Of a DNA stretch of 64,000 bases, positions 1 to 64,000 are shown one piece after another. The notes under the pieces were generated by a model, which searched no databases, had not been told where the DNA came from, and was given only the letters and a program-made list of their open reading frames with translations. Origin of the DNA: Bacteroidota bacterium (GTDB lineage: Bacteria; Bacteroidota; Ignavibacteria; Ignavibacteriales; Ignavibacteriaceae); contig JAKAGZ010000002.1 of the NCBI GenBank assembly GCA_021815365.1, forward strand, positions 62,001 to 126,000, given 5' to 3'. The translations under genes were made by a program, and so were the position numbers. How positions within the stretch are numbered: position 1 is the first letter of the stretch; every line of letters starts with the position of its first letter.

Positions 1-480
1 ATCGCCGATGTCCGGCAGCCAGCCATTATCTTCGTTAAGATAATATGGGTTGCTCATCATCTGCAGCTTGCTTGAAATTGCAGTGTACAAGGGATAACCC
101 GGTGTGGGAAGAAGTACATTTTCTCCCTCGTTAACAAGCGCAGTCAGACAAATATCAATTGCTTCGCTTGCACCGGTAGTAACAAAAATATCCAGCACAT
201 TATCAATCCCTTTTCTTCCTGCTTCTCTTTCAATCGCTTCGATGGCGGGTTTTATTCCCGAGGAAGGCGCATAGCCGTTTTTATTTCCGAGCATTGCTTT
301 ATACGTTGCGTCAACCAGATGTTTTGGCGGGGCAAAATCATAAATATTCGGATCGCCAATATTCAGGTACAACATTTCTTTTCCAGTCTTTGCAACTTCG
401 TTAGCAAGAACAACAATATCTCTTACAGCATAAGTTATATTCTCAGTTCTTCCGGCTGGTTCAATCACGGGGGATTTCAT
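1..480 (-). CDS. Class I/II pyridoxal-phosphate aminotransferase, N-terminal part (AlaA-like)
   Basis: The first 160 codons of a minus-strand gene that runs off the left edge; the ATG is at 480. The protein opens with MKSPVIEPAGRTENI, then LNIGDPNIYDF, GYAPSSGIKPAIEAI and TTGASEAIDICLTAL, followed by LLPTPGYPLY. These are the N-terminal arm, the glycine-rich substrate region, the cofactor phosphate-binding segment and the PGYPLY segment of fold-type I aminotransferases close to alanine aminotransferase AlaA. The PLP lysine lies outside the window. Known for the family: transfer of an amino group between an amino acid (alanine, glutamate or aspartate) and a 2-oxo acid in the cytoplasm. The exact substrate cannot be read from this part. 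Confidence 0.85.
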   Translation of the reverse strand, partial: MKSPVIEPAGRTENITYAVRDIVVLANEVAKTGKEMLYLNIGDPNIYDFAPPKHLVDATYKAMLGNKNGYAPSSGIKPAIEAIEREAGRKGIDNVLDIFVTTGASEAIDICLTALVNEGENVLLPTPGYPLYTAISSKLQMMSNPYYLNEDNGWLPDIGD

Positions 481-612
481 TTCTGACTCCAATAGATTTT
501 ACTTTTCTCTATCAAATATAATAAAATTTTGACTGGCTGTGGGAAAGGTGGAGGAGTGTAAGTTTAAGTTCAAGCTTATGAGTATGCACTGATACAGAAA
601 AGTTTACAAAGG

Positions 613-1863
613 CTATCTCATCAAAACCATCTTCTTCACCATCGTATAATTCCCCGCAGTCAGGCGATAAAAATATATCCCGCTTGATAAATTGCTTCCG
701 TCAAATTTTACCTTATAGCTCCCTGCGGGTTTTTCTTCATTCACCAGCATTGCAACTTCCCTTCCTAAAACATCATATACCTTTAGCGTTACAAATCCGA
801 AATCTGGAATCCAAAATCCGATATTTGTAAAGGGGTTGAACGGATTAGGATAGTTTTGATTTAAACTAAAATGGTTTAAAAAAATGTTTGATAAGTCTAG
901 TTTTGTTGGCAAGCTAATCATTTCTGTGAGTGGTCTTATCCATAACCCTGAGCCAATAGTGCCAGCAATCAAATTTGTATCAGCTATAATTAAGCTACGA
1001 ATATCTATGCTTGGTAAGCCAGTATTAACCGATTCCCATGTTTTACCATCGTTTGTGGAAAGGAAAATGCCCTTTTGTGTCCCTGCAAATAAATTTTTCC
1101 CGTAAACATTCATCTTCCATATATATTGATTAGTTAATCCTTTATTTACCGCATCCCATGTATTACCACTATCTAATGATGTATAAACACCACTCCCTAA
1201 TGTGCCTGCAAATAATTTAGAATCTATATTTGCAAAACAAAAAGCTATCTGAGGTAGTTTGCCTTTTGATAGCCAATTATCGTTCTCATAATCAAATTGA
1301 TATACACCTTTTTCAGTAAATCCTGCATATATCTTAAAATTGAATTTAATAAAAGACCAACCAGAGATGCCATAAGGTGTAGTATTATTCCAAGTTTTTC
1401 CATAATCTTTGCTTATGTAAACTCCCATAGATGATATATCACCACCAATACCAGCAAAGAATATTGAATCGCTTATAAAAGTATATTCTGCATCGTATAA
1501 TCCAATATTTATCCAATTTGAATCATTTTTTGCTCTATAATAAGCATTGTTCGGAGTACCAAGAAGTATGATTTTTCCACTTGAATAGATGGAGGTAACA
1601 AAAGGGGTTGATAAACCTTTGTTGTCTTCTTGCCAATTATATCCCCCGTCTATTGATTTTAATATTCCATATCCAGATGTACCTGCATATAAAATTCCAT
1701 TTTCTACTGTAAAACAGTTAACTGTGTCAGCAGGGAAATTTGGTATTTTTTTCCATTGAGCATTTGTTGAAGTGAAAATGAAAAAAGTAATACTTAATGT
1801 GAGAAAGGATAATAAATGAATTTCTTTTGATCCGACAAACACTAGCGCCTCCTTCTTATGCAT
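613..1863 (-). CDS. T9SS-secreted beta-propeller protein (YCF48/BNR-like repeats)
   Basis: 416 aa. A hydrophobic signal segment lies at about residues 17-36, ending STNAQ. The body holds repeated blades of the form LFAGT...GVYTSLDSGNTWDAVNKGL, with Asp-box-like SxDxGxTW motifs seen at least four times, typical of sialidase/YCF48-type propellers. The last ~85 residues are a T9SS type A sorting domain: NYPNPFNP, LKVYDVLGREV, SGIYFYRL and a basic end. I infer export through the outer membrane and release or surface anchoring. The cargo role is unknown; such propellers often bind glycans or proteins. Its sorting domain is nearly identical at DNA level to that of the gene at 2477-4882 and to a relic at 1868-2112. 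Confidence 0.85.
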   Translation of the reverse strand: MHKKEALVFVGSKEIHLLSFLTLSITFFIFTSTNAQWKKIPNFPADTVNCFTVENGILYAGTSGYGILKSIDGGYNWQEDNKGLSTPFVTSIYSSGKIILLGTPNNAYYRAKNDSNWINIGLYDAEYTFISDSIFFAGIGGDISSMGVYISKDYGKTWNNTTPYGISGWSFIKFNFKIYAGFTEKGVYQFDYENDNWLSKGKLPQIAFCFANIDSKLFAGTLGSGVYTSLDSGNTWDAVNKGLTNQYIWKMNVYGKNLFAGTQKGIFLSTNDGKTWESVNTGLPSIDIRSLIIADTNLIAGTIGSGLWIRPLTEMISLPTKLDLSNIFLNHFSLNQNYPNPFNPFTNIGFWIPDFGFVTLKVYDVLGREVAMLVNEEKPAGSYKVKFDGSNLSSGIYFYRLTAGNYTMVKKMVLMR

Positions 1864-1867
1864 TGAC

Positions 1868-2112
1868 TTATAAAATAAAAAATAAAGGGCACTTTAGCAA
1901 AACCATCTTCGCCTGCGAATATTCTCCTGCCTCTATTCTATCCAAGTGGATCGCTATACGATAAAAATATATTCCGCTTGATAAATTGTTTCCATCAAAT
2001 TTTACTTTATAGCTCCCTGCGGGTTTTTCTTCATTCACCAGGGGGTTGCAACCTCCCTTCCTAAGACATCATATACCTTTAGGGATACAAATCCGAAATC
2101 AGGAATCCGATA
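1868..2112 (-). pseudogene. Relic of a T9SS C-terminal sorting domain
   Basis: On the minus strand this stretch reads DFGFVSLKVYDVLGREVAT, then shifts frame at a run of C (about 2045) and continues VNEEKPAGSYKVKFDGNN, LSSGIYFYRIAI and QAKMVLLK before a stop. It is the last ~75 codons of a sorting domain with one extra base; no signal peptide or cargo domain precedes it. The DNA is almost the same as the ends of both neighbouring genes, so it is probably what is left of a third T9SS gene, or a product of recombination between sorting-domain ends. Confidence 0.75.
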
Positions 2113-2139
2113 TTCTCAGCTCTCTCATTCTGAAAGCTC

Positions 2140-2347
2140 TCACATCAGATCATCGACGCTCCCTCTTTTTATTTCACCCCTCTTATATTCCCCCTCTTGC
2201 TTCTTTTATATTCCCTGCAAGGACGTCCCTCCTACGCTCAATGAGTCTTTTACGAATGATAGCGACAATATCTTCCTGTTGATATTCCGGTAATATCTCG
2301 ATCATATCTAATGCGTCCTGAAAAGTTACATTTTCCCGAGCCTGCAT
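2140..2347 (-). pseudogene. Frameshifted small antitoxin-like gene
   Basis: From an ATG at 2347 the minus strand encodes 54 aa: MQARENVTFQDALDMIEILP, then QQEDIVAIIRKRLIERRRDV and LAGNIKEARGGI, stop at 2183. Directly after, in another frame, it reads KRGEIKRGSVDDLM and then a stop at 2140. The joined product resembles a common family of small putative antitoxins (LPxxxQExxIxIIRxRLIExRR ... GxVRRGTVDDLM), so about two bases appear to be missing near 2183. No toxin gene is adjacent. Family assignment is from memory of the pattern; the decay is seen directly. It could also be expressed as a 54-aa protein. Confidence 0.5.
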
Positions 2348-2476
2348 TTTTATATCTCCTTATCTTGATATTCTCTTTTTTACAAACCAATTACAGAATG
2401 TGCGGCTAAATTTTTCTGTATAAAAATTAACTAAATAACCACTGAAAAACCATCAGTAAAGTCCGACACCTGACTC

Positions 2477-4882
2477 TCACCTTATCAAAACCATCTTCTT
2501 CACCATAGTATAATTCCCTGCCGTCAGGCGATAAAAATATATCCCGCTTGCCAGATTGCTTCCATCAAATTTTACTATATAGTTCCCGGCGGGTTTTTCT
2601 TCATTCACCAGCGTTGCAACTTCCCTTCCTAAAACATCATATACCTTTAGCGATACAAATACTCCGCCTGAGGCGGAAGGAATCCGCCCGCTTTGAGCGA
2701 GGTCTCGTCCCGAAGGGACGGAAAATTCGATATTCGTAGTAGGATTGAAAGGATTGGGATAGTTTTGTGAGAGCTCAAATTTTAACGGAGTTAATTTTTC
2801 TTCATCAATCCCTGAAACACCTGCAACTTTTAATGTATAATTTAAAGTATCTGCATAGCCATTCTTACTCTTTGCAATAACTGCAACCTGGTAACTTGTG
2901 TCGATGCCCGGCGCAGTTCCTCTAACAAAGCCGGAATCTTCCTGAATGCTCAACCACTGCGGATAATTGCTGCCTAATGTGAATGTTGTTGTGTCTGCAA
3001 ACTGATGATAAGCTCTGAACCTTTGTTCATAGTATGCGCCCTTTGGTATTGAATCAAGCGGGACAGTGTAAATAACAACCGGGTAATCATAGATATGCCA
3101 GCTTATAGAGGCTGTGTCTTTATCATTTTTTGCATACCCTGTTACTGTAAACTGTTTCTTATTTATAGAACTTTCTTTATTGGTAAAAGTGTAATTCGAC
3201 CCAGAGGAAACCACTGTTCCATCAACTTTCCAGAAATAATTTAAAGACGTTTGCAATGCAGGGAAAGGATTTTCAGCAGTAAAAGATAATTGAATTGTAT
3301 CACCGGGCGCAATTACAGTATCCCGTATACTCAGGTAAACAGGATCAGCATTCCTGTAAACAAAATACTTCTGGTATGGACTCCACGATAATATTTCAGG
3401 AGGAAATCTGTTTTCTGTAAACTTTTGATAAACATTCATAGTTATCTTTTCGACAATTGTATCGGGGGTAATGCCTGCATTGGCATCAGTCAGCAAACCG
3501 TCAGCCCAGTCTGTTGTTGCTGCATTAAAGACAGCGCCTTTGTTAGTGTTCTGTGCATAATACATGCCCATCGTTGCATGCCCGAATCCAACAGTAGTAT
3601 CATAATTCACAGTTGGAGAAAAACCAAATATTCTGAAATTGACCGGAGTTTTTGATTGATCAGTATTGATTGGAACACCTAATCCTTTTGCGTCCCAACC
3701 TGTCGGTGTACCATCGGCTTCATATCCAACTATAGCATTCTTATAACCGAATTCATCGCCTTCTCTCAATCCTGTTCCGTTAAATAACCAGTAATGTGTG
3801 TTAAATGCAGTATAGTCTCCGAACCCTTGTGACTTCGGAAGCTTGTTCCCAGAATTAACGTAACCTCCATCTTTAAAGTTAACACCGGTAAAACTATTTT
3901 CGGGATTGTTTACAGGAGACTTCCACCAATTTACTGTGATCAGAGAATCAGGAATAGTTGGATTGGCATTTCTGTCGGCAGCGGAATCTTTATAGCAAAC
4001 CATTGTGCTGCCATTATTCTCAAATCTCACCTGCCACCAGCATGTATTGCCTGAGAGTATAATTACTTTCCCACCGTTCCTGATAAATTGTTCACACTGC
4101 TGTCTCTCAGCTATCGACCAATACTCATTATGACCGACTATGAAAAGAACTTTATACCTGTTGTTATTTCCTGTGTCAAACAGAAAATTCGGATCCCTGT
4201 CAAGGTCGTACATTGAAGCATACTCAAGCGGAATATTATTCAGTGTTGTCCAGTTAATAAATTTCCTTTCGTATTTATAAAAGTCTGCGCTGCCCAGCGA
4301 ACCGAGCGGACGATTTGCAGGTCGGCTAAAAGAAACTTTAAATGACCTCTGATGATTAGTAGAAATATTATTATACAGACTTTTCCCTCCGTAATCATTG
4401 TATGCCTGCCAGGTGTTCGTTGCAATCAGCAATAAATTTGAAGAAGTGCTTGCCAGTATTTTCGGTTTTACAATAAATAATATACCGCTTACACTGTCGC
4501 TCATATTTGTGGTACTGTCATAATAAGTTCTGAATTCAGCGCGGTAAACGCCAGGTGACCAGTTAAGCGGAATTGTAATACCGAAAGTCGAATCCCAGCC
4601 GCACCCGTACCAGTAAGTGCTGTCGCTGTGAAGTGAAGTAGTCTGAACCCTAAACTGTACATTAGTGTATGCCGTTACATAGTGGGCAATGTCTGTTATC
4701 TGATAAATTGTAAGTGTATTAGATTTTGTGGAAGAAGAAATATAGAAGGTAATCGGGTCACCCTGATAGACAGAATAACTACTGCCGTATCCTCCTTCTA
4801 CTTGCTGCGCATTCGTTTCATAAGAGATATTAAACGATAAAAATATTGCCGCTGCAAAAACTTTGTTGAAGATACTTCCCAT
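2477..4882 (-). CDS. T9SS-secreted protein with N,N-dimethylformamidase large-subunit-like domain
   Basis: 801 aa. A signal peptide covers about residues 1-25. An Ig-like N-terminal part (to ~140) precedes a region with NTWQAYNDYGGKSLY, KVLFIVGHNEYWS and GGKVIILSGNTCWWQVRF, characteristic of the domain shared with the N,N-dimethylformamidase beta (large) subunit. After ~510 come Ig/cadherin-like segments (PVYLSIRDTVIAPGD; a putative-Ig segment near 650-720), then NYPNPFNP and a T9SS sorting domain. I infer an exported protein; whether it hydrolyses amides is not known, as the family is functionally broad. Oddity: the sorting domain contains an extra ~20-residue insert (GRDLAQSGRIPSASGG) encoded by a hairpin-rich element at 2661-2723, absent from the sister sorting domain at 613-1863. 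Confidence 0.8.
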   Translation of the reverse strand: MGSIFNKVFAAAIFLSFNISYETNAQQVEGGYGSSYSVYQGDPITFYISSSTKSNTLTIYQITDIAHYVTAYTNVQFRVQTTSLHSDSTYWYGCGWDSTFGITIPLNWSPGVYRAEFRTYYDSTTNMSDSVSGILFIVKPKILASTSSNLLLIATNTWQAYNDYGGKSLYNNISTNHQRSFKVSFSRPANRPLGSLGSADFYKYERKFINWTTLNNIPLEYASMYDLDRDPNFLFDTGNNNRYKVLFIVGHNEYWSIAERQQCEQFIRNGGKVIILSGNTCWWQVRFENNGSTMVCYKDSAADRNANPTIPDSLITVNWWKSPVNNPENSFTGVNFKDGGYVNSGNKLPKSQGFGDYTAFNTHYWLFNGTGLREGDEFGYKNAIVGYEADGTPTGWDAKGLGVPINTDQSKTPVNFRIFGFSPTVNYDTTVGFGHATMGMYYAQNTNKGAVFNAATTDWADGLLTDANAGITPDTIVEKITMNVYQKFTENRFPPEILSWSPYQKYFVYRNADPVYLSIRDTVIAPGDTIQLSFTAENPFPALQTSLNYFWKVDGTVVSSGSNYTFTNKESSINKKQFTVTGYAKNDKDTASISWHIYDYPVVIYTVPLDSIPKGAYYEQRFRAYHQFADTTTFTLGSNYPQWLSIQEDSGFVRGTAPGIDTSYQVAVIAKSKNGYADTLNYTLKVAGVSGIDEEKLTPLKFELSQNYPNPFNPTTNIEFSVPSGRDLAQSGRIPSASGGVFVSLKVYDVLGREVATLVNEEKPAGNYIVKFDGSNLASGIYFYRLTAGNYTMVKKMVLIR
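2661..2723. repeat. In-frame hairpin-rich insertion element inside a sorting domain
   Basis: GC-rich stretch in AT-rich DNA made of three short hairpins with 3-base loops: CCGCC-TGA-GGCGG (2664-2676), CGCT-TTG-AGCG (2689-2699) and GTCCC-GAA-GGGAC (2707-2719). It contains GCGAGGTCTCG, also present at 52038-52048 in an unrelated place. It keeps the reading frame open and adds about 20 residues to the sorting domain. Confidence 0.7.
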
Positions 4883-4891
4883 AGTAACTCC

Positions 4892-5641
4892 CTATAAATT
4901 TCTTTGTCTTAAAATTTCAAAAAGCAATATGCCAGCCGCAACTGAAACATTTAACGATTGAATTTTCCCTTTCATAGGAACATTAACCAGCATATCACAA
5001 TTTTCGGCAGTGAGTCTTCTTATTCCTTTTTCTTCATTGCCTAGTACAAGCGCAGCCGGAACTTTATAATCAACTTCAGTATAACTGCGGGAATTTTCAA
5101 GCGATGAACCGATTATCCAGAACCCGTTATCCTTCAATTCTTTTAAGACATTCACGAGGTTATTCACCGGACATATTTTTAAATACTCTGTGGCTCCCGC
5201 TGAAGTTTTTACTACTGTTTCATTCACAGGTGCGCTGTTATGTTTTGTGATGATCACCCCGTGTACCTCTGAACATTCGGCAGTTCTGAGAATAGCCCCG
5301 AGATTATGCGTATCCTGAATAGAATCAAGAACCAGCACAAGCGGATATTGAAATTTTTTGGAATGTGAAATTACTTCTTCAAGGGTGTAAAATTTCTGTG
5401 AGGATTTTTTTGCAACAACCCCCTGAGTATTTTTTTGTTTTGCCGGTTCATTTCCCGCAGGGACGAGTTCGCGGAATTTTTGTGCCGGAATTTCGTTGCA
5501 CTTTATCCCTCTTTTTTTTGCAGCAATCCGGATAGCATTTATTATTTCCCCTCTTTGTCCGTAAAGAAGATAAACCTGGTCGATCTCCTCTCCTGAATTT
5601 ATCGCTTCAAGCACGGGTCTTCTTCCGATTATTAAATTCAT
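4892..5641 (-). CDS. rlmB: 23S rRNA (guanosine-2'-O-)-methyltransferase RlmB (TrmH/SpoU family)
   Basis: 249 aa, the usual length. The N-terminal substrate-binding domain (1-75) starts MNLIIGRRPVLEAI. The SPOUT catalytic domain shows the three family motifs: motif 1 LDSIQDTHNLGAILRTAEC (~107-125), motif 2 VLGNEEKGIRR (~198) and motif 3 VPMKGKIQSLNVSVAAGILL (~219). These build the deep trefoil knot that binds S-adenosylmethionine. The family methylates the 2'-O of G2251 (E. coli numbering) in the peptidyl-transferase region of 23S rRNA. It lies 9 bp downstream of lgt, probably in the same transcription unit. Confidence 0.92.
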   Translation of the reverse strand: MNLIIGRRPVLEAINSGEEIDQVYLLYGQRGEIINAIRIAAKKRGIKCNEIPAQKFRELVPAGNEPAKQKNTQGVVAKKSSQKFYTLEEVISHSKKFQYPLVLVLDSIQDTHNLGAILRTAECSEVHGVIITKHNSAPVNETVVKTSAGATEYLKICPVNNLVNVLKELKDNGFWIIGSSLENSRSYTEVDYKVPAALVLGNEEKGIRRLTAENCDMLVNVPMKGKIQSLNVSVAAGILLFEILRQRNL

Positions 5642-5649
5642 TTCTAAAA

Positions 5650-6540
5650 CTAATTTTTATTCTTTTTATTAGAGGACTGACTTAAAATTGCACCCGAAGG
5701 AATAAATTTCTTCAGATCTTTATGTCTTGAATAATAATTTAAGCCTATCATTCCCACAATTATCATTACAACAGAAATAAGCTGCGCTTCGCTTAGTCCA
5801 AGCATCAATCTCGGATTCAGCCTGATGAACTCGATAAAGAATCTTTCCAGTCCGGCAAATACAAGGTAATACATAAAAAGCTTGCCGTCAGCCCACTCTT
5901 TCTTTCTCAGTTTCCAAAGAATAAAAAAGATTATAACAGCCATTATGAATTCATAAATCGGAGCTGGGTGAAGCGGCGTGTTATCGGGAACGCCGTTCGG
6001 GAAATGTTTTGCTATGTCAGGAAAATATTTCTGAAAATCAAAACCTCTGAACATTACCGAAGGCGGCACTGTGCCATGAGAATAATCTGTTCCCCAGGGA
6101 AGATTAGTCGGCACACCGTAATCACCATCTCCTGCAAGATGGCAGCCTATTCTCCCTATGCCGTAAGCAAGAATTAATGACGGCGACGCTGCGTCAGCAA
6201 CTACAAGGAAAGGAATTTTCTTTCTTCTTAAATAAATCCATATTGAAATAATTGCAAGTATCAGTCCGCCGTAAAAAGTTAAGCCGCCGGGAGAAAAAGC
6301 AATCAGGGGATCTTTTAAAAAAGCATCCCAGTTCTCTATCAAATCAAGAAGCTTGCTGCCAACAATTCCGAAAATTATTGAGAGAAGCGTTATCTCGGTT
6401 GCCAGGTTCTGATCAAGTTTTTTTCTTTCAAATTCTTTTCCGAGAAAATAGCTCGCTACAATAAATGCTATTCCGAGCATTAAACCGTAGCTGTAAACCG
6501 TAAAAGGACCAATCTTAAATAATTCAGGATACATTACCAA
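5650..6540 (-). CDS. lgt: Prolipoprotein diacylglyceryl transferase Lgt
   Basis: 296 aa, about seven membrane segments. It opens MVMYPELFKIGPFTVYSYGL, the conserved Lgt N-terminus; the signature GRIGCHLAGDGDYG corresponds to GRxGNFxNxExYG, with the catalytic arginine region, and HPAPIYEF matches the HPxQLYE motif. Lgt moves diacylglycerol from phosphatidylglycerol onto the lipobox cysteine of prolipoproteins in the inner membrane. Many lipoproteins in this window (nirK, nosL, cytochrome c, FGE-like, phosphatase) would be its substrates. The start overlaps the end of the upstream gene by 7 bp, pointing to translational coupling. Confidence 0.95.
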   Translation of the reverse strand: MVMYPELFKIGPFTVYSYGLMLGIAFIVASYFLGKEFERKKLDQNLATEITLLSIIFGIVGSKLLDLIENWDAFLKDPLIAFSPGGLTFYGGLILAIISIWIYLRRKKIPFLVVADAASPSLILAYGIGRIGCHLAGDGDYGVPTNLPWGTDYSHGTVPPSVMFRGFDFQKYFPDIAKHFPNGVPDNTPLHPAPIYEFIMAVIIFFILWKLRKKEWADGKLFMYYLVFAGLERFFIEFIRLNPRLMLGLSEAQLISVVMIIVGMIGLNYYSRHKDLKKFIPSGAILSQSSNKKNKN

Positions 6541-7058
6541 CCGCCTTTTTTTGAATAATTAAATTTATCATCCGCAATCTCAAACCTGCAGAAATTTCTG
6601 TTGTTTGTCTTATGAGGTAAAAAAACTTTTACAAGTTCAATCTGCTTTTTATATATATTAAAATCAACCACTGCGCTGTTAATGCTGCCATCCTGTTTAA
6701 TAATATTAATAGTATGCCTGCCGTAAAGATTTTCAAAACATACAACACATTCTGCGGCGCCGTGCTTATTAATATAATCTGCTTTTGTATTCAGCCCTAA
6801 AATACTGATGTCAATTGAATTTTTCACTTTTAATGTTTTGACTGAAATTTCGTAATTGAGAGCAGAGAATTGACGGACTGTGCTTAATGATATGCAATAC
6901 TTTTGCGTTTCTCTTGTCTTGTCGGTTGAAAAATAAAACTGGCAGAGATATTCAATCCCTGGTTCCTTTTCCCTTGGCGTTGCCGCCTTAATTTTTGAAA
7001 CGGTTTTTGCCCTCGTTCGCGGAATTGCTGGGATTGTTTTGGGATTTTTCAGCGGCAT
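6534..7058 (-). CDS. Conserved-looking hypothetical protein between hisS and lgt
   Basis: 174 aa, not recognised. The first ~30 residues are basic and Pro/Lys-rich; no clear signal peptide or membrane helix. The rest (about 36-174) is a mixed alpha/beta pattern with regular beta-like strands (YEISVKTLKV, DISILGL, VDFNIYKKQIELVKVFL) and three cysteines near CVVCF. It begins 20 bp after hisS and its stop overlaps the lgt start, so it is expressed with essential genes. Function unknown; the start at 7058 is the only ATG near the hisS end, but a later start near residue 34 is possible. Confidence 0.6.
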   Translation of the reverse strand: MPLKNPKTIPAIPRTRAKTVSKIKAATPREKEPGIEYLCQFYFSTDKTRETQKYCISLSTVRQFSALNYEISVKTLKVKNSIDISILGLNTKADYINKHGAAECVVCFENLYGRHTINIIKQDGSINSAVVDFNIYKKQIELVKVFLPHKTNNRNFCRFEIADDKFNYSKKGGW

Positions 7059-7078
7059 TGTTTTGTCCTGCGGACCCT

Positions 7079-8338
7079 TTACTGTGAAATTATTTTAACC
7101 ATTTCACTAAAATCTTTTAATGCAAATAATTTCTGATCACCGGTTTTCATATTCTTTAAATTCACAGAACCGGATTTATATTCCTCCCCTCCGAGAAAAA
7201 GAACATATCGTGCATTCAGTTTATTTGCCTCGCGCATCTGAGCCTTTACGCTTCTGTTAAGATAATCAAAATCGACTGAAATATTCTTCCTTCTGAAATT
7301 TAACGCCAGGTCTAACAATTCGGAAGTCAGATCTTTATCGAGCTTAACTATGTATAAGTCTATTTTTTCATCGTGCTGATTTAGTGTACCTTCGTTCTCA
7401 CAAGCCAGAAGAATCCTTTCGATCCCAGCAGCAAAACCAACACCCGGTGTCGGGTCACCGCCTAATTGTTCTGCTAAAAGATCATATCTCCCTCCTCCAA
7501 CCAAAGCGCTCTGTGAGCCGACCTTACCGCTTACAATTTCGAAAGTAGTTTTTGTGTAATAATCCAGACCGCGAACAAGTGCAGGGTCTGTTTCAAAAGG
7601 CACATTTAATTTTCCGAGAAATTCTTTTACCTGCTCAAAATCTTTTTTACTTTCATCATCAATATAATCTATTAATAAAGGAGCGTTTCTCAGGATTTCC
7701 TGGTCCGATTCAATTTTACTGTCAAACAATCTCAGTATGTTCGAATCTAATCTCTTCCTGCTCTCCTCAGAAAGTTTGTTTTTTTTATCTGCAAGATATT
7801 TGCGCAAAATATTTTTGTAATTTTCTCTTGAAGACGGAACGCCCAGAGAATTAATTTTTACCCGGACATCTTTTAAACCAAGGTTTCTTAAAATCTCATA
7901 AGCAATGTGTATCAGCTCTGCGTCAAGAAGCATCGAGCTGCTGCCGAGAGCTTCCCCGCCAAACTGATGGAACTGTCTTAATCTTCCTGCCTGTGGTCTT
8001 TCTTGCCGGAACATTGGCGAGATATAAAATAGTTTATTCAACGGCTGCTGCTTGCCGAGTGAATGCTCAATAAATGCGCGAACCACGCCTGCTGTCATTT
8101 CAGGTTTTAAAGTAATGCTCGTTTCGCTTCTGTCAGAAAAAGTGTACATCTCCTTGCCGACTATATCGGTTCCCTCGCCGATACTTCTGGAAAACAATAA
8201 TGTCTCTTCAAACACAGGGGTACGGATTTCTTTGTAGTTGTAATTGCTGAAAATATTTTTCACAGTGTTTTCGAGCAAATACCATTTTGATATTTCTGAG
8301 GGGAGTATGTCTTTTGTACCTGTTATTGCTTTAATCAT
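7079..8338 (-). CDS. hisS: Histidyl-tRNA synthetase
   Basis: 419 aa, usual bacterial length. Class II aminoacyl-tRNA synthetase: GTKDILPSE at the N-terminus, motif 2 FYISPMFRQERPQAGRLRQF (~105-124), HisA signature LVRGLDYYTKTTFEI (~260), motif 3 GVGFAAGIERILLA (~300), and a C-terminal anticodon-binding domain (~325-419) with KAQMREANKLNARYV. It charges tRNA-His with histidine in the cytoplasm. 64 bp separate it from the PTS IIA gene upstream. Confidence 0.97.
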   Translation of the reverse strand: MIKAITGTKDILPSEISKWYLLENTVKNIFSNYNYKEIRTPVFEETLLFSRSIGEGTDIVGKEMYTFSDRSETSITLKPEMTAGVVRAFIEHSLGKQQPLNKLFYISPMFRQERPQAGRLRQFHQFGGEALGSSSMLLDAELIHIAYEILRNLGLKDVRVKINSLGVPSSRENYKNILRKYLADKKNKLSEESRKRLDSNILRLFDSKIESDQEILRNAPLLIDYIDDESKKDFEQVKEFLGKLNVPFETDPALVRGLDYYTKTTFEIVSGKVGSQSALVGGGRYDLLAEQLGGDPTPGVGFAAGIERILLACENEGTLNQHDEKIDLYIVKLDKDLTSELLDLALNFRRKNISVDFDYLNRSVKAQMREANKLNARYVLFLGGEEYKSGSVNLKNMKTGDQKLFALKDFSEMVKIISQ

Positions 8339-8402
8339 AAACAGACAATTATTTTATAATTCAATTAAAAGATGTGTAAAGGAACGACGGGAACCTCAAA
8401 AT

Positions 8403-8873
8403 CTATATATCGAAATAACTTTCTTCTTCTTTCTTAAACAGCTCTAAAATTTCTTCGTTTGTTTTTGCCTCAAGCAGAGCATTCCTGAATTCATCATTAT
8501 TCATCATCCTCGAAATGCGGCTTAATAGTTTTATATGGGTGCTGACCAAATTATCCTTGCCGACCAAAAGAAAAACCAGATGAACCGGCTGATTATCAAG
8601 CGACTGGTAGTCAATTGGTCTTGTTGTTTTACCAAATGCGCCTAACATTTCGTCTACGTATGTTGTCTTGCCATGAGGAATAGCAAACCCTTTGCCTACG
8701 CCGGTTGACATTATTTTTTCTCTTTCTAAAACTGCTTCCTTTACCTTTTCAAAGTCTTTTACCCGCGGGTCATCCTTAAAAAGATCTATCAGTTCGTTTA
8801 TAACTTCTTCCTTACCAGTTCCCTTCAGGTTCGGTATTATAAAATTATTTCTCAGAAGTTCTGTTACTTTCAT
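8403..8873 (-). CDS. PTS EIIA-2 domain protein (PtsN/fructose IIA-like)
   Basis: 156 aa, a single PTS EIIA type 2 domain. The phosphorylated histidine is in GFAIPHGKT (~residue 67), the family signature. The remainder fits the PtsN/IIA-Fru fold (VHLVFLLVGKD, HIKLLSRISRMM). No EIIB or EIIC gene is near, so a regulatory role like PtsN (nitrogen/potassium regulation through EI-Ntr phosphorelay) is more likely than sugar import; this is inference. It begins the hisS-rlmB gene run; the gene-free hairpin region lies upstream. Confidence 0.85.
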   Translation of the reverse strand: MKVTELLRNNFIIPNLKGTGKEEVINELIDLFKDDPRVKDFEKVKEAVLEREKIMSTGVGKGFAIPHGKTTYVDEMLGAFGKTTRPIDYQSLDNQPVHLVFLLVGKDNLVSTHIKLLSRISRMMNNDEFRNALLEAKTNEEILELFKKEEESYFDI

Positions 8874-9337
8874 CTGCTTTCCGTCAGTTCAGAAATAATT
8901 AACAAAAATGTACGTCAATTTACGAATACAAGAGTAGTTTAGCAATGAAGGGTTTGATAATCAGGATATAAGTTTTTATAAACCTAAATTATGCATTAGG
9001 AAAATATAAAAATGGTTGAGCTCTAATTATCAAAGCAGTTTTGTAAATCCTCTACGAGGATTTTGGTATGAGGATTTTTTTGTTACTACTACAAAAATAT
9101 GACCTCTACGAGGTCATCCATAATATAAAGAAACATCGTAGATGTTTTATTACTGTAGAAATTCAGAATAAACACGACTATTGATCCTTGTAGAGGATCA
9201 ATAAATTATTACAAAACAGTTATACAATAAACTCCCAACGTTGGGGCAAGTAAGAATTATATTTTGTATACTTCCGTAGTCAACCGAATTATTTATTCCT
9301 ATTGCATAAATTGGGATAAATGAATTGTGTTAAAAAT
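8874..9337. other. Gene-free region holding a hairpin array
   Basis: 464 bp with no supported gene. It lies upstream of the PTS IIA gene and downstream of the T9SS gene at 9338. The centre (9036-9219) is an array of hairpins described separately. A 12-bp perfect palindrome CCCAACGTTGGG lies near 9235. No tRNA or riboswitch was seen. Confidence 0.6.
9036..9219. repeat. Array of four short hairpins bounded by an inverted repeat
   Basis: Four palindromes with different arms but similar loops: AAATCCTC-TAC-GAGGATTT (9045-9063), ATGACCTC-TAC-GAGGTCAT (9099-9117), AAACATC-GTA-GATGTTT (9131-9147) and TTGATCCT-TGTAG-AGGATCAA (9181-9201). The set is bounded by CAGTTTTGTAA (9036-9046) and its near inverse TTACAAAACAG (9209-9219). 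Stem and loop format is kept while stem sequence varies, so structure seems to matter. Confidence 0.7.
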
Positions 9338-11194
9338 TTACCTGATCAGGATCATTTTCTTAACGGCGCTGTAATTATTCTTCGAATCGGTGCTGCTGTA
9401 AATCAGGCGGTAGAAATATATCCCGCTTGAAAGCTGTGAAGCATCAAATGTAAGATTGTGATAACCTGCTTTCTGAAATTTATCTGTTAGTATCGAAACT
9501 TCTCTTCCGAGTTCATCGTAGATCTTCAAACTAACATTTCCATCAGCAGGAAGACTGTAGGATATATTGGTAGACGGATTAAAGGGATTTGGATAATTCT
9601 GACTCAGCACAAATTTTTCCGGCAGGCTGATCTTTACAGATATTGACTTGCTGTAGCTAAAAGTACCATTCAGATCAACTGTTTTTAATCTGTACAGATA
9701 ATCTCCTGTTTCCAAGTTTTTATCTTTGTACGAATACGATCTTTCCGAATTGCTGTTTCCATTTGCTGAAATTTCCGAGACCTTTTCCCAGCTTGTTTTT
9801 CCGGATTCACTTCTCCTTTCTATTTCAAATTTAAAAGCATTAACCTCAGTGGCGGTAAACCATTTTAGTAATACATTTCTTTCATCAACAATCTCTGAAG
9901 CGAAAGAATAAATTTCTACAGGCAGAGCATTGACTCCTTTGTCTCCAAATGTAAAATCATTACTGGTCGGATTTGAAAAACTGCCGAACACCCACTTATT
10001 GGTCCCGCTGCTGCCGGTATTACTTTCCCCGGTCCAGTTTCCGCCGGCTGTGCCTCTTACAACTGTTGTAGAGGCAGAGTCTGTAATGCCGTCATCAGCA
10101 CCCCAGAAAAGTTTAATTCCGTAAGTACCAATTGCATCAAATGTAAGTCCGTCACCTAAAGTAACCGTCCAATATCTCACACTTGAAATGTTATTCACTC
10201 CTGAAGGAAGCGTAGTGTAGCCCGGGTTACTATCTGTAACTTTAGCTGTGATTGAGCCGGCGCTTGTCTGCGAGAAAATTGTAACATCAATTTCTCTGAA
10301 AGCTGCCGCAGAGCCAATCGGAAAAGTTTTGGTAACCGGAGTTGAATTATAAGGAAAAATCCTCTTTAAGTTTCCATAAATATAACTGCTGCTGCCTGCA
10401 CCGGAAATTGAAGCGGATGAATCTATCCTTACTGTGTATGAGCCTGTTGCAAGAATGCCGTTTGTTAGCGTTAAAGTTCCGCCTATCTGAAGATTGCTTG
10501 AAAGTGTAACTACTGCCCCACTGCCGTTAACTGTAAAATTTGTAAAGGTAGGGAATGGCGCTGAACCATTTGCATCATCTATTAATTGATAATTGCCTAA
10601 TGATTTTGAACCCGTTACTGTATTTGCATAAACATATAAATTATCGAATGAGCAGGAACCAAGCGGACCCGTTACCCCCCAGCCATAAATTTTTATCACT
10701 ACATTTGAATTATTGTCTAATGAGGTAATACCGGATAGGTCCCATGAAAATGTTCCATAAGAAACTGAAGGTGAAAATGTATTAGCTGCTTCAGTAAATG
10801 TTCCCCCGGTTCCGGTTGAGGAATAAAGTAACCCGAAATTAACCATTGCAGTTGCGGACAAAATATCTATTGAAATTTTTAATCCGGTAAACCCATTTGA
10901 ATTAACTGAAAATTGAATGTACTCCAACGCTGATGTCCCGGGATCTGAAGCATTTAGCTCCCAGTTTGCTCTCGAAATACCACTGCCGCTGGAAGGATTA
11001 CCTGATGTTTGACTAAGTGAAGAAGTAGAGGTGACCGTACTCCCCGAAACAGAATTTATTATTATCTCCGGTGTTAATTCCATTGTTGATCGTGCTGAAT
11101 TATTTTCAAAGTCATAATATTGAATAGGTACTTGCGAAAATACCGGGGAGTTTACCATCAGCAGAAATATAGAAAATAATATAACTGATTTCAT
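9338..11194 (-). CDS. T9SS-secreted beta-rich surface protein
   Basis: About 618 aa from the ATG at 11194, chosen because an AAGAGGG ribosome site sits just before it and the protein then starts with a clean signal peptide (MKSVILFSIFLLMVNSPVFS); the longer frame to 11254 would put 20 polar residues first. The body is Ser/Thr/Gly-rich and beta-like, with a possible concanavalin-like or Ig segment, then a fibronectin-III-like segment (LLKWFTATEVNAFKFEIERR), then NYPNPFNP and a T9SS type A sorting domain ending in KKMILIR. No catalytic motif is seen. Likely exported; specific role unknown. Confidence 0.8.
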   Translation of the reverse strand: MKSVILFSIFLLMVNSPVFSQVPIQYYDFENNSARSTMELTPEIIINSVSGSTVTSTSSLSQTSGNPSSGSGISRANWELNASDPGTSALEYIQFSVNSNGFTGLKISIDILSATAMVNFGLLYSSTGTGGTFTEAANTFSPSVSYGTFSWDLSGITSLDNNSNVVIKIYGWGVTGPLGSCSFDNLYVYANTVTGSKSLGNYQLIDDANGSAPFPTFTNFTVNGSGAVVTLSSNLQIGGTLTLTNGILATGSYTVRIDSSASISGAGSSSYIYGNLKRIFPYNSTPVTKTFPIGSAAAFREIDVTIFSQTSAGSITAKVTDSNPGYTTLPSGVNNISSVRYWTVTLGDGLTFDAIGTYGIKLFWGADDGITDSASTTVVRGTAGGNWTGESNTGSSGTNKWVFGSFSNPTSNDFTFGDKGVNALPVEIYSFASEIVDERNVLLKWFTATEVNAFKFEIERRSESGKTSWEKVSEISANGNSNSERSYSYKDKNLETGDYLYRLKTVDLNGTFSYSKSISVKISLPEKFVLSQNYPNPFNPSTNISYSLPADGNVSLKIYDELGREVSILTDKFQKAGYHNLTFDASQLSSGIYFYRLIYSSTDSKNNYSAVKKMILIR

Positions 11195-11287
11195 TTTAAT
11201 ACCCTCTTTTCCCTCGTTATAATTGATCGCTGTCATGTAACTACTGACCATCATAAAATAATAAAAACTTAAGCTTGAATAACTATA

Positions 11288-11323
11288 TAAAAACGGTGCA
11301 CAAAGCAGCAGCCTTGCACACCG
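11288..11323 (-). terminator. Rho-independent terminator after the S8 peptidase gene
   Basis: Read on the minus strand after the stop at 11342: stem CGGTGTGCAAGGC (11323-11311) pairs with GCTTTGTGCACCG (11306-11294), followed by TTTTTAT. The equivalent position after the sister gene carries the hairpin at 14191-14243. Confidence 0.75.
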
Positions 11324-11341
11324 CCAGCGATGAGGGGGGAA

Positions 11342-14110
11342 TTATTTCATTAATGTCATCTTCATAGTCTTTACATAATTATCCGAGCTTATCCTGTATA
11401 CATATACTCCTGAACTTAACTTACCAGCATCAAAATTAATTGAGTATTCGCCTGCCGGTTTTACTTCATTTACCAGCGTTGCTACTCTTTGCCCTAACAT
11501 ATTATAAACTTCTAAATTTACTAAACCCGAAGAAGGAATAGAATATTTAATCACAGTAGAAGGATTAAAAGGATTCGGATAGTTCTGATATAAATCATAC
11601 TTCAAAGGCTGTGTAACTGATAGCTCGCTTGTTATTTTTCCTTTACCTAATGAAGGATCGGGAGTTTTCCATTTATCGAATGTTCTTATTACAATCACAG
11701 CAAAGTCACCGCGTGTAACAATATTTGCAGGCTTGAAGCTTGCGTGCAGCACCGGTGACAGATCATAAGGTCCCTGCTGCAGACTGAAATAAACGTTGAT
11801 CAGGTTCATATCAATTGCAAGCTGTACGTAACCTTTCATATCATCCGGTATGCCGGAGGCATCATCAATTGGAATGCTCTGGTCCCGATAGTGAGCTTTG
11901 ACCTCTGTGCCGGCAAGTGCTTTAGCCTTATCCTGTATTCCCATAGATTGCACCATAGAATATGCAACATCAACTCTGTTCACTGTACCGAACGGATTGA
12001 ATATTCCTGATGAAGCCGGCAGCATTACCCCATCAGCAACCTGGAATCTGTCGCGAAGAGCGGCTCCTCTTGCAGTAACTGATTCGACTGCTAAAGTCTG
12101 ATCGGGTGCAACGTCAGTGAAATGCGTTGAACCATCTGTCGGAAGATATTGACGAATGCCCTGGCCCATCATCATATAATTTGCCAATTCAATTCTTGCC
12201 AGATTATTTGCAGGCTTGAATGTACCATCAGCATATCCATCTATTAATCTCTCGCTGACAGCAAGCTTGATCGCATTCTCTGCAGGGTTACCGGAAATAT
12301 CATTTAATCCTGAGTAGCCCGTAAATTTAGTGAACTTAGCTATCCCGCTGATTTTTTCGGGAAATGCCGGAACTGTAGCTACACCAAAATCAAACAACGC
12401 TGAGATCTTTAGTGTCCATGTTCCCGGGATTGGATTTAAAACTGTAACTGCTCTGTCCTGGAAAATCGGGAAGAACACATAAATATCTGAATGATACTCA
12501 CTACCATCAGGTGCATACAAACCAACATCAACTGGGTTTCCCTCAAGACCGGTTTGACCTGCAGCAAATGCTAAAACATAAAGCACGTTCTGTCCCTGGG
12601 GCACCTGGAAAGTCCAGGAATTATTATCAGATGAAAGTGAAGCGACAGGGTTAAAATCAACAGTAAAAAATTGCAGTTGAACATCAGACGTTAAATTACT
12701 GTTAAACTTTTTATTCATATTTACTGAAGAACCATAAGCTGCATGCCTGAAAACATAATCAACTGCTGCGTAGGCATTTATATAACCTGCACCGACTTCC
12801 CACGCTTCGTGGTTAGGCATATTGGTAGCTGTAAGTTCAATAACAGATTTTACTTCATCCGGAGTAAGATCAGGATTGGCTTGGAGAATCAATGCTGTTA
12901 TGCCTGCTGCGTGCGGGCAAGCCATTGATGTTCCGCTTAAATGAGTATAATACGGAAGGTATGCCGGTTCAATTGATGTGTCAGACGGTGATTCTAAAAA
13001 TGCAACCGGTGCAATTGTCCTTGTCGAAACAACATCTAATCCCGGTGCTGTAATCGTCGGCTGATCCTGGTAATAGAAACTCTGCCCATCAATTGTAAAA
13101 TAATAATTATCTCCTTTTATACCCCTTGAAGAAAAATCAACAAGATTACCATATTTATCACCAGCAGCAACTGTGATTACCCATGGTGCGGCATAAGGCG
13201 ATAACGTAGATTCAAATGGTCCGCTGTTGCCGGCAGAAAACAGAACTGTTATTCCATTTTTATACGCCAAGTAAGTAGCGACATTTACAGGATCATTAGG
13301 GTCAAACCTTCCTGAAGTCCCCCATGAATTAGAAATAATTTTTATTCCATATTTTTTTTGGTAGGTAATCCCATAATCAAAACCGCCTAAGACATCGAGC
13401 ACAAGTAATACTGCACCGGAGCCATAGCCAACTAAATTGGCGCCCGGAGCTACACCCTGATATTTGCCTTTCGATTTTGCACCAGTGCCTGCAATTATTC
13501 CAGCTACGTGTGTTCCGTGACCGGAGTTATTATCCGTGTTCGGTATATTTTCAATATAATTGATCGGAAGCATATCGCTGTAAGCGTGCGGGTTAGCGGT
13601 ACCTAAAACATTCTGTAAAACGTGCGAGCCGAAAGGCAGATCAGGATGAGTAGCATCAATACCGCTGTCGTTTACAAGTACAGTTACTCCTTTACCCGAA
13701 ACAGGCAAGCCTCCATTTCTTGTGGTGAGCGTCTGATCATTTCTCAATCTGTCAACACCTGTTAAAGCTCTGCTGTTGTTGTTAAAATATTCAAGCTTGC
13801 TGTTAAGATATAAGGATCTTACCTGGGAATTTTTTGATAAGGCATCAACCTGCGCAGCAGTTGCAAGAACGCCTGCGATTGGCAAAGACCTGAAAGTAAG
13901 CCCCTGTATAATGCCAGCCTGTTTTAACACAGAAATTTGTTCTGCTGTCGGAGCGCTGTTTCCCTTAAAAGTTACAACTACTTCGAGCGGAGATACTGCA
14001 TTCACGAGCGCTTCTTTCAATCGCTGATCTATAACAGCCTGTGCAAAAGCTGTTTGTAAAAATGAAACCTCTAAAATTATAAAAAGAAAAATCTGTAAAG
14101 TCTTTTTCAT
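11342..14110 (-). CDS. Subtilisin-like S8 peptidase with SLH domains and T9SS sorting domain
   Basis: 922 aa. A signal peptide (~1-24) ends AFAQ. An inhibitor-like propeptide follows (~25-110). The S8 catalytic domain has the triad in order: Asp in VNDSGIDATHPDL (~148), His in SGHGTHVAGI (~198) and Ser in LSGTSMACPHAAG (~395). A P-proprotein-like beta region (~465-610) is followed by three SLH-like segments (NAIKLAVSERLIDGYADGTF; TVNRVDVAYSMVQ; VTRGDFAVIVIRTF) and a T9SS sorting domain with NYPNPFNPSTVIKY. Predicted: exported serine endopeptidase kept at the surface. Near-copy of the gene at 14259-17042 in domain order and sequence, so a tandem duplication. Confidence 0.9.
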   Translation of the reverse strand: MKKTLQIFLFIILEVSFLQTAFAQAVIDQRLKEALVNAVSPLEVVVTFKGNSAPTAEQISVLKQAGIIQGLTFRSLPIAGVLATAAQVDALSKNSQVRSLYLNSKLEYFNNNSRALTGVDRLRNDQTLTTRNGGLPVSGKGVTVLVNDSGIDATHPDLPFGSHVLQNVLGTANPHAYSDMLPINYIENIPNTDNNSGHGTHVAGIIAGTGAKSKGKYQGVAPGANLVGYGSGAVLLVLDVLGGFDYGITYQKKYGIKIISNSWGTSGRFDPNDPVNVATYLAYKNGITVLFSAGNSGPFESTLSPYAAPWVITVAAGDKYGNLVDFSSRGIKGDNYYFTIDGQSFYYQDQPTITAPGLDVVSTRTIAPVAFLESPSDTSIEPAYLPYYTHLSGTSMACPHAAGITALILQANPDLTPDEVKSVIELTATNMPNHEAWEVGAGYINAYAAVDYVFRHAAYGSSVNMNKKFNSNLTSDVQLQFFTVDFNPVASLSSDNNSWTFQVPQGQNVLYVLAFAAGQTGLEGNPVDVGLYAPDGSEYHSDIYVFFPIFQDRAVTVLNPIPGTWTLKISALFDFGVATVPAFPEKISGIAKFTKFTGYSGLNDISGNPAENAIKLAVSERLIDGYADGTFKPANNLARIELANYMMMGQGIRQYLPTDGSTHFTDVAPDQTLAVESVTARGAALRDRFQVADGVMLPASSGIFNPFGTVNRVDVAYSMVQSMGIQDKAKALAGTEVKAHYRDQSIPIDDASGIPDDMKGYVQLAIDMNLINVYFSLQQGPYDLSPVLHASFKPANIVTRGDFAVIVIRTFDKWKTPDPSLGKGKITSELSVTQPLKYDLYQNYPNPFNPSTVIKYSIPSSGLVNLEVYNMLGQRVATLVNEVKPAGEYSINFDAGKLSSGVYVYRISSDNYVKTMKMTLMK

Positions 14111-14190
14111 ATTGTGTTACCAAAATTATTTACTGGTTTTATGTTTATCACTGTGTTGAAAATTTTTAATCTCTGTCTCATCAGTTTTCA

Positions 14191-14243
14191 ATAAACAGTG
14201 CGTAAAGCCTTTTCCGCGGGGAAGCGGAGGGCTTTACACACCG
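14191..14243 (-). terminator. Rho-independent terminator after the second S8 peptidase gene
   Basis: On the minus strand, GTGTGTAAAGCC pairs with GGCTTTACGCAC around a loop with an inner CCGC/GCGG stem, followed by TGTTTATT. It follows the stop at 14259 by about 15 bp. Confidence 0.7.
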
Positions 14244-14258
14244 TAAGCGATGAGGGGT

Positions 14259-17042
14259 TTATTTCATTAATGCCATCTTCATTGTCTTTACATAATTGTT
14301 TGAAGTAATCCTGTATATATAAACACCGGAAGATAACGATGACGCATCAAAGCTGATTGAATATTCCCCTGCCGGTTTAACTTCATTTACCAACGTAGCC
14401 ACTTTTTGCCCTAATACATTAAACACATCAAGCGTAACTAAACCGGCAGCAGGGATAGAATATTTTATCACGGTAGATGGATTAAATGGATTCGGGTAAT
14501 TCTGGTGAAGATCAAATGTAACCGGTTTTACCAAAGCAGCATCCTCAGTACCGTTTTTCTTGCCAAGCGAAGGATCAGGTTTTTGCCATGCGTTAAATGT
14601 TCTGGTGACTATAACCGCATAATCTCCGCGTGTTACAAGACTAAGCGGTTTAAAGTTTGCATGGAATGTCGGCGTAAGATCGTAAGGACCCTGTGTAACC
14701 GAGAAATAAACGTTGATCAGGTTTAAATTAATTGCAACCTGAACGTATCCTTCGAGTCCTGCAGGTATATCACCAGCATCTTCGACAGGAAGAGTTTGTC
14801 CATTCAACTGAGCTGTAACTTGTTTTCCATTCAATGATAGAGCAGTATTCTGAAGACCTAATGACTGAACCATCGAATAAGCAACATCAACCCTGTTTAC
14901 TGTTCCTAAAGGATTAAATGAAGAAGGACCTGCGGCAGTCATCACACCATTATTTACCTGGAACCTGTCACGGATCGCAGCACCTCTGATTGTTACAGCC
15001 TGCACAAAGGGTGCCTGATCGGAAGTAATATCTGCAAAATTATTTACGCCGTCAAAAGGAGAGTACTGACGAACTCCCTGTCCCATTACTAAATATTTTG
15101 CAAGAGCATATCTTGTAAGATTATCATTAGGTCTGTAGGTACCGTCAGATAATCCATCTACAAGTCTTTCGGAAACAGCAAGTTTGATAGCATTCTCAGC
15201 CGGGCTTCCTGCTATATCACTCAGTCCTGTTGCGCCGAGTATTTTAAACTGTTTAACATATCCCGGTATAGTTTCTGGGAATGCTGCACCCATAGTAGGA
15301 TTAGCAGTGCTGCCTCTGAGTCCTCTGAGTTCAACAGTCCATTCTCCCTGCATAGGAGATGTAACGCTGACAGACCTGACGCCATCAATAGCAAACAGGA
15401 GAGTAATCCCTGAACTGTATTCAGTTTTGTCAGGTGCTATTAAAACCAAATTAACGGTATTACCCGTCTGACCAAATAATCCCCAGGTATCCACTCTTGC
15501 AGAAAGAGCAGTAATGCCTGCGCCTACATTAAACTTATACTGGTTGTTATCAGCAGAAAGGCTTGGAACGGGGTTGTAATCAATCACAAAATTATTTATG
15601 GTAGTTTCATAATTTATGTTGCTGTTAAAAGTTCTGAAGGCATTCAAAGTTGAGCCGTAAGACAAGCTTGAATTAAAACTTTTCTTTACAGCTTCATAAG
15701 CATTAACATAACCTGCGCCGACTTCCCATTCTTCTCTGTTGGGAATATTGGTAGCAGTTTGCTGTAAAATTGTTTTTATCTGATCAGGTGTTAACCTTGG
15801 ATTAGCCTGAAGCATTAGTGCAACAATACCGGCAACGTGCGGTGTAGCCATAGACGTTCCGCTTATGCGTGTATAATATGGCAGATATGCAGGTTCAATA
15901 GTTGTATCATTGGTTAGCCCGTTAGCAACTGCATTTGATACCAGGGCACGGGTGGAAATAACTAAAACACCAGGTGCTGTAATTGTAGGAGCTAATTTAT
16001 AAGTGTACTGAATTCCATCAACAGTTACAGTTCCGGTCTGACCTTTGACTCCTCTTGAAGAAAAATCAGCAAGCGCGCCGTACCTGTCACCTGCAGCAAC
16101 GCTAATTACCCACGGAGCTACTGCATAAGGATTGAGAGTATTTTCACCAGGACCGCTGTTGCCTGCTGCAAAGGTAACTGTAATTCCATGCCTGTAAGCT
16201 GCATAGGAAGCAACATTAACCGGATCGCTGGCATTAAAATTTCCTGACGTTCCCCACGAATTTGTAATTACTCTTATTCCGTACTGGTACTGATTAGTTA
16301 AAGCATAGTCGAAGCCACCAACAGCATCTAAAATAAATAATTCTGCACCTGAACCGTAGCCCAGCAGGTCAGCTCCCGGTGCAACACCAGCATATTTACC
16401 TTTGGACATTTGTCCTGTGCCTCCAACGATCCCCGCAACATGCGTTCCGTGCCCGCCTATCTCATCAGTATTCGGTAAATTCTCAACATAACTGACTGGA
16501 AGAAGGCTGCTGTAAGCATTCAGGTTAACAGTGCCCAGCACATTCTGAACAAGATGATTCGGATATTTCAAATCATTATGTGTACCATCTACTCCGCTGT
16601 CGTTAATCAAAACTGCTACCCCTTTTCCAGAAACAGGTATCCCGCCGTTAGCAGTAGTAATTGACTGATCATTTCTTAAACGGTCTACGCCGGTTATTGC
16701 TCTGCTGTCGTTATTAAAGTAAGTAAGTTTCCTGTTGAGGTAAAGTGATCTCACAAGAGAACTTTTAGACAACTGATCTACCTGCGCAGCAGTTGCAATT
16801 ACACCTGCTATAGGCAGAGACCGAAATGTAACCCCTTTAATTATTCCCACAGATTTTAAAAGATTAACATCAGTAAGATTTGGAGCCCCATCCCCGTTAA
16901 AAGTTACAACAACTTCAACCGGACCTGTCGAAGTTAAAATTGCATTTTGCAAATGCGAATCTATTACCGCCTGAGCAAAGACAGAGGCAGTGAAAAGAAA
17001 AATAAGGGAAAGGATTGCAGAAATACGTGACGCTGTTTTCAT
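14259..17042 (-). CDS. Subtilisin-like S8 peptidase with SLH domains and T9SS sorting domain (tandem paralogue)
   Basis: 927 aa with the same plan as its neighbour: signal peptide (~1-23), propeptide, S8 domain with Asp in LINDSGVDGTHNDL, His in IGGHGTHVAGIVGG and Ser in ISGTSMATPHVAG, a beta region, three SLH-like segments (KLAVSERLVDGLSDGTYRP; TVNRVDVAYSMVQSLG; VTRGDYAVIVTRTFN), and a sorting domain with NYPNPFNP. All catalytic residues are present in both copies. SLH domains usually bind pyruvylated cell-wall polymers in Gram-positives; here they sit in front of a T9SS signal, so their ligand is an open question. Confidence 0.9.
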   Translation of the reverse strand: MKTASRISAILSLIFLFTASVFAQAVIDSHLQNAILTSTGPVEVVVTFNGDGAPNLTDVNLLKSVGIIKGVTFRSLPIAGVIATAAQVDQLSKSSLVRSLYLNRKLTYFNNDSRAITGVDRLRNDQSITTANGGIPVSGKGVAVLINDSGVDGTHNDLKYPNHLVQNVLGTVNLNAYSSLLPVSYVENLPNTDEIGGHGTHVAGIVGGTGQMSKGKYAGVAPGADLLGYGSGAELFILDAVGGFDYALTNQYQYGIRVITNSWGTSGNFNASDPVNVASYAAYRHGITVTFAAGNSGPGENTLNPYAVAPWVISVAAGDRYGALADFSSRGVKGQTGTVTVDGIQYTYKLAPTITAPGVLVISTRALVSNAVANGLTNDTTIEPAYLPYYTRISGTSMATPHVAGIVALMLQANPRLTPDQIKTILQQTATNIPNREEWEVGAGYVNAYEAVKKSFNSSLSYGSTLNAFRTFNSNINYETTINNFVIDYNPVPSLSADNNQYKFNVGAGITALSARVDTWGLFGQTGNTVNLVLIAPDKTEYSSGITLLFAIDGVRSVSVTSPMQGEWTVELRGLRGSTANPTMGAAFPETIPGYVKQFKILGATGLSDIAGSPAENAIKLAVSERLVDGLSDGTYRPNDNLTRYALAKYLVMGQGVRQYSPFDGVNNFADITSDQAPFVQAVTIRGAAIRDRFQVNNGVMTAAGPSSFNPLGTVNRVDVAYSMVQSLGLQNTALSLNGKQVTAQLNGQTLPVEDAGDIPAGLEGYVQVAINLNLINVYFSVTQGPYDLTPTFHANFKPLSLVTRGDYAVIVTRTFNAWQKPDPSLGKKNGTEDAALVKPVTFDLHQNYPNPFNPSTVIKYSIPAAGLVTLDVFNVLGQKVATLVNEVKPAGEYSISFDASSLSSGVYIYRITSNNYVKTMKMALMK

Positions 17043-17084
17043 CGAACTACTTCCTCCGAAAGATTAAATTAATTGATCGAACCA

Positions 17085-17516
17085 TTAGTTATAGTTATTC
17101 CTTTCCTCATCGCTTTGTTTTGGTTGTTTTCCAAAAGCTTCAATTCTTATTTCGTTATCGACCAGATTTTCGATCACTTTTTTCATCAGTTTGAATTCGC
17201 TGGATTTGTCAAAAAAGAAATCAGCCCCTGCTGTCATATATGCCTTTTCATATTCTGGAAATGGATAATTAGTAAAAACAATCACAACTGGTGGATAATA
17301 TTGGTCGTGCTTAATTGCATTCAGAACTTCTATTCCGTTTCCACCAGGCATTTCTATATCAAGTATAAGAACATTAGGATGATTTCTATGTAAAAGATTA
17401 ATTGCTTCCTGAACATCGTTAGCTTCTTCAATTGAATCAATCACCTTATACTCTGAGAGTATCTTCGCAATTCTGCTTCGTATAATTTTGGAATCATCAG
17501 CTATTAGAACTCTCAT
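17085..17516 (-). CDS. Receiver-only response regulator (CheY-like)
   Basis: 143 aa from the ATG at 17516, preferred because GAGAGGT precedes it and MRVLIADDSKIIRSRI is the normal receiver start; the frame extends 23 codons further up without a good start. Phospho-acceptor Asp lies in NVLILDIEMPGGNGIEVL; the acidic pair is DD in LIADDS, the Thr/Ser switch is in VVIVFTNYP and the Lys in FFFDKSSEF. No output domain. It probably acts as a phosphorelay intermediate or protein-interaction switch; its partner kinase may be the one at 18532-21000, which is inference from position only. Confidence 0.85.
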   Translation of the reverse strand: MRVLIADDSKIIRSRIAKILSEYKVIDSIEEANDVQEAINLLHRNHPNVLILDIEMPGGNGIEVLNAIKHDQYYPPVVIVFTNYPFPEYEKAYMTAGADFFFDKSSEFKLMKKVIENLVDNEIRIEAFGKQPKQSDEERNNYN

Positions 17517-17742
17517 TTGACCTCTCGCTCCGGTTTGTTTTATCCTTGTTTGGATTCGGATGCAAACATAACTTTTGAAAGGCATACAATGATAGAGCTA
17601 TAATTATGATTTTAATGTAAACATTATAATCAGCTTCTTGCCACAATAATTGTGTAAAGGATAAGTATAACGGGAGTAGTATTTAGGATTACAAAAAGAA
17701 ATGCTGAGTGATAAGGCTGGTTAATTCAGTCAATAACTGAAG

Positions 17743-17874
17743 TTACGCAAACAATAACGAAGCAAGAGATGACATCTTTTATAAAAGAATAGATATTTAT
17801 TTTTTCAGAAGTAATGCTGTTTTTATCGGTATATTTTTTAGAAGCAAAAGATGTCATCTCTCTATCTGCGTAGG
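17743..17874. repeat. Inverted repeat of unknown origin upstream of the receiver gene
   Basis: A perfect 16-bp inverted repeat, AGAGATGACATCTTTT (17765-17780) and its complement (17846-17861), 65 bp apart. Each arm contains the palindrome AGATG-W-CATCT. TACGCA (17745-17750) and TGCGTA (17867-17872) extend the symmetry outward. It fills most of the ~360-bp gap between the two regulator genes. It may be a pair of operator sites or the ends of a small non-autonomous element. Confidence 0.55.
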
Positions 17875-17875
17875 T

Positions 17876-18505
17876 TCAATCAATAAGCTGATTCTTGATA
17901 GCGTACCGGATTATTTCTGCATTGGATCTCATATTCATTTTCTGCATCAGCCGTGTACGATATGAGGTAATAGTATTTACACTCAGTGCAAGCTCTTCTG
18001 CTATTTCGCTTACACTTTTACCAAGACTTATTTTCAACATAATTTCAAATTCCCTGTTCGAGAGCTTTTCGTGCAGAGGCTTATCAGAAGGGGTTTCAAT
18101 CTCAAGCGCTAATTGTTCTGCAAGAGCCTGACTTATATATTTCCCGCCCGTCATAATTTTTCTTAATGCATTAACTAATTCTTTAGCAGCGCTTTGTTTT
18201 GAAAGATAGCCCGATGCCCCGGCTTTTAGTGTCCTGATTGCAAACCGATCTTCCGGATACATACTTAAAACCAGAGTTTTAACATCCGGGTGAATATCTT
18301 TTATATCTCTTAATAATTCCAGTCCGCTTCTGCCCGGCATCGAAATATCCAGTATAATGATATCAACTGTATTATGATTTAAAAAATCGAGCAGTTCCTG
18401 GGAATTACATGCTTCACCAACAATTTCAATATCAGAATTTTTTATAAGAACTTTTTTTAATCCTTCCCTGATAAGTTCATGATCATCAACGATAATGACC
18501 TTCAT
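17876..18505 (-). CDS. NarL/FixJ-family response regulator (LuxR-type HTH)
   Basis: 209 aa from the ATG at 18505 (MKVIIVDDHELIREG), which has GAGG about 10 bp before it; the frame runs five codons further. Receiver domain 1-120 with phospho-acceptor Asp in DIIILDISMPGRSGLELL; C-terminal LuxR-type HTH (~145-205): LSNREFEIMLKISLGKSVSE, then LALSVNTITSYRTRLMQKM. It binds DNA as a phosphorylated dimer in this family. The kinase gene ends 26 bp upstream on the same strand, a typical cognate pair. Confidence 0.9.
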   Translation of the reverse strand: MKVIIVDDHELIREGLKKVLIKNSDIEIVGEACNSQELLDFLNHNTVDIIILDISMPGRSGLELLRDIKDIHPDVKTLVLSMYPEDRFAIRTLKAGASGYLSKQSAAKELVNALRKIMTGGKYISQALAEQLALEIETPSDKPLHEKLSNREFEIMLKISLGKSVSEIAEELALSVNTITSYRTRLMQKMNMRSNAEIIRYAIKNQLID

Positions 18506-18531
18506 AACTTTTAACCTCACCGCTTGTTTTC

Positions 18532-21000
18532 TTACGCAGATTGTTTTTCTGTAACCTCCGCACTTAAGGGAATCTTCAGTAATACAGTTGTACCCTCGTT
18601 CTCTTTACTAAAGATTGAAATTTCACCTCCGAGAATAAAAGACCTTTCTCTCATACCGATAATACCTATAGATTTGATATTAGTCAACTCTTTTTCAGTA
18701 ATGCCTCTGCCGTTATCCTTAACTTTTAGTGTGAGATCATTTTGTTCTTTATTCAGGATAACATCAACTTTTGTAGCATTTGAATGACGCACAACATTTG
18801 TCAGAGCTTCCTGGAATATTCTGAAAATAGCGGTTTTTTGTTCCTCGCTCAGTATAATATTGGATATATTATGTGTAAAAGTACACTCAATCCTGTTCCT
18901 GAACTGGAATTCGTGAGACTGCCATTCAATTGCTGCAACAAGACCCAGATGATCCAGAACATCGGGGCGCAGTTCGGTCGCAATATTTCTGACTTTATAA
19001 ATAAGATCGTCAATCAGTTTATCAATTGATTTTAACTCAAGCACAACATCCCAGTTTTCTTCATTTTTAGCTTCAGTAATTGAGTCGGATAACAATGAAA
19101 TATCCATTTTAACTGCAGTCAGGATTTGCCCGAGTTCATCGTGTATTTCACGCGCAATATGGGCTCGTTCTTCTTCCCGTGCTGATTGCAGATTAGCCGA
19201 TAAAGCGCGTAATTCTTTCTGTGAGTTCCTTAATTCGTTTTCAACTGTTTTAACTTCTGTAACATCACGAAAAACGCTAAGCAAAAGTGGGCTCCCGGAT
19301 TCTATATCAACAAAGGTGTGTGAGCTATCGAGGTAAATAGTTTTTCCGGTTGAAAGTATAAATTTCTGTTCAAGGTGCGAAGGGAAATTCCTCTCCTTGA
19401 AATGTACCTGATATTTTCGAAGCATACTCTCCCTGTCAATTTCTCCCTTATAAGTTATAGTGAGAGGCTTATCTATAAGATCCTGATTTTTCATTTCAAT
19501 CATTCTGCAGAACGCTTCGTTGACTGCTACTATCGTTCCATTTTTATCCGTCAGCCTCATTCCCTCAACAGAGTTTTCCCAGACGGAGCGGAACCTGATT
19601 TCCGAGGAACGGAGAGCTTTTTCAGCCTCTTTAAGTTCTGAGATGTCTGTCAGAGTTCCCTTGTAATAGAGTTTGCCGTATTTATCAGCCAGCAGATGAG
19701 CGTTTTCTCTAACCACCAAAGGACTGCCGTCTTTACGTTTAAGATGAAGCTCAACGTTATGCAGCCTGCCGTTAACCTCCAGTTCCTTTATTAAAGATTT
19801 TCTTTCAGATGGGTTAATATACAATTCGTTCGCAATATCAGCGGCAAGCAGTTCCTCTTTGGAATCATAACCAAGCATTTGCACTAATGTTTTATTTACG
19901 TCTACAAGCTTACCGTCTGGCGTGCTGAGATAAATCCCATCAGGAACATTTTCGAACAGCCATCGGAATTTTGCCTCAGACTCACGCAGCGCTTCTTCAG
20001 CTTGTTTGCGAGCTGTAACATCTCGGGCAATAAGAAGTCTCCCCAATTCGATATCATTATGAACAACCCCCATCTGCGAAAGAGAAAGGATTTTATTTTC
20101 GCCTTTTGAAATGTAATTCTTTTCGTAGTCACTAAAATCCTGATTCAGTTTGTAATCTTTAAAAATGTTCTTAATATTTACGGCTTTTACATCATAAGTA
20201 AGATCCTCTGCGAATAACTTTTCGGCACAATCATTCACCTGAAGCAAATTACCTTCTTTATCAAGTATAATTACAGCGTCTTTCATATTAGCAAACAATT
20301 CATGACCGAGCTCGTCAACGCTGATTCTGAACAAGCTGTATTTTGATACTGCTCTGAAAATAAAAATTGATTGAATGACCGTGCTGGATTCCGCAAACTC
20401 AACAATATGATTTACGCCAAAGATAAGCGGCAATATTACGTTAGACATTAAACCTAAAAGAACTGTGATCAGCGAGCCGGTAAATAATAATGGCAGGGAG
20501 TGTTTCAGATTATAATCACGCGTCACCTTCATTGTCTTATATATAAGGTACAAAGAATAATATGCAGGAATTACTACAAGAAGAAAAATAGCCGGGGAGA
20601 ATAGCGGCCCGATTTTTTTATTTACTCCCCAGCTTACATATTCAAATCCGCTCAGAACTAAATTCGTACTAAGACTGATAATAATAGCAATGACCACACA
20701 GATCATAAAGAAATAATAAATGAAATCTTTTTTCTTTTGAATGAAGATGTAAACGAAATTCAGGAACAGAAAAGAGATGGATAACCACGAAACGGAAGCC
20801 GACTTCATTGCGGGTAAAACTATTTCGCTGGAGACAGTCTGACGCAAAATGAATACTATCAGTATCCAGTAAGCTAATACTGCCCCATAAAGCAGGAACG
20901 CCCTGTTTATAGGGCTTTGCTTTTTCTGGGCAAAAATATACGTCCAGACAAACCCGTTAAATAAAAATGCTACAGCCGGAATCAGTGAATAAATGTTCAT
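18532..21000 (-). CDS. Membrane PAS histidine kinase (HisKA_3/NarX-type)
   Basis: 822 aa. N-terminal 7-helix membrane module (~1-220; histidine-kinase 7TM type), then three PAS domains (~225-335, ~345-455, ~465-585; RFRWLFENVPDGIYL and RFRSVWENSVEGMRL mark the starts of the last two), a short coil, and a HisKA_3 dimerisation domain with the phospho-accepting His in HIAREIHDELGQIL (~611). The HATPase domain has EALTNVVRHSNAT (N box) and DNGRGI (G1 box). It should autophosphorylate on His and pass phosphate to the adjacent NarL-type regulator. The signal is unknown; PAS domains without visible haem or flavin residues do not tell. Confidence 0.92.
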   Translation of the reverse strand: MNIYSLIPAVAFLFNGFVWTYIFAQKKQSPINRAFLLYGAVLAYWILIVFILRQTVSSEIVLPAMKSASVSWLSISFLFLNFVYIFIQKKKDFIYYFFMICVVIAIIISLSTNLVLSGFEYVSWGVNKKIGPLFSPAIFLLVVIPAYYSLYLIYKTMKVTRDYNLKHSLPLLFTGSLITVLLGLMSNVILPLIFGVNHIVEFAESSTVIQSIFIFRAVSKYSLFRISVDELGHELFANMKDAVIILDKEGNLLQVNDCAEKLFAEDLTYDVKAVNIKNIFKDYKLNQDFSDYEKNYISKGENKILSLSQMGVVHNDIELGRLLIARDVTARKQAEEALRESEAKFRWLFENVPDGIYLSTPDGKLVDVNKTLVQMLGYDSKEELLAADIANELYINPSERKSLIKELEVNGRLHNVELHLKRKDGSPLVVRENAHLLADKYGKLYYKGTLTDISELKEAEKALRSSEIRFRSVWENSVEGMRLTDKNGTIVAVNEAFCRMIEMKNQDLIDKPLTITYKGEIDRESMLRKYQVHFKERNFPSHLEQKFILSTGKTIYLDSSHTFVDIESGSPLLLSVFRDVTEVKTVENELRNSQKELRALSANLQSAREEERAHIAREIHDELGQILTAVKMDISLLSDSITEAKNEENWDVVLELKSIDKLIDDLIYKVRNIATELRPDVLDHLGLVAAIEWQSHEFQFRNRIECTFTHNISNIILSEEQKTAIFRIFQEALTNVVRHSNATKVDVILNKEQNDLTLKVKDNGRGITEKELTNIKSIGIIGMRERSFILGGEISIFSKENEGTTVLLKIPLSAEVTEKQSA

Positions 21001-21251
21001 ATTGTCAATACTTACGTATTATGGAGTGTCAGTGCTAAATATAAGATTAAAAAATCAAAAATAAATCATAAATTTATTTCTCTGAAGCTGCGTTTTCTAA
21101 AATTGCCCAAATCTTAAACAAAACGTTTGTTCTGCCCTAGCGATCTATCAGGTTGAAATTCAGCAAATTATTTTCTTTGCTGAAGAAGCATCTTTACAGT
21201 AAATTAGCAGTATACTTTTTTACAAAATCCTCATCAATATGAGGGGGGACA

Positions 21252-22952
21252 ATGGATATTCAAAATAAAACTGTGCTTGTTCTTGGGGGATGGGGTTTGG
21301 TTGGTACTGCAATTGCCCGCAAGCTTGTCAGTGAAAACCCTAAAAATATTATTATCACTTCCTTAAAGCTCTCAGAAGCAGAAGATGGTGTAAAAAAACT
21401 GGAATCGGAATTCCCTGAAAAAGGGAAAGACTTTTTTATACCGTGGGGTGGTGACATCTTTGTAAGGAATGACTTCAAGGATAAAAACCGTTCCGATATT
21501 CTGGCAGACCCTGAAAGCCGCAGAATACTTATGGCCGACATAATGGAAGAGCTGACCGACAATGTTCTAAAAAGCTCTTCTGTTTATCATTTGCTTACCG
21601 AATACAAGCCGCAGGTTATTATAGATTGCATCAACACTGCAACAGCAATAGCATACCAGGATATTTACACAACATACCGCTCCATTAGCAGAGCTATAAA
21701 AAATAAAGCAAGCTACGAAATCTTAGTTGAGGAGACTGAAAAATTACTTTGCACACAGTACATACCTCAGCTTATCAGGCACGTACAGATCCTCTACGCA
21801 AGTATGAGCAGGATAAAAAGCGAAGTGTATTTGAAAATCGGCACAAGCGGTACCGGCGGAATGGGGTTGAACATTCCATACACGCACAGCGAGGAAAAAC
21901 CTTCAAGGGTTTTGTTGAGTAAATCTGCAATAGCCGGTGCTCATACCTTACTTTTATTTTTGATGGGAAGAACACCGGAGGGACCGATAACAAAAGAAAT
22001 TAAACCAACCGGTGCAATTGCATGGAAGCGAATTGAATTCGGCGAAATAAAAAGACGCGGACAGCCAATTGAACTGATAGATGTTGATGTTACAGAGGCT
22101 ATACCCTTAAAAGGTAAATTTGAAATTTGTCAGAATAAACAATACAGAACGACCGGAGAAAAATTAAAATCTGTTTTTATTGACACAGGTGAGAACGGAA
22201 TATTTTCCCGCGGCGAATTTGAAACAATTACTGCTCAGAAGCAAATGGAGTTTGTTACCCCAGAAGAAATAGCTGACGTAGCAATTTACGAGATCAAAGG
22301 TGGAAATACAGGTAAAGACATTGTAAGCTCACTCGACCACGCTACACTTGAGCCGACTTACCGCGCTGGCTACATGCAGCACTCAGCAGTTGAAAAGCTT
22401 GCACAGCTTGAGGAAAAATATAATATCAGCAGCGTTGCATTCGAGCTGCTCGGTCCGCCAAGGTTATCAAAACTTTTATTTGAGATTCACCTCATAAGGC
22501 TAATATGCAAAACGATGAATGACATTTTAAATATGCAGCCAGAAGAACTTTCTGAAAAATGTTTTGATATAATCCTGAATAATAAAAAACAGAGAAGTGA
22601 AATTATTTCAATCGGGATACCGATACTGCTTCCAAACGGCGAATCATTATTAAGAGGCAGCAATATAAAAATACCTGCTTTCCGCGGGGAGAATGTTCTT
22701 GAAATAAACAGGGAAAATATTGATAAGTGGGCATTCGAAGGCTGGGTTGATTTAAGAGTAAGCAATATGAAAAAATGGCAGCAAAGAATTAAAGACCTGA
22801 TTGATGAAGCTAACAGTATCCCGGAAACAGACACAAGCTCTCAGCACGTTAGAACAAAAGCTTACTGGAATAATTTTGAAGAAATAAATATTGGTAAGAT
22901 CTGCAGCTGGATATTCATTCACGAAGAGCAGGGCAGAAGAATGAAGGCATAA
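21252..22952 (+). CDS. Rossmann-fold NAD(P)-binding protein of unknown function
   Basis: 566 aa. The N-terminus MDIQNKTVLVLGGWGLVGTA has the GxGxxG-type dinucleotide-binding loop of extended short-chain dehydrogenases, followed by YKPQVIIDCINTATAIAYQD, resembling the strand-loop of NAD-dependent epimerases. A Lys/Tyr pair cannot be assigned safely. The C-terminal half (~300-566) is not recognised. No signal peptide. It stands alone, divergent from the histidine kinase, with a GAGGGGG ribosome site at about 21241. Probably an oxidoreductase or epimerase-like enzyme; substrate unknown. Confidence 0.65.
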   Translation: MDIQNKTVLVLGGWGLVGTAIARKLVSENPKNIIITSLKLSEAEDGVKKLESEFPEKGKDFFIPWGGDIFVRNDFKDKNRSDILADPESRRILMADIMEELTDNVLKSSSVYHLLTEYKPQVIIDCINTATAIAYQDIYTTYRSISRAIKNKASYEILVEETEKLLCTQYIPQLIRHVQILYASMSRIKSEVYLKIGTSGTGGMGLNIPYTHSEEKPSRVLLSKSAIAGAHTLLLFLMGRTPEGPITKEIKPTGAIAWKRIEFGEIKRRGQPIELIDVDVTEAIPLKGKFEICQNKQYRTTGEKLKSVFIDTGENGIFSRGEFETITAQKQMEFVTPEEIADVAIYEIKGGNTGKDIVSSLDHATLEPTYRAGYMQHSAVEKLAQLEEKYNISSVAFELLGPPRLSKLLFEIHLIRLICKTMNDILNMQPEELSEKCFDIILNNKKQRSEIISIGIPILLPNGESLLRGSNIKIPAFRGENVLEINRENIDKWAFEGWVDLRVSNMKKWQQRIKDLIDEANSIPETDTSSQHVRTKAYWNNFEEINIGKICSWIFIHEEQGRRMKA

Positions 22953-22959
22953 ATATTAT

Positions 22960-23445
22960 TTAATTGAGATAAGAATATACTCTTGTCAGAGCAGCCTGAG
23001 CTGCTTTATAATTGGGATTCAATTTTAACGCTTCATTATAATACCGGATTGCTTCTTCCCAATAACCTTTAAGTTCAGCAATTCTTCCGAGATTGTGAAG
23101 CGGGTAATACCGGAATTCATAAATTGCAGCATTAATTGCTTTGTTGAGCCATTCAACAGCCTGATCGAATCTGCCTAAATTTATAAGGTAGAAACCGATG
23201 TCGTTGTAAGGATTCCCATAATCAGGATCAATAAAGGTAGCAAGAATACATTCGTCAATTGCGGCTTCATATCTTCCCTGCAGCCCATATGCCCATCCAA
23301 GGCAGTTATGAGCTTTCGCTGTTTGATTAAACCGGAGTGATAGTTTATAAGTTTCTATAGCCTCAGTAATTTTCCCTCTTATATGAAAGCTATAAGCTTG
23401 CTTAAAATAATTTTCTGCCGTAGAAACATTATCTCTTTCGACCAT
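22960..23445 (-). CDS. TPR-repeat protein
   Basis: About 161 aa from the ATG at 23445; a TTG at 23502 would add 19 residues and neither start has a strong ribosome site. At least three tetratricopeptide repeats: AENYFKQAYSFHIRGKITEA, AHNCLGWAYGLQGRYEAAID, and two more including EAIRYYNEALKLNPNYKAA. It ends 8 bp from the convergent gene at 22952. TPR proteins serve as protein-binding scaffolds; the partner is unknown. Confidence 0.8.
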   Translation of the reverse strand: MVERDNVSTAENYFKQAYSFHIRGKITEAIETYKLSLRFNQTAKAHNCLGWAYGLQGRYEAAIDECILATFIDPDYGNPYNDIGFYLINLGRFDQAVEWLNKAINAAIYEFRYYPLHNLGRIAELKGYWEEAIRYYNEALKLNPNYKAAQAALTRVYSYLN

Positions 23446-23525
23446 AAAAATAATCTCTGATAGTTTTAAGCGAAATGGTTTTATACCACTTTTCTTTTTC
23501 AAGCTGACCGAATTTCAGAAAAACA

Positions 23526-23565
23526 TTTCATAAATATAAAGAATAATCTACCAGCGGATTATTCT
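23526..23565 (-). terminator. Terminator-like hairpin after ric
   Basis: Minus-strand stem AGAATAATC / GATTATTCT with an 8-base loop (23540-23565), followed by TTTATATTTAT. It would end the nirK-ric operon before the TPR gene. Confidence 0.5.
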
Positions 23566-23630
23566 ATAATATAAAAGGTCAATCGCACCGACTGACGTTT
23601 ACATCATTTTACTCTATCTAAATTATCTGT

Positions 23631-24377
23631 TTAAACTGCCTGACCTGTCATTAGTTGTTCTTCAAGAATTATAGCCTTGGGGAATAATATATTATTCTCA
23701 AGATGTATATGCTTATGGTGGTCTTCTTCAAATTCTTTCAGCTCGCGTAATGTTACTCTGTAAGTTTCACAAGCATCAGCCGGCGGAGTGTAGTTGTTGA
23801 ACAATCTTCTTATAGTATACATATTCTCTCCGGCAGATTGATGTTCAAGCTCCATCATGTTTATCGGGTTAGCGATCCTTCCAAAATAAGGTTTCTCAAA
23901 TTTGTTTTCTCCGTTTTTAACTTTTACCAGGTACTTTATATAAGGGAAAAGTATTTCTTCTTCTTTCATCATGTGCTGCTTAAATTCCTTATATACTACA
24001 GAAAATATTTTTAATGCCTCAATAGTTTCAGCGTGCCTTTTACCGTGTGCTGATACAACTTTTTCCAGGTGCATTGTTATTACGGGAATAATATTCCTGA
24101 CATATCTGTGATGATTGTTAATTATATAATCAACTAAAAAGTCCAACTCCCACTCATCCACTCTTACCGGTATTTCAATTTTAAGCGAGTCTAACGAAGC
24201 AAGATCAGACAAAACTCTTTCGTGTTGAATTCCTGCTTCTTTACAGGCTTCTTTAATAGTTTTGCCGCCAAGGCTGCTGATGTCCAGGTTATATTTTTCA
24301 AAGATCGCAGCGGACCTGTAATTTATACTCAATATTTGCGTGAGTGTTAATTTTGAAAATTTTGTATCATTATCCAT
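23631..24377 (-). CDS. ric: RIC di-iron protein for repair of iron-sulfur clusters (YtfE/ScdA family)
   Basis: 248 aa. The N-terminal ScdA_N-like domain (~1-75: LTQILSINYRSAAIFEKYNL, then GGKTIKEAC) is followed by a hemerythrin-like four-helix bundle with di-iron ligands His/Glu in NNHHRYVRN, MKEEEILFPYI, MMELEHQSAGE and EDHHKHIHLENNILFPKA. The family repairs iron-sulfur clusters damaged by NO or oxidation. It is the last gene of the nirK operon, where NO is made, which fits protection from NO. Confidence 0.92.
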   Translation of the reverse strand: MDNDTKFSKLTLTQILSINYRSAAIFEKYNLDISSLGGKTIKEACKEAGIQHERVLSDLASLDSLKIEIPVRVDEWELDFLVDYIINNHHRYVRNIIPVITMHLEKVVSAHGKRHAETIEALKIFSVVYKEFKQHMMKEEEILFPYIKYLVKVKNGENKFEKPYFGRIANPINMMELEHQSAGENMYTIRRLFNNYTPPADACETYRVTLRELKEFEEDHHKHIHLENNILFPKAIILEEQLMTGQAV

Positions 24378-24425
24378 TTTTTCTCCCTAACCTTTCATTA
24401 GTTCAATAGTTCAATTAAGGCTTCT

Positions 24426-25109
24426 TTAATTCAGAGATGCCAACAAACGGGATATAGCATTTGTATCAACACTAAGCCCGACATTCTGATAAACTATCTC
24501 ACCTTTTTTGTTCAGGAAAGTTATCAGATTGGTATGAGTAAATCCTCCGTTTGCTTCTTTACTGAATTTAAATCCCAGCAGCATAGCAAGTTCCATAATA
24601 TCATTTTTCCCGCCCGTTAATAAAGTCCATCTTTGCTGATCAAGATTTTTATCTTTTGCATATTTTAAAAGCACTCCGGGCGTATCCCGTTCAGGGTCTA
24701 TAGTAACCAGTACGAATTTATATTCAGCAAGTTTTTCCGGCGAAATAGAGGCTTCAATTTCTTTCATATCATTTACGATCATCGGACAAGCAGACTGGCA
24801 GCTTGCAAAGAACATCGCCATTACAACATATTTGTTTTTAAATTTACCAAGCTGAATAACATCTCCATTCTGATCTTTCCAGTTTGATTCGTCGAGGAAA
24901 ACAGACTTCCCGGAAAATTCGTCCTTGCCCTGTGCTGTGCAACAGCTTTTCTTTTCTGATCCGCTTGCCGTACTATTTATAGCTGCCTGACTTTCAGGGG
25001 AAGTTTTTGATCCACTGTTTTTCCCATCCCGCATATATTTAGAGCTAAATACAAACACAGCAGGAAGAAGGAAAATGATCGCTGCCATTATGATTATATA
25101 TTTTTTCAT
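24426..25109 (-). CDS. SCO1/SenC-family copper chaperone
   Basis: 227 aa, with an N-terminal membrane anchor (~3-22). The thioredoxin-like SCO domain has the copper site CxxxC in FFASCQSACPMIVND (~108-112) and a later His in GGFTHTNLITFLNK. SCO proteins deliver copper or reduce CuA-site cysteines, usually for cytochrome oxidase. Here it sits between the FGE-like gene and ric in the nirK operon, so it may serve NirK or the CuA site of NosZ; that is inference. A CC pair near residue 52 (KKSCCTAQ) may also bind metal. Confidence 0.9.
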   Translation of the reverse strand: MKKYIIIMAAIIFLLPAVFVFSSKYMRDGKNSGSKTSPESQAAINSTASGSEKKSCCTAQGKDEFSGKSVFLDESNWKDQNGDVIQLGKFKNKYVVMAMFFASCQSACPMIVNDMKEIEASISPEKLAEYKFVLVTIDPERDTPGVLLKYAKDKNLDQQRWTLLTGGKNDIMELAMLLGFKFSKEANGGFTHTNLITFLNKKGEIVYQNVGLSVDTNAISRLLASLN

Positions 25110-25134
25110 TTTATTCTCAAAAAATTATTTATCG

Positions 25135-25935
25135 TTACCTAATATCCTTAACGCACCTGAAGCCAAGATTCTGAATAGTATAATTTGCTTTCAGACTGCT
25201 GCGAAACCCGTACCGCATAAATGCTGCATAATTTTTTACATCAGTAGCATTAGCTGAACCGCCGCCGCAAAAAGTGTTGCTTTCTGTACCAGAATCATTT
25301 CTCGAATCACCGGTCAAAAGAGCAGAATTAAAATCATAAGTCCACTCCCACACCAGTCCGAGCATATCATAAACGCCCCAGTAATTAGAGCCTGCAGAAC
25401 CAACTTCTGCCAGTTTATTCCCGTTTGACTTTGCATACCATTCAATAATTTTTTTATTGAATTCAGCATCATCAGCAGCATAAGGTTTGTTCTTTCCTGC
25501 AGCGGCAGCAAATTCCCATTCGTTTACAGTAGGAAGACGTTTGCCAGCCCACTTTGCATAAGCGTTTGCTGCAAACCAGGATACAAAAGTTACCGGGCTA
25601 TTGCCGTCAACTTTTATTCCCAGTGTAGTGTCGTTCTGCCAATCCTTTAAATAAAAATGGTCTGCAAATATTTGCTTTACTCTTGAGCGTCTCCATTGAG
25701 GATTCTTTTTTACAAATTCAAGAAACTGATTATTGGTTACGGGATAAACATCCATGTAAAATGGCTTTACAATAACATTACTGCCGCCGTTATTTAATTT
25801 GTAAAGAGGCGTAAATTCACCACCGGCTATATAAGCCATCTTGGATGATTTATTTTTTTCAGAGGGCAACGAAAAACAACAGCCGGCAGTGACTATCAAA
25901 AGCAAAGCCAAATATTTTATTCTGAGACTATTCAT
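25135..25935 (-). CDS. FGE/SUMF1-family lipoprotein in the nirK operon
   Basis: 266 aa. Lipoprotein-type signal (LLLIVTAGC, cysteine ~19). The rest is one formylglycine-generating-enzyme-like sulfatase-modifying domain: MAYIAGGEFTP, YMDVYPVTNNQFLEFV, SWFAANAYAKWAGKRLPTVN, EWEFAAAAG, MLGLVWEWTYD, and the end NLGFRCVK. True FGE makes formylglycine with an active-site copper and two cysteines; here the late region has FCGGGS and GFRC but the canonical pair is not clear, so catalysis is uncertain. The stop overlaps the nirK start region by one base, tight coupling. It may help NirK maturation or bind a partner. Confidence 0.85.
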   Translation of the reverse strand: MNSLRIKYLALLLIVTAGCCFSLPSEKNKSSKMAYIAGGEFTPLYKLNNGGSNVIVKPFYMDVYPVTNNQFLEFVKKNPQWRRSRVKQIFADHFYLKDWQNDTTLGIKVDGNSPVTFVSWFAANAYAKWAGKRLPTVNEWEFAAAAGKNKPYAADDAEFNKKIIEWYAKSNGNKLAEVGSAGSNYWGVYDMLGLVWEWTYDFNSALLTGDSRNDSGTESNTFCGGGSANATDVKNYAAFMRYGFRSSLKANYTIQNLGFRCVKDIR

Positions 25936-27440
25936 TATTTAAAGCTTACTACTTTTTGATTTCTGATTTTATTTACTTCCTCTTTTGTTACTGTCTTCCC
26001 GGAATTTCCAAATGAGTGATAAACGTAAGTAAGTACTGCTGCTATCTGTTCATCGTTTAAATTTTGCGGCGGCATTACACCGTTAAATTTATTTCCATTG
26101 ACTGTAACAGGACCCTGCTTTCCATGCAAGATAATCCCGATCGCTCTTTCCTTATCAGCATTCAGAAAATCTGAACCGGCAAGTGGCGGGAATACATTCG
26201 GAATACCTTTCCCTTCAGCCTGATGACAAGCCTGGCATGTCATTGAGAAAATATTTTTTCCCATATCTTTTATATTCTCGATCGAGTTTGAATTGCCGCT
26301 GCTGCTTTCTGATAAATTAGCACCAGTACCTGGCTTATTCGCATCCGGTATACCTCCCCAGAATTCATTTTGATTTACCGGGTTGGGGTTCATGTATAGT
26401 TCATCCTTTTGTTTGCCCGAGTAGACAGTTGTATTAGGCGCACCTGTTACATTGATCTGCCCGACTGCCCCTTTATTGAACGCTCTGAAAATTGAGTGGT
26501 CAACCATTGTGTAAACACCCGGAACCTCAACCTTAAATTCTACCATTGCAGCGCCGCCGGGAGGAACAAGAACAGTTTGCACATCTTTATCAATAACTTT
26601 CGTTCCACCATCGCCATAAACTTTATCGAAGATTTCACCAATAACATGAAAAGCAGAGATCAGGTTTGGTCCGCCGTTACCGAAATAAATTCTTATTGTC
26701 TCACCAACCTTTGCAGGCAGTGCTTTCTTTCCAGTCAACGACCCGACAGCGCCGTTGAAAAGAACGTAAGTGGGCTGTTCCTTTAACGCCTTATCAAGCG
26801 AGAAGGATTGCAAACCCTGATCGCCGAAATTACCATCAGTATAAAATTCTCCCTGCATCACATAATATTCTTTATCAACTGGCGGAAGCCCTCCTTCCGG
26901 TTCAACCAGGACTAAACCATACATTCCATTTGCAATGTGCATACCAACCGGCGCAGTTGCGCAGTGATAAACGTACAGCCCGGGTTTTTCAGCTTTAAAA
27001 GAAAATACAGAAGTATGTCCCGGTGCAGTAAAAGATGAAGTAGCACCACCACCCGGACCAGTCACTGCGTGGAGGTCTATATTATGAGGCATCTTGCTGG
27101 TAGGACTGTTGCTCAAATGGAATTCAACCTCGTCGCCGACCCTGAGCCTGATAAACTCGCCCGGCACCTGCCCGCCGAAAGTCCAGAAATTATATTCAGT
27201 CCCGTCTGCAATTCTTCTTGTAACTTCACTTGTCTCAAGATTTACAATTACTTTCGTTGGATGATTCCTTGTTATAGGAGGAGGAACAAGTGGAGCGTGT
27301 GTAAGCTTTGCATACTCTACTCCCCTTACCTGAGATGAGTAGGTTTTTTCACAGCCCGAAATAAAAAATACTGAAGCTGTTATTACAACCCCGGCTGCAA
27401 AAATTGCGAAAAATATTTTTATCTTTTTATTGTACTTCAT
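25935..27440 (-). CDS. nirK: Copper nitrite reductase NirK with C-terminal cytochrome c domain
   Basis: 501 aa. Lipoprotein-type signal (ASVFFISGC, Cys ~30). Two cupredoxin domains: HNIDLHAVTGPGGG and the type 1 copper segment YHCATAPVGMHIANGMYGL (Cys, His, Met) in the first; VYTMVDHSIFRAFNKGA (His of the type 2 site) in the second. This order is that of NirK. After a Ser/Asn-rich linker (~365-390) comes a cytochrome c with CQACH (haem) and NGVMPP (axial Met). It reduces nitrite to NO in the periplasm; the fused haem domain probably feeds electrons directly. Second gene of the operon, 18 bp after the polyferredoxin. Confidence 0.93.
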   Translation of the reverse strand: MKYNKKIKIFFAIFAAGVVITASVFFISGCEKTYSSQVRGVEYAKLTHAPLVPPPITRNHPTKVIVNLETSEVTRRIADGTEYNFWTFGGQVPGEFIRLRVGDEVEFHLSNSPTSKMPHNIDLHAVTGPGGGATSSFTAPGHTSVFSFKAEKPGLYVYHCATAPVGMHIANGMYGLVLVEPEGGLPPVDKEYYVMQGEFYTDGNFGDQGLQSFSLDKALKEQPTYVLFNGAVGSLTGKKALPAKVGETIRIYFGNGGPNLISAFHVIGEIFDKVYGDGGTKVIDKDVQTVLVPPGGAAMVEFKVEVPGVYTMVDHSIFRAFNKGAVGQINVTGAPNTTVYSGKQKDELYMNPNPVNQNEFWGGIPDANKPGTGANLSESSSGNSNSIENIKDMGKNIFSMTCQACHQAEGKGIPNVFPPLAGSDFLNADKERAIGIILHGKQGPVTVNGNKFNGVMPPQNLNDEQIAAVLTYVYHSFGNSGKTVTKEEVNKIRNQKVVSFK

Positions 27441-27458
27441 TTGTGCACCTTTCTTAAT

Positions 27459-28610
27459 TTATTTTTTTGTTTTTAGAATTTCTGTTTTTTTCATATAGTC
27501 ATTCGTTTTATTTACTTCCGGCTGATATAAAATCATTGAATCAGATTCTTTGTTTAGCTTTTGTATTGCTTCAGTTCCCGTGGGATGACCGTAACTGTTC
27601 ATGTTCCTGTAATGGATAAGATATTCTTTCTTCGTAATATCGTTTTGCCAATGACCTGAAATCATTCCTATACCTGTAACAACCATAAATATTGAGACGA
27701 CCCCAATCGCTATACTTTTTTTTGAAATTTTATTTTTAGTAACTAAAAATTTCAGATTGAGAGTATCAGCGACCGGACAAGCATCAATGCAGCTAAGACA
27801 GCTTGTACATTCATCAGAAAGAACAGTTTTAGCTTTGTCTACTTTAATTCCCGAAGGACAGGCTTTATAGCAAAGCCCGCAATCAATACAACTAACAGGA
27901 TTACGTTGAATTCTGGTCGGGCTTAAAAAAGAAATCAGTCCGAGCAGTGCGCCATACGGACAGAGAAATCTGCACCAGAAATTTCTTATAAAGACAGATA
28001 ACAAAAACAAACTTCCAATCACTATCAAAGCAAGCCTGGATATATCTGCAAAGAAGTAGTACATTTTCAGGTCAGCAGCCTGGTTGTACGGACTGTCGAG
28101 GAAAGCTCTTACAGAGCTGATCGTCATCAAAAAGAAAATTGAATAAACAAAAAAGCCAAGCAGTAAATACTTAAGGCTCCTGAGGGGATAATCAATATAT
28201 TTTGGCAGGGTTATTTTTTTATGGAATAATCTGTAAATAACTTTTTCACCAAAGTCACCTATAAGTTCGGAAATGTATCCTACAGGGCAGAGCCAGCTGC
28301 AAAAAGATTTTCCAAAGACAATAGACATTAAAACTATTGCAAGAAAAATAAATAAACCGGCAGGGTGCGCGGGATGAATTTCACCGGTCTTTAAGAAAAG
28401 ATAAAAACTCATTAAAGAACTGATTGGCAGAAAACCGTCAACACCTGCGGGACGGCTGTGAAAAGCACTTGAACCGCCTGACTTTAAATAATTTGTAAAA
28501 AGATAGAACTCTATTCCTATCCATACGCACAACAACGCAAACAGAGTTTGAATAATAAACCTGTAATTCTGTATTCCCTTTTCTCTATTTCTGTTTGCTA
28601 TTTTTTTCAT
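27459..28610 (-). CDS. NapH/NosR-type membrane polyferredoxin
   Basis: 383 aa. About five membrane helices. Two 4Fe-4S motifs lie in the C-terminal half: CIDCGLCYKACP (~248) and CTSCLSCIDACP (~274). The conserved CxxxCP-type loops FCSWLCPVGY and FWCRFLCPYGA, typical of NapH and the C-terminal part of NosR, are present. It lacks the FMN domain of full NosR. Likely moves electrons from the quinone pool to periplasmic acceptors for NirK/NosZ. It opens the operon and is preceded within 2 bp by the palindrome at 28612-28631. Confidence 0.88.
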   Translation of the reverse strand: MKKIANRNREKGIQNYRFIIQTLFALLCVWIGIEFYLFTNYLKSGGSSAFHSRPAGVDGFLPISSLMSFYLFLKTGEIHPAHPAGLFIFLAIVLMSIVFGKSFCSWLCPVGYISELIGDFGEKVIYRLFHKKITLPKYIDYPLRSLKYLLLGFFVYSIFFLMTISSVRAFLDSPYNQAADLKMYYFFADISRLALIVIGSLFLLSVFIRNFWCRFLCPYGALLGLISFLSPTRIQRNPVSCIDCGLCYKACPSGIKVDKAKTVLSDECTSCLSCIDACPVADTLNLKFLVTKNKISKKSIAIGVVSIFMVVTGIGMISGHWQNDITKKEYLIHYRNMNSYGHPTGTEAIQKLNKESDSMILYQPEVNKTNDYMKKTEILKTKK

Positions 28611-28611
28611 T

Positions 28612-28631
28612 ATCAGATAAATCTGTCTGAT
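28612..28631. promoter_or_regulatory. Putative Rrf2/NsrR-type operator before the nirK operon
   Basis: ATCAGA-N8-TCTGAT, followed by TTAAACAT, immediately upstream of the ATG at 28610. The same site occurs at 29087-29106 and 35703-35722, both next to the Rrf2 gene or the nos operon. Binding would block transcription or translation start. Confidence 0.75.
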
Positions 28632-28647
28632 TAAACATCAAAAATTT

Positions 28648-29079
28648 TTATATGTTCCTGACCTTCCTTAAAGTTTTTTCCCTGAATTTATCAAGAGTTT
28701 CTTCAGTTAACATGTTATAAGCATTTGTCCTGAGTATTCCCCAGTTATGGTGTACCGGGCAAGGGTGGTCTGGAGAACAATGTTGAAACCCCAGAACACA
28801 GCTATTAAAAATATCAAGCCCATCAATTGCTGCGACAATGTCTATCAATCTTATTTTTGAAGGTTTTTTAGCCAGAGCAAAACCCCCGCTCTTTCCTTTC
28901 TTCGAATATACCAGACCACTTTCAGTAAGATTCTGAAGTATCTTCGAGACAAATTCTTTTGGTATATTCAGCTTACGTGCAATCTCATCTGCAGGTATTA
29001 TTTCGCCATCCAAGTTAGCTGCCAGGTAAAGAACAGCCTGAATACCATATTCACATTTTTTTGAAAAAATAACAGTCAT
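28648..29079 (-). CDS. Rrf2-family transcriptional regulator (NsrR/IscR-like)
   Basis: 143 aa. Winged helix N-terminus: FSKKCEYGIQAVLYLAANLD, then IPADEIARKLNIPKEFVSKI and LQNLTESGLVYSKKGKSGGF. Three cysteines in SCVLGFQHCSPDHPCPVH (~94-109) are spaced as in Fe-S Rrf2 sensors such as NsrR. In the family an Fe-S cluster senses NO and DNA is released. It sits between two denitrification operons and has its own copy of the palindrome 8 bp before its start codon, so autoregulation and control of both operons are likely. Confidence 0.9.
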   Translation of the reverse strand: MTVIFSKKCEYGIQAVLYLAANLDGEIIPADEIARKLNIPKEFVSKILQNLTESGLVYSKKGKSGGFALAKKPSKIRLIDIVAAIDGLDIFNSCVLGFQHCSPDHPCPVHHNWGILRTNAYNMLTEETLDKFREKTLRKVRNI

Positions 29080-29086
29080 TTTCCTA

Positions 29087-29106
29087 ATCAGATTTTTTTG
29101 TCTGAT
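29087..29106. promoter_or_regulatory. Putative Rrf2 operator before the Rrf2 gene
   Basis: ATCAGA-N8-TCTGAT with the same TTAAATAT flank as the two other sites, 8 bp before the regulator start codon at 29079. Such a position would allow repression by the protein itself. Confidence 0.75.
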
Positions 29107-29201
29107 TAAATATACTTAACTCTTCCGTTACTGTCAATAGTTGTTTTAGAAATTTTTTAATGATTTCTCCCGTTGGTTTGAAGAACTGCAGTTTGCCTCA
29201 G

Positions 29202-29990
29202 CTAAAAATCCTTTCTTTTAAAGTTTCTAAAGGCAAAGAACTGCGGCAGAATTATCCATAGAATTAATGAAATAAAGGAAACTATAATTCCGGCAGTGTT
29301 GCCAAAAAATTTCTGAAAGACAGCACCAGTATAACCCATCAATGCTGATATATCAAATTTGAGGAGAAAGAAGATCCTCCCGAGGTCAACGGGGTTGATT
29401 AGGCTTAAAACTATAACTGAATTTTCAACGGGATAATCCTGAAAAATATAAATCACTAAAAGGATAATGCTATCATAAATTATGCTCATCAGCAACCAGA
29501 TAAGAATTGAAAAACCGAGCCCTTTAACTTTATCATTATTCTTCAGTGAAACTAAAAAAGAAACAGAAGTAAAAATGAATGTCAGCAGAACGCCTGTTAT
29601 TAAAAGCAGCATTAAAAGTCCAAACTGATTTTGAACATTGCCCCTTAACAGGAACGGAATTATTACCCCGCTTACAAAACTTAAACTAAGAGGAACTGCA
29701 GTACCGGAATATATCCCAAAGAATAACGACTTTCGGTCTATCGGCTGGCAAAGCATCATTTCTACAAATTCGCGGGAGTTGTACAAGTACATAGTTCCAA
29801 AAATAATACTGACTAAAGGAATAATTATAATTACTATGTTCATTAAGCTGAGAATTGCTTTGCTGTTATTTCCTGTGAAAGCGAAAAGAGAGTAACTAAC
29901 AACAAGAAAAAATAAAGTATAAAAAATTATCCATTTGCTTCTCAAAACGTTGCTTAGTTCATATCTGAAAATTTTATTTATAAGTTTCAT
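29202..29990 (-). CDS. nosY: ABC transporter permease NosY
   Basis: 262 aa, six predicted membrane segments, no soluble domain. It opens MKLINKIFRYELSNVLRSKW, as in ABC-2 permeases of nos clusters, and its start overlaps the end of nosF. With NosF and NosD it forms the NosDFY complex, which supplies sulfur or copper-site assembly for the CuZ centre of NosZ in the periplasm. Last gene of the nos operon. Confidence 0.9.
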   Translation of the reverse strand: MKLINKIFRYELSNVLRSKWIIFYTLFFLVVSYSLFAFTGNNSKAILSLMNIVIIIIPLVSIIFGTMYLYNSREFVEMMLCQPIDRKSLFFGIYSGTAVPLSLSFVSGVIIPFLLRGNVQNQFGLLMLLLITGVLLTFIFTSVSFLVSLKNNDKVKGLGFSILIWLLMSIIYDSIILLVIYIFQDYPVENSVIVLSLINPVDLGRIFFLLKFDISALMGYTGAVFQKFFGNTAGIIVSFISLILWIILPQFFAFRNFKRKDF

Positions 29991-30696
29991 TACTCACCTC
30001 CGTCATCATTCTTGCAATTGCTCTTTCAAGTTTGTCTTCCTCCTGTTCAGCAAGCAAATTATCTATGCTTCCATGAAAATGAATTTTACCATCAAGCAGA
30101 AAAACAATTGAGTCTGACAGTTCCTGAATTTCACTCATAATGTGTGAAGTAAGAATAATGGTCTTCCCTTTTTGTTTTTCTTTACGTACAAGGTCTTTAA
30201 AATAACTGCTTGAAACAGGGTCAAGACCGGAGGTGGGTTCATCAAAAATTAAAATTTGCGGATCAAACATAAATGCGATGAGCACGCTCACTTTCTGTCG
30301 TGTACCACCTGAGAGCGTACGAAATGGTTTGTTCATTTCTTTATAGAGATTAAAAGCTTCAAGCAGTTCAGGATTAATTTCCGAATCCGAGTTCCTTAAA
30401 TCCTTAATCATGCTGATCACTTCATTCACTTTCAGGTTCTCCGGGTATCTTGCAATCTGAGGCATGTAACCGATATGTCTTTTATACGAGTAGTCGCCAT
30501 TGACGAATTTCCCATCAACAAAAATTTTACCGGAATCAGGCTTAACCAAGCCAAGAATAGATTTTATGAGTGTAGTTTTACCCGAACCATTTGGTCCAAC
30601 TATAGCCGTAACTTTACCGGATCTTATTTCAAGGTCTATTTTCCTCAATGCAGTAACATTGCCGAATTTCTTTTCAATATTTTCAATCCTTATCAA
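29974..30696 (-). CDS. nosF: ABC transporter ATPase NosF
   Basis: 240 aa. Walker A GPNGSGKTT (~34), signature LSGGTRQKVS, Walker B ILIFDEPTSGLDP and the H-loop TSHIM are all present. The start overlaps nosD by 4 bp and its end overlaps nosY by 17 bp. Energises NosDFY during maturation of nitrous oxide reductase. Confidence 0.93.
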   Translation of the reverse strand: MIRIENIEKKFGNVTALRKIDLEIRSGKVTAIVGPNGSGKTTLIKSILGLVKPDSGKIFVDGKFVNGDYSYKRHIGYMPQIARYPENLKVNEVISMIKDLRNSDSEINPELLEAFNLYKEMNKPFRTLSGGTRQKVSVLIAFMFDPQILIFDEPTSGLDPVSSSYFKDLVRKEKQKGKTIILTSHIMSEIQELSDSIVFLLDGKIHFHGSIDNLLAEQEEDKLERAIARMMTEVSNETYK

Positions 30697-31952
30697 TTTA
30701 TTTGCCTCATCATAGGTTTATTATCTATCAATGTTTCAGGGGTTAAAGCAGGAATTACACTTTCTGCTACGTCCAGTAATCCAATAAAAAGACTTCTCAA
30801 CAAAATCATAGATGCGGGCTGCTGCTGCACCATCAGCGAAGAAAGCTTAACAGGATGGAAAGGCACATCGCCAACCCCGTCTCTGTTCAAATCATATCCT
30901 TTGTAATCGCTCCAATAATTTTCACTAAAGCTGTTGAAATTGTTCCTGCTGCTGGTAACAATATCGAAGGTATTGTTTAAAAAGTTATTCTTTGTAAAAA
31001 TATTATTTAACGAATTAGACATCAGTTTTACAGCCCATCCATTGTTATCAAAATTATTCTCTGAAAAGGCAATCCTGTTACATCCTTCCATGTAAATTCC
31101 GGTTGTGTTTTTATAAAAATTATTCGAATAAATTTTACTGTCTGAAATTTCTTTCAGCAACAGCCCGTAGGATTCAGCGCCCCAGTTATTTTTAAAATTA
31201 TTTTTATACATCTCTACATATTTAGTGTACATCACAGCAACACCGGCACCATTGTTTTGAAATGTATTGTTCCAGTAATTACAACTGTCGGAAAACATAA
31301 AGTGCATCCCATAACGAATATTATCTTTGCTGTAGTTATCATGTATTTTAGCGCTGATTACAAATTCAAAATAAATTCCATCGCGCTGCCCTTCGATTTT
31401 GTTATTTGCTATCTCAATATTTTTGCAGTACCAGAGGTGTATGCCGTTGCCGGAAGTTGTTTCTCTTTTACCATAGGCAATTATGTTATTATCTAAAATT
31501 TTACAGAAAGAAGATTGGGAAAGATAAATTGCAAAAAAATTATCAATAAATTTATTCCCCTGAATTATACAATTTTTCACGCTGTCTAATTTTATCGCTG
31601 CGTTGTCATTTATAAAGCTGACTTTCGCGTGGGCAAAAACAAAACCCTTTACAAAAACTCCATTGCTTCTTATTGTAAGAATGCTCCCCTCGTCGCTTCC
31701 ATCAATCAGTGGAAAATATTTACCGATAAGTTCTATTTCCTTATTTACGACCAGATTTCCTTCTTTATATGTCCCGGGCTCAACAACTATCCTGTCTCCA
31801 TCCCTGGAAATTTTTAATGCCTCACAAATTGTTTTGATATTTCCATTTTGACTGACGACAATTTCTTTCCCGAACATTACAGCAGAAAGTAAAAGAATAA
31901 CAAGCACAGAAAGCTTTATTGATCTGGCAATATGTGATATTCGCTTATACAT
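30693..31952 (-). CDS. nosD: Periplasmic copper-site maturation protein NosD
   Basis: 419 aa. N-terminal signal (~15-27), then a right-handed beta-helix of CASH/parallel-beta repeats with many Asn ladders (NCIIQGNKFIDNFF, NIEIANNKIEGQRDG, NCYWNNTFQNNGAG-type turns). The late segment NYWSDYKGYDLNRDGVGDVP is a hallmark of NosD. A C-terminal membrane-proximal helix follows. NosD is the periplasmic part of NosDFY for CuZ assembly. Overlaps nosF by 4 bp. Confidence 0.92.
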   Translation of the reverse strand: MYKRISHIARSIKLSVLVILLLSAVMFGKEIVVSQNGNIKTICEALKISRDGDRIVVEPGTYKEGNLVVNKEIELIGKYFPLIDGSDEGSILTIRSNGVFVKGFVFAHAKVSFINDNAAIKLDSVKNCIIQGNKFIDNFFAIYLSQSSFCKILDNNIIAYGKRETTSGNGIHLWYCKNIEIANNKIEGQRDGIYFEFVISAKIHDNYSKDNIRYGMHFMFSDSCNYWNNTFQNNGAGVAVMYTKYVEMYKNNFKNNWGAESYGLLLKEISDSKIYSNNFYKNTTGIYMEGCNRIAFSENNFDNNGWAVKLMSNSLNNIFTKNNFLNNTFDIVTSSRNNFNSFSENYWSDYKGYDLNRDGVGDVPFHPVKLSSLMVQQQPASMILLRSLFIGLLDVAESVIPALTPETLIDNKPMMRQIN

Positions 31953-31964
31953 TTTCTGAGAAAA

Positions 31965-32426
31965 TTACATCGAATTTAAATTATTTGATTTAACATTTTG
32001 AAGAACTTCATCCCATGTTAGAATTTTTCCACCGTATTGATTAACCATGTTATTTGCTTCCTCCCTGCTTTCAAGAGCCAGTACATTCATTCCCATCGGA
32101 CTGTGGAATTTTTCATTTTCCAAAAAGACAGCTTTATTTACTGCAATTAAACTATTCGGTTTTCTGAAATCTGCCACAAAAAGTTTTGATGAATTTTCAT
32201 CTGGTTTGTTGTTCAAATAAAAATCAGCAAGGCACTCTACAGAATCGAACTTATAAATTTTCCCTTTGTCAGTTATCAGTTCAGCGCCGTATTTAACATC
32301 GGTAATCAGCATTTTACAGTGAGCACAGCTATCAGAGCCGTAAACAATCGGCTCAGGTTTTGACTGGCAGGCAGTAAAAGCTATGCTCATCAAAACAAAA
32401 ACCGGCAGTAACAATTTAATTTTCAT
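31965..32426 (-). CDS. nosL: Copper-binding lipoprotein NosL
   Basis: 153 aa. Lipobox IAFTAC (Cys ~20). The NosL domain has the Cu(I) site CAHCKMLI (~34-41) and the DSVECLADF segment. NosL hands Cu(I) to apo-NosZ/NosDFY. It lies between the 193-aa membrane protein (2 bp upstream) and nosD. Confidence 0.92.
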   Translation of the reverse strand: MKIKLLLPVFVLMSIAFTACQSKPEPIVYGSDSCAHCKMLITDVKYGAELITDKGKIYKFDSVECLADFYLNNKPDENSSKLFVADFRKPNSLIAVNKAVFLENEKFHSPMGMNVLALESREEANNMVNQYGGKILTWDEVLQNVKSNNLNSM

Positions 32427-32428
32427 TT

Positions 32429-33010
32429 TTAATCTTTTATTTTTTCTTTTGGTTTTAATAAAAGCGAAAATGCGGACATTGCAATTGAAATAAAAATTAC
32501 AAACGAACCAATAAACGGCAAAGATGTTGCTGTAATGTTCAATAATTTTTCTGAACCGATCAATGGGGGCTGATAAGACATTCCGGGAATTTTGATCGGT
32601 GCATCTGCACTAAGGTTGTGCCCGTAATGATACTCCCACATATAAAAATCAACCAACCCTGCTATCGCTAAGACAATAAACATTACGATCCATGCTTCAA
32701 CTAATTTCTTTTTGCCTGTAACAGCACCAAGCAAACCAAAGAGAATTAAAAAGACAATTATATAAGGCATAATTTTTAATTCCGGGATCGATTCAGGTGT
32801 TATTGCTTTCATCCCGATGTAATGGTTCAATTCATTTATGCTGTCAAGGTTATGAGGTTTTGCACCGGTAACTTCGTTAATATAAATATGAAGCCCCAGC
32901 CCTTCAGGATATTGAGGTGCCTGCAGGCTTATTGACCAGATAGGTAAGAAAAAAGTTAATACTAACATTAATGCTGAAATTGCAACTATAACTCTTGCTC
33001 TCGTATTCAT
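32429..33010 (-). CDS. Membrane protein of the nos operon, unknown role
   Basis: 193 aa, about four membrane helices (7-27, ~80-98, ~105-125, ~160-185). A periplasmic loop contains LQAPQYPEGLGLHIYINEVT and an Asn/His-rich stretch (PHNLDSINELNHYIGMKAI), suggestive of metal or small-molecule contact. The gene is packed between nosZ and nosL (2 bp to nosL). Similar small membrane proteins accompany nosZ in other Bacteroidota-type clusters as far as I recall; no function is assigned. Confidence 0.75.
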   Translation of the reverse strand: MNTRARVIVAISALMLVLTFFLPIWSISLQAPQYPEGLGLHIYINEVTGAKPHNLDSINELNHYIGMKAITPESIPELKIMPYIIVFLILFGLLGAVTGKKKLVEAWIVMFIVLAIAGLVDFYMWEYHYGHNLSADAPIKIPGMSYQPPLIGSEKLLNITATSLPFIGSFVIFISIAMSAFSLLLKPKEKIKD

Positions 33011-33057
33011 AATTTACTCCGATTAAGAAAAAAGGGGAACTGCTGTTCCCCTTAGAA

Positions 33058-35019
33058 TTATTTTCCTGTTCCATAAGATATTTTAACATTTGAATTTTTA
33101 TCAGATACCCTAACGTATCCCTGCATTTCCTGGTGCAGTGCAGAACAGAAGTCAGAACAATAGAAAGGATAAACTCCTGCTGTAAGAGGTTTCCATAAAA
33201 TTGTTCTTGTTTGTCCCGGCATAATAAGTAATTCAGTATTTTCTGCACCCTTAATTGCAAAACCGTGAGGAGTATCCCAGTCCTGCTCAAGATTTGTGAC
33301 ATGGAAATAAACATTGTCGCCGACTTTTATTCCCTCGATATTATCGGGTGCAAAGTGGCTTCTGATAGTTGTCATATAAACATGAACGTCATTTCCTTTT
33401 CTGACAACTTTTGCGTCCATTTCCTTTTTTATTGCATCGGGATTTGCGTTATCTTCTATCCTGTAAATCTTCTCAAAATTTTTCATTAATATACTTGCCG
33501 GAATAGCCTGTGCATAATGCGGCTCACCGATAGTTGGAAAATCAAGAAGCAGTTTCATTTTATCGCCGCTAATGTCAAACAATTGGGCAGACTGGCAAAG
33601 CTCTGGACCAGTTGGGAGATATCTATCCTTCGTAATTTTGTTCAAAGCAACAAGATATTTACCGAAAGGCTTTTTGCTGTCTCCGCCAGGGATCATAAGA
33701 TGCCCCGGTGAATAATATGTAGGATGTCTGTCAACCACTTTCCATGTTCCAAGCTGCCACTTTACAACTTCCGATGAAATGAAGGATGTAGTATAAGCGT
33801 ATCCTTTTCCATCGAATTCAGTATGCAATGGTCCCAGCCCCGGATTTTTAACTTCACCTGCAAGTACTGCATCGTATTTAAGAACAGGAATTCCATCTAT
33901 GGTAGTGTCGAACTGTTTGTTTTTTATAGCGCTCAACATTTTTGAAAATGAATGTACGGGAATAACTGTCGATAATTTTCCACCAGCAACTATGTATTCG
34001 CCTGATGGATCAACATTAACTCCGTGCGGAGATTTGGGTGTAGGAAGATAGTAGATCATTCCAGGACAATCTTTGGGATCGAGAACTTTAACTTCTGTTC
34101 TTTTGTCTGAATGAGCAATCCCGGTTTTAGGGTCAACGAAATTATCATAGTATAGTGTCTTTACAGTTTTCCCTTTTCCTTCAGCAGCGTATTTTTCTGC
34201 GAGCTTCCAGTTTACGGCAGCAATAAAATCTTTATCTTTTCTCGAAGCGTTTATTTCAAGAAGAGTGTGAGCTTCTTCGCTGTTGTAACAGGTAAAGAAT
34301 GCCCAGTCGTGTGAAGGACCTTTACCTGCGCTTGCCAGATCATAATCATAACCTGGTACAAGTATCTGAAAGGCAACATTCATATTGCCATTTTTCGGAT
34401 CGACTTTCACAAAACTAATAGTTCCTTTAAAATCATTTTTATAAGATGCTATCGGGACATCCTTTTCAGGAATCGGTACGCTGAACCTTGTTGAGGCAAC
34501 TACATATTCAGAATTTTCTGTAGTAAAAGGTGAGCCATGATTTCCGGCAGAATTCGGAATTTCTATGATCTCAGCAGTTTCAAAATCTTTTAAGTCTATC
34601 CTTGCGATTCTTGGTGTGTTATTTTCATTAATAAAAATCCATCTGCCGTCAGGCACTCCATCGGTTTGAGAAAGTTCAGGATGATGAGCATCACCCCAGG
34701 GAACAAAACCATACGATGTTTGCAGCATCGCTTTTGTTTCCTCGGAATAACCATAACCTGTTTCAGGATTCTGCGAGAAGACAGGTATCACTTTAAATAA
34801 GCGCCCGGAAGGTAAACCGTAGACACTTAGCTGCCCACTGAATCCCCCGGACATAAAAGCATAGAACTCATCGTATGTACCGGGTGCTACATAAACTTTC
34901 TGCGGAGCGTCACCAGTTCCCGCAACCTCTTTGGTCTCCTGGCAGCCTATATACAGTAAAGCACCTGTCATTAAACCAGCAAGTGCAATTATTATTTTTT
35001 TTCTTTTAACCTTTTCCAT
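33058..35019 (-). CDS. nosZ: Nitrous oxide reductase NosZ, clade II (Sec-dependent)
   Basis: 653 aa. Signal sequence ends MTGALLYIGC; it has no twin-arginine motif, so Sec export and clade II. The seven-bladed propeller holds CuZ ligands such as DAHHPELSQT (~102) and other His in FTCYNSEEAHTLLE and KSPHGVNVDPSGEY. The C-terminal cupredoxin has CuA ligands in GFAIKGAENTE (preceding His) and CSDFCSALHQEMQGYVRV (two Cys, His, Met). It reduces N2O to N2 in the periplasm, receiving electrons from the adjacent cytochrome c. A possible lipid anchor at Cys ~26 is unusual. Confidence 0.95.
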   Translation of the reverse strand: MEKVKRKKIIIALAGLMTGALLYIGCQETKEVAGTGDAPQKVYVAPGTYDEFYAFMSGGFSGQLSVYGLPSGRLFKVIPVFSQNPETGYGYSEETKAMLQTSYGFVPWGDAHHPELSQTDGVPDGRWIFINENNTPRIARIDLKDFETAEIIEIPNSAGNHGSPFTTENSEYVVASTRFSVPIPEKDVPIASYKNDFKGTISFVKVDPKNGNMNVAFQILVPGYDYDLASAGKGPSHDWAFFTCYNSEEAHTLLEINASRKDKDFIAAVNWKLAEKYAAEGKGKTVKTLYYDNFVDPKTGIAHSDKRTEVKVLDPKDCPGMIYYLPTPKSPHGVNVDPSGEYIVAGGKLSTVIPVHSFSKMLSAIKNKQFDTTIDGIPVLKYDAVLAGEVKNPGLGPLHTEFDGKGYAYTTSFISSEVVKWQLGTWKVVDRHPTYYSPGHLMIPGGDSKKPFGKYLVALNKITKDRYLPTGPELCQSAQLFDISGDKMKLLLDFPTIGEPHYAQAIPASILMKNFEKIYRIEDNANPDAIKKEMDAKVVRKGNDVHVYMTTIRSHFAPDNIEGIKVGDNVYFHVTNLEQDWDTPHGFAIKGAENTELLIMPGQTRTILWKPLTAGVYPFYCSDFCSALHQEMQGYVRVSDKNSNVKISYGTGK

Positions 35020-35044
35020 TTGATCCTCCTGTTTGGTTAATAAT

Positions 35045-35578
35045 TTATTTTTTTGCGAGATCTACTAATCTGAAATATTCAAGAACAGAACGAGCCTCGT
35101 CTATTGTCAGGTTCTGATTTGTCATCGGTGTCATATACTCGGCAAGCATTTTCTTTGCTTCCGGGTTTTTCTCAAGCATCTCTGCCGGATTTAAGATCAT
35201 ATTCATTATATATTCGGGGCTTCTTCTTTCAATAAGATCCCTCTGGGCAGGTCCGACATATCTTTCATCAAGCTTATGACATGCGGCACATTTTGAATCG
35301 AAAATATTTTTCCCTTTAAAAGCTAGTTTTTTGTCGATAGGACCTAATTTTAATTCTTCCTTAATCGGTCCAATACCATGTTTGATCTGCCAGTCTGTTA
35401 AACCAGCGGCGTCAGTGGTTGCTGAAGATGTATTTACATCAGCTGATTGCTGCTGAGATATTTCAGTTTGCGAAGAATCTTTTTTTTCACCGCAGCCACC
35501 TATGAAAAAGACAAAAGCAGCGATCGTAAATATTACAAACACAGCAGAAACAGCTTTAATGTTTTTTCTTTCTTTCAT
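35045..35578 (-). CDS. Cytochrome c, putative electron donor of NosZ
   Basis: 177 aa. Lipobox-like FVFFIGGC, then a low-complexity linker (~33-58) and one class I cytochrome c domain with CAACHKLDERYVGP (haem, ~97-101) and a C-terminal Met segment (YMTPMTNQNLT). First gene of the nos operon, 25 bp before nosZ, so probably its direct donor. Type c, membrane-attached through lipid. Confidence 0.88.
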   Translation of the reverse strand: MKERKNIKAVSAVFVIFTIAAFVFFIGGCGEKKDSSQTEISQQQSADVNTSSATTDAAGLTDWQIKHGIGPIKEELKLGPIDKKLAFKGKNIFDSKCAACHKLDERYVGPAQRDLIERRSPEYIMNMILNPAEMLEKNPEAKKMLAEYMTPMTNQNLTIDEARSVLEYFRLVDLAKK

Positions 35579-35702
35579 TATTCTATTATTCCTTAATTGT
35601 TATTAAAATTTTATAATAAGACTTAAATATCTGATTTAACATCATTAAAAAAGACCTTTCGATCTTCGACTGTTGATGGGGAATCATTTTCAAAAAACTT
35701 AA

Positions 35703-35722
35703 ATCAGATTTTTTTATCTGAT
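35703..35722. promoter_or_regulatory. Putative Rrf2 operator in the nos/OsmC intergenic region
   Basis: ATCAGA-N8-TCTGAT with the TTAAACAT flank, matching the sites at 28612 and 29087. It lies 125 bp before the nos operon start and ~150 bp before the divergent OsmC gene. A half site ATCTGATTTAAC at about 35630 lies closer to the nos start. Confidence 0.7.
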
Positions 35723-35875
35723 TAAACATAAATAGAAAAATTCTCTTTGTCAAATTAATTTTAGATTTTTCTTATGATTTTTTATGTCTACTCGTGCAAT
35801 GAACTTATTAAGAGCTGCTGAATCCTATTTATTAGATTTTCATCATATTTTGACGAAAATAAGCAGGAAATAAAA

Positions 35876-36313
35876 ATGAATACAACTCATTACTATTCAA
35901 CCAAGGTCACGTGGGAAAGGGAAAGGATTGGAAGTTTAACCTCGCCAACATTACCTGAAATAAAAGTAGCTACTCCGCCGGAATTTCCGAAAGGCGTTCC
36001 AAATATTTGGTCACCGGAACATTTATTTGTTGCTTCGGCTAATATCTGCCTGATGACAACCTTCCTGGCAATAGCTGAAAATTCAAATTTTAGTTTTAAA
36101 TCATTTACAAGTGAAGCTGTTGGCAAACTTGAAAAAGTTGATAATACATTTATGATCTCAGAGATAGAGCTTAAGCCTAATGTAATAATTGAAGACGAAA
36201 GTAAAAAAGAAAAAGCGATCAGGCTGTTGGAAAAATCAGAAAAAGCATGCCTGATTTCAAACTCAATGAAATCAAAAATAATTTTAACTCCAAATGTAGT
36301 TGTGAAAAAATAA
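35876..36313 (+). CDS. OsmC-family protein
   Basis: 145 aa, a single OsmC/Ohr domain. The segment SPEHLFVASANICLMTTFLA has the first conserved redox cysteine, and the second lies in SEKACLISNSMK. The family comprises thiol peroxidases that destroy organic hydroperoxides. Divergent from the nos operon, sharing its regulatory region, so it may respond to the same signal. Confidence 0.85.
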   Translation: MNTTHYYSTKVTWERERIGSLTSPTLPEIKVATPPEFPKGVPNIWSPEHLFVASANICLMTTFLAIAENSNFSFKSFTSEAVGKLEKVDNTFMISEIELKPNVIIEDESKKEKAIRLLEKSEKACLISNSMKSKIILTPNVVVKK

Positions 36314-36327
36314 TAAGGAAAATCTTT

Positions 36328-36573
36328 ATGCCAATTTTTGAATACCAGTGCGAGGAGTGTAAAACAAAACACGAAGTATTGCACAAATCTTCTTTGCATC
36401 AGGAGGAGGTTTCATGTCCTAAATGTAATTCAAAGAAAAATAAAAAATTATTATCTGCTTTCAGTGCTGCTATAGGCAGCAGCAGCTACACAGGCACAAA
36501 CAGCTGCGCAGGTGGTAATTGTGAAATTCCTGCCGGCGGAGGTTGTGCTTCCGGAATGTGCGGATTAAATTAA
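36328..36573 (+). CDS. FmdB-type zinc ribbon protein
   Basis: 81 aa from ATG 36328, chosen because MPIFEYQCEECKTKHEVLHK is the standard start and TAAGGAA precedes it; the frame opens earlier. Two CxxC pairs (CEEC, CPKC) make a zinc ribbon; the tail is Gly/Cys-rich (SCAGGNCEIPAGGGCASGMC). Function of the family is unsettled; often called regulatory protein FmdB. It lies 14 bp after the OsmC gene and its end overlaps the convergent YihY gene by 4 bp. Confidence 0.85.
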   Translation: MPIFEYQCEECKTKHEVLHKSSLHQEEVSCPKCNSKKNKKLLSAFSAAIGSSSYTGTNSCAGGNCEIPAGGGCASGMCGLN

Positions 36574-37535
36574 TCTGCTGCATCGCGTGCATAGAGCCTG
36601 TCCGCTGTCAGTCGTGCAATTTCAGCCCCGATGATAAAAACAACAGAGGAATAGTACACCCAGAACGCAACGACCACAATCAATGTGTAGGTTCCGTAAA
36701 TTTTACCAAGTGAAGAAAAATGATGCAGATAAAAACCAAATAAAAGTTTTGCCCCCTCCCATAATACCGCAGCCCAGAAAGCACCTAAAAATATAGACCT
36801 CTTTCGCATCTTTTTAATCGGGACAGCGATATAAAGAAATGAAAAAGAAATAAAAATTACAACTAGAGACAAAGTTGAAAAAAGAAATTGTTCTAAAATT
36901 ACTGAACTAAAAACATTACTCAATAAATTTGAACTTTCTGCTGCTTGTCTTATAAGTTCGATGATAGGCATTGATATAGTTGTAATAAAAAACACAAGAA
37001 CTACAATTACGATCAGTGCAAAATCTCTTAATTTACCGAGCAAAAGATTTACACTAATTTCAACACCGAAAATCTTATTCAGGATTGTCCTCATACTACT
37101 GAAGAGACCGCTTGCAGCAAACAACAAACCAAAACCGCCTATGATTCCTGCAAGAGCTTTATATTGAATTACCTCATCAATCCTTGTAAAAATAATTTTC
37201 TTAACATATTCTGAATATCTATAATAAGGTATGACTGCCTCAATAAAAGTATTAACCTGGTATTGCATATAGGAAGAATCCAGTATGCTTCCAAGTACCG
37301 AAAACAGAATAAGTACAAAGGGTATGGCACATACGAAAAGAGAAAATGCTAAACCGCCGGCTAATAAAAAAACATGGTGTTCTTCTGTTCTTATGTATAA
37401 ACCACCAAGATAATGTTTGATAAAATCTTTCATCTTATGATAAGATGGTTTATAGTGTAAGATCATTCTCAGCTTTCTGAAAACAAGATAAGCCCGCAAG
37501 CTTTTACACTTTTCTATAATCCTATCTTTCATCAT
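36570..37535 (-). CDS. YihY/BrkB-family membrane protein
   Basis: 321 aa, six predicted helices. [21 protein letters not shown], then a pattern of long helices and [19 protein letters not shown], are typical of YihY; the final segment is [21 protein letters not shown]. Once mis-called ribonuclease BN, it is now regarded as an inner membrane protein of unclear function. It overlaps the purL stop by 14 bp, so they are co-transcribed. Confidence 0.87.
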
Positions 37536-39750
37536 TCATAAATCTTGGTATTGTTTGAAAGTAAATATCTGACAGATCTTTTATATGGATTGAGATTTTA
37601 TTATTAACAATAAATTTATCTCCGCCTGTTTTTCCAAGCAAACAAAAAGCCTGCTTTTGCTCATTCAGATATTTTTCAAATTCCGGCTGGCTGTGTTTAG
37701 AAATTGAAACAATAATTCTCGACTGACTTTCAGAAAAGAAGGAGAAATCATCCCTGTTTTTTACAGGGATACTAACCTCTGCACCTATATTTTTTTCATC
37801 GCAAATTATGCAGCATTCTGCCAAAGCACATATTATTCCTCCCTCGCTGACATCATGTGCTGATTTAATAATTCTGTTTTTAATAAGATATAAGACTGTC
37901 TCTTGAACTTTCTTTTCCCTTTCAAGATCAAGTTTCGGGGAATCTCCTGCAACTTTTTTATGAATTACCTTTAAATATTCACTGCCTCCCAATTCCTCAC
38001 AGTCTTCTCCAATCAGGTAAATCAGATCGCCGCTATCTTTAAAATATGAAGTTGTTATATCATTCAGATCTTCGATCAGTCCAACCATTCCGATTGTAGG
38101 CGTAGGATAAACAGCAGTCTCCGGCGATTCATTATAAAAACTAACATTGCCCCCTGTAACAGGTGTGTTGAAAAACCTGCACGCTTCACCCATCCCTTCT
38201 ATTGCCTGTTTAAATTGCCAGTAATTTTCGGGCTTATATGGATTCCCAAAATTTAAACAGTTTGTTATTGCAAGGGGTGTTCCGCCGGAACAGATTATGT
38301 TTCTTGCAGATTCAGCAACGGCAATTTTCGTTCCCTCTTTTGGGTTCAAATAAACATATCTGGAGTTACAATCAGTCTTCATCGCGAGTGCTTTGTTGGT
38401 GTCTTTCAGATAGATCGCTGCAGCATCGCAGCCTGGTCCTACAATCGTATTCGTTCTCACCATAGAATCGTATTGTTCATAAACCCATCTTTTCGAAGCA
38501 ATGTTTGGAGAAGAAAAAACTTTCTTAAAAACTTCAGAAATATTTTCCGGTTCCGGTAATGAATTAAAATCAAATGCTCTTACTTCTTTTAAATAAGCGG
38601 GTTCTTTTGTCTCCCGGATATAAACCGGAGCCCCGCCGCCCAGAACTAATTCATAAGCAGGAATCGCTGCTTTCTCCTCTCCCTGGTAATTTATGTGCAA
38701 GATTCCATCATTTGTAACCTCGCCGATAACTTCACAATTGAGGTCCCATTTTTCAAAAACATTTTTCACTTTTTCTTCGTAACCCTTCTTAACTGTGCAC
38801 AGCATCCTTTCCTGGCTTTCCGATAACATTATTTCATAAGCGGTCATTCCTTTTTCGCGAAGAGGTACCTTATCAAGATTAATTTTCATACCAGATTTTC
38901 CTTTTGCACTCATCTCGCTTGTTGAGCAGGAAATTCCAGCCGCACCCATATCCTGAATTCCGATCAGCCATCCGTTTTTAATAATTTCAAGAGTTGCTTC
39001 AAGCAAAAGTTTTTCCGTGAAAGGATCGCCCACCTGAACTGAAGGACGTTTCGCCTCCGATTTTTCTGAAATTTCTTCCGATGCAAAAGTTGCACCATGA
39101 ATACCGTCTCTGCCGGTCGAAGAGCCTACTATCATTACGGGGTTACCTTCACCTTTTGATATTGCACTTGCGACAAGATCTTTTTTGACTATCCCCACAG
39201 CCATTGCATTGACCAGCGGATTTCCCTGGTAAGACTCGTCAAAATAAACTTCACCGGCAACTGTGGGCACACCGAAGCTGTTTCCATAATCACCTATCCC
39301 TTTTACTACACCTGCAAAAAGAAACCTTGTCCTCGCATCTTCTAAAGAACCAAAGCGAAGTGAATTTAATGAAGCGATCGGTCGGGCACCCATAGTAAAG
39401 ATGTCCCTCATTATTCCACCAACTCCAGTTGCAGCGCCCTGGTAAGGTTCTACAGCAGAAGGATGATTATGACTTTCTATTTTAAAAGCAACCGCAAGAT
39501 CTTCACCAATATCAACGAGACCTGCATTTTCTTCACCAGCACCAACAAGTAGCTTGCCCCCTTCCCGCGGCAAAGTCTTCAGCAATGCAATAGAATTTTT
39601 ATAGCTGCAATGCTCGCTCCACATCACACTGAAAATTCCGAGTTCAGTAAAAGTCGGGACTCTGCCCAAAATATTTTTTATTCTTTCATACTCTTCTTTA
39701 TTTAACCCGTGCTCAATCGCTAATTCTAAAGTTACCTGAGGCTGATGCAT
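37522..39750 (-). CDS. purL: Phosphoribosylformylglycinamidine synthase subunit PurL
   Basis: About 742 aa from ATG 39750 ([20 protein letters not shown]), the normal start of the small PurL; the frame runs 19 hydrophobic residues further, which I leave out. [11 protein letters not shown] (~35-46), [21 protein letters not shown] and [14 protein letters not shown] are the ATP and FGAR-binding motifs; a second half repeats them ([14 protein letters not shown]-like SAHDVSEGG). Converts FGAR to FGAM in purine synthesis, with PurQ and PurS as partners, which are not in the window. Confidence 0.95.
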
Positions 39751-39898
39751 TAAAGTTGGTCCGGAAAATTTGTTAAACAGATTGATTAGCAGGAACAAAT
39801 ATAACATTTTTAAACCTGGTTATTCAAATTGTTGACTTTTTCTCTTAACCTTACAATAGGTGAAATTATTTGCTGATTACTAAAATATCCGACTGTTT

Positions 39899-40468
39899 AT
39901 GAATAAGAAAAAAATAAAATTTTATCTTTTGGATAAATCACGTTGGAAAGATTTTGAAAAATTATTCGGTCAAAGAGGCGCCTGCGGCGGATGCTGGTGT
40001 ATGTCGTGGCGTTTAAGTTCATCAGAGTTTCAAAAGAATAAAGGAGATAAAAATAAAAAGCTGATCAAAAAAATTGTTGAAAAAGAAGGAGCACCGGGTA
40101 TCCTGGCATATTATGAAAATGAACCGATAGGCTGGTGCGCTGTTGCACCAAGAGAAAAATTTATTCGTTTAAATAATTCAAAAGTATTAGCGAAAATAGA
40201 TGACAAACCTGTCTGGTCTGTTACCTGCTTTTTCATTCACAAAGATTACAGGCGCATTGGTCTTTCAACTGAATTGTTAAAAGCCGCAATAAAATTTTGT
40301 AAAAAGAGAAAAGCTAAAATCCTGGAGGCCTATCCTGCTGAGCCATACAGCAGCAACATGCCTGCTGCATTTGCCTGGACAGGGATACCCTCTGCGTTTG
40401 TAAAAGCAGGTTTCAAAGTAGCCGAAAGAAGAAGTCCCAAAAGACCAATAATGAGATATTATTTGTAA
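39899..40468 (+). CDS. GNAT-family N-acetyltransferase with Cys-rich CGGCWC motif
   Basis: 189 aa. N-terminus has FGQRGACGGCWCMSWRL (~22-38), seen in a small subgroup of GNAT proteins. The acetyl-CoA binding segment is FFIHKDYRRIGLSTELLKAA (~112-131). The cysteine motif may bind zinc. The substrate is unknown. Confidence 0.8.
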   Translation: MNKKKIKFYLLDKSRWKDFEKLFGQRGACGGCWCMSWRLSSSEFQKNKGDKNKKLIKKIVEKEGAPGILAYYENEPIGWCAVAPREKFIRLNNSKVLAKIDDKPVWSVTCFFIHKDYRRIGLSTELLKAAIKFCKKRKAKILEAYPAEPYSSNMPAAFAWTGIPSAFVKAGFKVAERRSPKRPIMRYYL

Positions 40469-40566
40469 AAATCAGTTGACACAACAGCATTCTAAATTTG
40501 AATTTAAAAATTTTTTGAACTCCCGTAGAAATATATCTGCCCAAAACAAATAATTGAATTTCTCTG

Positions 40567-40609
40567 GGACCTGTCTGCCGACAGGCAGGATTGATAACCT
40601 GATTTAGTA
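40567..40609 (+). repeat. Copy 1 of a 43-bp inverted repeat with CCTGTCTGCCGACAGGCAGG core
   Basis: The core at 40570-40589 folds as CCTGTC-TGCC-GACAGG. The 43-bp unit matches the complement of 41052-41094 at 40 of 43 positions by my count. Similar GACAGGCAGG palindromes are dispersed in many environmental bacterial genomes. Confidence 0.8.
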
Positions 40610-41051
40610 TCAAATGTTTTCGGAAATAATGTAATAAGGTTTTCTAATGATTTGTTATTTCTATCTATTAAGGTTTTAAACAAATCAGAAGGTCTTAACC
40701 TAATCGTTAAAGAAAACCTGTTATGTTAAAAGTCAATATCGCCGGGCACACCATTCTTTCTTTTTTATAATTGGAAGAAAAAGGCAGAAAGTTGCATGAA
40801 GTAAAATTATAGAACTAAAGCCAACCGCATTCTTAGTATAACTTATCAGAGCAGGTTTTGATGAACGGTCATTGTATAAAACAAAGTTTCATTCACAAAT
40901 ATTTAACTTAATTTTTATTTACAATTTCTTATTTAACTACACTTGTTACGTATGGTTTTTTATTCCTCCAAACATAATTTATTCTGCTCAAAAGTTTCTT
41001 TGCTATCCTGATCATTACTTCTTGCTTACTGATTCTTTTTATATAATCATT

Positions 41052-41094
41052 TACTAAAACAGGCTACCAATCCTGCCTGTCGGCAGACAGGTCC
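41052..41094 (-). repeat. Copy 2 of the 43-bp inverted repeat
   Basis: Inverted relative to copy 1; together they enclose about 440 bp of AT-rich DNA with no gene. The whole 40567-41094 block has the form of a miniature element with long terminal inverted repeats, or two independent insertions. Confidence 0.8.
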
Positions 41095-41262
41095 AGGACA
41101 ATTTCCATAATTTGTTTTAGACAGATATAAATGACTCAAAGAAGCTTTTAACTCTCTGCATTCGAAATGTGTGAAAATTATTTCAAAAAAATTTGCCTTT
41201 AGATAAAGATTTTGTTTTTATTGAAGCCTGTTTTGTCAAAACTTCATATACAAGGCATTATT

Positions 41263-41922
41263 ATGAAAACCAAACATACCAAAGAACTTTTTTTGATAGT
41301 TATTTTACCACTCATTCTCACTGGCTGTGCTGCACAGCAAAATTATCTTGTTAATCTTAGCTTCGTGAAGGAGGCAGTTATTGATTACCAGGAAAACGGC
41401 GGCTTTCACCGAGATGCAGCCAAAGCTGTGGATGAGGCAATGAAAAAATTTGATAAAATAATTCCTGAAAATAATTCAGCAGTAGTTTTTGATATTGATG
41501 AGACCGTACTTTCAAATTACAGCTTTAACAAAGAATGGGATTTCGGCTTCATCGAAAAATACTGGGATATGTGGGTCGACAGTGCAAAAGCCCCGGCAGT
41601 TACTGAAGTACAAAACCTTTATAACTATTTGGTTAAAAGAGGATTTAAAATAATTTTTATAAGCGGGAGGAAAAACTATCAGTACGACCCAACAAAAAAG
41701 AATTTGATATCGGCAGGTTATAAAAATTTCGATACGCTTATTGTCAGGCAGCCATCAGAGTATAATCAAACCGCATTAGAATTTAAATCAGAAAAAAGAA
41801 CTGAACTTTCTTCAAAAGGCTACGAGATTGTTGGTACTGTTGGGGATCAATGGAGCGACCTTGACGGACCTTTCCACGGCGTACAGGTTAAGATACCGGA
41901 CTACCAGTATTACATAAAATAA
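41263..41922 (+). CDS. HAD-superfamily acid phosphatase lipoprotein, e(P4) type
   Basis: 219 aa from ATG 41263, chosen because the lipoprotein signal MKTKHTKELFLIVILPLILT-GC begins there. The HAD motif I VVFDIDETVLSNYSFN (~78) gives DxDxT; FIISGRKN carries motif II, and GDQWSDLDGP the last acidic motif. In e(P4)-like proteins this is a periplasmic or surface 5'-nucleotidase/NAD-salvage phosphatase. Stands just before valS. Confidence 0.85.
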   Translation: MKTKHTKELFLIVILPLILTGCAAQQNYLVNLSFVKEAVIDYQENGGFHRDAAKAVDEAMKKFDKIIPENNSAVVFDIDETVLSNYSFNKEWDFGFIEKYWDMWVDSAKAPAVTEVQNLYNYLVKRGFKIIFISGRKNYQYDPTKKNLISAGYKNFDTLIVRQPSEYNQTALEFKSEKRTELSSKGYEIVGTVGDQWSDLDGPFHGVQVKIPDYQYYIK

Positions 41923-41961
41923 AAGTATATTTGTCAATCATTATCTAAGCTGAAAATTCAG

Positions 41962-44604
41962 ATGCCCGAAAATAAAATTAGCGAAATTCCGAAAGCATAC
42001 GACCCTTCTGGTACAGAGGACAAATGGTATAAATACTGGCTCGACCAGAAAATTTTTCATTCTGAACCGGATAAAAATAAAAAGCCTTACACAATTGTGA
42101 TCCCTCCCCCGAACGTTACAGGAATTCTGACGATGGGACACATCCTGAACAACACTCTGCAGGATATAATTATCAGATTAAAACGAATGCAGGGTTATAA
42201 TGCCTGCTGGGTACCGGGAACTGATCACGCATCAATTGCCACCGAAGCTAAGGTAACAAATTTTTTAAAAGAAAAAGGAATTAACAAAACTGAAATCGGC
42301 CGCGAAGAATTTTTAAAACACTGCTGGGAATGGACTGCAAAATATGGTGGAATAATTATTCAGCAGCTCAAAAAACTCGGAGTAAGCTGCGACTGGGAAC
42401 GTGAACGATTCACGATGGACGAACATTATTACAGAAAAGTAATCGAAGCGTTTGTGGCTCTTTATAAAGAAGGAAAAATTTACCGCGGGTACAGAATGGT
42501 CAACTGGGATCCTGCCTCTAAATCAGCTATCTCTGATGAAGAAGTTATTTACAGAACAGTGAACGGAAAAATCTGGTATCTGAAGTATCCGGTTGTCGGT
42601 GAAAATATTCACATAGTTGTTGCAACAACACGACCCGAAACAATGCTCGGCGATACTGGCATTGCTGTTAATCCAAAAGACAAACGGTATAAAAATTTAA
42701 TAGGGAAAAAAGTTTTGCTCCCGATCGCAGAAAGGGAAATCCCGGTTTTTGCTGATGACTATGTTGACATGGAATTCGGCACAGGCGCAGTAAAAGTAAC
42801 TCCCGCACACGATGTAAACGACTATGCAATGGGGCTGCGTCACAACCTGCAGGTAATTAATATTTTAAATGATGATGCTTCACTGAACCACAATGTACCG
42901 GAAGAATTCCGCGGGCTTGACAGGTTCGAGGCGCGCAAAAAAATAATTGCTCGGTTCGAAGAATACGGACTGCTTGAAAAGGCTGAAGATTATCAGACCA
43001 AAATCGGTTATTCCGAAAGAGGCGGGGTTCCGATCGAACCGTACCTATCAGAGCAATGGTTTATGAAGATGGATGAACTCGCCGCACCTGCAATTAAAGT
43101 TGTTGATGAAGGAAAGATAAAATTTTATCCTGGACATTGGGTTAAAACTTACGAACACTGGATGAGCAATATCAAAGACTGGTGCATTTCGCGTCAGCTT
43201 TGGTGGGGGCACAGAATTCCAGTCTGGTATCACAAAGAAACAAAAGAAATTTACTGTGATGTAAATCCACCGGAAGATATTGAAAGCCTGCCTGACGGCG
43301 AGGCGATCTGGAAACAGGATGAAGACGTTCTCGACACCTGGGCATCAAGCTGGCTGTGGGCTTACGATGTTTTTAAAACAGAAGAGGAACAAAAATATTA
43401 CTATCCGACTGACACACTCATTACAGGACCCGATATAATTTTCTTCTGGGTCGCAAGAATGATCATGGCTGGGCTGCATTTCAAAAAAAATATTCCGTTT
43501 AAGAATGTTTATTTCACAAGCATCATACGCGACGTACAGGGCAGAAAGATGAGCAAGTCTCTCGGCAATTCACCCGACCCGCAGGAAGTAATAAAAGAAT
43601 ACGGCGCCGATGCACTCAGGTTTACTGTAATTTATCTCGCGCCGCTCGGACAGGACGTTCTTTTCAGCACAGACAAATGTGAGATTGGCAGAAACTTTGC
43701 AAACAAGATCTGGAATGCCGGAAGATTTTTATTGATGAACAGTGCGGCTATTCCCCTGAATAAAAATTTAATTGATAAGCACCTGGATTTTTCAGATGAA
43801 TGGATAAGATCAAGATTGCATCATACACTTATCGAACTAAACAAAGCGATGGATAATTTCGAAATCAATAATGCCACAAAAATAATTTATGCTTTCGTAT
43901 GGAACGATTTCTGCGACTGGTACATTGAGCTTTCAAAAAACAGGTTGTATTCCGATAATACAGAGGTCAGGTCAGCGGTGCTTACAAGGGCGCTGGGAAT
44001 TTTTGAAAATCTTTTAAAGATCGTCCATCCATTTATGCCTTTCATTACAGAAGAGCTTTGGCATTTGATTGATGAAAGAAAAGACGGTGAAAGCATCTCT
44101 ACTTCAGAATACCCGGAAGCTGATGAAAAGCTCATCAGTAAAAAAGCTGAAGAAGAAATGGAATTTGTTCAGAATATAATTACTGCAATCAGGAACATCC
44201 GCGGTGAGATGAATATTCCTCCATCAAAAATGGTAAATGTGTTTATTAAGTCTTCTGAAGTTGCACAGCACCAGGTTGACTATATAAAAAAACTCGCAAA
44301 GGTTGAAAATCTATCCGTTGATAAGAATCTTGCAAAACCTAAAGCAAGCGCATCTGCGGTGCTGAAGGACTGTGAGATTTTTATTCCGCTCGAGGGACTG
44401 ATTGATCTCAATAAAGAACGCGAAAGGCTGCACAAAGAAATTGCACGATTTGAAAATTCTCTTGCCGGAATAAATAAAAAATTATCAAATGAAAAATTCC
44501 TGCAAAATGCAGCGCCTGAAGTCGTTGAAAAAGAAAAAGCAAAGAAAAAAGACTGGGAAGAAAATTTTAAGAAATTAAAAGAAATTTTGACTAACTTGGA
44601 ATAA
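41962..44604 (+). CDS. valS: Valyl-tRNA synthetase
   Basis: 880 aa. Class I synthetase: PPPNVTGILTMGHILNNTL (HIGH motif as GHIL), the editing domain with TTRPETMLGDTGIAVNP and GTGAVKVTPAHD, the KMSKS motif in GRKMSKSLGNSPDP, an anticodon-binding domain (~620-760) and a C-terminal coiled coil (~815-880). The variant class without the C-terminal arm truncation is typical. Charges tRNA-Val and edits Thr. Confidence 0.97.
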   Translation: MPENKISEIPKAYDPSGTEDKWYKYWLDQKIFHSEPDKNKKPYTIVIPPPNVTGILTMGHILNNTLQDIIIRLKRMQGYNACWVPGTDHASIATEAKVTNFLKEKGINKTEIGREEFLKHCWEWTAKYGGIIIQQLKKLGVSCDWERERFTMDEHYYRKVIEAFVALYKEGKIYRGYRMVNWDPASKSAISDEEVIYRTVNGKIWYLKYPVVGENIHIVVATTRPETMLGDTGIAVNPKDKRYKNLIGKKVLLPIAEREIPVFADDYVDMEFGTGAVKVTPAHDVNDYAMGLRHNLQVINILNDDASLNHNVPEEFRGLDRFEARKKIIARFEEYGLLEKAEDYQTKIGYSERGGVPIEPYLSEQWFMKMDELAAPAIKVVDEGKIKFYPGHWVKTYEHWMSNIKDWCISRQLWWGHRIPVWYHKETKEIYCDVNPPEDIESLPDGEAIWKQDEDVLDTWASSWLWAYDVFKTEEEQKYYYPTDTLITGPDIIFFWVARMIMAGLHFKKNIPFKNVYFTSIIRDVQGRKMSKSLGNSPDPQEVIKEYGADALRFTVIYLAPLGQDVLFSTDKCEIGRNFANKIWNAGRFLLMNSAAIPLNKNLIDKHLDFSDEWIRSRLHHTLIELNKAMDNFEINNATKIIYAFVWNDFCDWYIELSKNRLYSDNTEVRSAVLTRALGIFENLLKIVHPFMPFITEELWHLIDERKDGESISTSEYPEADEKLISKKAEEEMEFVQNIITAIRNIRGEMNIPPSKMVNVFIKSSEVAQHQVDYIKKLAKVENLSVDKNLAKPKASASAVLKDCEIFIPLEGLIDLNKERERLHKEIARFENSLAGINKKLSNEKFLQNAAPEVVEKEKAKKKDWEENFKKLKEILTNLE

Positions 44605-44639
44605 GTTGAAATTTATTAATAACAGTTTTCTTTACAGAA

Positions 44640-45026
44640 TTGAATGAAAGAGTAAAATATTGGATCGATATTGCGGAATATGATTTGGAAACCGCAGATG
44701 CAATGCTTGAAACCAAAAGACTTTTATATGTTGGTTTCATGTGTCACCAAACGATTGAAAAAATACTCAAAGGATATTATCAATTTAAAAAGAACACCAT
44801 CCCACCATATACCCATGACCTTGAAAGAATAGCATCTGAATCTTTGATCTGGAGTTCGCTTTCAACTGAACAAAAAAACTTGGTTAATTTCCTCCAACCA
44901 TTGAATATTCAGGCAAGGTATCCGAGCTATAAAGAAAAAATATTTTCATCCTTAGATTATGATAAATGCAAAGATTTAGTTATGCAAACAAAGGAATTTG
45001 TAAAGTGGATAAAAAAGCTGTTATAG
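44640..45026 (+). CDS. HEPN-domain protein (toxin-like partner of MNT)
   Basis: 128 aa. The start appears to be TTG (44640); the nearby ATG at 44644 is out of frame. MNERVKYWIDIAEYDLETAD, then YVGFMCHQTIEKILKGYYQF (~30-49) and KNTIPPYTHDLERIASE, are the HEPN family pattern; a conserved RYPSY sits near the C-terminus. HEPN proteins often act as RNases in toxin pairs; the partner MNT gene overlaps its 3' end by 22 bp. Confidence 0.85.
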   Translation: MNERVKYWIDIAEYDLETADAMLETKRLLYVGFMCHQTIEKILKGYYQFKKNTIPPYTHDLERIASESLIWSSLSTEQKNLVNFLQPLNIQARYPSYKEKIFSSLDYDKCKDLVMQTKEFVKWIKKLL

Positions 45027-45316
45027 AGATTGCTAAAAAATATTCGGAAGAGATCCGAAATTTTCTGCCTGTAAAGAAAGTGGTATTATTTGGTTCTTTC
45101 GCACGAGGCGATCAAAAGGAACACAGCGATATTGATATAGCTGTTATAGTTGATAAGATTATAGGTGATTACTTAGATTTAAGTTCAAAACTTTTTAGTG
45201 TTCGATATCCAATCGATTTAAGAATAGAACCTATTTTATTCGAAGAGGGTTATGATCCGAGCGGCTTCCTGGAAGAAATTTACAGAACAGGAATAGTTGT
45301 ATATCAGGCAGCTTAA
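45005..45316 (+). CDS. MNT-type minimal nucleotidyltransferase (antitoxin-like)
   Basis: 103 aa with GTG start at 45005, since VDKKAVIEIAKKYSEEIRNF is the natural N-terminus and overlaps the HEPN gene. The motif VVLFGSFARGDQKEHSDIDI (GSx10DxD) is the catalytic site of the polymerase-beta-like fold. MNT partners in HEPN/MNT pairs can AMPylate and thereby silence the HEPN toxin; in this pair this is inference. Confidence 0.87.
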   Translation: MDKKAVIEIAKKYSEEIRNFLPVKKVVLFGSFARGDQKEHSDIDIAVIVDKIIGDYLDLSSKLFSVRYPIDLRIEPILFEEGYDPSGFLEEIYRTGIVVYQAA

Positions 45317-45445
45317 TTATATATATTCATTTCCTGACAGCAGTATGGCAGAACAATATCAAAAAACGGAAAGAGATTCTGTCAGAATTGATCCCCTTGG
45401 GAAAAGACCTGAACTAAACAAGAAACGATAGGAAATATTACTCGC

Positions 45446-45955
45446 GTGAAAGTTCTCGAAACAGACCGCCTTATACTTCGTCATATCACAAAAGACGATG
45501 CCGGCTTCATTATCAAGCTGATGAATGAACCATCTTTTATTCAGAATATCGGCGATAAAAAAGTCAGTACCAAAGAAGATGCTTGCCGTTACATTCTTGA
45601 TGGTCCAGTTGACAGTTACGAACGTTTTGGGTTCGGGCTTTATTTAGTCGAGTTAAAAAATGCCGGCACTGCAATCGGGATCTGCGGCTTGATAAAAAGA
45701 GAAAACTTAACTGATACTGATATTGGATTTGCTTTTCTTCCTGAATTTCGATCGAAAGGATATGCTTATGAATCAGCTTCTGCTGTTTTGCGCTATGCAA
45801 AAGAAGCATGCGGGCTTAATCGTATCCTCGGCATTACCTCTCCTGATAATACCGCATCAATAGCTGTACTCGAAAAGCTTGGATTAAAATTTGAAAGTAT
45901 GATCAGGCTGAATGCAAACAGCCCTGAGATTAAACTGTATGCTGTGAATCTGTGA
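45446..45955 (+). CDS. GNAT-family N-acetyltransferase (RimJ/RimL-like)
   Basis: 169 aa, GTG start at 45446 preceded by AGGA at about 45430. MKVLETDRLILRHITKDDAG is the common start of this branch; the acetyl-CoA motif is PEFRSKGYAYESASAVLRYA (~92-111), and the Asn-x-Ala-Ser helix is TSPDNTASIAVLEKLGLKFE. It might acetylate ribosomal protein alanines or small amines. Converges with fbp 54 bp downstream. Confidence 0.85.
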   Translation: MKVLETDRLILRHITKDDAGFIIKLMNEPSFIQNIGDKKVSTKEDACRYILDGPVDSYERFGFGLYLVELKNAGTAIGICGLIKRENLTDTDIGFAFLPEFRSKGYAYESASAVLRYAKEACGLNRILGITSPDNTASIAVLEKLGLKFESMIRLNANSPEIKLYAVNL

Positions 45956-46009
45956 ATATAAAAATCCAACCAGTTATCCGTCGACCATGGGATTATCCTT
46001 TCAATAAAA

Positions 46010-47047
46010 TTATTTTTTATCGTCAGCTAATATTTCAGCTTCTTCTTTAGCCATAAATTCTTCGACCATTTTTACATCTTCTTCACTCCCGATAAAAATT
46101 GGTGTTCTTTCATGAAGCTGCTTTGGTTGAATCTCAAGTATCCTGGTTTTTCCATTTGTTGCTCTGCCTCCTGCAGCTTCAACAATAAATGCCATCGGGT
46201 TGCATTCATACATCAGCCTTAGCTTACCGCTCTTATGGCGTGAATCAGCCGGGTACATAAAAATTCCGCCGTAAAGTAAATTGCGGTGAATATCAGCTAC
46301 CATCGAGCCGATATATCTTGAAGAGTAAGGGCGCCCGGTTGCTTTATCTTCTTCCTGGAGATATTTGATATATTTCTTCAGACCAGGATGCCAGTAAAGA
46401 TAGTTACCCTCATTGATGCTGTAGATTTTAGATTTCTTCGGAGTCTTTATATCTTCGTGAGATAAAAGGAATTCACCGAAAGAAGGATCAAGAGTGAAGC
46501 CGTGAACACCGTGTCCTGCAGAGTAAACGAAGATTGTACTTGAACCATAAATGACATAGCCGGCAGCAACCTGTTTTAATCCCTGCTGCAGACAATCCTC
46601 CAAAGTGCCTGGTGTTCCTTCTGGTGTAACTCTTTTATAAATAGAAAATATTGTACCGATGCTGATGTTCGCATCTATATTTGATGAACCATCAAGTGGA
46701 TCAAAAAGAAGAACATATTTTCCTATTCTGAATTTTGGTGGTATATGTATAATATCCTCTTCCTCTTCCGAGCCCATCACGCAGAGATGCCCGCCGTGGT
46801 CCATCGCACGGAACATCATATCGTGTGCAAACATATCCAGTTTTTTTACCTGTTCGCCGTGAACATTATTATCACCCGTGAAGCCAAGAATATCAACCAA
46901 ACCTGCTTTGTTAACTTCAAGAGAAATAACTTTTGCGGCTAAAGATAAATCGGACAGAAGTGCAGAAAGTTCTCCCGTTGCTTCGGGATGCATTCTCTCC
47001 CCCTCTATAATGTGCCTGGCTAATGTCATGAAACGTAGTTTTGGCAT
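46010..47047 (-). CDS. fbp: Fructose-1,6-bisphosphatase, class I
   Basis: 345 aa. Metal and substrate motifs: [29 protein letters not shown] (~109-128), and [20 protein letters not shown] (~274-293). It removes the 1-phosphate from fructose 1,6-bisphosphate in gluconeogenesis. Standard length. Separated by 26 bp from the ABC exporter gene upstream. Confidence 0.96.
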
Positions 47048-47073
47048 TATAGTACTCCTCCATTAAATTTTTA

Positions 47074-48867
47074 TTAACTAACCCGAATGACTTCCTGATC
47101 TTTATATTGAAGCTGGTATAATTTATAATAAATTCCCCTATTTGCAAGCAGTTCCTGGTGGTTTCCTGTTTCGCGGATCTCGCCTTTGTGCATAACGATT
47201 ATTTTATCGGCGTTTTGAATAGTGGAAAGGCGGTGCGCTATTACAATTGCAGTTCTTCCAACCAGGAGTTTTTCAATTGCTTTCTGAATTAAAATTTCTG
47301 TTTCAGTATCAACACTCGAAGTTGCTTCATCGAGTATTAATATTTGCGGATCGTATGCCAAAGCACGTGCAAAAGATATTAATTGTTTTTGTCCCACACT
47401 GAGAGTAGCGCCGCGTTCCATTACGATCTCGTCATACTTTTTTGGCAGCGAATCAATAAACTTATGCGCTCCAACAAGCTTTGCAGAACTGATGATCTTT
47501 TCCTCAGGAATATCATCATTATCCATACTGATATTCGATCTGATCGTTCCGGAAAATAAAAAGACATCTTGCAGAACAGTTGAAATATATTTCCTCAGCT
47601 CTTTTTTATCCATCGCCCTGATATCAATTCCGTCAACGAGGATTGAGCCTTTCTGAATATCATAAAATCTGGTCAGAATATTTATCAGGCTTGTTTTGCC
47701 GGCGCCGGTAGCGCCTACGATCGCTACGGTTTCCCCGGGATTTATTTTAAAAGAAATATCTTTCAGAACATATTCTTCTTCGTTGTAAGCAAACCAGACA
47801 TTTCTGAATTCAATTTCACCTTTAAGCCTGCCTGGTATTACAGGATTTTCCGGGTTGCTAATAAATGTTTTGTTGTCCAGCAGCTTAAATATTCTTTCAC
47901 TTGAAGCCATTGCCGTCTGCATTATATTATATTTTTCTGAAAGGTCCCTGATAGGACGAAAGAACATTTCAGTGTACTGCAGAAATGCGAAGAGAATACC
48001 GATAGTCAGAGAAGATCTTATAGTTTCTCCGCCGCCATACCATATTATTAATCCGATTGCAATTGAACTGATCAGCTCTACGCCTGGATAAAAAATGGCG
48101 TAATAAAAAACTGCCTTTATCCACGAGCTTCTGTAATCACTATTAATCCTGTAGAATTTTTCCCTTTCATCCTTTTGCTTGTGAAAGATCTGTACAATGT
48201 TCATGCCGGTAATATGTTCCTGCATATATGAGTTTAGCCTTGCAAGATGCATGCGAACGTCGCGGTAGCTTTCTCTCACTTTTCTTCTAAAGAGAAAAGT
48301 TCCGTAGATGAGAACGGGCAGAACAGAAAGTGTAACAAGTGAAAGTTTGACATCCATAAAGAACATGAATGCAAGTATCCATAGTATGATAAAAACATCG
48401 CTGAATATCATCACTATCCCCGAAGAGAACAGATCGTTCAGTGATTCGATATCATTTGTAACGCGGGTAACGATCCTTCCGATCGGAGTTTTATCAAAAA
48501 ACCTGAGAGCTAATTTCTGTGTGTGAGTAAAAAGCTGTTCGCGAAGATCAAAAATAGTTTTTTGCCCGAGGTATTGTGTATAATAAGTAAGAAAATATTG
48601 TATAAAAGCCTGCAGCAGCAAAGATGTCAGCAGCAAAACACCGATCAGTAGCAGCCCGTTGTAGTCTGATTTTGCAATGTATTTGTCAACAGCAATTTCA
48701 GTTAAATATGGGCGCAAGGGACCAAGCGCTGCAACAATTATGTTAAGAAAAATTGCAAAGAAAACATACTTCCTGTAGGGTTTGATATAAGTCAGCAGGC
48801 GCTTCATTAATTTCGAATCGTATGCTTTACCGAGTACTTCTTCTTCAGTGTTATATTCGTTAGCCAT
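47074..48867 (-). CDS. ABC exporter, membrane and ATPase domains fused (MsbA/MdlB-like)
   Basis: 597 aa. Six helices in the first ~320 residues with the loop GQKTIFDLREQLFTHTQKLA; ATPase domain (~350-590) with Walker A GATGAGKTS, signature LSVGQKQL, Walker B QILILDEATSSVD and H-loop IVIAHRLSTI. Half transporter, expected to homodimerise. Could flip lipid or export drugs; substrate not evident. Its start overlaps the stop of the truncated PIN gene. Confidence 0.92.
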   Translation of the reverse strand: MANEYNTEEEVLGKAYDSKLMKRLLTYIKPYRKYVFFAIFLNIIVAALGPLRPYLTEIAVDKYIAKSDYNGLLLIGVLLLTSLLLQAFIQYFLTYYTQYLGQKTIFDLREQLFTHTQKLALRFFDKTPIGRIVTRVTNDIESLNDLFSSGIVMIFSDVFIILWILAFMFFMDVKLSLVTLSVLPVLIYGTFLFRRKVRESYRDVRMHLARLNSYMQEHITGMNIVQIFHKQKDEREKFYRINSDYRSSWIKAVFYYAIFYPGVELISSIAIGLIIWYGGGETIRSSLTIGILFAFLQYTEMFFRPIRDLSEKYNIMQTAMASSERIFKLLDNKTFISNPENPVIPGRLKGEIEFRNVWFAYNEEEYVLKDISFKINPGETVAIVGATGAGKTSLINILTRFYDIQKGSILVDGIDIRAMDKKELRKYISTVLQDVFLFSGTIRSNISMDNDDIPEEKIISSAKLVGAHKFIDSLPKKYDEIVMERGATLSVGQKQLISFARALAYDPQILILDEATSSVDTETEILIQKAIEKLLVGRTAIVIAHRLSTIQNADKIIVMHKGEIRETGNHQELLANRGIYYKLYQLQYKDQEVIRVS

Positions 48868-49042
48868 AGCTCAAAAAGTTTAAGTTTTCAGCCGTAGGCT
48901 GATCCGCTTTCGGCGGGATAATATCTGAAACTATTGCAGTATGTTCATCATCTAAAATTTCTTCAACGAGCTTTCTATTCCAGAGTTGAAATTCTTGTTC
49001 AAAGTAACCGCCAAAAATTGAGGTATCAATATAAAGCTTCAT
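48860..49042 (-). pseudogene. PIN-domain toxin truncated by a hairpin element
   Basis: 60 aa. MKLYIDTSIFGGYFEQEFQL is a clear PIN N-terminus with the first acidic residue of the site (D6). It follows the family to TAIVSD (~44), then changes into IIPPKADQPTAENLNFLSYG, encoded by the hairpin element at 48888-48919, and stops. The three further acidic residues needed for RNase activity are missing. No antitoxin is seen upstream. It lies next to the integron cassettes. Probably dead. Confidence 0.6.
48888..48919. repeat. Hairpin element inside the PIN gene
   Basis: TCAGCC-GTA-GGCTGA (48888-48902), followed by the imperfect hairpin CCGC-TTTCG-GCGG (48904-48916). GC-rich in an AT-rich setting; same format (5-bp stem, 3-base loop) as the elements at 2661 and 9036. 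Confidence 0.55.
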
Positions 49043-49132
49043 TTATTAGTGGAAAAAATTCTTTTAAAGACTTTTAAAAGGTAAGATTTTTACTGATCAC
49101 TTTGAAATTTATACAGTTTTCAGAAACATTGT

Positions 49133-49266
49133 GTATAACGTTTAGGCAACACGCCGTTGCTTTTTGCCGGCTATCAACAAACCAATTCTACTTGCGCCAA
49201 AAGTAATGGAGCGACAACTATAATCCATTTTTAAAAAATAGAGCGTCGTGGTTACGTCTGTTAGGC
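49133..49266 (-). other. attC-like site 1 (after the kelch cassette gene)
   Basis: On the minus strand, 12 bp after the stop at 49279, GCCTAAC (R-double-prime box) begins a ~134-bp imperfect palindrome ending in GTTATAC (R-prime box, cut after G). Inner arms AACCACGACG and CAACACGCCG resemble each other when folded. The centre TTTTTAAAA..GTCGCTCCAT (49206-49238) is shared with site 2 (50929-50960). Confidence 0.6.
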
Positions 49267-49278
49267 GCAGTTGCCCGC

Positions 49279-50820
49279 TCACCGCAAAAGCAAGAGTTTC
49301 TTGGTTTCAATGAAACTACCTGTTTGCAAGCGGTAAAAATAGACACCGCTTGGAATAGTTTCTGGATTCCACCACACCCGATGTCGTCCTGCCTGTTCCA
49401 GTTGGTCAACGAGCGTGGCGACTTTCTCGCCCAGGATGTTGTATATCTCGAGCAGAACTCTGGATTCGCGTGGCAACTCGTAGACAATTTGAGTGGCTGG
49501 GTTAAACGGATTTGGATAGTTCTGTGACAGTGAATACTTAGTTCCGAGAGCGGATTGTTGAGAAATACTTGTGGGAACGGAGGCCGTCACAAAGAACCTT
49601 TGTGGCGATTGTGGACCGTAGCCGCCGGGGTTTCTTGCGGTAACTCTCCAGAAATACATCGTGCTTGTATCGAGACCGGCTATTGTTAGAGTTGTATCGG
49701 TTATGACTGTGTCAATTATGGGGTTTGAAATGTAAAGTTCAACGCGGTATCTGTCTGCGTCGTTGACTGCCCTCCAGACTAGAGAAGTTGTTGTGGGAAT
49801 ATTGACATTACTGTCCTTAGGACTGACTAAATCTGGTGCAACTGATGGTGGAAAGAATCTTGAATCCCATACTGGGTTGAAATTTGGCAATCTCGCAAGA
49901 GCGAATGTAGTAGGTGGATACAGTATCACGTACTTATAGGCATTATCGGCTCGGAGAGGAGTCCTTCGGGTTGTCCACTTGCCAGTCGAAGGTAAGTATA
50001 GAGCCATCAAGGAGTCAATACCTCCGTTGACCTGAAAAAGCGTATCTCCCCATGAAAAAACGGTATTTAGATATCCGCGACCTATGATGGGATGCGAACT
50101 CAATACTTTAAACTGATTGTTTGATGGGTTAAACTCGGTAAAAGTATTAGGAGCTTGTCCGTAGTCTCCTCCCAAAATGTAGATCTTTCCGGCATGACTT
50201 CGCACAACCGGTTCTTGGGAGGTTTGTATTGGACCATTATATGATACCCAGTTGATCCCGTCTGATGACTTGAATACTCTGAGAGTTTGGTCAATACGAC
50301 CTGTTGTAATGCCATAAATGGTGTCGTTAAGTACTGTAAAAACATTGTAGCCGTCGTCCCATTCAAACCCAACGTTTTTAACAGGGATGAGTCGAACCCA
50401 TTGCAGAGATGTAAGATTGAAAACGCAAATGGTGTCTGGGCCGCCATTCCACAGTGATTGAGAACGGCCTCCGATAACATATAGGGAGTCAGCTATCCTC
50501 AGGAGCGCCCCATTGTATCTGCCAATTGGCATGTCGGGAAGTTGTTGCACTTGGGCGGTGTGGATATTAACGCGGATGAAATGTTTCATGTAGTTCCAGT
50601 TAGCGTCTGCTCCGCCTGCTATATATAGGAAACTATCAACCTGAGTGGAGAAGGATAGGTAGAATGACTGTGGAAGCGGAGAGAAAACTGGAACAACTTC
50701 TTGGGCGTGCAATGAGTGAAGTAACAGAACAGAACCAAGAATTAGACGACAAAAGTTGCGCGTTAATCCTAACTTAAGCAGCGATCTGGCAACGTCTGTA
50801 ATGCGGAAATTGTGTCTCAT
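49279..50820 (-). CDS. T9SS-secreted kelch-like protein in an integron cassette
   Basis: 513 aa from ATG 50820, chosen for the GAGGATAACTTT-ATG ribosome site; a frame extension of 11 codons is ignored. Signal segment (~13-38), then kelch/Galactose-oxidase-like repeats (GRYNGALLRIADSLYVIGGR, KIYILGGDYGQAPNTFTEFN), a FN3-like domain (~340-430: SPKDSNVNIPTTTSLVWRAV) and NYPNPFNP plus a sorting domain. The codon use and base composition look richer in G+C than the flanking genes. Placed between two attC-like sites with its start 36 bp from the cassette end, as in integrons. Unusual for a cassette. Confidence 0.8.
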   Translation of the reverse strand: MRHNFRITDVARSLLKLGLTRNFCRLILGSVLLLHSLHAQEVVPVFSPLPQSFYLSFSTQVDSFLYIAGGADANWNYMKHFIRVNIHTAQVQQLPDMPIGRYNGALLRIADSLYVIGGRSQSLWNGGPDTICVFNLTSLQWVRLIPVKNVGFEWDDGYNVFTVLNDTIYGITTGRIDQTLRVFKSSDGINWVSYNGPIQTSQEPVVRSHAGKIYILGGDYGQAPNTFTEFNPSNNQFKVLSSHPIIGRGYLNTVFSWGDTLFQVNGGIDSLMALYLPSTGKWTTRRTPLRADNAYKYVILYPPTTFALARLPNFNPVWDSRFFPPSVAPDLVSPKDSNVNIPTTTSLVWRAVNDADRYRVELYISNPIIDTVITDTTLTIAGLDTSTMYFWRVTARNPGGYGPQSPQRFFVTASVPTSISQQSALGTKYSLSQNYPNPFNPATQIVYELPRESRVLLEIYNILGEKVATLVDQLEQAGRHRVWWNPETIPSGVYFYRLQTGSFIETKKLLLLR

Positions 50821-50857
50821 AAAGTTATCCTCTATATGTTTGGTAGTGTGCAATTGT

Positions 50858-50990
50858 AGCTAACGTGTGCGAAAACGATGCCGTCCCGCCAACCGCTCGA
50901 AATAGATTTATTCAACACGGCTGGCGGGATGGAGCGAACTCTAAAATCAATTTTAAAAAGCGTAAGCGTCATTGTTTTTCGCTGTTATGT
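50858..50990 (-). other. attC-like site 2 (after the 4-TM cassette gene)
   Basis: Minus strand, about 18 bp after the stop at 51009: ACATAAC box, arm GCGAAAAACAATGACG, a long inner stem (CATCCCGCCAGCCGTG pairing with GCGGTTGGCGGGACGG), arm CATCGTTTTCGC and GTTAGCT box. The arms GCGAAAAACAATG and CATCGTTTTCGC pair nearly fully. This is the clearest attC-like structure of the window. Confidence 0.75.
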
Positions 50991-51008
50991 GCAGTACCGT
51001 GCGTAACT

Positions 51009-51662
51009 TCATCTATAATAATATAGAACAATCTTTTTGTGAAACGAACAGATGACCCAAAATGAACCGAGAAAACTAAAACCACCAAGCATACCTAATA
51101 CAAGCGAACTAATTTCAATCGATTCTCCATTGAATAGAAGGTTCTCTTGCCAGAGTTTGGATAAATAGATTAAAATTAGAAGAAGCTGGAAACCAACAAA
51201 TGAGATACTGAAAATGGAGTGAAAGTTGGGCATCCACTTTATGAAAAGGTAACGTTCCTTATTGTGTTTCTTCTCTTTGTATCTCTTGGAAGGATTAAAA
51301 CTTGTAGGGAACACTTTCCACTTGTCCAAAGTGCCCGTGTCCTCCGTAACTTTGGCTTTTTCACGAATGATAGCGTTGATCAGTTGATCCCTTCTGAATC
51401 CAAGAGCCAGAGATGAAATCAAACTGACCCCCAAGAGCAACATTACTTCGGCTGTAGAAAAAGCTGCTGAAAACTCCAGAATGCTAATCCTGACACCGCT
51501 GTCTGGTTTACCTTCACCAAACGTTACTAATGCAAAACCAACTAGGACTGTCAACAAAATTGAGACTACTTGGACGAAAAGATTCTGATGGTTGTTCTGG
51601 TTTTGTGCAAACTGTTCGTTAAACGATTTGAGTATGTCGGCTTTGTATTGGTCCTTTTCCAT
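51009..51662 (-). CDS. Four-helix membrane protein in an integron cassette, unknown function
   Basis: 217 aa from ATG 51662 (MEKDQYKADILKSFNEQF); a TTG five codons earlier is possible. Four predicted helices: ~30-50, ~72-92 and, after a Lys-rich cytoplasmic loop (~100-140), ~148-170 and ~185-207. No known domain recognised. It is bounded at both ends by a 17-bp inverted repeat (ACGGTATTGCACATAAC at 51683 and its near inverse at 50984) typical of the R boxes of cassettes. Cassette genes often encode orphan proteins of this kind. Confidence 0.65.
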   Translation of the reverse strand: MEKDQYKADILKSFNEQFAQNQNNHQNLFVQVVSILLTVLVGFALVTFGEGKPDSGVRISILEFSAAFSTAEVMLLLGVSLISSLALGFRRDQLINAIIREKAKVTEDTGTLDKWKVFPTSFNPSKRYKEKKHNKERYLFIKWMPNFHSIFSISFVGFQLLLILIYLSKLWQENLLFNGESIEISSLVLGMLGGFSFLGSFWVICSFHKKIVLYYYR

Positions 51663-51692
51663 AAAGTCATAGATCAATTAGGACGGTATTGC

Positions 51693-51774
51693 ACATAACT
51701 ATAGTAAAAATGCCTTATGCCGTTTTTGCAGCCAATTAAGGATGCTATACGCCGTTTTGGCGTTTAAGTTATTT
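51693..51774 (-). other. Weak attC-like site 3 at the outer end of the cassette run
   Basis: Minus strand: AAATAAC box, TTAAACGCC arm, GGCATTTTTA arm and GTTATGT box. The GTTATGT end matches the R boxes of cassette 2. It is shorter (82 bp), and includes a direct repeat (CAAAACGGCGTATAGCAT / CAAAAACGGCATAAGGCAT), so it could be a degraded site or a foreign target. Confidence 0.35.
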
Positions 51775-52262
51775 TTAGATTTAATGCCTGATCTAATTGC
51801 TTTACCATTTTTTCCTGCTTCATCCATCAATTTTCTCACAGTTTCACTGCGTGAGTCACAGTCAATAAAATGACGGGAGAAATTATTCGTGATCTTGTTT
51901 TTCTTTATACGTTAACCTGCTGTTTGGCACACATTGGTCGCTATATGAGAAGAAGTTCCGCCATTGCTGAAAGTAAATTAGAAGAAATGAGGGATAGAGT
52001 CAAGAGATTACAAAATTACATGATTACCCGCCTTCGGCGAGGTCTCGCACGGCGGACAAGATTGCAAAATTATGTCGTTCAATTGCCACAGGATTAATTG
52101 TTGTTCTTTCAAATTGTGTAATCTTGTAATTTTTTAATCTTGTAATTTTGAAATCGTTAAGTCCCTAAAAAAAGATTTTTACCACTAAAAGATAATTGGT
52201 GTTTTAACACAGCAGTTCTTTTCGTAGTTTTAATTTGAATCTAAAAGATCTGAAAGGTAGCC
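51775..52262. other. Gene-poor region between cassettes and the type III PKS operon
   Basis: About 490 bp. It holds a 42-codon minus frame (stop 51699, ATG 51827) and a 75-codon plus frame (51870-52097), neither recognised. Repeats of AATCTTGTAATTTT occur at 52120-52133 and 52136-52149, with inverted partners near 52006 and 52058. A hairpin element lies at 52027-52056. Just before the PKS start is an AAAGGTAGCC ribosome site. Confidence 0.5.
52027..52056. repeat. Hairpin element with GCGAGGTCTCG core (intergenic)
   Basis: CGCC-TTC-GGCG (52029-52039) then GCGAGGTCTCG, and outer CCGCC / GGCGG. The core is identical to that of the element in the T9SS gene at 2697-2707. Confidence 0.7.
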
Positions 52263-53345
52263 ATGCTTATAGATATATCAACTGCGTCTCCGCCGTATAA
52301 AGCTTCACAGGAGAATGTCAAAGAAGAATTGAAAAAGAGAATGGGAGAAAACCCTGCTGTTTCGAGAATGATTGATATGGCAGCAAAGTATTCCGGCATT
52401 GAAAGCAGATATTTTGTTGTGCCGGATGCTGTTCCGGATGCAAAAAATAAATTTTATACTAACGGAAAATCTTACCTGAAACCTGATACAAATCAGAGGA
52501 TGACCGAATATGAAAAATGGTCGAAGCTGTTAACGAAAGAAGCAGTCTCAAAAATATTAACAAAAAATAATTTTAATGCATCAGATATCGAACGGCTGAT
52601 AACAATTTCCTGTACGGGATTTTTTGCACCAGGGCTTGACTACCATTTAATAAATGAATTTGGGATCCCGCTTTCAGTAAAAAGAACGAACATCGGATTT
52701 ATGGGGTGTGCAGCGTCAATAGTTGGTTTTAATTCAGTGCTTGAAGCGATGAACTCAGCTAATGAGAAAAATTTAAATACGCTTTTGGTCTCTGTCGAGC
52801 TTTGCAGCCTTCATCTGCAGGCGGAACCCACACGCGATAATATTCTTGCGAGCACTGTTTTTGCAGACGGTTCAGCCGCTGCCCTCTTTTCAAAAAAGAA
52901 AAAAGCTAAGCTTGAGCTTGTCAGTGTGAATTCCGTTTTGTTCCCGAATTCAGCCAATGTGATGGGCTGGAAGATAGGGAACTTCGGCTTCGAGATGATC
53001 CTTTCGTCTGAGCTTCCTAAATTAATTTTAGAATTTGCTGCGCCGAAACTTATAGAGATCTTAAAAGCAAAAAACCTTTCTGTTGATAAAATAAAATACT
53101 GGGCGCTTCATCCCGGCGGCAGAGCAATTCTTGATTCGCTGCAGCAGGGACTGAATCTCGATGAAGAAAAAATGATCCCCTCGCGCACGGTGCTGAAAAA
53201 TTTCGGCAATATGTCTTCAGCTTCGATTCTTTTTGTCTTAAAGGAAATAATAGAAAGTAGTCAGATCAAGCCCGGCGAACTTTGCTGTGCTGCTGCCTTT
53301 GGTCCCGGGTTAACAATGGAAGTTGCTTTGCTTAGAGGAGCCTGA
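52263..53345 (+). CDS. Type III polyketide synthase (chalcone/alkylresorcinol synthase family)
   Basis: 360 aa. Thiolase fold with catalytic triad: Cys in GFMGCAASIVGF (~149), His in YWALHPGGRAILD (~281), Asn in NFGNMSSASILF (~314). FxxxxD-like gate FADGSAAALF is present. The family condenses malonyl-CoA units onto a CoA starter; bacterial relatives make alkylresorcinols or alkylpyrones from fatty acyl-CoA. It overlaps the next gene by 1 bp and the next by 11, so a three-gene operon is likely. Confidence 0.93.
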   Translation: MLIDISTASPPYKASQENVKEELKKRMGENPAVSRMIDMAAKYSGIESRYFVVPDAVPDAKNKFYTNGKSYLKPDTNQRMTEYEKWSKLLTKEAVSKILTKNNFNASDIERLITISCTGFFAPGLDYHLINEFGIPLSVKRTNIGFMGCAASIVGFNSVLEAMNSANEKNLNTLLVSVELCSLHLQAEPTRDNILASTVFADGSAAALFSKKKKAKLELVSVNSVLFPNSANVMGWKIGNFGFEMILSSELPKLILEFAAPKLIEILKAKNLSVDKIKYWALHPGGRAILDSLQQGLNLDEEKMIPSRTVLKNFGNMSSASILFVLKEIIESSQIKPGELCCAAAFGPGLTMEVALLRGA

Positions 53346-54100
53346 TGTTTCTTAAACGCAGCTACAAATCTGAAATGATGGACGATTTTTCCATTCAGGA
53401 TGAAAGAATTGATGCTGCACTGAGTGAACTGAAAATTACAAATAAATTCCTCGGTGGAGTTTCAACAACAGCGGAGGGATTGAATTTATTATTGAAAGCA
53501 ATACCGGGAACAGTTGCACGAAACCCTGCCGATGAAATTACCATATTGGATATTGGCGCCGGCGCATCTGATAATCTGTTCTCTCTCAGGAATAAATTTC
53601 CATCTGTTAAAATTACCAGCTTTGATCTGAACAAACGTGCCTGCAGATTTCTTACCACAAAGCCCGTCGGTCTCGGCAGACCGCCGAGGTCTGACGGATG
53701 GTCAATTCTGAAAAGAAATTACGCTGCAAATGTTATTTGCGCTGACGCTTTAAAAATTCCGGTTAAAGAAAAACAATTTGACATTGTTCACTCTTCGCTG
53801 TTCCTTCATCATTTTAAGGAAGACGAAATAAAGAAAATGATAACTGACTTTCTTAAGATTTCAAAAACCGGAATAATAATTAATGACCTGAGAAGATCGG
53901 TTCTGGCGCTTTGCGGAATAAAAATTATTTCTCTGCTATTTTCAAAAAGCGAGCTGTTCATCAATGACGCACCGCTATCGGTTAAAAGAGGCTTTGTTAA
54001 ATCTGAATTGACAAAAGTCCTGGACGATGCTGGAATTAAAAATTTTAAGATCAGAAAGAAATGGGCTTTCAGGTGGCTGCTTGTAATTTATGCTGAATGA
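53345..54100 (+). CDS. Class I SAM-dependent methyltransferase in the PKS operon
   Basis: 251 aa. SAM-binding motif I EITILDIGAGASDNLFSL (~58-75), motif II FDIVHSSLFLHHFKEDEI (~139-156). The sequence between contains an insert, PVGLGRPPRSDGWS (~107-120), encoded by a hairpin element at 53664-53697 and not expected in the fold at that site; it may be tolerated as a loop. By analogy to SrsB in Streptomyces it could O-methylate an alkylresorcinol; not proven. Confidence 0.85.
   Translation: MFLKRSYKSEMMDDFSIQDERIDAALSELKITNKFLGGVSTTAEGLNLLLKAIPGTVARNPADEITILDIGAGASDNLFSLRNKFPSVKITSFDLNKRACRFLTTKPVGLGRPPRSDGWSILKRNYAANVICADALKIPVKEKQFDIVHSSLFLHHFKEDEIKKMITDFLKISKTGIIINDLRRSVLALCGIKIISLLFSKSELFINDAPLSVKRGFVKSELTKVLDDAGIKNFKIRKKWAFRWLLVIYAE
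53664..53697. repeat. Hairpin element inserted in frame in the methyltransferase gene
   Basis: Long imperfect hairpin CCGTCGGTCTCGGC ... GCCGAGGTCTGACGG with AGACC loop. It shares CGAGGTCT with the elements at 2661 and 52027. It adds about 14 codons without a frameshift. Confidence 0.7.
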
Positions 54101-55247
54101 AAAAAGAAAAAATAATTTTGATATTGCAATAATCGGCGGGGGACCGGCGGGATCTTCTGCAGCTATTCATCTGTCACAAAGCGGAATGAATGTTTGTCTT
54201 TTTGAAAAGAAGGTCTTTCCGCGTGAGGTTCTCTGCGGAGAATTTCTTTCACCCGAAGTTTTTGAAGAATTAGTCAAGCTTGGAATAGATAAAGAGTTCC
54301 TGGCTCTTCATCCCAATAAAATAAATTCATTCAGATTTATAAACGATGACGCAGCGGAGCTGCCTGTAAAATTTCCTTTTAATGCTTTTTCAATGAAGAG
54401 GTCTGTTTTTGATAATTTTTTACTGAGTGAAGCTGCAAGGCGGGGAGCAAGTATTTATCAGCCATCCGAGGTAAAAGGAATAACCAGGCGGGGAAATTCT
54501 TTTAAATTAAAATTTATAAATGCAGGTTCAACTGAAGAAATATCAGCAGATTTTCTGATTGCTGCTTACGGCAAACAGAATATCCTGGATAAAGCATTAG
54601 GCAGAAATTTTGTAAATGCAAGATCAAGGCTGAATGGAGTTAAATTCCACATTAATAAAAAATGTTTGTCGTCATTTGATGACGATGAAATTCGGATTTA
54701 TGCTGCTGATGAAATTTACTGCGGGGTTAATGCCGTGAGTGATAATGATGTAACTATCTGTTTCCTCGAAGACAGGGCTGAGTACACATCTTCGTACCGG
54801 CAGCATTTAGCAGAACTGATGAGAAGAAATAAAAAGTTTGCGGATCTTTTTAACAAAGAATTTTTCTCTATGCTTAATGACCTGCCTGTCTATGGCACAG
54901 GAAATATTTTTTTCGGAAAACGTGAACTGTTCAAAAACGGGATTTTTTTTGTTGGAGATGCTGCAGGAGTTATTGCCCCGCTTGCCGGCGATGGAATCGG
55001 TATGGCACTGCAGGCAGCAAGGCTATTGACAAAAATCTTGATACACGGCATTCAAAATAAAACGGACCGGCACGAGCTTGAAGGACAATATCAGTCAGCG
55101 TGGGATAAACAATTTAAAAAAAGATTATTTTCTGCCGGCATGGTACAAAAAATTATACTCAGAAATAATTTACGCAGAACAGGCGTCGCTCTTTTAAGGC
55201 TTTTCCCCTGGCTATTGTCCGAAATTGTGCAACGTACGAGAAGCTGA
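54090..55247 (+). CDS. FAD-dependent oxidoreductase of the PKS operon (geranylgeranyl-reductase/SrsC-like)
   Basis: 385 aa. The FAD-binding GxGxxG is FDIAIIGGGPAGSSAAIHLS (~9-28); CGEFLSPEVFEEL is near the active loop; GD motif FFVGDAAGVIAPLAGDGIGM (~283). Such flavoproteins hydroxylate or reduce lipids; in srs-type clusters the flavoprotein oxidises the phenolic ring to a quinone. Overlap of 11 bp with the methyltransferase gene suggests coupled translation. Confidence 0.88.
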   Translation: MLNEKRKNNFDIAIIGGGPAGSSAAIHLSQSGMNVCLFEKKVFPREVLCGEFLSPEVFEELVKLGIDKEFLALHPNKINSFRFINDDAAELPVKFPFNAFSMKRSVFDNFLLSEAARRGASIYQPSEVKGITRRGNSFKLKFINAGSTEEISADFLIAAYGKQNILDKALGRNFVNARSRLNGVKFHINKKCLSSFDDDEIRIYAADEIYCGVNAVSDNDVTICFLEDRAEYTSSYRQHLAELMRRNKKFADLFNKEFFSMLNDLPVYGTGNIFFGKRELFKNGIFFVGDAAGVIAPLAGDGIGMALQAARLLTKILIHGIQNKTDRHELEGQYQSAWDKQFKKRLFSAGMVQKIILRNNLRRTGVALLRLFPWLLSEIVQRTRS

Positions 55248-55404
55248 TTCTATCATATTTGTTTTGGAAAGATTTGACTATGTATGAATTTCGAACGACT
55301 ATTATCAGAGTAGTTATTAAACCCTGCTGTGAACTTTTTATAGAATTCTTTTAAACTTTTGTATTAGAGTACAAATCATTATCTTTTCATCAAAAATTAT
55401 TCCA

Positions 55405-55989
55405 ATGTTTTTGAACAATTTTGTTAGTGTAGAAGAAGTGCTCATAAGCAAAGAAATCGCAGATTCCAGGTTTGCCTGTGACCTCAATAAATGCAAAGGT
55501 GCCTGCTGCACTCTTGAAAGTGATTTCGGAGCGCCTCTTCTGGAGGATGAAATTGGGAAGATCACTGAGATATTACCAGTTGTTAAAAAATATTTACCGG
55601 CAGAGCACGTTCGGGAAATAGAGAGAAATGGTTTTTACGAGAATAAAGAAAGTGAACTAGTAATAAAAAGTGTGGGGAGAAGAGCCTGTGTGTTTGTTTA
55701 TTATGAAAATGGTATTGCAAAATGCAGTATAGAAAAAGCTTTCTTAAACAATGAAACAGATTTTAAGAAACCACTTTCGTGTCATTTGTTCCCGATAAGG
55801 ATTTCAAAATTCGGGGGAGACGTTCTCAGGTATGAAAAATTTAGCGAGTGTTTACCCGCTGTTATAAATGGTACACAAAAAGAAATTAAACTCATAGATT
55901 TTTGCAGTGAGCCGCTTGAAAGAGCTTATGGCAAAAAATGGTTTTCAAAATTGAAGGATATATTCGAATCAGAAAATGTTAACGCTTAA
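55405..55989 (+). CDS. DUF3109-family protein (YkgJ-type Cys cluster)
   Basis: 194 aa. Cysteines in FACDLNKCKGACC (~28-36) and further CxxxxF in SCHLFPIR, RRACVFVYYENGIAKCSI give a CxxxCxxxCC-like metal site found in the DUF3109/YkgJ family (possible Zn or Fe-S). Function unknown. It overlaps rpoN by 14 bp. Confidence 0.82.
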   Translation: MFLNNFVSVEEVLISKEIADSRFACDLNKCKGACCTLESDFGAPLLEDEIGKITEILPVVKKYLPAEHVREIERNGFYENKESELVIKSVGRRACVFVYYENGIAKCSIEKAFLNNETDFKKPLSCHLFPIRISKFGGDVLRYEKFSECLPAVINGTQKEIKLIDFCSEPLERAYGKKWFSKLKDIFESENVNA

Positions 55990-57421
55990 TCAAAGATTAT
56001 CACAGCAGCAAAGATTATCACCGCAGCAGATCCAGTACCAGAAGCTGCTTCAGCTAAATACTCTCGCTCTCGAACAAAGAATTAAAACCGAACTTGAACT
56101 TAACCCTGTACTTGAAGAAGAAATTGATGCTACATTAGAACAAGAAAAGGAAAAAGAGAAGGATGCAGAAGACCAGGAAGAGGAGTTCGATGATTACAAT
56201 AAAGAAGAATTTGATCTCGAAGATTTCATGAATGATGAAACTGATGAGGCTGACAGGATAAACAGAAGCAAAGACGATGAGGTCTACCAGCCGCTGGCTG
56301 AAGCAAAAGAAGGTTTAACTGAACATCTTACCGATCAGTTAAGAATGCTTAATTTAAATGATGACTTGTTCAGGCTTGGCGAGGAAATAATAGGTAATCT
56401 TGATTCTGACGGTTACCTGAAAAGAGACCTGAATGAGATCTTAAACGAGCTTGAAATGTTCGATGAGATAATAATCTCACCCCAGCAAGCCGAAGATCTG
56501 CTGAAAAAAATGCAGACGTTCGACCCTGTGGGAATTGCTGCAAGAAGTCTTCAGGAATGCCTGCTGGTTCAGGCAAAAAATTCCAGTTACGATCCTTACT
56601 ATAAATATCTCGGCGAACAGCTCCTGCTTTACTTCTTCGATGATTTTACGAAAAAACGCTATGAAACAATTAAACAAAAAATGGAATTAACCGATGAAAG
56701 CCTGAAAGGAACGATTGAATTTGTTCAAAGCCTGAATCCGAAACCAGGCGAGGGAAATATCGAAATCGCCCAGATGAACCAGATAACCCCCGATTTTATT
56801 ATTGAGAAAGATGAAGATAATTTTATTATTACATTAAACGACAAAAGTGTTCCTTCTGTTACTTTGAGCAAAAATTATCTCGATATGCTTGATTCAAACA
56901 AGAGGGGTAAAAAATCAAAAAGAGAAAAAGAGACTTACAAATTTCTCCGCGAAAAATTTGAATCTGCTAAATGGTTCATCGCCTGCATTCAGCAACGGAG
57001 GGAAACTCTTATGAAGATCATGCAATCGATAGTTGAAAAGCAGCACGAGTTTTTCGATAAGGGTTCTAAGTATATAAAACCCATGATTTATAAAGACATC
57101 GCTGATGAAATCCAGATGGATATCTCAACGATCAGCAGAGTGGTGAACGGGAAATATGTTCAAAGCCCGCAGGGAATACACGAGCTTAAATATTTTTTCA
57201 GTGAAGGCTTAAGCACCGATTCGGGTGAAGAAGTTTCGAACAAACATATTAAAGAAGTGCTAAAGGAAATTATAGAAAGCGAGGATAAAAAATCACCTTA
57301 CAGCGACGATAAACTTGCCGAAATGTTAAATAAAAAAGGGATACACATAGCGCGGAGAACGGTCGCAAAATACCGTGAACATCTGAGGCTTCCGGTTGCA
57401 AGGCTGCGCAAAGAATTATGA
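55976..57421 (+). CDS. rpoN: RNA polymerase sigma-54 factor
   Basis: 481 aa. N-terminal region I is Gln/Leu-rich (QRLSQQQRLSPQQIQYQKLL), an acidic region II (~40-85), then the core-binding part, helix-turn-helix (DISTISRVVNGKYVQSPQG) and the RpoN box ARRTVAKYREHLRLPVARL at the end. It binds -24/-12 promoters and needs AAA activators; one such activator, with CHASE2, is encoded 2.7 kb downstream. Confidence 0.96.
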   Translation: MLTLNQRLSQQQRLSPQQIQYQKLLQLNTLALEQRIKTELELNPVLEEEIDATLEQEKEKEKDAEDQEEEFDDYNKEEFDLEDFMNDETDEADRINRSKDDEVYQPLAEAKEGLTEHLTDQLRMLNLNDDLFRLGEEIIGNLDSDGYLKRDLNEILNELEMFDEIIISPQQAEDLLKKMQTFDPVGIAARSLQECLLVQAKNSSYDPYYKYLGEQLLLYFFDDFTKKRYETIKQKMELTDESLKGTIEFVQSLNPKPGEGNIEIAQMNQITPDFIIEKDEDNFIITLNDKSVPSVTLSKNYLDMLDSNKRGKKSKREKETYKFLREKFESAKWFIACIQQRRETLMKIMQSIVEKQHEFFDKGSKYIKPMIYKDIADEIQMDISTISRVVNGKYVQSPQGIHELKYFFSEGLSTDSGEEVSNKHIKEVLKEIIESEDKKSPYSDDKLAEMLNKKGIHIARRTVAKYREHLRLPVARLRKEL

Positions 57422-58071
57422 TTAAAAATCTTTTTGATGTTTTCACAATTTTATTTCTTTTTTCTCTTTTCGGGATCTCACACTCAGTTTTAGCTTCTGG
57501 TAAGATAAAAATTCTTACTGTAAAATATTTTGGCAGCCTGATGGCTTTCTATCGCGTTGCTTATGTAGTTGTTTCTTTATTTCTTTTTTATTTGGTTTAT
57601 TCTTTGTCACCAAGACCCGATATTATTATTTATTCTCTAAGTTACCCTTTTGATATTGTTATTTTTGTCCTGCGGGTAATATCATTGGCAGGTATTATCT
57701 GGACATTGAAATATTTCCGCATACAGGAATTTTTAGGATTGAGCCAGGTAATAAGATGGGTAAATAAAACTTATGATCCTGCAGAATCAGATGAGAGGCT
57801 GACCCTTATGATAAACGGACCTTACAGGTTTGTGCGCCACCCGTTATATTTTTTTACAATTATTTTTCTGGCTGCTAGACAGTCAGTGGATTTATTTTAT
57901 CTTACAATGTTAATTTGTATTACAGCTTATTTTTATATTGGCTCATTTTACGAAGAGAGAAAGCTTATAAAAAAATTTGGTGCTGAGTATCTTCGTTATC
58001 AAAGCGAAGTTCCGAGATTATTACCACTTAAAATTTTGAAGCCATATGAGCCTAAAACAGTAATAAGCTGA
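57418..58071 (+). CDS. Membrane methyltransferase of the ICMT/NnrU-like fold
   Basis: 217 aa, five or six helices. The motif GPYRFVRHPLYFFTI and the ending SFYEERKLIKKFGAEYLRYQ are those of isoprenylcysteine/phospholipid methyltransferases. NnrU, related, is often linked with denitrification, but this copy is far from the nos cluster. It overlaps rpoN by 4 bp. Substrate not determined. Confidence 0.8.
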   Translation: MIKNLFDVFTILFLFSLFGISHSVLASGKIKILTVKYFGSLMAFYRVAYVVVSLFLFYLVYSLSPRPDIIIYSLSYPFDIVIFVLRVISLAGIIWTLKYFRIQEFLGLSQVIRWVNKTYDPAESDERLTLMINGPYRFVRHPLYFFTIIFLAARQSVDLFYLTMLICITAYFYIGSFYEERKLIKKFGAEYLRYQSEVPRLLPLKILKPYEPKTVIS

Positions 58072-58105
58072 ATTCATTTATGTCTGAAAGAAATCAGGAG
58101 TTTTT

Positions 58106-58645
58106 ATGGAAATGAAAATTGAAGCAACGACGATCCTCGGTGTAGTTCATAACGGTTCTTCTGCATTGGGAGGAGATGGGCAGGTTACAATTGGCAATAC
58201 TGTGATGAAACATAATGCAATGAAGATCAGAAAAATTGCTAACGGCAAAGTGCTCTGCGGGTTTGCCGGTGCTTCTGCAGATGCTTTTACTTTGATGGAA
58301 AGGTTTGAAGACAAGCTTGAACAATACAGGGGGAATGTGAACCGTGCTGCAGTTGAGCTTGCTAAGGACTGGCGCACAGATAAATATCTCCGCAGGCTTG
58401 AAGCGATGCTTGCAGTAATTACAGAAGATAAAGCTCTCGTAGTTTCAGGCAACGGAGATGTGATCGAACCCGATGACCAGATTGTGGCTATTGGTTCGGG
58501 AGGAATGTATGCCCTTGCCGCTGCAAAGATGCTGAAAAAATACAGTAACCTTTCTGCAAAAGAAATCGTTGAGCAGGCATTGAAAACGGCATCGGAAATA
58601 TGTATCTACACAAATGATAAAATTAATGTTGAAGAGTTAAAGTAA
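58106..58645 (+). CDS. hslV: ATP-dependent protease subunit HslV
   Basis: 179 aa. After a short propeptide (MEMKIEA) the nucleophile Thr8 starts [20 protein letters not shown]. Further NTP/proteasome motif [15 protein letters not shown]. Two-subunit protease with HslU, 20 bp downstream. Confidence 0.96.
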
Positions 58646-58665
58646 TTTTTAAAATCAGGAATTTT

Positions 58666-60042
58666 ATGAGTCTTAACAAAAAAGAATTTACACCTACAGA
58701 TATAGTTAACGAATTAAATAAATATATAATCGGGCAGACTGAAGCTAAACGCGCTGTGGCAATTGCTCTTCGGAACAGGTGGAGACGTCAGCAGGTGAAG
58801 GGCGTCTTAAAAGATGAAATTATGCCTAATAATATTATCCTGATCGGTCCGACCGGCGTAGGCAAAACTGAAATTGCACGCAGGCTTGCAAAGCTTGCAA
58901 ATGCCCCATTCGTAAAAGTTGAAGCTTCAAAATTTACAGAAGTAGGGTATGTAGGACGCGATGTAGAATCAATGATCCGTGATCTTACCGATTATGCTGT
59001 TAACATGGTAAAGATGGAAAAAACAGAACAGGTGCAGGCGAAGGCTCTTGCTCTAGCCGAAGAAAAAATTCTGGATATTCTTATACCGCCTGTTAAAAAA
59101 GCCCAGGTTCAGAATAATGTTTCGCCGGAGGAAGAGACAAATAACGAATCTTTCCAGAATCAAAAAACCCGCGAGTGGATGAAAGCTAAACTAAAAAACG
59201 GTGAGCTTAATGATAAGATGATCGAGTTTGATGCTTCATCACAAAATGCTATTGGGATGCAGGTTCTTGGTCCTTTCGGGCTTGATGATATGGGAATAAA
59301 TTTCCAGGAGATTATGGGCAACCTGATGCCAAAGAAAAAGAAGAAAAGAAAAACAACAGTCTCAGAAGCCCGGCAGATTATTGCACAGGAGGAAGCACAA
59401 AAATTAATTGATATGGAAGCTGTACAGCGCGAAGCGATTGAAAGAGTTGAGAACAGCGGTATCGTTGTAATTGATGAGATTGATAAAGTTGCAGGAGGTG
59501 GAAAAGGGCAGGGTCCCGATGTTTCGCGTGAAGGCGTGCAGAGAGATCTTTTGCCGATCGTTGAAGGAACAAATGTAAACACAAAATACGGCGTTGTAAG
59601 AACAGACCACGTTTTATTTATTGCCTCCGGGGCTTTTCACGTTTCAAAACCATCTGACCTTATTCCTGAGCTGCAGGGAAGATTCCCGATCCGGGTTGAA
59701 CTGAAGAGTTTAACTGAATCGGATTTCGTACAGATACTCACTGCACCGCAAAACGCTCTGCTGAAACAATACAGTGCTCTGCTGGAAACTGAAGGGGTGA
59801 CTTTAGAATTCACAAAGGATGGTATTAAGGAAATTGCAAGAATAGCTACTGAAGTAAATTCTCAGGTTGAAAATATCGGCGCAAGAAGATTGCATACTAT
59901 ATTAACCTCTCTGCTTGATGAAATATTATTTGACGTGCCGGATAAAATTCCATCCGATAAAGTTAAAATAAATGCAAAGGTTGTAAAAGAGAAGCTTGAT
60001 TCGATAGTTAAAGACAGGGACCTGAGTAAGTATATTTTGTAA
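58666..60042 (+). CDS. hslU: ATPase HslU of the HslVU protease
   Basis: 458 aa. Starts [20 protein letters not shown]; Walker [18 protein letters not shown] (~58), Walker [16 protein letters not shown] (~262), I domain (~110-240), sensor-2 end [19 protein letters not shown]. Unfolds substrates for HslV. The last residues YIL insert into HslV in known complexes. Confidence 0.96.
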
Positions 60043-60121
60043 CTTATTTTTTGAAACAGCACATTTATAAAAAGATTTGATTATTTTTATTTACCAAATC
60101 GGGTAAAAGTTTTGAGATAAA

Positions 60122-62593
60122 ATGACAAATCTTTCATTTCTGATTTCAAATAGATTCCTGGTAAAAGTAATTTTTGCAGCAGCTTCCGTTTTACTTATTG
60201 TATTTTTAAGTAAAGGGGGTGCAGCTATAGATGAGAATATAGAGAAGATTTACTCGCTTACAAGGGGGCAGCTCCAGCCGGATACGAATATTGTAATTAT
60301 CAGCATTGACGAAAAAGATATTGACCGCGTAGGTCCCTGGCCGCTTAAAAGAAGTTATTATGCTTTGCTGATAAATAATCTCTCAAAATACAAAGTTAAA
60401 AAAATCGGGCTGGAAGTTTTTCTAAGTGCCCGCTACGTTACTCAGACCATTTACGATAATCTTTTAGTGAACGAGATCAGGAAATCGGGCAAAGTAGTTC
60501 TCAGCTCCGTTGCCGGCAGTATTTACAAAAAAGATAAAAATTTTTATACTGATTCACTCAGCTACCCAAGCCCGAAATTGCTTGATGAAAATTTTAAGAC
60601 AGGGCACCTGAATTATATTGATGACGAAGGAATGGAAATACCTGTCGAGCTTATATTCGATAAAGTAAAAGAAAAAGCTTTTTCGGTTCAGCTTGCAGAC
60701 GGTAATGATTTTAATCGAGACAGGAGTAAAAAAGTAATAAATATTAATTTTATCTCTTCGTGGAAAAGATTTAGGCATTACAGCCTGATCGGATTTTTCA
60801 GCCTGGTACAGAAGCATAGTCCTGAATTAGAAAAGCTGAAAGACAAAACTGTTATCATAGGAATAAGCGATCCTCAGATCGCTGCTACAATGCAAACAGT
60901 CTTTGATGATGCGCTGCCCGGTGTTGCTCTTCATGCTTTTTCTCTCGATAATATTTTACTAAACCGGGCTATAAATACTGATTATATTTTCCCTTCAACC
61001 CTCGCCTTCCTGGTTATTTTAGTCTTCCTTCTTTTTTATCAAAATAAAAAAAATAATCCGAAGCCACTGAAATTTTATTTGATAGTATATCTTCTTTTCT
61101 TTGCAGTTACCTTTATTATTTATTCTTTTTTTTACATCAGATTATCCTGCTCTGCATTCCTTATTCCTCTTATGACGATGACACTTGTTGATGTAGCTTT
61201 TTATTCCTATGAACATAAATATAAACTCAGGTGGGCTATTGATGAAGGCGAGTTATTAAGGACGCTGCTGTCCAAAAAAGAAAAAGAGCTTGCAGATCTG
61301 CAGAATGAAATAGTGAAAAATAATTCAGAGAATAATAAGGACCTGCACGATAAGATCAAGTTTCTCCGTGCTGAAATAGAAAAATTAAAAGACGACAAAG
61401 ATCAGCAGGCTGTTGAAGAAAAATTATCGCAACAAGCTGATAATTTTTACGGCATAGTTTATCGCTCCCGTCAGATGCGAAAGATTATTGACCTGATAAA
61501 AAAGGTGTCGCCTGAGGATGCTAATATTTTAATTCTCGGCGAGAGCGGCACAGGTAAAGAGCTTGCAGCAAAAGCGATCCATCTTTTGAGCAAAAGAAGT
61601 AAAAATAATTTTGTCGCTGTCAACTGTGGCGCGCTTACAGATACTTTGCTTGAGAGTGAATTGTTCGGACACGTTAAAGGCGCTTTTACAGGCGCCGTTT
61701 CGGATAAAGTAGGACGGTTTGAAGCCGCTGATAAAGGCACAATTTTTTTAGACGAAATTGCAGAAACATCGGAGAATTTCCAGGTAAAATTACTGCGGGT
61801 TATTCAAACAGGCGATTATGAAAAAGTAGGGTCTTCAAAAACTTCGCACACTGATGTAAGAATCATTGCAGCAACAAATAAAGATATCGAGACTGAAGTC
61901 AGGAATAAGAAATTCAGGGAGGATCTTTATTACAGACTGAATGTAATCAGGATAGAACTGCCGCCGTTGCGTGAGCGGAAAGAAGATATTGAGATTCTTA
62001 CTCATCATTTCTTATCAAAGGAAGGACAGGGTTTAAAATTATCGCAGGCAGTTCTGCAGGCATTTATGAAGTATTCCTGGAAAGGAAATATCCGTGAGCT
62101 TGAGGCGGTAGTTAAGCGCGCTGCTATTTTTGCAAGGTCAGCAGCACGGGAAATGATCCAGCTATCTGATCTGCCTGAAAATATAATACGGGAAAGCAGC
62201 ACTGCCTTTGAAGATCTTGTTATTGAATCTCTGAGGAATAAAAAATTTTCTCATTCTTCTGTTTCCGAAACAGCAAGAGAGCTTGGGAATGTAAGCCGTA
62301 CTCTTATTTCTGAAAATTTCAGGGGACTTGCGTTCAAGGCTTACGTGGAAAATAATTTTAATCTTGACCGCACTGTTGAACTTATTGCCGATGCTTCTGA
62401 TGATGGGATAAAAAATTCTGTTCGCACAAAGATTGAAACTTTTCTTTTAAACATAGAGAAGGATATTAAAAAGGCAAGGGGTGAGAGCTTTGAAGAAGTC
62501 AGGTCAAAATTTATTTCAAAGTATAAAAATCTTCCTCAGAAATTTCACACTTACCTTGATGATATAATTAAAAAGATGCTTTCAGAAAATTGA
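60122..62593 (+). CDS. CHASE2-sensor sigma-54-dependent transcription activator
   Basis: 823 aa. N-terminal membrane helix (~14-30), extracytoplasmic CHASE2 domain (~35-285: NIVIISIDEKDIDRVGPWPL), three more helices (~290-375), a coiled coil (~385-440) and the AAA sigma-54 domain (~450-685) with Walker A LGESGTGKELAA, the sigma-54 loop VKGAFTGAVSD and Walker B FLDEIAETSE; R-finger region RKEDIEILTHHF. The C-terminal part (~700-823) is helical with ETARELGNVSRTLISENFRG, possibly HTH. A membrane sensor that directly activates RpoN promoters; no kinase needed. Confidence 0.92.
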   Translation: MTNLSFLISNRFLVKVIFAAASVLLIVFLSKGGAAIDENIEKIYSLTRGQLQPDTNIVIISIDEKDIDRVGPWPLKRSYYALLINNLSKYKVKKIGLEVFLSARYVTQTIYDNLLVNEIRKSGKVVLSSVAGSIYKKDKNFYTDSLSYPSPKLLDENFKTGHLNYIDDEGMEIPVELIFDKVKEKAFSVQLADGNDFNRDRSKKVININFISSWKRFRHYSLIGFFSLVQKHSPELEKLKDKTVIIGISDPQIAATMQTVFDDALPGVALHAFSLDNILLNRAINTDYIFPSTLAFLVILVFLLFYQNKKNNPKPLKFYLIVYLLFFAVTFIIYSFFYIRLSCSAFLIPLMTMTLVDVAFYSYEHKYKLRWAIDEGELLRTLLSKKEKELADLQNEIVKNNSENNKDLHDKIKFLRAEIEKLKDDKDQQAVEEKLSQQADNFYGIVYRSRQMRKIIDLIKKVSPEDANILILGESGTGKELAAKAIHLLSKRSKNNFVAVNCGALTDTLLESELFGHVKGAFTGAVSDKVGRFEAADKGTIFLDEIAETSENFQVKLLRVIQTGDYEKVGSSKTSHTDVRIIAATNKDIETEVRNKKFREDLYYRLNVIRIELPPLRERKEDIEILTHHFLSKEGQGLKLSQAVLQAFMKYSWKGNIRELEAVVKRAAIFARSAAREMIQLSDLPENIIRESSTAFEDLVIESLRNKKFSHSSVSETARELGNVSRTLISENFRGLAFKAYVENNFNLDRTVELIADASDDGIKNSVRTKIETFLLNIEKDIKKARGESFEEVRSKFISKYKNLPQKFHTYLDDIIKKMLSEN

Positions 62594-62655
62594 ACTGATT
62601 TTTACTGTAACCTTTTAAGGGGCTTTTCGTATTCTGACTTTTTACTCTTGCTCAT

Positions 62656-62701
62656 AATCTTACTCTTAATTTGCAGTGAGATGTTTAATAAGAGTAAGAT
62701 T
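62656..62701. terminator. Bidirectional hairpin between convergent genes
   Basis: AATCTTACTCTTA (62656-62668) and TAAGAGTAAGATT (62689-62701) form a 13-bp stem with a 20-base loop. It lies between the stops of the activator and the metallophosphoesterase and can end both transcripts, though the U tracts are short. Confidence 0.5.
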
Positions 62702-62731
62702 AAGAAGAAGAATGCTGGGTGGAAAATTTAT

Positions 62732-63874
62732 TTAGAGAAATCTTATCTTCAGATTCACTATCTCGGCATCGCTTGCAAGTTTGACAGGCGGTCCCCAGCT
62801 TCCAATGCCTGAGGATACATAAAATTGTGTATTCCCTTTTTTCAAATAGCCCCAGCTTTTTTCATAAACAATTTTTGTAATGAAATTTAAAGGGAACATC
62901 TGCCCGTTGTGTGTGTGACCTGATAACTGAAGATCAATATTGTTCTCGACAGCTTCATTTAATTTTACAGGGGTGTGGTCCATCAAAATTAAAGGAAGGT
63001 CTTCATTTATGCCCGAGATAATATCTGACAGGTTTTTTCTTTTTTCTTTTGTGAAATTTGCTTTGCTTACATCGTCTCTCCCGATGATGAAGTACGTGCC
63101 GCCGACTTTTATGAAGTCATCCCGTAAAACAGTAATCCCTTTTCCCTGGATAAATTTTACTGAATGAGCCACTCCATTAATAAATTCGTGGTTGCCTGTA
63201 ACAGCAAAAACTCCGTACTTTGCTTTCAGATCATTCAGAGATTTTCCGATTTCATTCCTTTCCAGCACCTCTGCTCTGTCATCAAAAATATCACCGGGCA
63301 ATAAAATTATTTCAGGATTCAGGTTATTTACTATCGAAATAATTTTTTGCAGAAAATTTTCATTGTTTATCGGGGAGAGATGAAGATCAGACAACATTAC
63401 AAGATTTAGTGCTGATAATCTGCCGGCTTTTTTCGGCAGGGTAATTTCAAAAGTTTTAACCTTAAAATTCAGCCTGTTGATAAATCCAAGTAAAACTATC
63501 AGTGCTACGGAAAAAATGATAGTAATTCCAATGAGCATTTTAGTTTTTTCATCGGGTGATTTAAGCCAAAGGGGCAGAAAATTGAAAATGAAATCGGAAA
63601 ATCTTAACAGGTCTGTCAGGAAGAGGATCAGAACAAAATAAAGAAGCATTGCAAACCAGAAAGAACCGATCCAAAGGAGTAAGTCGTGAATAAATGCTGG
63701 TATCTTAGTATAAAAAATTTTGACAAAAATATATGAAAGTGAAAAAAACAGGAAGATAAAAATGTAAAAAGGGTTCAACGCGGGATAGCCGGAAAGCATC
63801 TGCCATCCCCTTATGAAAACGTAGTAGTTGATTATTGAATAAACAGAAAAGAAGATGGTGAAGAAAAAAATCAT
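62732..63874 (-). CDS. Membrane metallophosphoesterase (YkuE/YaeI-like)
   Basis: 380 aa. Four or five N-terminal helices (~1-150) anchor it. The calcineurin-like domain has LVMLSDLHLSP (~164), PGDIFDDRAE, AVTGNHEF and SGHTHNGQMFPLNF. In the family YkuE/YaeI hydrolyse UDP-diacylglucosamine-like or unknown phosphoesters. Separated by 2 bp from the partial gene to the right. Confidence 0.9.
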   Translation of the reverse strand: MIFFFTIFFSVYSIINYYVFIRGWQMLSGYPALNPFYIFIFLFFSLSYIFVKIFYTKIPAFIHDLLLWIGSFWFAMLLYFVLILFLTDLLRFSDFIFNFLPLWLKSPDEKTKMLIGITIIFSVALIVLLGFINRLNFKVKTFEITLPKKAGRLSALNLVMLSDLHLSPINNENFLQKIISIVNNLNPEIILLPGDIFDDRAEVLERNEIGKSLNDLKAKYGVFAVTGNHEFINGVAHSVKFIQGKGITVLRDDFIKVGGTYFIIGRDDVSKANFTKEKRKNLSDIISGINEDLPLILMDHTPVKLNEAVENNIDLQLSGHTHNGQMFPLNFITKIVYEKSWGYLKKGNTQFYVSSGIGSWGPPVKLASDAEIVNLKIRFL

Positions 63875-63876
63875 TG

Positions 63877-63999
63877 TCAGTTGTACTCGTTCCAGCTTTT
63901 TACAGTGAGACTGCTTTCGTTGTATTTGCCCATAGCCTTCACGAATCTTTTTGCAACCTGCAGGTTTGTGATCAGATTAATGTTCATGTCTATGGCTTT
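63877..63999 (-). CDS. C-terminal end of a probable carbamoyl-phosphate synthase large subunit
   Basis: 40 codons and a stop: KAIDMNINLITNLQVAKRFV, then KAMGKYNESSLTVKSWNEYN. This resembles the end of an MGS-like domain as in CarB, where the LITNLQxAxxFV helix is typical, but the match is short. The gene continues beyond the window. Other MGS proteins are possible. Confidence 0.45.
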   Translation of the reverse strand, partial: KAIDMNINLITNLQVAKRFVKAMGKYNESSLTVKSWNEYN

Positions 64000-64000
64000 T

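Follow-up and report, generated by a model that had tools for sequence, protein, structure and literature searches.

The attC-like sites and cassettes of the window

The window, by which we mean the whole 64-kb stretch of an Ignavibacterial chromosome that was analysed, carries, flanked by ABC transporter and type III PKS genes, two minus-strand genes in head-to-tail order, each of which is followed by an attC-like site that starts 12 bp beyond the stop codon in cassette B and 18 bp beyond it in cassette A. The features of this region are as follows:

49133-49266, minus strand: attC-like site of cassette B, 134 bp, with R'' GCCTAAC and R' GTTATAC
49139-50863, minus strand: cassette B, from the TT of GTTAGCT to the G of the last R'
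49279-50853, minus strand: cassette B gene, 524 aa, its start codon within the cassette uncertain
50858-50990, minus strand: attC-like site of cassette A, 133 bp, with R'' ACATAAC and R' GTTAGCT
50864-51698, minus strand: cassette A, from the TT of GTTATGTGC to the G of the next R'
50984-51001, minus strand: 3' terminal arm of cassette A, which contains R'' and pairs with the cassette's own 5' arm
51009-51677, minus strand: cassette A gene, 222 aa
51682-51699, minus strand: 5' terminal arm of cassette A, GTTATGTGCAATACCGTC, with A at position 11 where the 3' arm gives G
51700-51763, minus strand: possible attI-like region, with the palindrome ACGCCAAAACGGCGT

The two sites are real attC-like sites that bound two minus-strand cassettes. 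A scanner for AAC...GTT boxes, box complementarity and inner-arm pairing, applied to both strands of the window, returned its two highest scores at 49133-49266 and 50858-50990, and the R''/L''/L'/R' architecture of attC was recovered in both by the scanner, by arm alignment and by a covariance model of the two sites themselves (R1). Their inner arms, aligned as GTAAC[C]ACGACG / CGGCGTGTTGCC in the first site and GCGAAAA[A]CAATG / CATCGTTTTCGC in the second, are 11-12 bp long with one unpaired base each on the minus strand; a long hairpin is predicted for the site of cassette A, and a 48-nt stretch is common to both sites at 73% identity. The site of cassette B, being itself part of the training set, scored 139.7 bits with R1 and 125.6 bits with R3, a model that combines the R1 sites with two further loci from the genome. 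These results agree with the initial annotation, which had described two sites of ~133 bp, 12-18 bp after stop codons, with RYYYAAC/GTTRRRY-like ends and folded arms. The weaker third site that it had listed at 51693-51774 lacks L''/L' arms, reached a scanner score of 20 and was matched neither by R1 nor by R2 (a model of the attC sites of family integrons, see below); it is therefore not an attC, and is instead the 5' junction (GTTATGT) of the first cassette, perhaps attI-like in nature. Another attC-like scanner match, at 12780-12903, also unmatched by R1 and R2, appears to fall inside a peptidase-like reading frame and was taken as a chance occurrence. The Rfam search matched nothing relevant.

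The 17-bp inverted repeat previously reported to bound one of the cassettes is present around cassette A (50984-51000 / 51683-51699), with 16 of its 17 positions complementary. The cassette A protein matched no family in Pfam, PHROGs or PADLOC, and its relatives among 96 related genomes amount to a single weak one plus a 36-aa fragment. The cassette B protein combines Kelch repeats, fn3 and a type IX secretion C-terminal sorting tail (Pfam PF13964, PF00041, PF18962), and this tail is also found on ~60 other proteins of the same genome. Among the window genes tested, no PADLOC or PHROGs match assigned a defence or phage role to the cassette proteins. The reported difference in base composition applies to cassette B (44-46% GC), but the contrast is modest and cassette A resembles the flanks (37-39%). 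In none of the relatives checked do the flanking ABC transporter and type III PKS genes adjoin each other, and these genomes offered no empty site for comparison. At 44640-45316, the window also carries a HEPN + nucleotidyltransferase (MNT-type) gene pair in a toxin-antitoxin-like arrangement.

A resident integron with another attC type

With two attC-like sites and no integrase nearby, the window array has the composition of a CALIN (at least two attC sites, no integrase in the vicinity). The absence of an integrase noted in the initial annotation holds within the window but not in the genome. The integrase it had thought worth seeking elsewhere in the assembly was found at C35:1651-2589, a full IntI (420 bits, against a cut-off of 265) that carries the I2 domain and is accompanied by another attC type, with sites of 188 and 189 bp. 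The C35 array (L007 = G000:C35, 1651-6290) runs on the same strand as IntI and comprises a methyltransferase gene with a companion gene, followed by a 490-aa cassette. The methyltransferase is a DNA methyltransferase, the 490-aa cassette is unannotated, and the contig ends just past the second attC. Integrons are common in this lineage, which alters the earlier impression that integron cassettes are little described there: an IntI over the cut-off is present in 24 of 80 genomes of the family, and the Ignavibacteriae have already been named among integron carriers, with CALINs also known (PMC9024848).

The attC type of the resident integron is captured by R2, a covariance model of 32 attC sites of ~188 bp from the IntI arrays of the family, those of C35 included. 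The model comprises 21 base pairs, of which 13 are compensated, and leaves one base of the L'' arm unpaired. A covariance-model search had been put forward as a check in the initial annotation. R2 matched contigs C35, C34, C19, C17 and C98 of the same genome but nothing in the window, both window sites included; R1, trained on the window sites, found further sites in the genome. The long-type sites located away from the integrase in this genome (C19 8108-10911, C17:1890-2080, C34:2352-2528 and C98:153696-155412) are probably array fragments or CALINs.

The window sites, at 133/134 bp, represent a second class, the s-type, unlike the attC of the resident integron. R1 matched a site at C98:14873-15007 (105 bits), associated with a two-gene cassette after clpB, a site at C75:45788-45918 (60 bits) and a decayed site on C94 (L127 = G000:C94, 3942-4077; 40 bits). 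The C98 site has one unpaired arm base, most arms in related arrays being uninterrupted over 11-12 bp. The C94 gene at 4090-6234, on the minus strand, encodes a protein that has BNR/YCF48 repeats and ends in a type IX sorting tail, and it is followed by an s-type half-site with a decayed R'; the same kind of BNR/YCF48 cassette occurs in the array of genome G269 (L187:8097-9386). In the family itself, R3 matched only scattered sites, in a small number of members; in other families of the class it matched arrays, among them those of G420:C6, G269:C1 and G269:C6.

I2-less recombinases and the ends of the cassettes beside them

In G420:C6 and G269:C1, tandem R3 matches directly follow, on the same strand, a tyrosine recombinase that lacks the ~40-residue I2 region and is closer to IntI than to Xer. 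The s-type sites lie beside such an I2-less recombinase in three more genomes (G028, G294 and G150), and at loci L198, L199 and L202 they are invariably downstream of it and on the same strand. The spacing from the box I Arg to HxxR is 90-97 aa in all but three sequences (those three on another motif), compared to 133 aa in 12 of 12 IntI and 98-117 aa in Xer, and the catalytic R, K, H, R, H and Y are invariant in 28 I2-less recombinases. The best solved relative is VchIntIA (2A3V), to which the recombinase aligns in two blocks, skipping chain positions 178-240, and to which the C35 IntI aligns end to end; an AF2 model of the recombinase (pLDDT 84.6, confident over the core) likewise has 2A3V as its best fold match. 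In the tree, Xer (100), IntI (100) and the I2-less family are separate, and the latter joins IntI against XerC/XerD of the same genomes (100), with support for a single I2-less clade of 74 when the two most distant members are included and 95 without them. The family shares with XerA/XerC/XerD a box spacing without the I2 insertion, and the G420 enzyme exceeds the cut-off of NCBIfam NF040815, but the family groups with IntI, and its association is with cassette arrays rather than with a dif-like function.

Many of these recombinases are extended at the N-terminus, with ~60-100 additional residues before the SAM-like domain (L205 2121-3281, L210, L213, L219, L228, others). In both the canonical C35 integron (L007 690-1100) and the I2-less G269 locus (L187 1940-2410), the integrase gene is closely preceded by minisatellite-like repeats that contain long, repetitive reading frames. 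At L197, L200, L201, L204, L206, L208, L209, L211 and L212 the contig breaks within ~270 bp after the recombinase, as expected if repeated sites defeat assembly, and such arrays may be under-represented in drafts.

The cassettes at these loci display a characteristic signature, in which the two ends of one cassette, its 5' start and its 3' end, are complementary over ~18 nt with the exception of position 11. Positions 10-11 were left out of signature detection. Of 71 cassettes, 69 differ at position 11, 62 of them with A at the start and G in the reverse-complemented end, and positions 12-18 match at ~90%. Of the signature cassettes at 47 recombinase loci, 64 are downstream of the recombinase and share its strand, and two are upstream on the opposite strand; there are none downstream on the opposite strand, none upstream on the same strand, and none in 377 kb of IntI loci. 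A stricter count, restricted to the 45 loci found by recombinase alone and leaving out two reached through attC matches, yields 55 signature cassettes downstream, spread over 16 loci and on the recombinase strand, with none on that strand in the matching upstream stretches and 0-1 in shuffles, the strict signature being absent downstream at several Flavobacterium and other recombinase loci. Signature loci span the Ignavibacteriota, Chlorobiota, Bacteroidota, Kryptoniota and Bacillota, including cultured Paenibacillus, Cohnella and Flavobacterium. The complementary ends of family IntI cassettes stop at 10-11 nt, and in class 1 integron cassettes from two plasmids, taken as a control, complementarity stops at 8-12 nt, with no outer arm. 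In the window, the ends are complementary at 18 of 22 positions in cassette A and, more weakly, at 14 of 22 in cassette B, and position 11 is A/G in both.

Origin of the window array and its relation to integrons

The window sites match the arrays that follow I2-less recombinases; they were therefore orphaned not from a canonical integron but most probably from a parallel integron-like system. We place at about 0.78 the probability that the window holds a two-cassette array, now stranded, of an I2-less integron-like system whose recombinase is absent from this genome. The integrase-less two-cassette run of the initial annotation is thereby upheld in outline and reassigned as to its source, since the cassettes most likely derive from the I2-less system and not from a canonical integron. 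No I2-less recombinase was found in the genome, a draft of 110 contigs with 99.95% completeness in which a gap is possible, the best match being Xer-like (107.7 bits); the arrangement seen elsewhere, with the recombinase immediately upstream on the same strand, is accordingly found neither in the window nor in the genome. Searches with tblastn revealed no recombinase or IntI remnant beside the attI-like region or elsewhere in the window at E 0.2 or better, and the IntI of the genome that bears I2/patch III is that of C35, with its other attC type, and not beside the window array.

In the proposed mechanism, the I2-less recombinase would excise each cassette as a circle, which would then be inserted at a palindromic attI-like sequence beside the recombinase gene. 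In the circle, the complementary ends would pair into an outer stem of ~18 bp next to the R boxes, followed by the inner L arms; the bulge between the R boxes and the 11-12 bp inner arms is asymmetric (1-2 vs. 4-5 nt). The position-11 pair would be a G.T wobble on the bottom strand and an A.C mismatch on the top strand, favouring folding of the bottom strand, and bottom strands are predicted to fold more stably in 25 of 29 circle junctions, cassette B not among them. In canonical integrons, strand choice is made through extrahelical bases and the I2 helix; in the I2-less system, the position-11 difference might set the reactive strand in place of that contact.

The palindrome that occurs just after the recombinase gene in I2-less loci is probably the equivalent of attI. 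In the window, the palindrome ACGCCAAAACGGCGT ends 49 nt before the first cassette, a spacing identical to that of locus L203, and TTAC is found at -8 (TTAC-N4). Palindromes of this type, under a pattern defined post hoc from other loci, occur once in the 64 kb against 1.3 expected, and the chance level for the position of the window palindrome, with the pattern again chosen post hoc, is ~0.002. As an attI-like sequence the window palindrome is only suggestive, and its likeness to L203 at the same spacing would mean that a recombinase once stood at this platform and was lost. The array may have originated through loss of the recombinase gene next to its attI, or cassettes from another source may have been inserted here, either in trans or by the enzyme of the resident integron; in either case, its cassettes look immobile at present unless a recombinase acts in trans. 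Clustered short inverted and direct repeats (GATTACAAAATTAC / GTAATCTTGTAATTTT) adjoin the 5' end of the array at 52005-52155.

Insertion by the resident enzyme is also the basis of the foremost alternative, in which the window is an ordinary CALIN, made up of cassettes of the cell's canonical integron that the C35 IntI placed at a secondary attG-type site, their attC type being merely foreign. The presence of a full IntI in the genome is in keeping with this view, as are the use of diverse attC sites and the insertion at non-attI attG sites by IntI enzymes (cited in PMC12901181, PMC12444791) and the three orphan s-type sites scattered elsewhere in the genome, as expected from repeated insertion in trans. 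We nevertheless regard it as unlikely, given that the C35 and family arrays have another site type and shorter complementary ends without the position-11 signature, and that s-type arrays track the I2-less recombinase and not IntI. The 5' junction of the window tentatively looks more attI-like than attG-type. Furthermore, this alternative bears on the last insertion step only, and not on the origin of the cassettes.

The I2-less recombinase could otherwise be a phage- or Xer-type enzyme that happens to lie close to arrays operated by an IntI that escaped detection, in which case the s-type would be a variant of the canonical integron. In G119, G164 and G183, I2-bearing IntI and s-type sites do occur together, with the I2-less recombinase on a contig other than that of the s-type sites in G119 and G164, and not found in G183, where the best match (120 bits) is Xer-like. 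Against this, s-type sites occur without any IntI over the cut-off in G420, G269, G294, G320 and G150, in all of which except G320 an I2-less recombinase is adjacent or within a few kb, and no s-type site lies beside IntI in the IntI-bearing loci examined; this explanation is hence quite improbable. That the palindromes are transcription terminators or dispersed palindromic repeats after genes, with a coincidental recombinase neighbourhood, would fit their strong folding 12-70 bp after stop codons, but is barely credible in view of their GTT/AAC boundaries, the complementarity of each cassette's own ends with a fixed position-11 difference, the same-strand downstream placement (64 vs. 0) and the tandem arrays that each carry different genes.

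The I2-less system, to which the window array belongs in the preferred reading, has in common with integrons, including the sedentary chromosomal integrons of the Bacteroidota/Chlorobiota group, an array of cassettes, mostly of one gene each and in a single orientation, that has a tyrosine recombinase at one end, and sites with R''/R' boxes (RYYYAAC/GTTRRRY), L''/L' arms, asymmetric spacers and a GTT crossover box. As in the IntI arrays of the family, the recombinase is in cassette orientation. It differs from integrons in the palindromic attI-like sequence, in cassette ends complementary over ~18 nt with the fixed position-11 difference, instead of 10-12 nt in IntI cassettes, and apparently in an extrahelical L-arm base that seems not to be conserved in its sites and is present in the IntI-type consensus of the family. 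Its recombinase lacks the I2/patch III insertion by which surveys define IntI (PMC2426708, PMC9668308). By origin, the window array would be a CALIN of this I2-less system, of which no description was found in the open-access literature, preprints and most subscription papers lying outside the search.

The additional domain has been held necessary for IntI activity, and surveys accept as IntI only those proteins that carry it (PMC2426708, PMC9668308), so that any array driven by an I2-less enzyme would escape notice or be recorded as a CALIN. Arrays beside an IntI-like enzyme without this supposedly essential domain bear on integron evolution, where it has appeared paradoxical how attC sites could precede the additional IntI domain (PMC4792948). 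Tentatively, and with somewhat less confidence than doubt, I2-less recombinases and their attC-like arrays may be viewed as the living form of a system ancestral to integrons, in which folded sites would have arisen before I2 and strand choice would first have operated through the position-11 mismatch of a longer stem; alternatively, I2 was lost from an IntI. If active, these systems would add gene-capture platforms in groups thought to be nearly integron-free (Paenibacillus and other Bacillota, Flavobacterium and other Bacteroidota), with cultured strains available, and would make it possible to test directly by what route the recombination of single-stranded cassettes came about.
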